From the NCBI GenBank assembly GCA_019119635.1, contig DWWP01000050.1, positions 1-37,058 on the forward strand: DNA of 37,058 bases. The letters run 5' to 3'. The translations under genes were made by a program, and so were the position numbers. The notes below the pieces were generated by a model. It made no database searches and was not told the origin of the DNA. It worked only from the letters and a program-made list of their open reading frames with translations. The DNA comes from Candidatus Dietzia intestinipullorum (GTDB lineage: Bacteria > Actinomycetota > Actinomycetes > Mycobacteriales > Mycobacteriaceae). Shown piece by piece: positions 1 through 37,058 of the stretch. Each line of letters opens with the position of its first letter. Within the stretch, counting starts at the first letter, position 1.

Positions 1-1
1 G

Positions 2-604
2 CTAGAACCACTTCCAGGTCTTGGGGATGCGCTCCCCCGCCGCGAGGATCTTGATCTTGGCGGTGGCCATGAACCCGTTGATCTCGAAATCCAGGTGCGG
101 GCCGCCGCGGATCTCGTATTTACCCTCGTCGATCTTGAGGTCGGACCAGGTGCGGTTGCCCGTCACCGCCACCGACACCCCCGGGGGCAGGAGGATCTTG
201 GCCGTGGCCGCCCACAGGTCGAGCTGGACGTGCGTACGCGGCCGGTCGACCACCGCCTCGCGGGCGTCGAGGTAGATGTCGCCCATCCAGGAGGTGAGCC
301 GGTACTCGTCGGGCAGCGTCCACCGCCCCTCGCGCTTGAGGGTGTCGAAGACCGAGGTCTTCTTCTGGCTCTCGTCGACGGTGATCGCGCTGCCCGGGCG
401 GGTGGCGGGCGCCTGGGCCGGCGGTCGGGTCCGCTCCTCCGGGAGCCCGCTCAGCGCGACCTCGAGCTCGGCGGGGCAGGTGGCCGCCCAGATCTTGGCG
501 GCCCGGTCCGAGAATTCGGAGAGCGTCAGCTCCCCGCGGCCGACCATCGCCTCGAGCTTCTGCTGGGCGATGGCGCGGGGGTCGTGGTATGGCTCCTGCG
601 TCAT
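2..604 (-). CDS. DUF1707 domain protein with LiaF-like C-terminal domain
   Basis: A 200-residue soluble protein of unknown role. Residues 8-57 form a DUF1707 (SHOCT-like) domain, recognisable by the pattern DPRAIAQQKLEAMVGRGELT, then FSDRAAK and a closing LSGLP. After a Pro/Ala-rich linker (about 60-75), residues 95-190 are beta-rich and resemble the C-terminal domain of LiaF-type cell-envelope stress proteins (WTLPDEYRLTSWMGDIYLD, then LPPGVSVAV). I see no membrane segment. The stop is TAG just inside the window. The ATG overlaps the stop of the upstream DUF302 gene as ATGA, so the two genes are probably translationally coupled. A part in envelope stress or regulation is inferred from the domains only. 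Confidence 0.8.
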   Translation of the reverse strand: MTQEPYHDPRAIAQQKLEAMVGRGELTLSEFSDRAAKIWAATCPAELEVALSGLPEERTRPPAQAPATRPGSAITVDESQKKTSVFDTLKREGRWTLPDEYRLTSWMGDIYLDAREAVVDRPRTHVQLDLWAATAKILLPPGVSVAVTGNRTWSDLKIDEGKYEIRGGPHLDFEINGFMATAKIKILAAGERIPKTWKWF

Positions 605-990
605 CGGGGGCCGAGTCCCTTCATGATCGTCACCAGGTCGGCGGTCAGGTCGTCGGTGAGGTCGTGCAGGCCACCCGAGATCGCCTGTGCCATCAGGGCC
701 GGGTTCAGGGTCTGGATCACGCAGCCCCCGCCCACCTCGCGGATCACCACGTTCCGGGGCAGGAGGAGGGCGACGTCACGGTTCACCTCGAACGACCGGC
801 GGGCGAACTCCGGGTCGCAGGCCGCGAGCACGTGGGCCCGCTCGGCGGCGGCGCCTCCGCGCGGGCCGAGCACCTCGTCGAGGTCGAACTCGTGGAGGAT
901 CCGGAAGCCCTTCTCCACCAGGGCCTCCCGGGTGGCCCGAACCGCCTCGTCGAAGGCCATCGAGGTGACGGTCTCGATCGCGACATCCAT
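601..990 (-). CDS. DUF302 family protein
   Basis: A 129-residue protein covered almost entirely by a DUF302 domain. Typical family patterns are FDEAVRATREALVEKGFRIL near the N-terminus and VLAACDPEFARRSFEVNRDV followed by ALLLPRNVVIRE in the middle. The family is a small soluble alpha/beta fold without a firmly known function. It is first in a two-gene unit with the DUF1707 gene (ATGA overlap). It lies 32 bp downstream of the CsoR/CstR-like regulator on the same strand, so it may belong to that regulator's operon. That link is inferred from spacing. A GGGAG element 8 nt upstream supports the ATG. Confidence 0.82.
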   Translation of the reverse strand: MDVAIETVTSMAFDEAVRATREALVEKGFRILHEFDLDEVLGPRGGAAAERAHVLAACDPEFARRSFEVNRDVALLLPRNVVIREVGGGCVIQTLNPALMAQAISGGLHDLTDDLTADLVTIMKGLGPR

Positions 991-1022
991 GGGACGAGTC
1001 TCCCACGTCCCCGTGTACGAGG

Positions 1023-2548
<1,526 letters not shown>

Positions 2549-2585
2549 AGGACTCCCTCCGGGTGCGCCGGGAGACCCCCGGCAC

Positions 2586-2653
2586 TGAAACGTGTTCTCA
2601 TTACGATAGTCGCATTGTGTCATGCGATACATGCGTATAGGGAACGTGTTGCA
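2586..2653 (-). promoter_or_regulatory. two KstR-like operator boxes upstream of the alcohol dehydrogenase
   Basis: Two AACGTGTT cores lie at 2589-2596 and 2643-2650, in the same orientation. The 14-mers TGAAACGTGTTCTC (2586-2599) and GGGAACGTGTTGCA (2640-2653) each match 7 of the 8 fixed positions of the KstR consensus TnnAACnnGTTnnA. A minus-strand -10-like TATCGT sits at 2608-2603, which would place the start of transcription inside the proximal box, a position suited to repression. The KstR motif is established knowledge; its use here is an inference. Confidence 0.5.
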
Positions 2654-2715
2654 GTTTTCCCGGTGCGAGAGCCCGACTCACGGGCCGGACGCCCCCGTCC
2701 CCGGCCGGATCGGAC

Positions 2716-3099
2716 CTACTCCTGACCGGCGTCCTGCTCCGCCTGGGCCTCCTCGACGGCCTTGCGGACCTCGTCCATGTCCAGACCCTTGATCTGCGTG
2801 ACCAGGTCGTCGAGCGCCTGCTCCGGGATCGCACCCGAGTGGCGGAACACCGCGATCCCCTCGCGGAACGCCATGAGCGTGGGGATGGACTGGATCTGGA
2901 GCATCGCGCCGAGCTGCTGCTCGGCGTCCGTGTCGACCTTCGCGAAGGTGATCTCCGGGTTCTTGCCCGAGACCTTCTCGTAGACCGGCCCGAAGGCCTT
3001 GCAGGGACCACACCACTCGGCCCAGAAGTCCACCAGCACGATCTCGTTCTCGGTGACGGTCTTCTCGAAGTCCGCGGTGGTGATGTCGACGACTGCCAT
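2716..3099 (-). CDS. thioredoxin
   Basis: A 127-residue cytoplasmic thioredoxin. The active site WCGPC is at residues 29-33, preceded by LVDFWAE. The cis-proline motif is IQSIPTLMAF and the following FREG turn is present. Compared with a normal 105-110 residue thioredoxin it has an extra acidic helical tail (DMDEVRKAVEEAQAEQDAGQE, taken as two parts around residue 117). The ATG is preceded by a clear AGGAGGG Shine-Dalgarno. It stands between the hydrolase and the alcohol dehydrogenase on the same strand, but 167 bp separate it from the dehydrogenase gene, which probably has its own promoter. No signal peptide is seen. Confidence 0.93.
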   Translation of the reverse strand: MAVVDITTADFEKTVTENEIVLVDFWAEWCGPCKAFGPVYEKVSGKNPEITFAKVDTDAEQQLGAMLQIQSIPTLMAFREGIAVFRHSGAIPEQALDDLVTQIKGLDMDEVRKAVEEAQAEQDAGQE

Positions 3100-3196
3100 G
3101 ACTTGCCCTCCTAGTGGGACGAGGCGCCTGCTGCCCCGGTTAGGTTCAACGTCACCCCACACTACGGATCGTCCCCCCTGCGGGCGACTGCCGCCG

Positions 3197-4096
3197 TCAC
3201 GCTGCCCGCGGCGGCGACCCCACCACCTCGGCGAGGAACCATTCGAGCTGGTCGAGGAACACCGCGTTGTCGTCTCCGGCGACCATGTGACCGGCGTCCG
3301 CGACCTCGTGGACGTGGGCATCGGGCAGGTGCTCGAGCAGGTGCCGCACCGATTCGTCACTGACGATGTCGGACACCGAGCCACGGATGAGCATGGTGGG
3401 CTGGACGATCCGCGGCAACAACCTCTCGAAGAACTCGTTGCCGATCTCGGCATTGTCCCCCGAGGCGCCGCCCACGAACCGAGGGTCCCAGTGCCAGTGC
3501 CACCGCCCGTCGTCGCGGAGACGCAGGTTCTTCCGCAGGCCCTCGACGGAGGCCGGACGCTTCCTGCCCGGCTGGTACGCGGCGATCGCGTCGGCCGCCT
3601 CCTCGAGGCTCTCGAACCCGCCCAGGCCGGATCGCATGAACTCTCCGATGCGCTCGACACCGGCCGCCTCGATCCTGGGCGTCACATCCACGAGGACGAG
3701 CGCCCGGGCCACGTCCCGGCCCGTCCCCAGGGCGAGCATCGACGTGAGCCCGCCGAGCGAGGCCCCGACGATCACGGGTCGACGCGAGCCGAACCGCTGG
3801 GCGATGACGGCGTCGAGGTCCTCGGCCATCCGGTGGATGTCGTAGTCACCCTCGGGGTCCCACTCGCTGTCCCCGTGGCCGCGCGCGTCCATCGTGGTGA
3901 CGCGGTAGCCCTCGCCGGAAAGCCGCCGGGCGGCGCGGTTCCAGGAGAACCGGGTCTGCGCCCCGCCGTGGAGCATGAGAATCTCGTCCACCGGGTCCCC
4001 GCCGTCCGGTTCCCACACGTCGCCCACCAGGGTGATCCCGTTCCCCGCCACGGTGAACGTGTCCGGGACCCGGGCCTCCGTCTCACTGCTGGTCAT
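3197..4096 (-). CDS. alpha/beta hydrolase
   Basis: A 299-residue alpha/beta hydrolase. The oxyanion-hole segment is LHGGAQTRFSW (HGG at 43-45). The nucleophile elbow is GASLGG with Ser113. A late acid candidate is the Asp in RGSVSDIVSDE, and the catalytic His is in DAGHMVAGDD. The substrate could be an ester, an epoxide or a C-C bond; epoxide hydrolases would normally have Asp as nucleophile, so an esterase or C-C hydrolase is more likely. The chosen ATG has GGGAGG six bases upstream. An upstream ATG at 4129 would add 11 residues and would begin next to the KstR-like box, so I prefer the shorter form. It follows mftG by 57 bp. Confidence 0.88.
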   Translation of the reverse strand: MTSSETEARVPDTFTVAGNGITLVGDVWEPDGGDPVDEILMLHGGAQTRFSWNRAARRLSGEGYRVTTMDARGHGDSEWDPEGDYDIHRMAEDLDAVIAQRFGSRRPVIVGASLGGLTSMLALGTGRDVARALVLVDVTPRIEAAGVERIGEFMRSGLGGFESLEEAADAIAAYQPGRKRPASVEGLRKNLRLRDDGRWHWHWDPRFVGGASGDNAEIGNEFFERLLPRIVQPTMLIRGSVSDIVSDESVRHLLEHLPDAHVHEVADAGHMVAGDDNAVFLDQLEWFLAEVVGSPPRAA

Positions 4097-4131
4097 GTGG
4101 TGCCTCCCGCCGACCGTCTCCACCACCACGG

Positions 4132-4145
4132 TGGAACGTGTTCTC
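4132..4145 (-). promoter_or_regulatory. KstR-like operator box upstream of the hydrolase
   Basis: TGGAACGTGTTCTC contains GAAC-GT-GTTC, a perfect inverted repeat, and matches 7 of 8 fixed positions of TnnAACnnGTTnnA. It has the same AACGTGTT core and orientation as the two boxes at 2586-2653. A further partial arm GTTCTACCAC follows at 4151-4160 and runs over the mftG stop codon. It lies in the 57-bp gap between mftG and the hydrolase gene, which suggests the hydrolase is controlled separately from the mft operon. Confidence 0.5.
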
Positions 4146-4153
4146 GTTTCGTT

Positions 4154-5422
4154 CTACCACGCCTGCTCGGAGACCATGCGCGCGGCGAGGTCCTCGGCCA
4201 CCGCCAACACCGAGTAGTAGGGGCCCCGGAGTGGCAGCGTGGGAAAGACGGAGGCGTCCGCCACCCGCAGGCCCCCGACCCCGAGTACCCGGCCGGAGTC
4301 ATCCACCACCTCGCCGATCCGCGCCGAGCCGGACAAGTGCTGCGACGTGGACACGACGGGGGACGCGTCCAGCCCCAGTCGCTCCCCCACCAGTGCCGCA
4401 GCCTCGTCGAGCGCCGCCGCGTCGCGGGAGTCGGGACGGGCGTCGAGCACCACCCGGACACCGCCGTCAGGCTGCGGTCTGACCTCGCCCCGGCCCGCCG
4501 CGTTCATGAGCGCGATCCCGATCCGGTGAGGTTGCGGGTCCAGTCCCGGGATGACGCGGTGCAGCGGCACCGAGTACGGACGCACCTCGACCCGTGCGTC
4601 CCCGAGCTCCAGGCGGGCGACGCGGGAGAGCAGCGGCGGCAGCGCGCCAGGGAACGACTGCCCGGCGGAGGGGTCGCCGTCCAGCGCGAGGAGCACTTCG
4701 GGGTGCTCTTCCGTTCCCGTCCCCACGGGATGGCCGGTCCCGGGCCCGATCCCGGAGCCCAGCAGCAGTGCGGCGGTGCTGATGGCACCCGCGCAGAGCA
4801 CGACCGCCCCTGCGGGGACTTCCACGCCCTCGGTCAACACGACACCGTCACAGCGGCCGCCCTCGTGTCCCCCCGCCCACCGCAGCTCGCGCACGGGGGC
4901 ACCGGTGACCACGCGGGCGCCGGCGCCGGGGGGATTCCACGCGTCGAAGGCGGTCACGCGGTGCTCGCCACGGCGCGCCTGCGCGATCACGGAGAGGCGT
5001 CCCGGGAACGCCGCGGCCACACGGGCGGCAACCGGGTCGGACTGCGGGACGCGGGGGCGGAGGCGCTCGGCGGCGCGGGCCAGTCCGACGGCGTAGCGGC
5101 GCGGCCACCCGGGCCCCCACACCGCCAGTTCGGCGGGTGTCATGGGTGAGCAGTAGCCACCGTTGACCGCGCCGGAACCCCCGAGGGTGCGGCCGCGGGT
5201 CAGTTCGAGCGGCACGCCGCCGAGCTCGGCATCGTGGTGGGCCACCACCCGCGATTCCGGCCCCACGTTCAGAAGGCCCGCGCGCCGGGACGCCAGTTCG
5301 GCGCCCGCCTCGAGCAGGAGTACGTCCGCTCCCGCCTCCGCCAGGCGACGGGCCATCACGCAGCCGGCGGGACCGGCGCCCACCACCACGACGTCCGCCC
5401 CGGCCGGCGGCCACGTACTCAT
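4154..5422 (-). CDS. mftG: mycofactocin system GMC oxidoreductase MftG
   Basis: A 422-residue FAD-dependent GMC-family oxidoreductase. The N-terminal dinucleotide fold is VVVGAGPAGCVMARRLAEAG (residues about 11-30), ending in LLLEAG. The GMC signature region is LTRGRTLGGSGAVNGGYCSP. The C-terminal domain carries the SQHLSGSARIG motif with the catalytic His region and closes with VADASVFPTLPLRGPYYSVLA, split at position 400. MftG is reported to feed electrons from reduced mycofactocin into respiration. It starts with ATG in a four-base ATGA overlap with the end of mftF, so it is the last gene of the mft operon. At 422 residues it is shorter than generic choline-type GMC enzymes, as expected for this subfamily. 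Confidence 0.9.
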   Translation of the reverse strand: MSTWPPAGADVVVVGAGPAGCVMARRLAEAGADVLLLEAGAELASRRAGLLNVGPESRVVAHHDAELGGVPLELTRGRTLGGSGAVNGGYCSPMTPAELAVWGPGWPRRYAVGLARAAERLRPRVPQSDPVAARVAAAFPGRLSVIAQARRGEHRVTAFDAWNPPGAGARVVTGAPVRELRWAGGHEGGRCDGVVLTEGVEVPAGAVVLCAGAISTAALLLGSGIGPGTGHPVGTGTEEHPEVLLALDGDPSAGQSFPGALPPLLSRVARLELGDARVEVRPYSVPLHRVIPGLDPQPHRIGIALMNAAGRGEVRPQPDGGVRVVLDARPDSRDAAALDEAAALVGERLGLDASPVVSTSQHLSGSARIGEVVDDSGRVLGVGGLRVADASVFPTLPLRGPYYSVLAVAEDLAARMVSEQAW

Positions 5423-6924
5423 CCGACCCCCCGTCGGACCACCTCGGGTCGCAGCGCCTCCGCCGAACCGGCCGCGATCGCCGACCGCCACACCCCGAGC
5501 CCGTAGGCCAGGTCGTCGAGCCGGTGGATCACCAGGTGGCCCAGGGGCTCGTCCGCGGGCATCCGGCCCGGGTCGCGATGGGACCACCAGTGCCACAGCC
5601 CCTCCGCGAGCGCGCCCACCACGAGCCTGCGACGCAAGGCGCCGACCAGACGCGAGCGCGAGGACGCCGTCGCCAGCAGCACCGCGGCCGTGACCGGCCA
5701 GTAGGGGCGCAGCAGCGCCTCGGGGACCTGACGTATCGAGCCCCCGACACCGCGCGCCACCAGCACCGCGGCCGAGGCACCGTCCCCGGTGAGCGCACGG
5801 GTACGCCACCAGGCACGCGCCGTCGCCGCAGCCGCCACCGCGAACCCGAGCGGCGTCAGACTCCACACCCCCGCCGTCGCCGCGAGCGACCACGGCGCCA
5901 CCACCGCGGGGGCGACGTGGGCCCCGTGTCGCTCGGCGAGGAGGGCGGCTCCGCGACCGTAGAACTCGCGACGCGCCAGGAGACGAGCCGCTCCGGTGCG
6001 GTGGCGGTGGGCGATCCGGGACGCGGGCTCATAGCGGATCCGCGCCCCCGCGGCGTCGGTGCGCCAGCACAGGTCCACGTCCTCGGCCACGCGCATGCGC
6101 TCGTCGAACGGGCCCACCCCGGCCCCCTCGGGCGCCGGGGGCAGCCGGTCCGGGCGCACGGCGAGCGCCGCGCTGGGCACGTAGGGCACCCGTGTCCGCG
6201 GCCGCACCCGCGCGGGAGCCGGCCCCATGTCGAGCGCGGAGCAGGCGGTCTCGTAGCCGCGCATCCAGAAGCGGCCGGGGTCGGCGGCGACGATCCGCGG
6301 GGCCACCGCCGCGACCACCGGGTCGTCCAGATGCGTGAGCAGCAGGTCCAGCCACCCGGGCAGCGGGATCACGTCGGCGTCCAGGTAGACGACGACGTCG
6401 GCCCCGGCGCGCACGGCCTCCGCGGTGCCGGTGTTGCGGGCGGCGGCGGGACCGCGTGCGCGGTCGTGGCGCACCACCCGGACCGACGCCGCCGGGGACG
6501 CCGCAGAGGCCGCGGGCCCCCGGACGGTCTCGGCCACCCGGACGGTCTCGGCCACCGGCGTCCGGGACCCGTCGTCGACGACGACGACCTGCAGCCCGCG
6601 TGCCAGTTCCGGCCGCAGCCCGCGGAGGAGTGCGTCCACGCCCGCGGCGTCGTCGCGGACCGGGACGACCACGCTCACGTGCTCGAGAGGTCGGAGCGGT
6701 CGGGGGCGCGTGACGTCCGGATGCGCCATCCCCCGGTCGGTGAGGGCTCTGGCCAACGCGGCGGAGCCGGGCCGGTCGGCACGGATCACCGCCCCGTCGA
6801 GCAGTGCGGCCGCCGCGGGCACCGGGGTGATCAGGCTGACCGGGTCACCTCCCAGCACCCGGAGGGTGCCCCCGGCGCGCAGGATCCGGGTGCCGGGGTC
6901 GAGGACCACGCGGGTCGGGCTCAT
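5419..6924 (-). CDS. mftF: mycofactocin glycosyltransferase MftF
   Basis: A 501-residue family-2 glycosyltransferase that adds the glucose chain to premycofactocin. The N-terminal 80 residues are a PqqD-like/MftF-specific part. The GT2 domain begins at VSVVVPVRDD (about 85), has VVVVDDGS, a DAD motif near residues 178-180 (VVYLDADVIP) and EDVDLCWR near 281. The C-terminal third has hydrophobic helices that may be membrane-associated. An 18-bp perfect tandem duplication at 6521-6556 gives VAETVR twice near residues 123-134. The ATG overlaps the mftE stop as ATGA, and the gene overlaps mftG in the same way. Confidence 0.93.
   Translation of the reverse strand: MSPTRVVLDPGTRILRAGGTLRVLGGDPVSLITPVPAAAALLDGAVIRADRPGSAALARALTDRGMAHPDVTRPRPLRPLEHVSVVVPVRDDAAGVDALLRGLRPELARGLQVVVVDDGSRTPVAETVRVAETVRGPAASAASPAASVRVVRHDRARGPAAARNTGTAEAVRAGADVVVYLDADVIPLPGWLDLLLTHLDDPVVAAVAPRIVAADPGRFWMRGYETACSALDMGPAPARVRPRTRVPYVPSAALAVRPDRLPPAPEGAGVGPFDERMRVAEDVDLCWRTDAAGARIRYEPASRIAHRHRTGAARLLARREFYGRGAALLAERHGAHVAPAVVAPWSLAATAGVWSLTPLGFAVAAAATARAWWRTRALTGDGASAAVLVARGVGGSIRQVPEALLRPYWPVTAAVLLATASSRSRLVGALRRRLVVGALAEGLWHWWSHRDPGRMPADEPLGHLVIHRLDDLAYGLGVWRSAIAAGSAEALRPEVVRRGVG
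6521..6556. repeat. perfect 18-bp tandem duplication within mftF
   Basis: CGGACGGTCTCGGCCACC occurs at 6521-6538 and again at 6539-6556 with no mismatch. On the coding strand it yields VAETVR-VAETVR in a linker-like stretch that continues into the low-complexity PAASAASPAAS. The length keeps the reading frame. Perfect identity suggests a recent slippage or duplication event. Confidence 0.95.
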
Positions 6925-7586
6925 CGCAGCATCCCGTCCCTCTCGCCCGGGGACCATCTGTCAAGGCGCTCGTCGGCGTCCGCCAGCAACGCCTCCCAGA
7001 GCCTGCGTCCCTCTGCCTCGGTAGCGGTGGTGGGGTCGCCGAGGATCCCGCCGGGGCTGACCGCCGCCACCCCGCCCTCGCGGAGCGCGGGCAGGAGCTC
7101 CGGCAGGGGGCGGGTGCAGCCGGGTACCGCGAGCTCGGGACGCACGCGCTCGGGATACAGGTGCAGCATGAGCGAGGTCTCGGCATGGCCCGCGTGGGTG
7201 TCCGAGGGATCCTCCGCGGTGCGGCAGGACAGCCAAGCCGCGTCGCGGCCTTCGCGGCGCAGACGCGGGATCGCCAGTCGTAGTGCGTCGACGTTGCCGC
7301 CGTGCCCGTTGATCACCACCAGACGGTCCGCCCACGTCGATACCGAGCGTCCGAGTTCGACCACGGCGGTGGCCAGGGCCTCCGTCCCGATCGACACGGT
7401 CCCGGGGAACGACTGGTGCTCACCGCTCGCGCCGTACGCCAGCGCCGGGAGTACGGTCGGCCCCCGACCGGCGACCGCCCGCGCGGTGGCCGCCGCCAGC
7501 AGGGTGTCAGTCTCGGTGGGCAGGTGCGCCCCGTGCTGCTCGGTGGCTCCGAGCGGGAGCACCGCCAGCACCGGGGCGTCCTCCAT
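6921..7586 (-). CDS. mftE: mycofactocin precursor peptide peptidase MftE
   Basis: A 221-residue creatininase-family metallopeptidase. MftE cleaves the modified MftA peptide to release the C-terminal Val-Tyr-derived core. Metal-binding motifs of the family are visible: GATEQHGAHLPTETDT with Glu16, His18 and Asp27, then NGHGGN near residue 95, and HAGHAETS with a further Glu. The ATG lies 5 bp after the stop of the SDR gene and is my preferred start; the same frame is open upstream, but that region is the SDR gene. The 3' end overlaps mftF by ATGA. The order mftD-SDR-mftE is unusual, because mftD and mftE are normally neighbours. Confidence 0.93.
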   Translation of the reverse strand: MEDAPVLAVLPLGATEQHGAHLPTETDTLLAAATARAVAGRGPTVLPALAYGASGEHQSFPGTVSIGTEALATAVVELGRSVSTWADRLVVINGHGGNVDALRLAIPRLRREGRDAAWLSCRTAEDPSDTHAGHAETSLMLHLYPERVRPELAVPGCTRPLPELLPALREGGVAAVSPGGILGDPTTATEAEGRRLWEALLADADERLDRWSPGERDGMLR

Positions 7587-7591
7587 TGCGC

Positions 7592-8407
7592 TCAGACCTT
7601 GATGGCGCCCATGTCGACGGTGAAGGTCGACGCCGTGATCGTCCGTGAGGCCTCCGAGGCGAGGAACATGACCGAGTCCGTGATGTCGTCGGTCTTGGCC
7701 ATCCCCATGCCGAGGATCGGCGTGAAGTGCGGCAGGAACTGGGGCATGTTCTCGAAGACGTCGTGTGCGCCCGGGTCCTCGCCACCCATCGGCGTGAGCA
7801 CGCCGTACGGGTGGATGGTGTTGACCCGGATCCGGTGCTCGCCCAGCTCCTTGGCAGCGGTCTGCGCCAGGCCCACGACGCCGTGCTTGGAGGCCGAGTA
7901 CGGCGACTGCACCGGCATGGCCTTGAGTCCGGCCACCGAGCTCACCAGGATGATCGAGCCACCGTTGTCCGCCTCGAGCATGTGCGGGATCGTGGCCTTG
8001 AGGGTCTTCCAGTAGCCGGTGAGGTTGATGTCGAGCGTGTCCTGCCACTGCTGCTCGTCGATCTCCCAGACCCGGCCCCAGTTGCAGATGCCGGCGTTGG
8101 CGATCACCACGTCGAGGCGTCCCCCGAACCGCTCCACGCCGCGCGTGACCAGGTCCTGCTGGAACGCCAGGTCACGGACGTCGCCGACCTCGGCGAGGAT
8201 CTCCCCGCCCTCGGCCTCGACCTTCTCGATGGTCGCGGCGAGGTCTTCCTCGGTCGCGGTCGGGTACCTCACGTACTCCGACGGCGCGGCGCACAGGTCC
8301 ATGCCGATGATCTTGGCGCCCTCGCGGGCGAACCGGATCGCGTGCTTGCGGCCCTGGCCGCGCGCGACGCCCGTGATGTAGACGACCTGGCCGTCGAAAT
8401 CTCCCAT
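7592..8407 (-). CDS. mycofactocin-coupled SDR family oxidoreductase
   Basis: A 271-residue short-chain dehydrogenase. The cofactor motif is TGVARGQG (residues 12-19), the NAG motif is IANAGIC, and the catalytic set is Ser157, Tyr170 and Lys174 (SSVAG and YSASKHG). Between the first two strands it has the extra segment DLCAAPSEYVRYPTATEEDL typical of mycofactocin-coupled SDRs, which keep NAD bound and pass electrons to mycofactocin. It is placed inside the biosynthetic operon, 49 bp after mftD and 5 bp before mftE, which supports co-expression with the cofactor. The alcohol or carbonyl substrate cannot be told from the sequence; carveol-type dehydrogenases are the closest known group. Confidence 0.92.
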   Translation of the reverse strand: MGDFDGQVVYITGVARGQGRKHAIRFAREGAKIIGMDLCAAPSEYVRYPTATEEDLAATIEKVEAEGGEILAEVGDVRDLAFQQDLVTRGVERFGGRLDVVIANAGICNWGRVWEIDEQQWQDTLDINLTGYWKTLKATIPHMLEADNGGSIILVSSVAGLKAMPVQSPYSASKHGVVGLAQTAAKELGEHRIRVNTIHPYGVLTPMGGEDPGAHDVFENMPQFLPHFTPILGMGMAKTDDITDSVMFLASEASRTITASTFTVDMGAIKV

Positions 8408-8456
8408 GTCGGAGGAACTCTCTTCTCTAGTGATGTAGTGGTGGGGAACCGGCGAG

Positions 8457-9680
8457 TCACTCGCCGAGGCGGCGGATGAACCCTTCGGGGATGTGGTAAT
8501 CGTCCGGTTTCAACTCGTCGATCGAGGACTTGCCGAGGCCGATCAGGCTCGAGTCCAGCCCGGACCGCATGATGTCGAGGACGTTCTCCACGCCGGCCTG
8601 ACCGTTCGCGCCCAGGCCCCACAGGTATGCGCGTCCGAGCATGACGGCGCGCGCGCCCAGGGCGAGCGCCTTGGCGACGTCGGAGCCACGACGGACGCCA
8701 CCGTCGAGCAGCACCTCCACCCTGTCTCCGACCGCCTCGGCGATCGGGGGGAGGCAACGAATGGTGGCCGGGGTGGCGTCGAGGTTGTTGCCGCCGTGGT
8801 TGGACACCGAGATCGCGGTGACCCCGGCGTCCGCCGCGCGCTTGGCGTCGTCCACACGGGTGATGCCCTTGAGCATCACCGGCCCGTCGTAGTTCTCCAC
8901 CACCCAGGCGATGTCCTCCCAGGTCGGCGGGGGCGTGCCCATCCACTCCCCGTAGGCCCCGAAGAACGTCGGGCCCTGCTCGCCCTCCGCGACGAGGTTC
9001 GGCGTGGACAGGTCCGGGAACTCGCCGGTCTCGAGCACACCCCTGGCCCACTCCATCGTCCACCGTGGGCGGACGGCCAGCTGCGGGGCGAGCGTGACCA
9101 TCGCCTTGAAGTCGAGCTTCTCGGGGATCGCCGGGCTGCCCCAGTCCCGCCCCATCGAGAACGACCAGTCGGTGGTGAGGATGACGCCGGAGGCGCCCGC
9201 GCTCTTGGCCCGCTCGAGTCGTTCGAGCACCTTCTCCTTGCCTCCGAGCCAATACACCTGGAAGAAGGTCTGCGGGTTGGCCGCGACGACCTCCTCGATG
9301 GGCTTGGAGGCGAATGAGCTCAGTCCCATCGCGGTGCCCCGCGCGGCGGCGGCGCGGGCGACGTCGACCTCCCCGTCGGGGGTCACGGCCTGGACCCCGG
9401 TCGGCGAGATCATGACGGGCATGCTGATCGGCTGCCCCATCACGGTGGTCTCGAGCGACCGCTCCGGCTTGGCGCCGATCACGTGCGGCTTGGGTGCCAG
9501 CTCGTTGTAGGCGTCCTGGTTGTCGTCGAGCGTGATGCCGGCCTCGCTCCCGCCGACCAGCGCCATGTAGACGCTCTTGGGCAGCTTCTTCCTGGCGCGT
9601 CGCCGCGCCTCCGCGACGGACTCGAACCAGGGGTTCTGCCGCCAGGGATTGGCCTCGGCGATCGTGGACAGGCGTGACAC
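8457..9680 (-). CDS. mftD: premycofactocin-forming FMN dehydrogenase MftD
   Basis: A 407-residue FMN-dependent alpha-hydroxy-acid dehydrogenase-like protein (lactate dehydrogenase/glycolate oxidase fold). MftD oxidatively deaminates the MftE product to give premycofactocin. Visible motifs are the N-terminal KKLPKSVYMALVGGSEAGIT, the phosphate-binding ISPTGVQAV, the active-site SNHGGNNLDATPAT (His near residue 295) and the FMN-binding LLDGGVRRGSDVAKALALGA. The start is a GTG giving VSRLSTIAEANPW, with GAGGAG six bases upstream. No ATG exists nearby. It follows mftC by 52 bp. Confidence 0.93.
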   Translation of the reverse strand: MSRLSTIAEANPWRQNPWFESVAEARRRARKKLPKSVYMALVGGSEAGITLDDNQDAYNELAPKPHVIGAKPERSLETTVMGQPISMPVMISPTGVQAVTPDGEVDVARAAAARGTAMGLSSFASKPIEEVVAANPQTFFQVYWLGGKEKVLERLERAKSAGASGVILTTDWSFSMGRDWGSPAIPEKLDFKAMVTLAPQLAVRPRWTMEWARGVLETGEFPDLSTPNLVAEGEQGPTFFGAYGEWMGTPPPTWEDIAWVVENYDGPVMLKGITRVDDAKRAADAGVTAISVSNHGGNNLDATPATIRCLPPIAEAVGDRVEVLLDGGVRRGSDVAKALALGARAVMLGRAYLWGLGANGQAGVENVLDIMRSGLDSSLIGLGKSSIDELKPDDYHIPEGFIRRLGE

Positions 9681-9732
9681 AGGCGTCTCCTCGTGGTGGG
9701 GATCGTGTGGGGGCTCGGCGGGCGGAGCCGGG

Positions 9733-10965
9733 CTAGATGGGCGACTCGTCGCACAGGCTGGTGGGCCTGCGCGGCGGGGTGGTGACGAGTGTGAGCGGCA
9801 CCGGGCCGGTCGGCTGCTTGCGCGCCGCGAGCCCCATGGGGCGGGTGTGGTCCTGGGACGGCGCGGGGATGTTCCGCTCCGCAGCGAGCAGCCCCTCACC
9901 GAAACCGCGGACACACTCGGGGTCCGGTCCGTCCATCGGCAGTCCGGTGAAGAACTTGGCCGCCATGCAGCCGCCGCGGCAGCTGTCGTAGAAGTCGCAC
10001 GACGCGCAGGCGCCGGCGGACTGGGGTTCCCGCAGCTCACGGAACAACTCGGAGGTCTGCCACACAGTCTCGAAGCCGCCGTCGGCCTCGACGTTCCCGG
10101 CGAGGAACTCCTCGTGGATCGCGAACGGGCACGCGTAGACGTCGCCGATCGGGTCGATCAGGCAGACCACCCGCCCGGCACCACAGAGGTTGAGGCCCGG
10201 AAGCGAGCCCTGCCCCTGGTCGAAGGCGGAGAGGTGGAAGAAACTGTCGCCGGTGAGGACGTCGGAGCCGTGTGCGACCAGCCAGTCGTACAGGTCGCGC
10301 TGCTGCTCCGGCAGCGGGTGCAGGTCGTCCCACACGTCGGCGCCTCGGCCGGACGGGCGGAGCCTCGTGATGCGCAGGGTGGCGTCATAGCGGTCCGCCA
10401 GCGCCTTGAACTCGTCGAGCTGCGAGATGTTCTCGCGCGTCATCACCACGGAGATCTTGGCGTCGGTGAAGCCCGCGTTCTGGAGGTTCTCCAGCGCGCG
10501 CACCGCCATGTCGAACGACCCCGGCCCGCGGACCGCGTCGTTGACGTCGGCCGTAGCGCCGTCGAGCGAGATCTGGACGTCCACGTAGTCGCTCGCGGCC
10601 AGCCGCTGCGCCACCTCCTCGTCGAGCCGGACGCCGTTGGTGGAGAACTTGACCCCCACCTGGTGGCTCGTCGCGTAGTCGACGAGCTCCCAGAAATCGG
10701 GACGGACGGTGGGCTCGCCGCCGCCGATGTTGACGTAGAAGACCTGCATCTTCTGCAGTTCGTCGATGATCGCCTTGCACTGCTCCGTGCTCAACTCGCG
10801 GGGATCGCGTCTCCCGGAGGAGCTCAGGCAGTGCACACAGGCGAGGTTGCAGGCGTAGGTGAGCTCCCACGTCAGGCAGATGGGGGCGTCCAGGCCGCGC
10901 TCGAACTGGTCGACGAGGCGCCCGACCGGGGCGGGGCTGGAGGGCGCGGACAGCGTGCTGGTCAT
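9733..10965 (-). CDS. mftC: mycofactocin radical SAM maturase MftC
   Basis: A 410-residue radical SAM enzyme that acts on the C-terminal Val-Tyr of MftA, decarboxylating the tyrosine and then cross-linking it to the valine. The radical SAM cluster motif is C39-x3-C43-x2-C46 (CNLACVHC). GGGEPT and the ISLDGATADVND strand follow. The C-terminal SPASM domain has cysteines in NLCGAGR, YACPF and CASCDFYDSCRGGC for auxiliary Fe-S clusters. A proline-rich tail of about 45 residues ends the protein. The ATG overlaps the mftB stop as ATGA, so the precursor-binding partner and the enzyme are translationally coupled. Confidence 0.96.
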   Translation of the reverse strand: MTSTLSAPSSPAPVGRLVDQFERGLDAPICLTWELTYACNLACVHCLSSSGRRDPRELSTEQCKAIIDELQKMQVFYVNIGGGEPTVRPDFWELVDYATSHQVGVKFSTNGVRLDEEVAQRLAASDYVDVQISLDGATADVNDAVRGPGSFDMAVRALENLQNAGFTDAKISVVMTRENISQLDEFKALADRYDATLRITRLRPSGRGADVWDDLHPLPEQQRDLYDWLVAHGSDVLTGDSFFHLSAFDQGQGSLPGLNLCGAGRVVCLIDPIGDVYACPFAIHEEFLAGNVEADGGFETVWQTSELFRELREPQSAGACASCDFYDSCRGGCMAAKFFTGLPMDGPDPECVRGFGEGLLAAERNIPAPSQDHTRPMGLAARKQPTGPVPLTLVTTPPRRPTSLCDESPI

Positions 10966-11288
10966 GGGGTCTCCTCGATCATGCGCGACGCGGCGAGCGC
11001 GCCGAGCGCATGCAGGTACAGGCGCGCCGTGGCCGGGTCCTCGATGGACACCCCGACGGCGGCGCAGGCTTCTCTGGCGGTGGCGTGGTCCGCGAGGGAG
11101 CGGACCACCTCGACGATGGTCGGCGACTTGAGAAAGCTGAGCTTTCGCGTGTGGAAGTGGTAGAGCAGGGCCCCGAACGGCTCGGGGCGAAGCGCCACCG
11201 AAGGGTGCAGACGCCAGCCGGCGTCGAGGTCGAATTCCGCCGGGGCGGCACTCTGCTCGGCGCCGGCCGGCGCTGCTGCGGAACCCAT
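10962..11288 (-). CDS. mftB: mycofactocin biosynthesis chaperone MftB
   Basis: A 108-residue PqqD-like peptide chaperone that binds the MftA leader and presents it to MftC. The family pattern is visible in FDLDAGWRLHPSVALRPEPF, followed by GALLYHFHTRKLSFLKSP and the helical C-terminus. The first 18 residues are Ala/Gly-rich. The start at ATG 11288 is only 2 bp downstream of the mftA stop, so mftA, mftB and mftC form a tightly coupled unit. Its stop overlaps mftC. Confidence 0.94.
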   Translation of the reverse strand: MGSAAAPAGAEQSAAPAEFDLDAGWRLHPSVALRPEPFGALLYHFHTRKLSFLKSPTIVEVVRSLADHATAREACAAVGVSIEDPATARLYLHALGALAASRMIEETP

Positions 11289-11290
11289 TC

Positions 11291-11377
11291 TCAGTAGACC
11301 CCGCACATTCCGTCGATCGAGACCTCCTCGATGAGGGCCTCCTCCAGCACGACGTCGGTGTCCTGCGTGTTCTCCAT
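11291..11377 (-). CDS. mftA: mycofactocin precursor peptide MftA
   Basis: A 28-codon gene that is too short for most gene finders. It begins MENTQDTDVV, continues with an acidic leader (LEEALIEEVS) and ends in the diagnostic core IDGMCGVY followed by TGA. The C-terminal Val-Tyr is the part converted into the redox cofactor; the acidic leader is the MftB recognition region. A GAGGA Shine-Dalgarno stands just before the ATG (11377). It is the first gene of the mft operon, 2 bp ahead of mftB, and has a promoter with a MftR-type operator about 55-80 bp upstream. Confidence 0.97.
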   Translation of the reverse strand: MENTQDTDVVLEEALIEEVSIDGMCGVY

Positions 11378-11430
11378 GGCGATTCCTCTCGTCAGCGCAC
11401 CTGGATGTCCCACCGTCCGGTGAGACCCAC

Positions 11431-11459
11431 ATCATATTGGCACTTGGTGCCAATAGCAA
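11431..11459 (-). promoter_or_regulatory. mftA promoter with an inverted-repeat operator in its spacer
   Basis: On the minus strand, TTGCTA (11459-11454) and TATGAT (11436-11431) are separated by 17 bp, a good sigma-70-type promoter. The spacer is filled by the inverted repeat with arms TATTGGCAC and GTGCCAATA around TTG (11435-11455, no mismatch). It lies in the 108-bp region between the divergent mftA and mftR genes. The predicted start of transcription near 11424 would give a leader of about 46 bases. The MftR repressor is the obvious candidate to bind the repeat; that step is inferred. Confidence 0.8.
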
Positions 11460-11472
11460 TGGCCCCGTGCTC

Positions 11473-11478
11473 TACGCT
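11473..11478 (+). promoter_or_regulatory. -10 element for leaderless mftR
   Basis: TACGCT lies 7 bases upstream of the mftR ATG (11486) and there is no Shine-Dalgarno sequence between them. This fits the leaderless pattern common in Mycobacteriales (TANNNT about 7 bases from the start codon). A -35 region would overlap the right arm of the 11435-11455 inverted repeat, so one bound repressor could shut off both directions. Confidence 0.5.
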
Positions 11479-11485
11479 CGGTGTC

Positions 11486-12082
11486 ATGGGAATCGTGGAG
11501 ACGGCCGAGGGGCGGGTCCCGGGGCGTCGCCCCTCCACGACGCACGCGACGATCGTGGGCGTGGCCCTCGACCTCTTCGCGCGCAACGGCTACGAGGCGA
11601 CGAGCGTCGACCAGATCGCCGAGGCCGCCGACATCTCCCGCCGCACGCTCTTCCGCTACTTCCCCGGCAAGGCCGCGATCGCGTGGGGCGAGTTCGACGT
11701 GCAGATCGACGGAATGCGGCGGCGCCTCGCGGACATCCCGGCGGAAACCCCGCTGCGGGAGGCCCTCGCCGACGCCCTGGTCGCGTTCAACACCTTCCCC
11801 GATTCCGAGACCGAGGTGCACCGTCGGCGGATGCGCCTACTGCTGAGCGTCGACGAGCTCAGGGCCCACTCCACCCTGATGTACGCGGACTGGAGCTCCG
11901 CCGTCGCCGAGTTCGTCGCGGCCCGCTCCGGCGAGTCCGAGGAGGGCCTGCTGCCCGCCGCGGTCGCGCACGCGGCGCTCGGCATCGCACTGTCGGCCTA
12001 TCGCCTCTGGGTCGCGGAGCCGGACGCCGACCAGCCCCGGCTGCACGCGCTGCTGCGCGAGGGCACACAGATCCTCGCGTGA
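11486..12082 (+). CDS. mftR: TetR-family regulator of the mycofactocin cluster, MftR
   Basis: A 198-residue TetR repressor. The N-terminal DNA-binding domain spans about 20-65, with ALDLFARNGYEATSVDQIAE leading into the helix-turn-helix AADISRRTLFRYFPGKAAI. The rest is the helical ligand-binding domain. MftR in mycobacteria is reported to repress the mft genes and to respond to long-chain acyl-CoA. Position supports this identity: it is divergent from mftA, with a perfect inverted repeat between the two. The ATG at 11486 lacks a Shine-Dalgarno but has a -10 seven bases upstream, so I infer a leaderless message; the open frame extends to 11405 but crosses the operator. Confidence 0.92.
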   Translation: MGIVETAEGRVPGRRPSTTHATIVGVALDLFARNGYEATSVDQIAEAADISRRTLFRYFPGKAAIAWGEFDVQIDGMRRRLADIPAETPLREALADALVAFNTFPDSETEVHRRRMRLLLSVDELRAHSTLMYADWSSAVAEFVAARSGESEEGLLPAAVAHAALGIALSAYRLWVAEPDADQPRLHALLREGTQILA

Positions 12083-12104
12083 CCGGCCGCCGCCTACCGG
12101 CGAG

Positions 12105-12110
12105 TAACAT
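12105..12110 (+). promoter_or_regulatory. -10 element for the leaderless DUF4442 gene
   Basis: TAACAT is followed by 7 bases (CTCGGGC) and then the ATG at 12118. No Shine-Dalgarno is present. The gene could also be read from the mftR message, whose stop is 35 bp upstream, but this element suggests its own leaderless start. Confidence 0.4.
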
Positions 12111-12117
12111 CTCGGGC

Positions 12118-12618
12118 ATGACCGATACCGCACCCGCCGCCGCCACCTCGACCTACAAGCTCTGGCAGAAGGCGACCCGCCTCCCGCTCGGCTCGCGCCT
12201 GTTCTCCGCGGCCGTGAGCCTGAAGGCCCCGTACTTCCGCACCGCCCTGCCCCACGTCGTCGAGCTCGAACCGGGCCGCTGCGTGGTGACCGGGCCCGCG
12301 TGGTGGGGCAACCGCAACCACATCGGCACGTTCCACGTGATCGCCGCGTGCAACCTCGCCGAGATGGCCATGGGCATGCTCGCCGAGGCCACCGTGCCCA
12401 CCAGCCACCGCTGGATCCCCGTGGGCATGGACGTGCGCTACCCCGCCAAGTCGACCGGCGGCATGACGGTCACGGCGCAGTGGACCGAGCTGCCCGACTT
12501 CGACGCGATCACCTCCGGGGTGGACATCCCGGTGCCGCTGCGCTTCGTCGACAGCGCGGGCGTCGAGCCGGTCACCGGGAGCATCACCATCCGCGTCTCC
12601 CCAAAGAAGAAGCGCTGA
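12118..12618 (+). CDS. DUF4442 hotdog-fold thioesterase-like protein
   Basis: A 166-residue protein matching DUF4442, a hotdog-fold group related to PaaI-type acyl-CoA thioesterases. Family patterns include the N-terminal LWQKATRLPLGSRLFSAAV, APYFRTALPHVVELEPGRC, and NHIGTFHVIAACNLAEMAMG, where the N-H-x-G-T-x-H segment is the active-site-like helix. It is the gene after mftR, in the same direction. Because MftR answers to acyl-CoA, a thioesterase-like neighbour is a sensible partner, but that link is inference. The substrate is unknown. Confidence 0.85.
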   Translation: MTDTAPAAATSTYKLWQKATRLPLGSRLFSAAVSLKAPYFRTALPHVVELEPGRCVVTGPAWWGNRNHIGTFHVIAACNLAEMAMGMLAEATVPTSHRWIPVGMDVRYPAKSTGGMTVTAQWTELPDFDAITSGVDIPVPLRFVDSAGVEPVTGSITIRVSPKKKR

Positions 12619-12635
12619 CGGCAGGAGTCGCCCGG

Positions 12636-12687
12636 CTTTCCGTTGCGGAAACGGAAAGGTATCGCTATTGTTTTCCATGACGGAAAG
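12636..12687 (+). promoter_or_regulatory. double TTTCC-N5-GGAAA operator over a promoter
   Basis: Two copies of TTTCC-N5-GGAAA lie at 12637-12651 and 12672-12686, 35 bp apart centre to centre. The first also has an extra GGAAA at 12653-12657, which extends it to 9-bp arms CTTTCCGTT/AACGGAAAG (12636-12658). A promoter TTGCGG (12643-12648)-N17-TATTGT (12666-12671) lies across them, with both operators touching promoter elements. The winged-helix regulator encoded as second gene of this operon is the likely binder. Confidence 0.65.
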
Positions 12688-12713
12688 TTCCAGCGATGGC
12701 AGTAGGTGCTCCG

Positions 12714-13241
12714 ATGACCAGCGACCACAACCCCCAGCCGGCCCCCGGCCCCACCGGCCGGCGGCCGGCCTATGACCCGCGCGACGCCCTGGCCGACGTC
12801 GCCGCCTCCCGGGGGTCGGTCGCCGACCGACTGGTGACGCCGTGGTGGTACCACCCGATCCTCGGCGCGCTCATCGCGGCGATCGTGCTGGTCAACGCTC
12901 TCCACCTGTCCAACCTGGTGAAGATCGTCGTGGCCGTGGCCAGCGCCGCGGGGATGGGGCTGCTCGTGAGCGCCTACCAACGACTCACCGGTCTCTGGGT
13001 GGACATGCGCCATCTCGGCCCCGTCTCCCGCCGCTGGTGGCTCGCCTACGCCGTCGTGGTGGCCGTGGTGGTGGCGGTCCCGCTCCTGCCCGCGTTCACC
13101 GACCGCGCACTGCCCCTCTGGCTCGCCGCGGTGTTCACCGGGACGGCGTTCGTCGCGACCATCGTGCTGGGTCGGCGGATCGACGCGGCGATGCGCGAGG
13201 AGATCCGCGCGGGTCGGGTGGCGCACACGGAGAGCAGGTAG
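12714..13241 (+). CDS. four-helix integral membrane protein of unknown function
   Basis: A 175-residue protein with a polar, proline-rich N-terminus (about 45 residues) and four predicted membrane helices: PILGALIAAIVLVNAL, IVVAVASAAGMGLLVSAY, WLAYAVVVAVVVAVPLLPAF and LWLAAVFTGTAFVATIVLG. It ends in a charged cytoplasmic tail. The ATG at 12714 has AGGTG five bases upstream; an ATG at 12696 with a weaker GGAAAG is a possible alternative and would add six residues. It is transcribed with the winged-helix regulator 2 bp downstream. I do not recognise a family with known function. Confidence 0.82.
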   Translation: MTSDHNPQPAPGPTGRRPAYDPRDALADVAASRGSVADRLVTPWWYHPILGALIAAIVLVNALHLSNLVKIVVAVASAAGMGLLVSAYQRLTGLWVDMRHLGPVSRRWWLAYAVVVAVVVAVPLLPAFTDRALPLWLAAVFTGTAFVATIVLGRRIDAAMREEIRAGRVAHTESR

Positions 13242-13243
13242 CC

Positions 13244-13567
13244 GTGGCCGGAAGACCAGCCGCGGTGTTCGACGAGATCGTCCACGCCCCCCACCGGATC
13301 CGGATCTGCGCCCTGCTCTCCCCCGTCGACTCCATGGAGTTCGGCACGGTGCGGGACGAGCTCGGGGTGGCCGACTCGGTCCTGTCCAAGCAGCTCAAGG
13401 TCCTCGTGGACGCCGGGTACGCGCAGACGACCAAGGCCCGGGGCGAGTCCGGAAGAGCCAGGACGTGGCTGTCGCTGACCGGCGCGGGTCGGCGCGCCTT
13501 CGACGGGCACCTCGAGGCGCTCCGCGAGCTCGCCGAGGTCGCCCGACCGGAACAGTCCGTGGACTGA
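13244..13567 (+). CDS. winged-helix (MarR/ArsR-like) transcriptional regulator
   Basis: A 107-residue winged-helix DNA-binding protein of the small HTH_34 type. The domain runs from FDEIVHAPHRIRICALLSPV through the recognition helix ELGVADSVLSKQLKVLVDAG to the wing GYAQTTKARGESGRARTWLS. The start is a GTG (VAGRPAAVFDE) 2 bp after the membrane-protein stop, with AGGTAG overlapping that stop, so translation is coupled. A regulator as second gene of an operon that begins with two matching inverted repeats (12636-12687) suggests autoregulation. The ligand is unknown. It ends 4 bp before the convergent flavin-reductase-like gene. Confidence 0.88.
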   Translation: MAGRPAAVFDEIVHAPHRIRICALLSPVDSMEFGTVRDELGVADSVLSKQLKVLVDAGYAQTTKARGESGRARTWLSLTGAGRRAFDGHLEALRELAEVARPEQSVD

Positions 13568-13571
13568 CTCC

Positions 13572-14084
13572 TCACTCGTGCCCGGGCTCGATCCCCGACA
13601 GGTCCGAGACGCGCAGCAGCGGGCCGGAGCCGGCGATGTCGCCGATGCTGTCCGGGCCGGCCTCCACCACGAAGCAGGCGTGATCCCCGTCCGCCTCGAG
13701 CAGCGCCACCCGCCTGGCCGAGAACCGGCCGGGAACGCCACGCACCAGGGGCACCCCGCCCGGGCCGGGGTCCACCCCGATCCCGGCGAAGCTGTCCTCC
13801 TCGTCGCCGGTGTGCCCGCCGAACCACCGCCCCAGTCCGTCGTCGTCGACGCCCAACAGGTGGATCCCGAGGTAGTCCGACCGCAGCGCGACGCGGTAGG
13901 TCCGGTTCACCGTGGACAGCCAGAGTGCGTACCGCAGTGGCTCGAGCGAACACTGCGAGTGGAAGCCCACCACGCAGCCGGCACGCTCGGCCCCGTCGGC
14001 GGCGGTCACCACCAACAGGGGCGGGTCGAGCGTGTCCGTCAGCCGATCGAACACCGACTCCGGCGCGGGGTCCCGCTCCGCCAT
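13572..14084 (-). CDS. flavin reductase-like domain protein
   Basis: A 170-residue protein of the flavin-reductase-like FMN-binding split-barrel family. Visible patterns are FDRLTDTLDPPLLVVTAADG, the flavin-binding-type GCVVGFHSQCSLEPLRYALW, and ALRSDYLGIHLLGVDDDGL. It lacks any partner monooxygenase nearby. The ATG is 2 bp downstream of the ABC permease stop, so it is the third gene of the exporter operon. A role in reducing a flavin for, or modifying, the exported compound is only a guess. It may also be a generic flavoprotein that rides in the operon. Confidence 0.83.
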   Translation of the reverse strand: MAERDPAPESVFDRLTDTLDPPLLVVTAADGAERAGCVVGFHSQCSLEPLRYALWLSTVNRTYRVALRSDYLGIHLLGVDDDGLGRWFGGHTGDEEDSFAGIGVDPGPGGVPLVRGVPGRFSARRVALLEADGDHACFVVEAGPDSIGDIAGSGPLLRVSDLSGIEPGHE

Positions 14085-14086
14085 CG

Positions 14087-14953
14087 TCAGTCCCGGGTCC
14101 GGGCGTCGAAGGCCTTGATCGCGATCGGGGCGATCACCAGCGTCAGTCCGACGATCCACAGCAGCGAGGCGATCACCGGGTGCTGCAGCGGGAACGCGGC
14201 GTCGTCGCCCACGGCCGGCGCGTTGCCCCACAGTTGCCGCATCGCCTGGACGACCGAGGACAGGGGGTTCCACTCCGCGATCGCCCGGAGCCACTCCGGC
14301 ATCGACTCCGGCGGCGCGAACGTGTTAGCCACGAACGTGATCGGGAAGGTCGTGGTGAACATGACGCCGTTGACAGCCTCGATGGTCTTGAGCCGGGACC
14401 CGACGACGATGCCGATCCAGATCATGACGAACCCGAAGCCCAACAACACCAGGTACCCGAGCAGCGCGTCGATGACGCCGGAGTGGATCCGCCAGCCCAC
14501 GATGAGTCCCGTCAGCGACATCACCACCACGCCGATCGAGGAGTGGATGATGCTGGAGGCGCTGCGCGCGATGAGGATCGACGAGCGCCGGATGGGCAGG
14601 GTCCGGAAGCGGTCGATGATCCCCTTGTTGAGGTCGTTGCACAGCCCCGAGGCCACGACGAACGACGAGAACGCCATGGTCTGCGCCATGATCCCCGGCA
14701 GCAGCCACTCGCGGTAGTCGACCTCGCCGGCCACGGCGATGGCGCCGCCGAAGACAAAGGCGAAGAGCAGGACGAACATTACCGGCTGGATGGTGACGTC
14801 GGCGAGGTTCTCGGGCTGGCGCCGGATGTGGAAGAGGTTGCGGCGCACCAGCGCAGAGATCTGTCGGCCGAACGACGGTCCGTCCGGTCGCTCCGGGACC
14901 TCGAAACGCTCGTGAGTGGCCTCCACGGGGGTCTTGCCTGCGGCGGTGCTCAT
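14087..14953 (-). CDS. ABC-2 type exporter permease (DrrB-like)
   Basis: A 288-residue permease with six predicted membrane helices, beginning VTIQPVMFVLLFAFVFGGAI and ending LWIVGLTLVIAPIAIKAFD. The conserved cytoplasmic-loop region KGIIDRFRTLPIRRSSILIA and the ANTFAPPESMP segment before the last helices are typical of daunorubicin-resistance DrrB-type and polyketide exporters. It overlaps the ATPase gene by ATGA (14950-14953), the usual coupling of such pairs. Substrate unknown; lipid, glycolipid or drug export are all possible. Confidence 0.93.
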   Translation of the reverse strand: MSTAAGKTPVEATHERFEVPERPDGPSFGRQISALVRRNLFHIRRQPENLADVTIQPVMFVLLFAFVFGGAIAVAGEVDYREWLLPGIMAQTMAFSSFVVASGLCNDLNKGIIDRFRTLPIRRSSILIARSASSIIHSSIGVVVMSLTGLIVGWRIHSGVIDALLGYLVLLGFGFVMIWIGIVVGSRLKTIEAVNGVMFTTTFPITFVANTFAPPESMPEWLRAIAEWNPLSSVVQAMRQLWGNAPAVGDDAAFPLQHPVIASLLWIVGLTLVIAPIAIKAFDARTRD

Positions 14954-15954
14954 CCCTGGGGCTCCTCTGTGGTCGTCTCGTCGTCCGGATCCCCGGAGTG
15001 CTCCGCCCTGCGGCCGGTGAGGGACAGGAACACGTCGTCGAGGCTCGGACGTTGGAGTCCGATGTCGTCGAGCTCGATGCCGGCCTCGGTGAACGCGGCG
15101 GCGATCCCGGCCAGCGCCGAGACCCCCTCGGACGGTGCGGTGATCCGCCGGGCGTCGCGGTCCAAGTGGAGGTCCGCGATCCGGGCGGCGAGGATGTCGA
15201 CGGCCCGGTCGACGTCCTCGGGGCGGGAGACGGTGACGACGAGGCTCGCCGCCCCGGAGCGGTCCTTGAGCTCGAGCGGGGTGCCGTCGGCGATGACCCC
15301 GCCGTGGTCGATCACGATCACCCGATCGGCCAACTGGTCCGCCTCCTCGAGGTACTGCGTGGTGAGCAGCAGTGTGGTGCCGTCGCGGACCAGGTCCCGC
15401 AGCACGTCCCAGAGCTCGTTGCGGGAGCGCGGGTCCAGTCCGGTGGTGGGCTCGTCGAGGAACAGCACGGGCGGCGCGGCGACCAGACTGGCCGCCAGGT
15501 CGAGTCGGCGACGCATGCCGCCCGAGTACGTCTTGGCGGGGCGGGTGGCGGCGTCCGCGAGCGAGAACTTCTCCAGCAGTTCGTCCGCGCGGGCGCGCAC
15601 CTGCTTGGCGGGCAGCCCGTACAGATCGCCGATGAGGCGCAGGTTCTCGCGGCCCGTGAGCAGCTCGTCGACGGTGGCCGACTGGGCCGTCAGCCCCATC
15701 GAGCGGCGCACCGCGGCGGGCTCGCGCAGCACGTCGTGGCCGGCGACCCGTGCCGTTCCGGAGGTGGGCGGGCTCAGGGTGGTCATCATCCGCACGACCG
15801 TGGTCTTGCCGGCGCCGTTGGGCCCCAGCAGGCCGAGCACCGTGCCGGTCGGGACGGTGAAGGAGATGTCGTCGACCGCGGTGAAATCGCCGAACGTCTT
15901 GACCAGATTCTCGGCCTCGATGGCCGGTGCGCCCGAGCGTCTACTGTTACCCAC
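14950..15954 (-). CDS. ABC exporter ATP-binding protein (DrrA-like)
   Basis: A 334-residue ABC ATPase. Walker A is GPNGAGKTT (near residue 45), the Q-loop is in GLTAQSATVDELLTG, the signature is YSGGMRRRLDLA, Walker B is VLFLDEPTTGLDP, and the H-loop position is Gln in LLTTQYLEEADQLADR, as is common in DrrA proteins. The last 80 residues form the DrrA-type C-terminal domain. The start is a GTG; a minus-strand promoter TTGACT (15989-15984)-N17-CACGCT (15966-15961) ends 6 bases before it, which supports leaderless initiation exactly there. It heads a three-gene operon with the permease and the flavin-reductase-like gene. Confidence 0.94.
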   Translation of the reverse strand: MGNSRRSGAPAIEAENLVKTFGDFTAVDDISFTVPTGTVLGLLGPNGAGKTTVVRMMTTLSPPTSGTARVAGHDVLREPAAVRRSMGLTAQSATVDELLTGRENLRLIGDLYGLPAKQVRARADELLEKFSLADAATRPAKTYSGGMRRRLDLAASLVAAPPVLFLDEPTTGLDPRSRNELWDVLRDLVRDGTTLLLTTQYLEEADQLADRVIVIDHGGVIADGTPLELKDRSGAASLVVTVSRPEDVDRAVDILAARIADLHLDRDARRITAPSEGVSALAGIAAAFTEAGIELDDIGLQRPSLDDVFLSLTGRRAEHSGDPDDETTTEEPQG

Positions 15955-15960
15955 CCGGAA

Positions 15961-15989
15961 AGCGTGCCGCCTCGCTCCCGCCGAGTCAA
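15961..15989 (-). promoter_or_regulatory. promoter of the Drr-like exporter operon
   Basis: On the minus strand TTGACT (15989-15984), a 17-bp spacer and CACGCT (15966-15961) form a plausible promoter. The -10 is weak, but its end is 6 bases from the GTG at 15954, matching a leaderless start. No Shine-Dalgarno lies close to the GTG. Confidence 0.45.
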
Positions 15990-16020
15990 CATCCGCCGCA
16001 GCCGCAGCGGACAGCCACTG

Positions 16021-16770
16021 TCAGCTTCTGAGGAGGTAGGTGTCCATGATCCAGCCGTGCCGCTCCCTCGCCTCGGCGCGGACGCGGACGATCTCGTCAG
16101 CCACCTCGAGGGCCGGGCCGGAGATGAGGATCTGCTCGGGCGCGCCCAGATAGGCGCCCCACCAGATGTGGGTCTCGGGGCCCGCGACGGTGCGGAACGC
16201 ACAGTGGGCGTCCAGCATGACGACGACGTTGCGCAGCGCCTCCGGGGCCGTGGAGGCCAGGCGTCTGCCGGTCGTGATGTGCACCGGCTCGCCGACTCTG
16301 TTGACGCAGATGCCGAACGCCGCCGTGAGCGCCGCCGGCGCCGTGATCCCGGGGACCACCTCCACGGAGAACTCCGCGCCGGCGTCGCGGGCCCGCTCGA
16401 GGATCCGGAGCGTCGAGTCGTAGAGCGAGGGGTCGCCCCACACGAGGAACGCCGCCACCTCGTCGTCGTCGAGGGAATCGAGCGCCGTGACCACCCTCCG
16501 GGCCCGTTCGGCGTGCCAGTCTGACACCGCGCGGTCGTAGTCGACGGCGGCGACCTCGGGGTCCCGCGTCGGGTCGGGCACCACCACCTCGCGCGGCGGC
16601 ACCGCGCGGTGCTCGGCCACGATCCGGCGGCGCAGCTCCCGCATGTCCCCGGTCGCCTCCCCCTTGTCCAGGTAGAGGACGGCGTCGGTGCGTCGGAGGG
16701 CGTCCACCGCGGCGAGGGTCAGATGTCGTGGGTCGCCGGTGCCGATGCCGACGACGAGGACGGTGCGCAT
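16021..16770 (-). CDS. cobF: precorrin-6A synthase (deacetylating)
   Basis: A 249-residue tetrapyrrole methylase. CobF methylates C1 of precorrin-5 and removes the acetyl group to give precorrin-6A in aerobic cobalamin synthesis. Visible motifs are the N-terminal SAM-fold strand TVLVVGIGTGDPRHLTLAAV, DAVLYLDKG, VWGDPSLYDSTL, VEVVPGITAPAALTAAFGI and the C-terminal HGWIMDTYLLR. No other cob gene is in the window, so the pathway must be encoded elsewhere. The ATG has no Shine-Dalgarno; a -10-like TATGCT ends 6 bases upstream. It is divergent from the VOC gene with only 23 bp between the two starts. Confidence 0.94.
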   Translation of the reverse strand: MRTVLVVGIGTGDPRHLTLAAVDALRRTDAVLYLDKGEATGDMRELRRRIVAEHRAVPPREVVVPDPTRDPEVAAVDYDRAVSDWHAERARRVVTALDSLDDDEVAAFLVWGDPSLYDSTLRILERARDAGAEFSVEVVPGITAPAALTAAFGICVNRVGEPVHITTGRRLASTAPEALRNVVVMLDAHCAFRTVAGPETHIWWGAYLGAPEQILISGPALEVADEIVRVRAEARERHGWIMDTYLLRS

Positions 16771-16776
16771 GCGCGG

Positions 16777-16786
16777 AGCATATCCT
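16777..16786. promoter_or_regulatory. overlapping divergent -10 elements of cobF and the VOC gene
   Basis: On the plus strand TATCCT (16781-16786) is 7 bases from the VOC ATG; on the minus strand TATGCT (16782-16777) is 6 bases from the cobF ATG. The two hexamers share two base pairs. Neither gene has a Shine-Dalgarno sequence in the 23-bp gap, so both are likely leaderless and compete for one polymerase site. Confidence 0.5.
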
Positions 16787-16793
16787 CGGGGGC

Positions 16794-17186
16794 ATGCCCC
16801 GCATCAGCATGACCTCCGTGCACGTGGACGACCAGACGCGTGCGCTGACCTTCTACACGGACGTCCTGGGCTTCGCCCTCAAACACGACGTGCCGGCCGG
16901 GGAGTTCCGGTGGCTCACCGTGGTCGGTCCCGATGACCCCGACGGGACGCAGCTCCTGCTGGAGCCGGACCAACACCCCGCGGCCCGGGCCTACGCCGAG
17001 GCCCTGCACGCCGACGGGATCCCCGCCGCCCAGTTCGAGGTCCACGATATCCACCGCGCGCATGCCGAGCTCGAGTCCCGGGGCGCGCGGATCGTGCAGC
17101 CACCCACCGAGGCCGGCCCGGTGTGGGCGATGGTGGTCGACGACACCTGCGGCAACCTCATCCAGCTGGCCACCTCACCCGCGTGA
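16794..17186 (+). CDS. VOC family (glyoxalase/dioxygenase-fold) protein
   Basis: A 130-residue vicinal-oxygen-chelate protein with the two beta-alpha-beta-beta-beta modules expected for one VOC domain. The first module begins SMTSVHVDDQTRALTFYTDV with LGFALKHD, the second has AQFEVHDIHRAHAELESRGA and ends DDTCGNLIQLAT. Metal ligand candidates are the His in SVHVDD and the Glu in LLLEPD. Members include glyoxalases, resistance proteins and small-molecule binders, so the exact role is open. It is divergent from cobF, with a probable leaderless start at the ATG. The next gene begins 103 bp further on. Confidence 0.88.
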   Translation: MPRISMTSVHVDDQTRALTFYTDVLGFALKHDVPAGEFRWLTVVGPDDPDGTQLLLEPDQHPAARAYAEALHADGIPAAQFEVHDIHRAHAELESRGARIVQPPTEAGPVWAMVVDDTCGNLIQLATSPA

Positions 17187-17289
17187 CGGCAACCGGTTCC
17201 TGTTTGGGACCGCTCCGTTCCCCCGGCGTATCGTGGGGAGGTTGCCAGACGACCTGCGCCGCCTCGTGAACAAAGGATGACCGCCACCC

Positions 17290-18120
17290 ATGAGCCCCAT
17301 GTCGACCATCCCGCCGACCATCGCCCGTTCGTGGCTGCTCCTGCCCGCGGACAAGTCGGAGCGTTTCGACGACGCGGTGAACTCGGAGATGGACGTCGTG
17401 CTGCTGGACGTCGAGGACGGCTGCCGGCAGTCGGAGAAGGAACGGGCACGCCGCGAGGTGCGGCAGTGGCTCGAGGCCGGGAACCACGCGTGGCTCCGGA
17501 TCAACGACGTCCGCTCCCCCGAGTGGGAGAAGGACCTCATGGCACTCGGGCACTGCCCCGGGCTGGACGGCGTGATGCTGGCCAAGACCGAGAACCCCGA
17601 GCATGTGGCGCTCACCGCCTCGCGGCTGGCGGAGGGAACCCCGATCGTCGCGCTGGTCGAGTCCGCGGACGGCCTCGCGCAGGCCGCCGAGATCGCCAAG
17701 TCCGAGCAGGTCGTGCGCCTGGCGTTCGGCGTCGGTGACTTCCGCCGGGACACCGGCATCGGCTCCTCCCAGATCGCGCTGGCCTACACCCGCTCGCAGT
17801 TCGTGGTGGCCAGCCGCATCGCCCGCGTCGCGCCGCCGATCGACGGCCCGACCATCTCCAACGACACGCAGATCCTCATGGACGCCGCCGAGCACGCGGT
17901 GGAGATGGGCATGACCGGCAAGCTCTGCCTGCGGGTGGACCAGGCCCCGTACATCAACGAGGTCCTGGCCCCGTCCGCGGCCGACGTCTCCTGGGCCGAG
18001 TCCGTGATCGAGGAGCTGGGCCCCGGAGGGGAGCGCTGCCGCGACGGGTCCGACCTCCCCCGGCTCGCCCGTGCCCAGAAGATCTCTCGGCTCGCGCAGG
18101 CCTTCGCGGCCACCTACTAG
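17290..18120 (+). CDS. HpcH/HpaI aldolase/citrate lyase (CitE-like) family protein
   Basis: A 276-residue TIM-barrel protein of the CitE-like group, which cleave or hydrolyse CoA thioesters such as malyl- or citramalyl-CoA. Family patterns are SWLLLPADKSERFDDAVNSE, VVLLDVEDGC, LRINDVRSPEWEKDL, the acidic metal ligand regions in IVALVESADGLAQA and LAFGVGDFRRDTG, and the C-terminal region SAADVSWAE. The ATG at 17290 has AAAGGA 12 bases upstream; a second ATG nine bases on is a possible start. It is convergent with the aldehyde dehydrogenase, and a hairpin lies between them. No CoA ligase is next to it, so the substrate is not clear. Confidence 0.87.
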   Translation: MSPMSTIPPTIARSWLLLPADKSERFDDAVNSEMDVVLLDVEDGCRQSEKERARREVRQWLEAGNHAWLRINDVRSPEWEKDLMALGHCPGLDGVMLAKTENPEHVALTASRLAEGTPIVALVESADGLAQAAEIAKSEQVVRLAFGVGDFRRDTGIGSSQIALAYTRSQFVVASRIARVAPPIDGPTISNDTQILMDAAEHAVEMGMTGKLCLRVDQAPYINEVLAPSAADVSWAESVIEELGPGGERCRDGSDLPRLARAQKISRLAQAFAATY

Positions 18121-18123
18121 GGG

Positions 18124-18143
18124 CCCGGCCCGGCTGGGCCGGG
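18124..18143. terminator. bidirectional hairpin terminator
   Basis: CCCGGCCC (18124-18131), loop GGCT and GGGCCGGG (18136-18143) form a perfect 8-bp stem in the 24-bp gap between the convergent lyase and aldehyde dehydrogenase genes. There is no U tract, as is common in GC-rich actinobacteria. Confidence 0.75.
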
Positions 18144-18144
18144 T

Positions 18145-19503
18145 TCAGTGCACCCGCTGTAGGCGCACGTTGGCGAACTCCGTCAGTCCCCAGCGCCCGA
18201 GTTCCCGGCCGTAGCCCGAGCGCTTGACGCCGCCGAACGGCAACCCGGCCCTCGTGGTGCCGTGCTCGTTGACGTAGGCCATGCCCACCTCCAGCCGAGC
18301 GGCGACCTCGGAGGCGCGGTCGGTGTCGGTCCCCCACACCGAGCCGGAGAGCCCGAACTCGGTGTCGTTGGCCAGGCGGACCGCCTCCTCGACCGAATCG
18401 TAGCCGTGGACCACCGCGACGGGGCCGAAGATCTCCTCGTGATAGGCGTCCATCTCCGGGGTGACGCCGGTGAGCACGGTCGGCTCCATGAACGCGCCCG
18501 GCCGGTCGATGCTCCGTCCGCCGGTGACCAACGTCGCGCCCTGCCGGACCGCGCGTTCGACCTGCTCGACCACACCGTCGCGCGCCCCCTCGGAGGAGAG
18601 GGGCCCGAGGTCGGTGCCCTCGTCGGCGGCCGGCCCGACCTGCAATCCCTCGTACAGGTCCTTGAGCATGCGCACGAACTCGTCCTTCATGTCCGAGGGC
18701 ACGAACATGCGCTTGGGTGAGTTGCAGGCCTGCCCGGTATTGGAGAGCCGGGCCATGCCGACCTCCTCGACCAGGGCGCCCGGGTCGCTCGAATCCAGCA
18801 CGATCAGCGGATCGGATCCGCCCAGCTCGAGCACGCTCTTGGTCAGGTTCTCCGCGGCCACCGTGGCCACCGAGGCCCCGGCCCGCTCGCTCCCGGTGAG
18901 CGAGACGCCCCGCACCCGCGGGTCGGCGATGAACTCCGCCACGGTATCGGTGGAGGCGTAGACGTTGACGTAGGCGTCCTCGGGCAGCCCGGCCGCGCGC
19001 TGGACCTTCTCGATCGCCGCCGAGGAACGCGCGCAGATCCCGGCGTGCTTGAGGATGATGGTGTTGCCGAGCAGCAGGTTGGGGGCCGCGAAGCGGGCCA
19101 CCTGGTAGTAGGGGTAGTTCCACGGCATCACGCCGACGAGCGGGCCGATCGGCTCGGTGGTGACGCGGTTGACGCGCGCCCCGGGCACATCGAGCAGCTC
19201 GGGCTCGACGACCCCGGGGCCGTTCTCGCCGTACCAGCGATAGATCGACGCGGCGAGCTTGACCTCACCCACCGCCTGGTCGGGCAGCTTGCCCATCTCG
19301 GTGGTGATGGCCTTGGCCAGCTCCTCGGCCTCGGCATCGAACGCGTCGGCGATCGCGATCAGGATGCGGGCCCGCTCCGAGACGTCGGTCCCGCTCCACG
19401 TGCGGTATCCGCGGGTGACGGTGTCGAGGACGCCCTCGACGTCGGTGGTCTGGTCGTATTCGCGGTCGGTCTGTCCGGTCGACGGATCGTGCGTGACGTA
19501 CAT
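18145..19503 (-). CDS. NAD(P)-dependent aldehyde dehydrogenase, succinate-semialdehyde dehydrogenase-like
   Basis: A 452-residue aldehyde dehydrogenase. The catalytic Cys260 is in TGQACNSPKR and the general-base Glu226 is in VLELGGSDP; the 34-residue distance is that of the family. Cofactor-binding motifs are PLVGVMPWNYPYY and SLTGSERAG, and EEIFGPVAVVHGYD is also present. The short length and the sequence around the active site resemble GabD1-type succinate-semialdehyde dehydrogenases, but the substrate is not proven. The ATG has GGGAGGA seven bases upstream. It could oxidise aldehydes made by the mycofactocin-linked dehydrogenases in the same window; that is a guess. Confidence 0.92.
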   Translation of the reverse strand: MYVTHDPSTGQTDREYDQTTDVEGVLDTVTRGYRTWSGTDVSERARILIAIADAFDAEAEELAKAITTEMGKLPDQAVGEVKLAASIYRWYGENGPGVVEPELLDVPGARVNRVTTEPIGPLVGVMPWNYPYYQVARFAAPNLLLGNTIILKHAGICARSSAAIEKVQRAAGLPEDAYVNVYASTDTVAEFIADPRVRGVSLTGSERAGASVATVAAENLTKSVLELGGSDPLIVLDSSDPGALVEEVGMARLSNTGQACNSPKRMFVPSDMKDEFVRMLKDLYEGLQVGPAADEGTDLGPLSSEGARDGVVEQVERAVRQGATLVTGGRSIDRPGAFMEPTVLTGVTPEMDAYHEEIFGPVAVVHGYDSVEEAVRLANDTEFGLSGSVWGTDTDRASEVAARLEVGMAYVNEHGTTRAGLPFGGVKRSGYGRELGRWGLTEFANVRLQRVH

Positions 19504-19652
19504 GGCGTTCCTCCCGTGAACGGGGTGCGCCGGGGGTCGCCCGGCGCCTGTCCGCGAGGGTAGGAGGCTGCACCGCCGTCTGCATCCGGTCAGTGCGTCG
19601 CCGGCCCCCGCCGGGATAGGCGCGAGCTCTCGACGTCGCCGGGCAGCGCGGG

Positions 19653-19721
19653 CCGGGCCCCGGGAGCGTCGACGCCCCGACCGCAGGGGTGCGGTGCGGG
19701 GCCGGCCGACCCGGGGCCCGG
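19653..19721. repeat. 12-bp inverted repeat between the esx genes and aldehyde dehydrogenase
   Basis: CCGGGCCCCGGG (19653-19664) and CCCGGGGCCCGG (19710-19721) are exact inverted copies with a 45-bp spacer in the 236-bp gap between esxT (ends 19740) and the aldehyde dehydrogenase (starts 19503). It could form a large stem after the esx message, 19 bp past the esxT stop. I see no gene in this gap. The GC-rich background makes chance formation possible. Confidence 0.4.
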
Positions 19722-19739
19722 TGCTCGGTTCGTGACCGA

Positions 19740-20030
19740 TCAGCCCCAGCCCTGTGAGGCTCGACGGTCGGCGTCGGCCATGCCCTGGTTGCCGGCGCCG
19801 GCCGCGCGTGCGATCTCGGTGAGCATCTGCTGCAGCGCCGCCGCGGCGCTGTCCCAGTCGGCCTGGTGCGCTTGGTAGGCGATCGCGGCATCGCCCTCCC
19901 ACTCGGCGACGAGCGGCGCGAGGTAGGACTTGAGGTCGCCGAGCGTGGTGCTCAGCCCGTTGGAGGCGGACGAGACCTGGCCGATGAGTGCCTCGATGGG
20001 TCCGTGGTTGTACGTGATCTGACCGGTCAT
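19740..20030 (-). CDS. esxT: WXG100 family type VII secretion effector EsxT
   Basis: A 96-residue WXG100 protein, two helices with the turn motif W44-E45-G46 (VAEWEGDAA). It resembles mycobacterial EsxT of ESX-4: LKSYLAPLVAEWEGDAAIAY, then HQADWDSAAAALQQML and the C-terminal ADADRRASQGW. EsxT pairs with EsxU and is the probable secreted substrate of the ESX-4 machine encoded next door. It has no signal peptide, as expected. The ATG has GGGAGAG seven bases upstream. It lies 46 bp after esxU on the same strand. Confidence 0.93.
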   Translation of the reverse strand: MTGQITYNHGPIEALIGQVSSASNGLSTTLGDLKSYLAPLVAEWEGDAAIAYQAHQADWDSAAAALQQMLTEIARAAGAGNQGMADADRRASQGWG

Positions 20031-20076
20031 GAGGGTTCTCTCCCTGTGGGTGCGATGGAATCCGGAATCGGACGAC

Positions 20077-20400
20077 TCAGATGTTCAGCGGTCCGGAGGC
20101 GCCGGCCCGGTTGATGGCCTGGAGCGAGTCCTGCTCCGCGACGTCGAAGGACGTGCTGTTGGAGCGCATGGTCTCGGAGATGCCGGCGAGCGCGCGATTG
20201 AGTTTGGCGCTCTGCTGGTCCCACTCGGCCATGATCGTGGCGAACCGGGCCTGGGCTGCGCCGCGCCACACGGATCCGCCGAGCCCGGACACCGAGTTCC
20301 GCACGGTGCCGAGCAGCCGGTCGATCTCCAGGTTGACGTCGTCGACCCGCCTGGCGGCGGTGTCCATGGTGCCGATATCGGTGTTGAACAGACCTGACAT
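20077..20400 (-). CDS. esxU: WXG100 family type VII secretion effector EsxU
   Basis: A 107-residue WXG100 protein, the CFP-10-like partner of EsxT. The turn motif is W45-R46-G47 (SVWRGAAQARF). The first helix begins NTDIGTMDTAARRVDDVNLE and the second holds ISETMRSNSTSFDVAEQD. In CFP-10-type partners the export signal is Tyr-x3-Asp/Glu at the end of helix 2; here the corresponding stretch is F85-D-V-A-E89, with Phe in place of Tyr. A GGGGAGGG Shine-Dalgarno stands before the ATG. It follows the Rv3446c-like gene by 98 bp and probably has its own promoter there. Confidence 0.9.
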   Translation of the reverse strand: MSGLFNTDIGTMDTAARRVDDVNLEIDRLLGTVRNSVSGLGGSVWRGAAQARFATIMAEWDQQSAKLNRALAGISETMRSNSTSFDVAEQDSLQAINRAGASGPLNI

Positions 20401-20498
20401 CTCGTCCCTCCCCTTACTCTCGCGGACTCCCCGTTCTGGGTCCGTCACAGTGTTCGACGGCCCCGGGCGCGCGTCCGGTTCCACTCGACCGGGAGTAT

Positions 20499-21326
20499 TC
20501 AGCGGGAGTCCGCCGACAGCCGCAGCGCGCCCTCGGCGGGCGCCACGTCCGGCACCACGAACGACAACAGCCTGGCCCGGTCGCACGCGTCCACCACGCG
20601 TTCGGCGGCGCGCCCCCGGGCCAGGACCTCTGTGGAGCCGGAGCCCGCCTCCCGCCGGCCGTGCCGCAGCGCCGAGACCGCGTCGATCACCCGCGGCACC
20701 TCGTCGTCCACCACGGTGTCGCGTCGCGGGTCCCAGCGGTGCACCACGGCCCTGTCCACCAGGGTCAATCCGAGCCGCGTGCGTTCGACCAGACTCACCG
20801 TCGTCCGGGTCCGGCAGGACTCCACCGCGACGGCCCACCGCGCCGAGGACGAGGGCAGGGCCTCGGCCGTGACCAGGGCCGCCCGGAGGCACCGCGGCGC
20901 GACCCCCAGGCCCCGGACGGCGGCGAGCATCCGTGTCGTCCGGGTGGCGCCCCAGTCGCTGGGCACGAGCACCACCACGTCGTCCCCCCGGCGTGTCCCC
21001 GCCCATCGCAACGCCCGGGCCACCGGCGCCGCGAGCAACTCCGCAGTGGGGACGGACAGGCCGGCGACGTCGAGGCGGTCGCGATGGGCCGCCGACACCG
21101 GGTCCGCCAGGCAGTGCCCCGGGTTCCGGGAGGCCACCGCGTCGACCCGCTCCGAGCACTCGATGCGGTCACCACCGGGTGGGAGCGCCGATCCGTCCGC
21201 CGCCGCCAGGACCGAGACCGGCGCGACGGTCGGGGCGAGGACCGACGACGACGAGGCGGAGGCCACCGTGAGGCCGGAGCAGGAGAGGTCGACGGCGACC
21301 ACGGCCCCGCCGCCAGCGCCGCTCAC
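20499..21326 (-). CDS. type VII secretion-associated protein, Rv3446c family
   Basis: A 275-residue protein at the position of Rv3446c, between eccC4 and esxU. It starts with VSGAGGGAVVAVDLSCSGLT, has VVVLVPSDWGATRTTRMLAA in the middle and a helical C-terminus. Rv3446c-family proteins are conserved in ESX-4 loci and their role is unknown. The start is a GTG whose GTGA overlaps the eccC4 stop (21323-21326); a GTG 12 bases upstream is a poorer choice. It probably follows eccC4 on one message. The assignment rests mainly on position and general character. Confidence 0.8.
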   Translation of the reverse strand: MSGAGGGAVVAVDLSCSGLTVASASSSSVLAPTVAPVSVLAAADGSALPPGGDRIECSERVDAVASRNPGHCLADPVSAAHRDRLDVAGLSVPTAELLAAPVARALRWAGTRRGDDVVVLVPSDWGATRTTRMLAAVRGLGVAPRCLRAALVTAEALPSSSARWAVAVESCRTRTTVSLVERTRLGLTLVDRAVVHRWDPRRDTVVDDEVPRVIDAVSALRHGRREAGSGSTEVLARGRAAERVVDACDRARLLSFVVPDVAPAEGALRLSADSR

Positions 21327-24300
21327 GGCTCCGCCCACGCGGTCTGCACCAGGCGGGGGCCGCGGTCCCGGGTGACCAACCGCCCCCGGCCGGCAGGCAG
21401 GGGCGCCGGCCGTACGCCGTGGACCAGCGGGCCCTCCTCCCGGCTGCCGGACATGATCAGGCCGGCACCGCCGAGGTCGCGGACCCGGGCGACGAACGGC
21501 TCGTACATCGCTCTGGACGCCCCCGCGCTACGCCGCGCCAACACCACGGACAGCCCGATGTCCCGGGCGTGCGGGAGGAACCGGGTGAGCGGGGCCAGCG
21601 GGTTCCCGGCTCCGGTGACCACCAGGTCGAGATCGTCCACCACGAGGTGGATCCGCGGTCCGCTCCACCAGGACCGGGCGCGCAGTTGCTCCGGGGTGAT
21701 GTCCGGGCCGGGGAGACGGTCGGTGAGGATCTGCACGAGGTGGTCGATCATCGGCCCCAACGCGGCCTCGGTCGCGGCGTAGCCGGCGAGGTGGTCCCCC
21801 TCCACCTCGCCGAGCATCGTCCGGCGGTAGTCCACCACGATGATCTTGGCCGCCTCGGGAGTGTTCCCGGAGACCAGTCCGCGCGTGAGGGTGCGGAGCA
21901 GCGAGGTCTTCCCGCATTCCGAATCGCCCAACACGAGCAGCAGCGGATCGTGCGCGAGATCGGCGTACGCGACCCGGAGGTCCGCCTCGTCCACGCCGAG
22001 CGGCACGCGGGTGCGCGCGCCCTCGGGGCCGGGCCGGGACAGGCCCGCGATCTGGGCGTGGGGCAGGACCTCGGGGAGAAGGCGGACGGGCGCGGCGCCG
22101 ATCTCCCCCACGCGGGCCCGCCAACGCGTGGCGAGATGCGCGGCGGCGGACGAGGCGGCGTCGTCGAGTCCTTCCTCCCCGACGGTGCCGTCGAGACGGG
22201 GCTGGTAGACGAGCATGTGCTGCCGGCCCGGCGACAGCCCTCTGCCCGGGGCGGCCGGCACGCCCGCGGCGCCACGCCGATCGATCATCGAGTCCGTGGG
22301 GTCCCCCAGCCGCAGTTCGATCCGGGTGCCGAGCGCATCGCGCAGTGCGGGGCGCAGGTCCGCCCAGCGACCGGCCGAGAGCACCACGTGGATGCCGTAG
22401 GACAAGCCGTCGGCGGCCAGGGACAACACCTGCTGCTCGAGATCCTCGAACTCGGTCCGGAAGCTCTGCCAGCCGTCGATCACCAGGAGGACATCAGGGA
22501 ACTCCACCGCCTGTCGGCCGTCGCGGTCGACGACTCGGCGCCGAGCCTGGTCCACCGAGGTGATCCCCTCCGCGCGGAACGCCGTCTCGCGACGGGAGAG
22601 CTCGGCGGCGACCTCGGCGATCGTGCGCCGGATCCGTTCCTCCTCGCCTCGCCGCGCGACGCCTCCGACATGGGGCAGACGGGCCACCGCGTGCAGCATC
22701 CCGCCGCCCAGGTCGACGACGTACGCCGCGAGCCGGTCGGGGTCCGTCGTGGCGGCCGCGGACAGGAGCAGCGTGCACAGCGCGGTGGATTTGCCGGACC
22801 GCGTTCCGCCCACCACCGCGACGTTGCCGTCGGCCCCGGACAGGTCCACCGACCACGGCTCCCGTCGTTGCTCGAACGGCAGGTCGACCTCCGCGATCGG
22901 GAACCGCCAGTCGGGGAGCCGTCCCGGCCCGGCTCCGGTCGGCTCGGTCCCCACCGCCACGTCGAGGGGCGCCCCGGCACCGAGCGGGGGCAACCACACC
23001 TCGTGTGCCCGACGACCGTGACCGGTGAGCCGCGCCACCAGGACGTCGAGCAGGCTCGCCGAGTCGTCCTCGACCGCCGGCGGCGGTGGCTCCGCCCCGA
23101 CCACGGGCGCCGGCGCGGGCACCGGCATGTACCAGGACGTATACGTGCGCGGGGCCGCGCGGGCCACTGGCGTGGAGACGGCCGACGACCCGTCGAGCCG
23201 CCGGTCCGCCCGGTACGGCCCGGAGACGTAGGCGGCATCGAAGCGCACGGGGTCGCCGGCGTCGATCTTGAGATAGCCGGCGCCCGGGGTCGCTGGGAGG
23301 TGGTACGCGTCGGTCACGCCGAGAACAGTGCGCGACTCCGTGGCGGAGAAGGTCTTAAGCGCGATCCGGTACGACAGATGACTGTCCAGGCCCCGGAGTC
23401 TGCCCTCCTCCAGCCGCTGCGAGGCCAGCAGCAGGTGGATGTGCAGACTCCGGCCCAGCCGCCCGATCGTGAGGAAGAGTTCCGAGAACTCCGGCTTGGC
23501 GGAGAGGAGCTCGGAGAACTCGTCCACCACGATCACCAGCGCGGGCAGTGGCTCGAGGGGCGCGCCCTTGGCCCGGGCGGCCTCGTACTCGCCCACGTTG
23601 GCGAAGTTGCCCGCCGCCCGCAGCGCCTCCTGACGTCGCGTGAGCTCGCCCTCGAGCGCGTCCCGCATGCGGTCCACCATGGTGATCTCGGCCTGCAGGT
23701 TGGTGATGACGGCGGACACGTGGGACAGGGACTCCAACCCGAGGAACGTGGCCCCGCCCTTGAAGTCCACAAGGACGAGGTTGAGTGCGTCCGGGTCGTG
23801 GGTGGCCACCAGTCCCAGGACCAGCGTGCGCAGGAACTCCGACTTTCCCGAGCCGGTGGCGCCGATGCACAGGCCGTGCGGGCCCATCCCGCCGTGCGCG
23901 GCCTCCTTGAGATCCAGCTCCACCGGGGCGCCGCCGGGGCTCACCCCCACCGGGACGCGGAGCCGGTCCCTCTCCCCACGCCGCCGCCACGCCACCGCGG
24001 GGTCGACCTGGTGCGCGAGACCGACACCCAGCAGGTCGGGCAGCCCGGGGGCCCGCCGGGCCGAGGTGCTCCCGTCGGCGTCGGTCACCATGTCCGCCGG
24101 TCGATACCGCGACATGGCCATCGCGAGACGTTCGGCCTCCGGCGGACTCAACGAGTCGACGCGCCCCACGTCCTCGTCGCCCGCCTCGCTCCGGAGCAGG
24201 ATCCGGCCACCGTCGACGGTGACGCACAGACCGCGACGCAGGCCGAGGTCGCGCAACTGTCCGGCGCGGCTCCCGGACACCTCGATGACGGTCAGTCCGT

Positions 24301-25315
24301 CGAGTCCGTCCTCGGCGAGTATCCGCTCCGCGCCGGTCACCCCCACCCCGTCGACCACCACCACCAGGTGCGGCAAGCCGGTGCGTGGCGGGGCGCTCGG
24401 GGAGAACGCCGCACGGCCCCCGATGTCCGCGGCGAGCATGGATTCGACCCCGGCCAGGGAGAACTCCGTGAGGCGTACGCGACCTCCGCCGTCGGTGTAC
24501 ACCGGATGTTCGTGATGCGGGAGCCATTTGAGCCACTCCCAGGCCCGGCGCGCGTCCCCCTCGCTCGCCGCCACGGCGATCCGGAGATGGTCGGGCCCGT
24601 GCGCCACGGTCAGGCCCGCGAGCATCGCGCGGACCTGGGAACGCACCACCTCCACATCGCCGTCGAGGGAGAGCGCGGCGAAGGCACGGAGCTCGAGCGA
24701 GACCGGCAGATCGTCGACGACGGAATGCACACGGACGAACCTGCGCATGCTCACCACCGAGACCGGCTCGAGGTCGTCGACCGGGCCCGTGTCCGGGGCG
24801 GAGAGCGGGGTCGCCAGCGACTGCCTGCCCGGCCCCAGTCGTACCGCCAGGTGGTCCACGTCGCCCTCTGCCCGCTCCCACATGCGCGCCGTGCCGACCA
24901 GCGCGGGCAACTCGACCGGGTCCGGATGGCGCCACAGTGCCGCGGCACGTTGCGCGGTGGCGGTCTCGCGCACGGTCTCCCGGGTCTGTCCCAGGTACCG
25001 CAGGTAGTCCTTGCGTAGTTCGTCGGTCTCCGCCGTCTTGGTGCCACCCGAGAGATTGCCGGCGAGCATCCCCACCGCGGAGATGGCCATCATGACCGGG
25101 AACATCATGAACATCGGGTTGCGCATCATCCCGCTGCGCATCATCACCACGACCATGCCGAGCACGGCCACGATCAGCACGATCGGCAACAGGAGTTGCA
25201 GCAGCGGGCGCGGGGTGGGTCGCGGGAGAGCAGGTGGCGCCTGCAGTGTCACCTCGCCCTTCGGGACGGGCGGCGGGTCGAGTCGCTCGCCCCGCCGGAA
25301 CACCACGTCGCCCAC
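21323..25315 (-). CDS. eccC4: type VII secretion FtsK/SpoIIIE ATPase EccC4
   Basis: A 1330-residue EccC, the motor of the ESX-4 secretion system, in one undivided polypeptide. Two N-terminal membrane helices (residues about 38-80, PLLQLLLPIVLIVAVLGMVV and PMFMMFPVMMAISAVGML) are followed by three FtsK-like ATPase domains. Walker A motifs are GATGSGKSE (near 488), GGTRSGKST (near 838) and GDSECGKTS (near 1132). Walker B-like segments are VIVVDEFSEL, VLLVIDGW and IHLVVDDLDLV. The start is a GTG with GAGGGGGAG five bases upstream. It is divergent from eccD4 across 167 bp. The third P-loop has the odd sequence SECGK but keeps the essential residues. Confidence 0.95.
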   Translation of the reverse strand: MGDVVFRRGERLDPPPVPKGEVTLQAPPALPRPTPRPLLQLLLPIVLIVAVLGMVVVMMRSGMMRNPMFMMFPVMMAISAVGMLAGNLSGGTKTAETDELRKDYLRYLGQTRETVRETATAQRAAALWRHPDPVELPALVGTARMWERAEGDVDHLAVRLGPGRQSLATPLSAPDTGPVDDLEPVSVVSMRRFVRVHSVVDDLPVSLELRAFAALSLDGDVEVVRSQVRAMLAGLTVAHGPDHLRIAVAASEGDARRAWEWLKWLPHHEHPVYTDGGGRVRLTEFSLAGVESMLAADIGGRAAFSPSAPPRTGLPHLVVVVDGVGVTGAERILAEDGLDGLTVIEVSGSRAGQLRDLGLRRGLCVTVDGGRILLRSEAGDEDVGRVDSLSPPEAERLAMAMSRYRPADMVTDADGSTSARRAPGLPDLLGVGLAHQVDPAVAWRRRGERDRLRVPVGVSPGGAPVELDLKEAAHGGMGPHGLCIGATGSGKSEFLRTLVLGLVATHDPDALNLVLVDFKGGATFLGLESLSHVSAVITNLQAEITMVDRMRDALEGELTRRQEALRAAGNFANVGEYEAARAKGAPLEPLPALVIVVDEFSELLSAKPEFSELFLTIGRLGRSLHIHLLLASQRLEEGRLRGLDSHLSYRIALKTFSATESRTVLGVTDAYHLPATPGAGYLKIDAGDPVRFDAAYVSGPYRADRRLDGSSAVSTPVARAAPRTYTSWYMPVPAPAPVVGAEPPPPAVEDDSASLLDVLVARLTGHGRRAHEVWLPPLGAGAPLDVAVGTEPTGAGPGRLPDWRFPIAEVDLPFEQRREPWSVDLSGADGNVAVVGGTRSGKSTALCTLLLSAAATTDPDRLAAYVVDLGGGMLHAVARLPHVGGVARRGEEERIRRTIAEVAAELSRRETAFRAEGITSVDQARRRVVDRDGRQAVEFPDVLLVIDGWQSFRTEFEDLEQQVLSLAADGLSYGIHVVLSAGRWADLRPALRDALGTRIELRLGDPTDSMIDRRGAAGVPAAPGRGLSPGRQHMLVYQPRLDGTVGEEGLDDAASSAAAHLATRWRARVGEIGAAPVRLLPEVLPHAQIAGLSRPGPEGARTRVPLGVDEADLRVAYADLAHDPLLLVLGDSECGKTSLLRTLTRGLVSGNTPEAAKIIVVDYRRTMLGEVEGDHLAGYAATEAALGPMIDHLVQILTDRLPGPDITPEQLRARSWWSGPRIHLVVDDLDLVVTGAGNPLAPLTRFLPHARDIGLSVVLARRSAGASRAMYEPFVARVRDLGGAGLIMSGSREEGPLVHGVRPAPLPAGRGRLVTRDRGPRLVQTAWAEP

Positions 25316-25482
25316 CGCATCTCCCCCTCGTCCGAGTCCTTGGTCGACGGGGCGTCAGGAGGTGGACCCCCCACGAACGGCTCCCGGCGTCGACAATGGC
25401 CGCTGCACCGATCGGCAATGGTAAGGCAGGGCACGCGTGGACGGGGACGTCATCCGCGCAGGAGGAGCGGGAGGTCGCACGG

Positions 25483-27078
25483 GTGACGGAGCAGGCTGAG
25501 ACCAGGGGCGTCGCCGCCGGCGTCGAGCCGTTGGACCAGCGTCGGGTGTCGGTGGTGTGCCGCACGACGCGTATCGACCTCTCGCTCCCGGCGCACCTCG
25601 AGCTGGTGGCCGTCATCCCCGAGGTGGTGGAGCTGGTGCGCAACCGTGTCCGCGGGCCGGCGGGGAGCGGCCCGGGGATCGACGTGGACGAGCTGATGGG
25701 CGGCGACGCCGGGGGGTCGTGGCAGCTCTCCCGACTGGCGGGTGGGCCTCTCGCCGTCTCGGAGACCCTCGCGCAGCAGCGGGTCCACGACGGCGAGATC
25801 CTGGTACTCGATCACCGGCCGGTACCGACCCCGGCGCCACTGTTCGACGACGTGCTCCAAGGACTCACCGACGGGGACGTCGCATGCTCTCCCACGTGGG
25901 AGCGGTCCGACGCGGTCACCGCCGCCGTCGTGACGACCGCGGTGGCAGCACTGGCCGCGGCGGCGGCGCTACTCCGGCAGTGGTGGAGTGGCGGCGGGGC
26001 CCTCACGCCCGTGATCGCCGCGCTCCTCGCTGCGGTCGCTGTCGCTGCCGTCCTGGGGCTGCGTTCATCCGCCGCCCCCGGGGCCGCCCACACCATCGCC
26101 GGGGTGTCCGCCCTCGCGTTCACCGTGCTGGCCGCGGCCACCGTCGGCAGCGCGCCCGCCGGCGCCGGCCACCTGATCGGTGGGCTCACCTCGGGCGCGG
26201 TCCTCGCGGGCGTCCTCCGGTGCACGGTGTTCCGCGTCGGCGTGGTCGCCGGAGGGGACGGGCGGCCGCGCACCGCCGCTGCCGCGCCGACCTACCCGCT
26301 CGCGCCGACCTACCCGCTGGCCGCGGGGTATCTCGCCGCCACGGTGACCCTGACGGTGGGAGCGATCGGCGCGGCGGTCGCGGCCTTCTCCGGCGCCCCC
26401 GTCGAGGCCATCGGCCCCGCGCTCGCGCTCACCGGGCTCCTCCTGCTCACCTCCGCTCCACGGCTGGCGGTCTCGGCGGCCCGTGTCCCCGTCCCGCCGG
26501 TCCCGGCCCCGGGCGACGACGTCGAGGCCGGCGATCTGGAAGACATCGACCACGACGTCCGATCGCGCAGCACCGACGGTCTCCGGCCACGCGGACCGCT
26601 CCCGTCCCCTGACGTCCTGCTCCACCGGTTCCTCAGCTCACGCTCGTGGCTCACGGGGTTTCTGGCGGCCGCGGGCGTCCTCTGTACGGTGGGCTCCCTC
26701 CTGGCCCTCACCGGGGGGCCCGGGCCCACCCGGTGGGCCGCGCCGCTCGCGCTCGTACTGGTCGTGGTGCTCGTCCTGCGGGGCCTCGGTTACGCCGATC
26801 GTGTCCACACCACGATCCTGCTCGCCTCCGCCCTTGCCCTGGCCGCGGGAGTCCTCGCGGGCGCGAGCACCGTGCTGCCCTCGCCCGCAGGCGTCGTGGT
26901 CCCGGCGGCGGTCGCGATCGCCGCCGCGGTCGTCGTGGCCGCGACCGTGCTCCCCCGCGTCGAGCTCTCCCCGGCCGCACTGCGCGCGGTCGGCACCGTC
27001 GAGGCGATACTCCTCTGCGTGATCGTCCCGCTGGCGATCGGCGCCATGGGCATCTATTCCCTCGTGCGACAGCGATGA
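25483..27078 (+). CDS. eccD4: type VII secretion integral membrane protein EccD4
   Basis: A 531-residue EccD, the channel subunit. The first about 120 residues form a YukD-like ubiquitin-fold domain (RRVSVVCRTTRIDLSLPAHL to VHDGEILVLDHRP). The rest has about 11 membrane helices. The start is a GTG (VTEQAETRG) with GGGAGG eight bases upstream; the frame is open further up but that region overlaps the divergent eccC4. A 17-bp repeat at 26284-26318 gives APTYPLAPTYPL in a loop. Its stop overlaps the mycP4 start as ATGA. Confidence 0.93.
   Translation: MTEQAETRGVAAGVEPLDQRRVSVVCRTTRIDLSLPAHLELVAVIPEVVELVRNRVRGPAGSGPGIDVDELMGGDAGGSWQLSRLAGGPLAVSETLAQQRVHDGEILVLDHRPVPTPAPLFDDVLQGLTDGDVACSPTWERSDAVTAAVVTTAVAALAAAAALLRQWWSGGGALTPVIAALLAAVAVAAVLGLRSSAAPGAAHTIAGVSALAFTVLAAATVGSAPAGAGHLIGGLTSGAVLAGVLRCTVFRVGVVAGGDGRPRTAAAAPTYPLAPTYPLAAGYLAATVTLTVGAIGAAVAAFSGAPVEAIGPALALTGLLLLTSAPRLAVSAARVPVPPVPAPGDDVEAGDLEDIDHDVRSRSTDGLRPRGPLPSPDVLLHRFLSSRSWLTGFLAAAGVLCTVGSLLALTGGPGPTRWAAPLALVLVVVLVLRGLGYADRVHTTILLASALALAAGVLAGASTVLPSPAGVVVPAAVAIAAAVVVAATVLPRVELSPAALRAVGTVEAILLCVIVPLAIGAMGIYSLVRQR
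26284..26318. repeat. 17-bp direct repeat in eccD4, period 18
   Basis: GCGCCGACCTACCCGCT occurs at 26284-26300 and 26302-26318 with one base between, giving the peptide APTYPL twice. It lies in a loop between membrane helices and keeps the frame. It looks like the 18-bp duplication in mftF and suggests slippage. Confidence 0.9.
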
Positions 27079-28436
27079 CACGCCTCCGGCTGCCCGCCGT
27101 CCTCGTCGTCGGAGTACTGATGGGTGCCCCGGTGGCGGGCGGGCACGTGGCCGCCGCCGTCGAGCCGCCGTCGATCGACGGCCCCGTCCCGGCGGGTGGG
27201 CCCCTCGGCTCCGACTCCGTGCGCACAGGCGATGCCTGCCGGACGACGGCAGCGGTACTCGACCCCGGCGCACCCCCCGCCTCCGCGACCGCTGCCGATC
27301 TCCGTCCCGCGTGGGTCCACGGCCGCGGTGAAGGACAGGTCGTGGCGATCATCGACACCGGCGTCAATCCGGGCCCTCGGCTACCACCCGTCCGCGGCGC
27401 CGGGGACGTGCTCGAGGGCGGGGACGGGACGGACGACTGTGACGCGCACGGCACGCTCGTGGCCGGTGTGCTCGCCGCACGTGAAGACGAGACCGGACAC
27501 GTGGGCGTGGCCCCCGGTGTCGAACTCGTCTCCATCAGGCAGTCCAGCGGCGTACTGCGCCCCACCGGGCAGGAGGACGACGGGGCGACCGTGGGGGTCG
27601 GGGTGGGGACGCTCTCCACGCTGGCCGCTGCGATCAGGGCCGCCGTCGACGCGGGGGCGGGGGTGATCAACATCTCCGAGGTCGCGTGCGTCCCCGCGGG
27701 GACGCGGCTGGCCGACGACACCCTCGGGGGCGCGATCCGCTACGCCGCCGTCGAACACGACGTCGTGCTGGTGGCCGCCGCGGGAAACGTCGGCCAGACC
27801 TGCGGAGCACAGAACCCGGGCACGCCGGACCCCGCCGCCCCGGGGAGCGACGGGTGGGACGACGTCGTCACCGTGGCCTCCCCTGCCTGGTACGGCGACC
27901 ACGTGCTCACCGTCGGTGGCGTCGACGCGGACGGGGCCGCCGCCGACTTCTCCCTCCGCGGCCCGTGGGTCGACGTCGCGGCGCCGGCGGTGGGGCTGCG
28001 ATCGGTGGGGGCCGACGGCGACGGGGTGGCCGATCTCGTCGTCAGCGCGGACGGGGCGAGGACGCCGATCAGCGGCACGAGCTTCGCCGCACCCTTCGTC
28101 GCCGGCGTGGCGGCCCTCGTCCGGCAGGCCCGCCCGGGGCTCTCCGCCCGGCAGGTGATCTCGCGGATCACGGGCACGACCCTGCCCGCCGCCGGGGGAC
28201 ACGACCACGCCGTCGGCCACGGTGTCGTCGACCCCGTCGCGGCGGTCACCGGGGTGCGGCGGAGCGGGAGGCCGGATCCGGCCTCGTCCGTGATCGCCGC
28301 GCCCGGGCCCGAGCCCATCGCCGCCGGCGCCGGTGCCGGGGGTGTCGTGGCCGCCACCGCCCTCACCGTGGGTGCTGTCGTCCTCGTCGTCGTCGGTCTC
28401 TCGCGACCACCCCGCCCCGGGGCGCGTCGTCACTGA
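27075..28436 (+). CDS. mycP4: type VII secretion serine protease mycosin MycP4
   Basis: A 453-residue subtilisin-like protease, the mycosin of the ESX-4 system. It has an N-terminal signal sequence (residues 1-28, LRLPAVLVVGVLMGAPVAGG). The catalytic triad is Asp94 (IIDTGV), His125 (DAHGTLVAG) and Ser336 (SGTSFAAPFVAG). A C-terminal membrane helix (GGVVAATALTVGAVVLVVVG) anchors it with the protease outside. Cysteines are present in GDACR, DDCDAHG, EVACVPA and GQTCGAQ and could form disulfides. The ATG overlaps the eccD4 stop by four bases. It is convergent with eccB4, 16 bp away. Confidence 0.95.
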   Translation: MTRLRLPAVLVVGVLMGAPVAGGHVAAAVEPPSIDGPVPAGGPLGSDSVRTGDACRTTAAVLDPGAPPASATAADLRPAWVHGRGEGQVVAIIDTGVNPGPRLPPVRGAGDVLEGGDGTDDCDAHGTLVAGVLAAREDETGHVGVAPGVELVSIRQSSGVLRPTGQEDDGATVGVGVGTLSTLAAAIRAAVDAGAGVINISEVACVPAGTRLADDTLGGAIRYAAVEHDVVLVAAAGNVGQTCGAQNPGTPDPAAPGSDGWDDVVTVASPAWYGDHVLTVGGVDADGAAADFSLRGPWVDVAAPAVGLRSVGADGDGVADLVVSADGARTPISGTSFAAPFVAGVAALVRQARPGLSARQVISRITGTTLPAAGGHDHAVGHGVVDPVAAVTGVRRSGRPDPASSVIAAPGPEPIAAGAGAGGVVAATALTVGAVVLVVVGLSRPPRPGARRH

Positions 28437-28452
28437 TCCGGCGACCACACCG

Positions 28453-29889
28453 CTACGGCTGCTCGTCCCCCTCGAACGCCTCGACGGCGGAGCCGTCACG
28501 CCCGACCAGGGCGGACGCGCGATCCAGCCGCGGGCCCGCGGGGAGACGGTCGATGGTCCCTCCGTCGACGGGGACCGGCGTGCCGCCGACGCCGAGCGCC
28601 CCGGCGGCCTGTCCGTCCGGCACGTCGAACCGCACCCCGGTGTCGGCGACGATCGTCGTCACCGCACTCCGGGCGGCCGCGCTCCGGCCGGTCGCCTCGA
28701 CCAGGAGCCCGCCCCCGGGGATCCCCACGGCATCGACCGCCGGGCCGCCGCCGTCCGCACCGGCCACCGCCCGGGCCTCGTCCGGGCCCGGCGCGGGCGC
28801 ACCGGCGACCAGGGCGGTCCTCCGCACCGCGGAGCCGTCGACGGACGCCTCGCGCACGCACAATGTGGGCGAATCCCGGGTCGTGAGGATGGCGGGCCTG
28901 GCGGTGGGGAAGGCTTCCACGTCCAGTGACACCGAGCGGGGAACGCCCATCTGGTCGGGCGGGACGGAGACCACCGCGCCCACGGTCGTGGTCGACCGGA
29001 TCACGTCCGCCACCACCGGCCCGACCTCCCGGACCCCGTCGGAGAGCGCGACGTGGGTCCGCGTCCCGGTGGCGGTCTCGACGGTGAACACCTGCCCGAT
29101 ACGCAGGCCGGGCAGGCCGTAGTCGACCGGCTCCCCGGCCATGTCGATCCGCGGGCGGGCGACGGGGGCCACCTCGGTCAGCGGATCGAGCAGCGCCGCC
29201 GTGACGGGGCGGGGTTCCACCCCACCGAGCCCCAGGATCGCGAGGAGGTCCCCGTCGTCGAGGTCGATCCGGGCACGCGTGCCCTCCCGGATCAGCCAGC
29301 CCGTCCCCTCCTGGCTCACCAGTGCGATCTCGTCGGGCCCCGTCTCGCGCCCCGGCCGCGGCCCGTCCTCGCGGGCCACGACGCTCGTCGCGACGACCCG
29401 CGGGCGCCCCCGGTCCGCGTCCGCCACCTCGTCGCACACCGTCCACGACACCGACGACGCGGCCTCGGCATCACGGTGTGCCGGCAGAGCCGACGGCGCC
29501 CCGGGGATCCCGAGCAGTCCGCCGCGGGACGTGACGGCGACATCGACGTCCTTGACGGTGGCCGGCTCGACCGGCTCCCCCAGGATCAGACGCGCGGAGG
29601 CGAGATTGAGCACCGGGTGCACCGCGTCCCCCGCCCGGACATACATCTGGCCCGAGTCCCCGCCCACCATGACCTGCGTCCGGTCGACATCCGGCGACGG
29701 GTCGATCAGCGCGAGGATCGCCGCGCCCGCACAGCCCAGGACCGCGGCCACGACCCCGACGGTGAGCCCCATGGACTGCCTCTTGAGCGGGTCGTGCAGC
29801 ATGCGCACGTCGCGCGCGACCACCGCGTACCGGGCCCGGCGGGCGAGGAAACGGTGGCCGTCGACCTGCGCACGGGTCGTCGGCTTCAT
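28453..29889 (-). CDS. eccB4: type VII secretion protein EccB4
   Basis: A 478-residue EccB. The N-terminus TRAQVDGHRFLARRARYAVV is a conserved EccB signature, followed by one membrane helix (residues about 40-62, MGLTVGVVAAVLGCAGAAIL) and a large extracytoplasmic part. Typical strings there are VGGDSGQMYVRAGDAVHPVL, NLASARLILGEP, GIPGAPSALP and GPRLDRASALV. The ATG is chosen for the conserved N-terminus; a GTG two codons upstream is possible. It is divergent from eccE and convergent with mycP4. Confidence 0.93.
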   Translation of the reverse strand: MKPTTRAQVDGHRFLARRARYAVVARDVRMLHDPLKRQSMGLTVGVVAAVLGCAGAAILALIDPSPDVDRTQVMVGGDSGQMYVRAGDAVHPVLNLASARLILGEPVEPATVKDVDVAVTSRGGLLGIPGAPSALPAHRDAEAASSVSWTVCDEVADADRGRPRVVATSVVAREDGPRPGRETGPDEIALVSQEGTGWLIREGTRARIDLDDGDLLAILGLGGVEPRPVTAALLDPLTEVAPVARPRIDMAGEPVDYGLPGLRIGQVFTVETATGTRTHVALSDGVREVGPVVADVIRSTTTVGAVVSVPPDQMGVPRSVSLDVEAFPTARPAILTTRDSPTLCVREASVDGSAVRRTALVAGAPAPGPDEARAVAGADGGGPAVDAVGIPGGGLLVEATGRSAAARSAVTTIVADTGVRFDVPDGQAAGALGVGGTPVPVDGGTIDRLPAGPRLDRASALVGRDGSAVEAFEGDEQP

Positions 29890-29948
29890 CGGCACGGCCC
29901 CGGTCCCCTTCCACGAACGTGGCGTCCCCTGATCGGGCGCGCCGCGGG

Positions 29949-29955
29949 TAGGGTA
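29949..29955. promoter_or_regulatory. candidate shared divergent -10 region of eccB4 and eccE
   Basis: TAGGGT on the plus strand (29949-29954) and TACCCT on the minus strand (29955-29950) overlap in the 142-bp gap between the divergent genes. A perfect inverted repeat CCACG-AA-CGTGG lies nearby at 29911-29922. Both are pattern matches only, and -35 elements are not clear. Confidence 0.25.
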
Positions 29956-30031
29956 CGTCACGATCGCGGCCCCGTGGCCGGTCATCTCCGGCAGCTCGGC
30001 GACGCCGGACACCTGGTGAGGAGGGCGCCGG

Positions 30032-31621
30032 ATGGTGGCGGTACTCGCACTCACGGTGCTCTGCCTCGCGCTCGCCCCGGTCCTGCCCCCACAGTGGCAG
30101 CCGTGGACACAGTTCACTCTCGCCGCGGTGACGGCGATGCTCCTGACCGCCCGTCGTGGCGGCCGCCCGGTGCTCGCCCGTCGTCTCCGGCCACGTGACG
30201 TTCCGGTGGACGTGGTGGACCTCGTGGCCCCGGACCGGTCCCTCGTCGGGTGTGTGGACGGCGACCGGGTGGTGACGACGGCGGTCGAGCTCTCCGCCGG
30301 CGCCCTCGTCGACACCGGGGTCGGTGGCGACGAACCAGCGGATTTCCACGGTGTCCGCCTCCCCCTCGCCGCCATCGCACGCCAGCTCGACCAGGGCGGG
30401 GTACTCCTCGAGGGGATCGACGTGGTGGTCGAGGGGCGCCGGGCCGTCGACGGGCCCGCCGGCGACGTCTACTCCGCGCTCGTCGGTCCGCTGCCCCTGA
30501 TCTCGCGTCGCCGGGTGATCCTGCTCGCCCGCTTCGACATCATCCGCCTGGCGAGCGATGCGGTAGACGGTGGCGAGGACGCCCTGCAGCAGATCGTCAC
30601 CGTGGCGACCGAACGCCTCCGGCGCGCACTCGTCCACCACGGGATTCCCTGCCGGGTCCTCGACGCCACCGAACTCGCCGAGATGTACCTCGCCTCCGAA
30701 GCCGCCCCGCCGGCGGGGACGGGATTGGTCGTCAGGCCGGGCGCGGACCCGCGGCGGGTCGTCGACGCGATGACCGCGGTCGGTGCCACCGCGGTCACGG
30801 AGGTGCTCCGCCTGCGCCGGGTCGAGGGCCGCGCCGACGTGGTCGACGTGGTCACCACCGTCGGGGTCACCGGCGTCGACGACACCGTGCTGCCCGCCGA
30901 GGCGGGTACTCCGTGTCACCGGCTCCCGACCGCGCGGGTGCTCCCCGTCCCCGGCGAGACCCTGCCCGAGGCCGTCGCCGGCTCACTCGCCCGCCGCCGG
31001 ATCGATTCGTTGCAGGCCGTGGCACCGCCGGCACACGGCGCCGGGCAGATCCTCGGCGCGACGAGCTCGGGCTCCGCGACCGCGCTCCAGCTCGCCGGGC
31101 CCCACCTGCGCTCGGTGCTCCTCGCGGCCCGGCCGGCGGTCTGTCGACAGGTGGCCTTCCGCGCGGTCGCGTCCGGGTACCGGATCGCCGTGGTCACCGA
31201 CGTGCCCGAACGATGGCGTCCGCTCTCCGCGATCGCCGATGAGAGCCGGTACCGGATCGTCGACCCCGGTTCATCCGACGCCGGCGCACCCGTCGACGCG
31301 GTGATGTGGGATGTCGACGGGCCCCTCTCCGAGGGGCGCATCGACGCCCTCGCAGGCCCGGGCGGCCCGGACGTCACCCCTCCCACCGTGATCCGGGTGG
31401 ACGCGGACTGGGACGCCCGCACCACCCCGCGGAACTCCTCCACGGCCCCACCGGACCTGGTCCTGGACGGGCGGATCGACGGCTGGATCTCGGTCGAGCC
31501 CCGGGGCGACGACCCCCACCGGGTGTTCGTGGTGTCGGGGCCCGGGGAGGAGGACTACGTCAGACGCGGTCCCCTCACACCCGCAGGTGCTGTACCTGCC
31601 GCCAGCCCGGATCGTCCGTGA
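30032..31621 (+). CDS. eccE: type VII secretion protein EccE
   Basis: A 529-residue EccE-like protein. It starts with two membrane helices (VAVLALTVLCLALAPVL and QFTLAAVTAMLLTA), followed by a soluble domain beginning VDVVDLVAPDRSLVGCVDGD with SRRRVILLARFDIIRLASDA later. EccE is a peripheral subunit of the membrane complex. ESX-4 of M. tuberculosis lacks EccE, whereas M. abscessus and other relatives keep it, so this locus is the fuller type. The ATG has GAGGAGG eight bases upstream. The identity rests on position, topology and general pattern; sequence similarity in EccE proteins is low. Its last 47 bases overlap the next, convergent gene. Confidence 0.82.
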   Translation: MVAVLALTVLCLALAPVLPPQWQPWTQFTLAAVTAMLLTARRGGRPVLARRLRPRDVPVDVVDLVAPDRSLVGCVDGDRVVTTAVELSAGALVDTGVGGDEPADFHGVRLPLAAIARQLDQGGVLLEGIDVVVEGRRAVDGPAGDVYSALVGPLPLISRRRVILLARFDIIRLASDAVDGGEDALQQIVTVATERLRRALVHHGIPCRVLDATELAEMYLASEAAPPAGTGLVVRPGADPRRVVDAMTAVGATAVTEVLRLRRVEGRADVVDVVTTVGVTGVDDTVLPAEAGTPCHRLPTARVLPVPGETLPEAVAGSLARRRIDSLQAVAPPAHGAGQILGATSSGSATALQLAGPHLRSVLLAARPAVCRQVAFRAVASGYRIAVVTDVPERWRPLSAIADESRYRIVDPGSSDAGAPVDAVMWDVDGPLSEGRIDALAGPGGPDVTPPTVIRVDADWDARTTPRNSSTAPPDLVLDGRIDGWISVEPRGDDPHRVFVVSGPGEEDYVRRGPLTPAGAVPAASPDRP

Positions 31622-32660
31622 CCGTCATCGTCACGTCGCCCTGCTCCCATCCGGACGCCGCCACCCGTAGCTGCTCGTGGGCCGGGGTCGTCGAGTCCAC
31701 GTAGAAGTGGAGCAGGCGGCGCCCGTCGCAGCTCTCCGCGCCAACGCACTCGCCGTTCACGCCGATCCGGTCGACCAGGTGGTCCTCGAGGTCCCGCAGC
31801 CCGGGCAGCGACCACGGGCCGGGCAGACCACCGTCCTCAACATCCGTATAGGGAACCCGGAGGGCGACGTGCCGGTCGAACTCCGGAGCGGACAGCGCGA
31901 CGAGCGGCACGCGCACCACCGCGACCATCGGGCCCCACGTCGTCTCCCCGTGCAGGATGTGCCACGCCGGGTCGCCGGTCTCGTCCACGTTGTCGCGGGC
32001 CAGCTCGCGCAGGATCAGCGGCAGTGCGGCCAGCGACACCGCGTCATCCCCCGGCGCGATCGCGTTGGCGCGGATCCGGCCCACCCACAGCTCCACGGCG
32101 GCCTCCCCGCAGACGGCGTCGAGCAGCAGATAGGCCGCGATCCCGGCGTCCGGCCCACGCAGACCGGCGAAACCGGGGTGGTGGACGGTCACGTCCGCCT
32201 GGGACAGTCCGACGTCGACCACGACCTCGGCCTGGTCGAACGCCAGGCGCCGACCGCGGAAGAACATCGCGCACCCGGAGACCGGCTCCCGCAGGTCACC
32301 GAAGCACCAGGTCTCGTCCCCGGACGGTGCACCGGAGAGCCAGCGGCGGGCCGCCCCCCGGAGTTCGGGGACGCCGGCCGCGGTCACCGTGAAGCGATGC
32401 GGGCCGCCGGCCTCGCCGGGGACGAACTCCCACGACAGGCCGGGATCGATCGCCTCGATGAGCGAGGTGATCTCCGGGACCACCCGACGGACGTCCCCTG
32501 ACTCGACCGCGGCCGCGGACCGGCGTGCGCCCGCCTCGGCCCACCACTGCCAGAACGCCGAGACCGCCCGGTCCGAGCGGAGCCGGGCGGTCTCGATACG
32601 GACCGCGGACAGGTCCAGCGACCTGGAGAGCTGTCGGGGTCGTGCCGCACCGATCGCCAT
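31575..32660 (-). CDS. 361-residue protein of unknown function
   Basis: I do not recognise a named family. The protein is soluble, has no signal peptide or membrane helix, and has cysteines at scattered sites (ETWCFGD, SGCAMFF, DAVCGEA, NGECVGAESCDG). Its central part has the order FWQWW, DPGLSWEFVPG, HRFTVTAAGVPELRGAARRW, GDLREPV, then DAGIAAYLLLDAVCGEAAVE. This layout recalls, from memory, a widespread group of uncharacterised proteins with an FWxWF start and an SADG-type motif. The C-terminal part LHFYVDSTTPAHEQL is DUF695-like at best. The ATG has GGAAGG eight bases upstream. It overlaps eccE by 47 bases tail to tail and lies before truA. Confidence 0.75.
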   Translation of the reverse strand: MAIGAARPRQLSRSLDLSAVRIETARLRSDRAVSAFWQWWAEAGARRSAAAVESGDVRRVVPEITSLIEAIDPGLSWEFVPGEAGGPHRFTVTAAGVPELRGAARRWLSGAPSGDETWCFGDLREPVSGCAMFFRGRRLAFDQAEVVVDVGLSQADVTVHHPGFAGLRGPDAGIAAYLLLDAVCGEAAVELWVGRIRANAIAPGDDAVSLAALPLILRELARDNVDETGDPAWHILHGETTWGPMVAVVRVPLVALSAPEFDRHVALRVPYTDVEDGGLPGPWSLPGLRDLEDHLVDRIGVNGECVGAESCDGRRLLHFYVDSTTPAHEQLRVAASGWEQGDVTMTVTDDPGWRQVQHLRV

Positions 32661-32749
32661 TGAGTTCACCTTCCGTCCCGGAGCCCGTCGTGGTCGCTTT
32701 CTCTCCAGTATCCGGATAAGTGCGCTTCCGTGCCCGTGGCGGTGCCGAC

Positions 32750-33634
32750 TCAGCCGCCGCAGCAGCCACCCCCGGCCCCGGGGACCTGCCGTACCTCTCG
32801 CGTGGTGAGGTTGCGCGCACCGAGTTCCGGGTCCGGCGGATACTCGACCCGGGCCAGGGACAGCCCACACGCCGGCGCCACCGGGACCGCCGAGGATCGC
32901 TCATTTTCCTGCAGCAGCCCCGAGATCCACTCCTGCGAGCGCCTGCCCTCCCCCACAGCCATCACCGCGCCCACGAGACTGCGCACCATGGACCAGCAGA
33001 AGGCGTCCGCACTCACGCTGGCGGTCCACACCTCGCCCGCCCCGGGGGCGTCGGCCCCCCGGGGGTCCGGCTCGGCGCGCCAGTCGAAACGCTGGAGTTC
33101 ACGGACGGTGGTGGCCCCGTCCCGGCGACGGCAGAACGCCGCGAAGTCGTTCAGACCGAGCAGCCGCGTGGAGGCCTCACGCACCGACTCCAGATCCGCC
33201 CGCCGGGTCCACGCCGCCGTGTCCCTGGCCCTGGTCGGCTCCACGCCCCACGGAGCGGTGCTGAGCCGGTACTCGTAATGCCTCCGCATCGCGGAGAAGC
33301 GGGCGTCGAACTCCGCCGGGGCCCACCGTGCGTCCATCACCGCGATATCGGAGGGCAGGAGTCGCACCAACCGCCGGACCAGAGCCTCCGGGCGCCCCTC
33401 GAGAGGCCGCTGGTCCAACCACGCCGGATCCACGTCCAGGTGGCAGACCTGTGCCCGGGCGTGGACCCCGGCGTCCGTCCGCCCGGCCACGGTGAGAGTG
33501 ACCGGGTGGCGGAGGACCGTGGCGAGCTCGGCCTCGAGGACCCCGCACACCGTGCGTCGGCCAGGCTGGCGCGCCCAGCCGGAGAAATCGGTGCCGTCGT
33601 AGGCGACGTCGAGGCGGATCCGTCGGGTGTTCAC
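32750..33634 (-). CDS. truA: tRNA pseudouridine(38-40) synthase TruA
   Basis: A 294-residue TruA, which makes pseudouridine at positions 38-40 of the tRNA anticodon arm. The catalytic Asp is in [13 protein letters not shown], and other family segments are [37 protein letters not shown] and [15 protein letters not shown]. The start is a GTG (VNTRRIRLD) with GGAGG close upstream. It is followed by an unusual C-terminal tail ending GGGCCGG. Its place near rplQ, rpoA and rpsD matches the mycobacterial order, here with one gene (SGNH) inserted between truA and rplQ. Confidence 0.95.
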
Positions 33635-33730
33635 GGCCTCCGACGCTAGACCACGCCCGGGCCCGACCGCCAAGAACGCCCGGCCCCGACTGCCCCACGC
33701 CCCCGGCCGGACTTCCGGCACGATGGCCCC

Positions 33731-34648
33731 ATGTCGTCGTCTCCCGGCCCCGTCCCCTCCCGTGGGGTGGCCACGCTGCGCACCGCCGCCGTGGCCATCG
33801 CATTCGCGCTCGGCGCCTGCTCGCCGGCCGGCGAGCGGCCCGGCGCCGTCGCCCCGGAGGGCCCGGCCGAGCCCGGGGCCGGGGGCGGCGCGGCGGCGCG
33901 CTACGAGAACTACGTGGCCCTCGGGGACTCCTTCGCCGCTCTGGGGCCCGTCGCGGCCCCGACCACCGGTCCGGAGCACTGCCAGCGCTCCACCCGGAAC
34001 TACGCCGGTCTGCTCGCCGAACGGCCCGGCATCGGCACCCTGGTGGACGCCACGTGCGGGAGCGCGACGATCCCGGACCTGACGTCTCCGCAGAGCGCGC
34101 GGACGGCGCCGCAGTTCGATGCCCTGACCCCGGAGGTCGACCTGGTCACGCTCTCGATCGGCGGCAACGACGTCGGGTTCGGCGACATGGTGGAGTGCAT
34201 CGTCTCGACCCCGGGGGCCGACACCGGAGCGCCGTGCCGCGACCGCCTCGAGCTGTCCGTGACCGCGGCGCTCGACGGACTCGGCGCACAGTTGGACGGG
34301 GTCTATGCGGGGATCCGGGAGCACTCCCCCGACGCCCGGATCGTCACCACCGCATACCTGCCGCTGGTCCCGGCGGACGGGGGCTGCGACTTCGTCGCCC
34401 GGATGAGCCCCGGCGACGTCACCTGGACCCGGCACGTCACCGACCGGATCAACCGGATCGTCGTCGACGCCGCGGACCGCGCCGGGGCCGTGGCGGTGCT
34501 CCCCGATGACGCGCAGGAGCGCAGTGCGTGCACCGCGCCGGAGGCCCGCTACACCGACTTCACGGGACTCGAGACCGGCTCGCATCCGATGCACCCCACC
34601 GCGGCGGGCCACCGGGCGATGGCCGACGCCGTGTCAGAAGCTCTCTGA
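33731..34648 (+). CDS. SGNH/GDSL-type esterase lipoprotein
   Basis: A 305-residue exported esterase. The N-terminus has a hydrophobic signal segment and a lipobox L27-G28-A29-C30, so it is a likely lipoprotein. SGNH block motifs follow: GDSFAALG with nucleophile Ser67, [11 protein letters not shown] with the oxyanion Asn, and a final HPTAAGH with the catalytic His. Cysteines in EHCQRS, ATCGS, VECIV, GAPCRD, GGCDF and SACTA fit disulfides outside the cell. Related enzymes hydrolyse lipids or esters. The next gene, rplQ, is convergent with a strong hairpin between. A short leader of about 14 bases or a leaderless start is likely. Confidence 0.92.
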
Positions 34649-34668
34649 GCCGGCCGCCGCACGCGACA

Positions 34669-34703
34669 GGGCCCCGCCACCGCGTGAGGCGGTGACGGGG
34701 CCC
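34669..34703. terminator. bidirectional hairpin terminator after the SGNH gene and rplQ
   Basis: Arms at 34669-34683 (GGGCCCCGCCACCGC) and 34689-34703 (GCGGTGACGGGGCCC) pair over 15 positions with one mismatch, closing a 5-base loop GTGAG. It lies between the ends of the two convergent genes. No U tract follows. Confidence 0.85.
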
Positions 34704-34729
34704 GGGGTCGGCTGCTGATCGGCGAGGGA

Positions 34730-35317
34730 TCAGGCCTTGTCGGAGTCCGTCTCCGTGTCGTCCGCGTGGTTCGCGTCCTCGGACACGGACTCGGCCGTCT
34801 CCTCGGCCTGCTCGACCTCGGCCTCGTCGGCGGCCTCGACCTGATCCGCGACCGGGCTGTTGGCCTCCGCCTCGGCGGTGGTGGCGTCCTCGGCCGGCTT
34901 CTCGGCGGCCTTCTTGGAGGCGGCGGCGCGGGTGGCACGCGAGGCCTCGGCGGACGCGAGCTCCTCGGTCACGAGCGCGATCATCGCCATGGGCGCGTTG
35001 TCGCCCTTGCGGTTCTCGAGCTTGACGATCCGGGTGTAGCCACCGTCGCGGTTCGCGACCCGGGGGCCGATCTCCGCGAACAGCTTGTGCAGCACATCCT
35101 TGTCGCGGATGACCTTGGCGGCCTCACGACGGTCGGCCAGCGTCCCGCGGCGGGCCTTGGTGATGAGCTTCTCCGCGTAGGGGCGCAGCAGCTTCGCCTT
35201 GGACTCGGTGGTGCGGATGGCATCGTGCTCGAACAGCTGGCTGGCCATGTTCGACAGGATGAGCCGCTGGTGGGCGGGGGAACCGCCGAGGCGGGTGCCC
35301 TTCTTGGGCTTGGGCAT
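34730..35317 (-). CDS. rplQ: 50S ribosomal protein L17
   Basis: A 195-residue ribosomal protein L17. The N-terminal domain is textbook: [20 protein letters not shown], then [20 protein letters not shown] and [12 protein letters not shown]. The conserved core ends near residue 120. The tail (about 121-195) is rich in Ala, Glu and Asp (for example [15 protein letters not shown]-like stretches), longer than the roughly 127 residues of E. coli L17, as usual in actinobacteria. A strong AGGAGAA Shine-Dalgarno precedes the ATG. It is downstream of rpoA in one operon (36 bp gap). Confidence 0.98.
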
Positions 35318-35353
35318 CAGATTCTCCTAGGAATTTATGTGCTGAGCGCTCGT

Positions 35354-36388
35354 TCAGAGCTGCTCGGTCTCGGCGTAGTCCTCGCCGCCCTCGTCGATCC
35401 ACGTACCGGTCTCGGCGTCGTAGCCGGCGACCGAGGCGGGGTCGAATCCGGGGGGCGCGTCCTTGAGGGAGAGACCCAGCTCGACGAGCTTGACCTTGAC
35501 CTCGTCGATCGACTTCTGGCCGAAGTTGCGGATGTCGAGCAGGTCCGTCTCGCTGCGCGCGACGAGCTCGCCCACGGTGTGGACCCCCTCGCGCTTGAGG
35601 CAGTTGTAGGAGCGCACCGACAGGTCCAGATCGTCGATGGGCATCCCGTACGCGGCGATGTGGTCCGCCTCCGCCGGGCTGGGCCCGATCTCGATGCCCT
35701 CGGCCTCGTCGTTGAGTTCCCGGGCCAGGCCGAACAGTTCGACCAGGGTCTTACCGGCGGATGCCAGGGCGTCGCGCGCGGTCATCGAGTTCTTGGTCTC
35801 GACGTCCAGGACCAGACGGTCGAAGTCGGTGCGCTGGTGCACACGGGTGGCCTCGACCTTGTAGCTCACCTTGAGAACCGGCGAGTAGATCGAGTCGATC
35901 GGGATCCGACCGATCTCATGCCCTGCGTCCTTGTTGAGGCCGGCGGGGATGTAGCCGCGGCCGCGCTCGACGACGAGCTCGATCTCCAGGCGGCCGTTCT
36001 CGTTGAGGGTCGCGATGTGCAGGTCCGGGTTGTGGACCTCCACGCCGGTCGGCGGGACGATGTCGCCCGCCGTGACGGCACCCGGGCCCTGCTTCTTGAG
36101 GTACATGGTGACCGGCTCGTCCTCGACGGACGAGACGACCAGACCCTTGAGGTTGAGGATGATGTCGGTGACATCCTCCTTGACGCCCGGCACGGTGGTG
36201 AACTCGTGCAGGACACCCTCGATGCGGATGCTGGTGACCGCCGCGCCCGGGATGGACGACAGCAGCGTGCGTCGCAGGGAGTTGCCGATGGTGTAACCGA
36301 AGCCGGGCTCGAGGGGCTCGAGGATGAAACGCGAACGGTTCTCGGCGACGGCTTCCTCGGTGAGAGTGGGCCGCTGGGAGATGAGCAT
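35354..36388 (-). CDS. rpoA: DNA-directed RNA polymerase subunit alpha
   Basis: A 344-residue RNA polymerase alpha subunit. The N-terminal assembly domain runs from [20 protein letters not shown] through [20 protein letters not shown] and [15 protein letters not shown]. The C-terminal DNA-binding domain begins after a linker near residue 245 and includes [20 protein letters not shown] and [22 protein letters not shown] precedes the ATG. It sits 106 bp after rpsD, with two hairpins in between, and before rplQ. Confidence 0.99.
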
Positions 36389-36409
36389 GTGCTACCTCTT
36401 TCGATTCTC

Positions 36410-36429
36410 GGCGTCCGCTATTTGACGCC
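36410..36429 (-). other. small hairpin upstream of the rpoA ribosome-binding site
   Basis: GGCGTC (36410-36415) and GACGCC (36424-36429) form a 6-bp stem with an 8-base loop. It lies between the larger hairpin at 36443-36481 and the rpoA Shine-Dalgarno, in the order rpsD stop, large hairpin, small hairpin, rpoA start on the message. Function unknown. Confidence 0.45.
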
Positions 36430-36442
36430 GTAGGAACCCACC

Positions 36443-36481
36443 GTCGCCGGGAGGGCCGCGGCGGGCGGCCCTCCCGGCGAC
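36443..36481 (-). terminator. 17-bp perfect hairpin between rpsD and rpoA
   Basis: Arms GTCGCCGGGAGGGCCGC (36443-36459) and GCGGCCCTCCCGGCGAC (36465-36481) pair without mismatch around loop GGCGG, about 13 bases after the rpsD stop on the minus strand. It has no U tract. It could be a terminator, an attenuator or an RNA processing site that sets the ratio of S4 to RNA polymerase alpha. Confidence 0.7.
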
Positions 36482-36494
36482 AGGGGAGGACGGA

Positions 36495-37058
36495 TCACTT
36501 CGAGTAGAACTCGACGATCAGCTGCTCCTGGAGCGGCACGTCGACCTGCGCGCGCTCGGGGAGCTGGTGGACGAGGATCCGCAGGGTCGTGGGGACGACC
36601 TGCAGCCACGCCGGGACGGGACGCTCGCCGAGCATCTCCGCGGCGATCTCGAACCAGTCCATCTTGGTGGACCTGGGACGCACGTCGATGATGTCGTACT
36701 GCGACACCCGGTAGCTCGGGATGGTCACCTTCTGGTCGTTGACCCGGAGGTGCCCGTGGCTCACGAGCTGGCGGGCCTGCCGACGCGTCTGCGCGAGGCC
36801 CGCGCGGTACACGACGTTGTCGAGACGCGATTCCAGGATCTGGAGGAGATTCTCACCGGTCTTGCCAGGGCGGCGGTGGGCCTCCTGGTAGTAGCGGCGG
36901 AACTGCTTCTCCATGACGCCGTAGGTGAAGCGGGCCTTCTGCTTCTCCTGCAGCTGGGTGCGGTACTCGGACTCCTTGATCCGCGCACGGCCGTGGTGGC
37001 CGGGCGGGAAGGGCCGACGTTCGAATGCGGTGTCCCCACCCACGAGGTCGACGCCGAA
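36495..37058 (-). CDS. rpsD: 30S ribosomal protein S4 (5' end outside the window)
   Basis: The window holds the last 187 codons of rpsD; the start lies beyond position 37058. The reading frame is open to the end with FGVDLVGGDTAFERRPFPPG, and a full-length protein of about 201 residues would have roughly 14 more residues upstream. Features include HHGRARIKESEYRTQLQEKQ, KARFTYGVMEKQFRRYYQEA and the S4 RNA-binding domain ESRLDNVVYRAGLAQTRRQA with LVSHGHLRVNDQKVTIP. S4 is a primary 16S rRNA binder and in many bacteria a translational regulator of its own operon. The GTG codon at 37043 is internal, not the start. Confidence 0.98.
   Translation of the reverse strand, partial: FGVDLVGGDTAFERRPFPPGHHGRARIKESEYRTQLQEKQKARFTYGVMEKQFRRYYQEAHRRPGKTGENLLQILESRLDNVVYRAGLAQTRRQARQLVSHGHLRVNDQKVTIPSYRVSQYDIIDVRPRSTKMDWFEIAAEMLGERPVPAWLQVVPTTLRILVHQLPERAQVDVPLQEQLIVEFYSK

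Follow-up and report, generated by a model that had tools for sequence, protein, structure and literature searches.

Between mftA and the divergent mftR gene of Candidatus Dietzia intestinipullorum lies a 108-bp interval that contains a perfect palindrome, and the question raised by this locus is which protein the palindrome serves and which of the two genes it controls. The window, by which we mean the whole stretch of 37,058 nucleotides that was analysed, carries the following genes, and the products MftA, MftB, MftC, MftD, the SDR oxidoreductase and MftR all scored above their NCBIfam cut-offs.

7592..8407, minus strand: mycofactocin-coupled SDR oxidoreductase (TIGR03971, 338.9 bits, cut-off 300)
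8457..9665, minus strand: mftD, pre-mycofactocin synthase, given without a set start codon (TIGR03966, 666 bits, cut-off 470.85)
9733..10965, minus strand: mftC, radical SAM maturase (TIGR03962, 647.8 bits, cut-off 265)
10962..11288, minus strand: mftB, start codon picked by eye (TIGR03967, 104.4 bits, cut-off 33)
11291..11377, minus strand: mftA, mycofactocin precursor peptide of 28 aa, ATG at 11377 (TIGR03969, 49.4 bits, cut-off 25)
11486..12082, plus strand: mftR, TetR-family repressor, ATG at 11486 (TIGR03968, 232.7 bits, cut-off 224.9)

The nearest relatives of MftC among named records were four Dietzia proteins (91-93%) and one labelled Tsukamurella (92%). Two loci, L127 (labelled Tsukamurella spumae) and L133 (labelled Kitasatospora arboriphila), have sequence upstream of mft that resembles Dietzia and Williamsia, and this mismatch with their labels could reflect transfer, contamination or a wrong label.

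When we scanned positions 11280-11600 for sigma-70-like promoters by pattern, the sole match was the minus-strand TTGCTA-17-TATGAT (11459-11431; shuffle mean 0.0, n = 50), and the mftA transcription start would be expected near 11424-11425. The palindrome occupies 11435-11455 and consists of TATTGGCAC (11435-11443), a TTG centre and GTGCCAATA (11447-11455), the arms being 100% complementary. On the minus strand, the spacer of the mftA promoter reads TTGGCAC-CAA-GTGCCAA, and two bases from each hexamer lengthen the arms to 9 bp. The elements are as follows.

11454..11459, minus strand: mftA -35 hexamer TTGCTA, from the promoter scan and conservation in Dietzia
11435..11455, no strand assigned: predicted MftR operator, a perfect 9+3+9 palindrome with the conserved core TGGCAC-N3-GTGCCA at 11438-11452
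11431..11436, minus strand: mftA -10 hexamer TATGAT, from the promoter scan and the family-wide -10 spacing

An earlier note on this DNA had described a minus-strand promoter, TTGCTA-17 bp-TATGAT, that encloses a repeat with 9-bp arms and a 3-bp centre, and both the sequence and the coordinates were right. It had also equated the 17-bp spacer with a perfect half-site pair. The palindrome itself is real, but at 21 bp it is longer than the spacer and overlaps each hexamer by 2 bp, and its 9-bp symmetry is found in one of 23 Dietzia genomes.

How far does symmetry by itself distinguish this site? When the 108-bp intergenic region was shuffled 20,000 times with dinucleotides preserved, a 9-bp inverted repeat with any loop of 0-12 appeared in 64, and one with a loop of 3 in three. 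The whole GC-rich 37-kb window, on the other hand, contains 18 inverted repeats of 9 bp (nested ones included), against 3 to 21 in five shuffles. Since such repeats are not rare across the window, the weight of the argument is carried by position and conservation, and not by palindromy alone. The 18-base operator pattern with up to three mismatches has a single occurrence in the window, and TTGGCAC-N3-GTGCCAA is found exactly at one place in the genome assembly (65 contigs, 95% complete).

The position of the palindrome can be compared with an operator established in Mycobacterium. According to the available part of PMC8728441 (Mendauletova and Latham 2021), a DNase I footprint of M. smegmatis MftR (MSMEG_1420) extends from -79 to -53 relative to mftA, and 83 mycobacterial sequences give the consensus T-N2-GGCA-N5-TGCC-N2-A. 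Counted from the mftA ATG at 11377, this footprint maps onto 11456-11430, with the whole palindrome inside it, and the core GGCA-N5-TGCC is present at 11439-11451 on the plus strand (GGCACTTGGTGCC). At the outer positions, where the Mycobacterium consensus in that part of the paper has T and A, the sequence here differs and reads A-TT-GGCA ... TGCC-AA-T. The same source reports that MftR overexpression lowers mft transcripts in M. smegmatis and that long-chain acyl-CoA frees MftR from its operator, a result that PMC11778925 repeats in the portion available. It also describes as perplexing that the response to oleate is delayed and does not depend on dose, so that the inducer logic is incompletely understood.

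Based on these observations, we suggest that the palindrome is very probably the Dietzia MftR operator, whose occupation by an MftR dimer would block the mftA promoter and from which long-chain acyl-CoA would release the protein. In detail, the dimer would sit on TGGCAC-N3-GTGCCA in the 17-bp spacer and exclude RNA polymerase from both the -35 and the -10 hexamer, steric block being the most likely mechanism. Long-chain acyl-CoA would then free MftR and allow the mft operon to be transcribed in Dietzia, by extension from M. smegmatis. From the same site MftR may repress mftR too.

The earlier note had proposed that absence of the repeat from close relatives would refute its reading, and this comparison was run. 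MftA is present in all 23 Dietzia genomes searched, the genome of the window included, and in every one of the 23 mftA loci TGGCA[CT]-N3-GTG[CT]CA stands immediately 5' of AATATGAT, so that neither the core nor its position next to the -10 has been lost in any of them, and the reading was not refuted. Both arms of the core are intact in 16 of these loci, while one arm base is altered in the other 7. Measured outward from the centre, the arms reach 9 bp in the genome of the window only, 8 bp in three genomes, 6 bp in 12 and less in 7. In 22 of the 23, a TTGnnn -35 precedes the -10 at a spacing of 17 bp.

These numbers bear on the idea that the symmetry is a by-product of the promoter hexamers and marks no protein site. 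The outermost arm bases do coincide with the -35 and the -10, and the full 9-bp symmetry is confined to one Dietzia genome in 23, as this idea would have it; but the inner bases match no promoter consensus, and yet the core recurs in 23 of 24 genera at a near-fixed distance from the -10. We therefore give this idea hardly any credence, and the reading as an MftR operator was examined across the family.

For this we used a set of 122 mftA loci from 24 genera (L001-L122, that of the window included), comprising 23 from Dietzia, 30 best-scoring, 29 more and 40 picked by genus. The set is a sample chosen for genus coverage and not at random, one family search having matched in 244 of 301 genomes. 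A relaxed core, [GT]GCAC-N3-[GA]TG[CT]C matched at 9 or more of its 10 positions, was found in 95 of 96 loci with a divergent mftR (counted if no more than 900 bp away) and in 9 of the 26 that had none, against 317 of 6100 composition-shuffled upstream regions. In a further set of 79 named records (80 were fetched, and one had no readable mftA), the corresponding counts were 60 of 60 and 8 of 19. Because the relaxed consensus was adjusted on the very loci counted, and related genomes are not independent, more weight belongs to the contrast between loci with and without mftR than to the raw rate. The comparison of the mftA-mftR interval across the family, which had been put forward as a check, thus found the core nearly always kept where mftR adjoins.

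The core is present in 23 of the 24 genera, in nearly all of their loci, with g21 (2 of 11) and g23 (1 of 4) as exceptions. Among 105 loci of the 122-locus set, a TAnnnT began downstream of the core at a distance of 2 nt in 79, 1 nt in 19 (including all 17 g28 loci) and 3 nt in one, and none was found in six. A -10 at near-fixed spacing from the core across the family indicates that the overlap of operator and promoter is general and no peculiarity of Dietzia. The cognate MftR encoded beside the Dietzia operator has kept the recognition-helix stretch; RRT[LFV]FRY is present in 15 of the 17 MftR proteins compared, including those of Dietzia, Mycobacterium, Rhodococcus and Gordonia. Two of the three g21 MftR proteins compared deviate from RRT in this helix, and the only locus that has mftR and lacks the relaxed core, L114, is from g21 and has GTCAC-N3-GTGAC. 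In all eight Nocardia loci of the 79-locus set (L183, L186, L188, L190, L195, L196, L199 and L200) and in six further g21 loci (L032, L036, L051, L115, L117 and L118), GTCAGNNNATGAC before GTTATNGTG replaces the usual core, and no mftR was found beside mftA in any of the 14. As a side reading, this element may be a diverged or replaced operator.

The same counts are relevant to the possibility that the palindrome belongs to a regulator other than MftR. MftR binding in Dietzia is a prediction, and the site is kept without an adjacent mftR in the minority of loci given above; some of these may have mftR elsewhere, as L018 ends at a contig edge and L091 has a match 1.3 kb away. Against another regulator stand the M. 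smegmatis footprint, described in the available part of PMC8728441, on the corresponding site and the near-universal presence of the site where mftR is adjacent. We consider a different regulator very unlikely, and the claim that this palindrome is the MftR operator of the lineage is supported by its position, its core, the adjacent mftR, its conservation and the M. smegmatis footprint.

We then considered whether the same site controls mftR. The relevant element in the window is the following.

11473..11478, plus strand: TACGCT, candidate -10 of an mftR promoter with no leader or almost none, from pattern and position before the ATG

The earlier note had placed the right arm of the palindrome where the -35 of mftR would be. 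Assuming a 17-nt spacer, the position (11450-11455) is as proposed, but the letters there, CCAATA, resemble no -35, and no recognisable mftR -35 consensus was found at the expected place. A pattern search made without a control looked for a candidate mftR -10 (TAnnnT just 5' of the start codon) in 22 Dietzia loci; its distance from the operator core was 19-20 nt in 14 of them, 40 nt in five and 69 nt in two, and in one none was found. Since mftR has no recognisable -35, the proposal of one repressor for both directions relies on spacing. In the two 69-nt loci, L008 and L009, the mftR -10 is preceded, at a distance of 19 nt, by the end of a second palindrome, TGGCAC-TAC-GTGCCG (11 of 12 arm positions), as expected if an operator at such a distance matters for mftR; this is a hint of mftR control from two loci that are closely alike. 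No second copy was seen in the five 40-nt loci.

Control of mftR from the same site as mftA thus appears plausible. The alternative is that the operator controls mftA only and that mftR has an independent promoter with no autoregulation, which would agree with the missing -35 and with the 40-nt spacing in five loci. It accords less well with the 19-20 nt spacing of the majority and with the second copy before the shifted -10 of L008 and L009, and a footprint over 11430-11456 would span the mftR -35 region. We hold this alternative to be a serious if tentative possibility. A second palindrome, GGCAC-GTA-GTGCC, some 50 bp further upstream than the mftA operator, is present in L125 and L126 as well as in L008 and L009, where it is the copy 19 nt from the mftR -10.

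Downstream of the operator, a further element is predicted where the mft transcript is expected to begin.

11407..11426, minus strand: hairpin predicted in the 5' end of the mft RNA, GTCTCACC / GGTGGGAC, 8 pairs, modestly supported

A predicted hairpin of about 6-11 pairs with a variable loop is present at this place in the Dietzia leaders (L001-L022), where the fold energy relative to shuffles was modest (mean z of -1.8 over 22 distinct leaders). The pairing test used 17 of 22 leaders and left out L004, L014 and L015, which are near those kept, as well as L023, which had been folded from an earlier TATGAT and hence from the wrong stretch, and L127 (labelled Tsukamurella), whose best fold is a different hairpin. 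In the alignment, 92.2% of cells pair, against 39-54% with the partner strand slid. Because five of the nine pairs are invariant, 70 of 500 shuffles equalled the observed pairing, and the covariation support for the hairpin is weak.

At 60 of 79 non-Dietzia loci (for example L045, L028 and L102), the motif GTGA-N6-TCAC with at least 7 of 8 positions, which we take to be CRP/GlxR-like, was found downstream of the mftA -10, mostly 8-9 nt past the operator core. It was present in 2 of 23 Dietzia loci and in 66 of 5100 shuffles. This distribution points to another input on the mft promoter, of cAMP type, which is missing in Dietzia. The Dietzia hairpin is located near the place of the CRP-like site in other genera.

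Does MftR have targets beyond the mft locus? In the genome of the window, a search with up to three mismatches gave 45 sites against 68 for a reversed control, and this offers no support for a wider regulon there. When we searched the 23 Dietzia genomes for the exact core TGGCAC-N3-GTGCCA, 37 places were found, compared with 12 for the reversed control: 16 at mftA, 18 between kshA and hsaA, and three elsewhere (one each in G001, G020 and G022). The G020 site, inside a reading frame, and that of G022 were attributed to chance. Another site in G022, L319, precedes a CydA-like frame, named by eye.

The kshA-hsaA site was identified at locus L245, which encodes divergent KshA (best PDB match 2zyl, a 3-ketosteroid 9-alpha-monooxygenase, E 1.7e-167) and HsaA (NF045629, 647.5 bits, cut-off 450). 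Among the hsaA loci of the 23 Dietzia genomes (L256-L278), the element matches at 11 or more of the 12 arm positions in 21 genomes, at all 12 in 18, and is absent from G017 and G022. In the genome of the window (G000:C52, at about 29.6 kb) it reads TGGCACGCGGTGGCA, with 11 of 12 arm positions; a GTGTCA right arm occurs there in G002 and G020, and the same variant is found at mftA in five genomes. When the 21 loci were aligned, the arms were 98.8% conserved with 11 of 12 columns invariant, and the 3-bp centre was 76% conserved. The flanking AACnnGTT boxes before hsaA and kshA, which we presume to be KstR-type, reached 98.5%, and the other columns 74.7%; as 19 of these 74 columns were invariant, the region has further conserved blocks. 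Of 31 genomes of other genera queried, 24 yielded an hsaA locus (19 genera); the roughly 400 bp upstream of hsaA lacked the core in every one of them, while AACnnGTT boxes were present there in all 24.

The element looks like a Dietzia-specific operator with the sequence of that of MftR. From sequence, we regard as evenly balanced the proposal that MftR of Dietzia has been recruited to the divergent kshA-hsaA promoter, which would couple steroid ring degradation to the acyl-CoA signal for mycofactocin synthesis. The case is made by conservation and not by counts.

A near-match elsewhere advises caution. TGGCAC-GTA-GTGTCA (TGGCACGTAGTGTCA) is present in 13 Dietzia genomes and stands directly before a tRNA-Met gene in all 12 loci viewed (L303, L305 and L308-L317), the 13th, L306, ending at a contig edge. 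Its centre is invariant and it contains a -10-like TAGTGT, and on these grounds we counted it as promoter sequence and not as a third MftR site. Near-matches may accordingly be conserved for other reasons, and the kshA-hsaA element should be read with this in mind, since its 21 genomes share ancestry and MftR control would be unexpected at the tRNA-Met promoter.

As far as the accessible part of PMC6529628 goes, the requirement of mycobacteria for mft genes during growth on cholesterol was traced to the ethanol solvent, and kshA and hsaA were raised in an M. tuberculosis mftC mutant given cholesterol in ethanol compared with the untreated state, a rise for which ordinary steroid induction would account. 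Through the kshA-hsaA element, the disputed relation of mycofactocin to steroid catabolism can be tested directly in Dietzia, and a direct regulatory link there, if true, would support the connection with evidence of a new kind.

An operator of this kind is already known from M. smegmatis, as the available part of the 2021 paper describes, and is not new. The present analysis extends the predicted MftR operator from Mycobacterium to most sampled mycofactocin-bearing genera of the family and locates it inside the promoter, and this location makes the regulation testable outside mycobacteria. Among the matches listed in a literature search by titles and abstract openings (mycofactocin, MftR, Rv0691c and Dietzia regulators), no MftR operator outside Mycobacterium and none at kshA-hsaA was found, nor did this search yield MftR binding or transcription-start data for Dietzia. 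The portion of PMC6398593 available gives about 50 predicted Rv0691c targets, spread over no single pathway.

With the KstR-type boxes, the TGGCAC-N3-GTGCCA element shares the kshA-hsaA intergenic region of Dietzia as a separate site. The arrangement at mftA resembles the divergent TetR-family operators of Balhana et al. 2015 (PMC4482099) in that a short palindrome lies between a TetR-family gene and its divergent target, but the sequence here is particular to MftR, and among the motifs listed in the available part of that paper none is for Rv0691c. The Dietzia -10 begins 2 nt past the core, compared with 1 nt in g28, and the available part of PMC8728441 gives no transcription start or promoter hexamers. 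Compared with Omft of M. smegmatis as described there, the Dietzia site has the same GGCA-N5-TGCC core, the same place within -79 to -53, the same location 5' of the mft operon and an MftR-type TetR repressor, while its core is more symmetric (TGGCAC-N3-GTGCCA) and dispenses with the outer T and A of the consensus.
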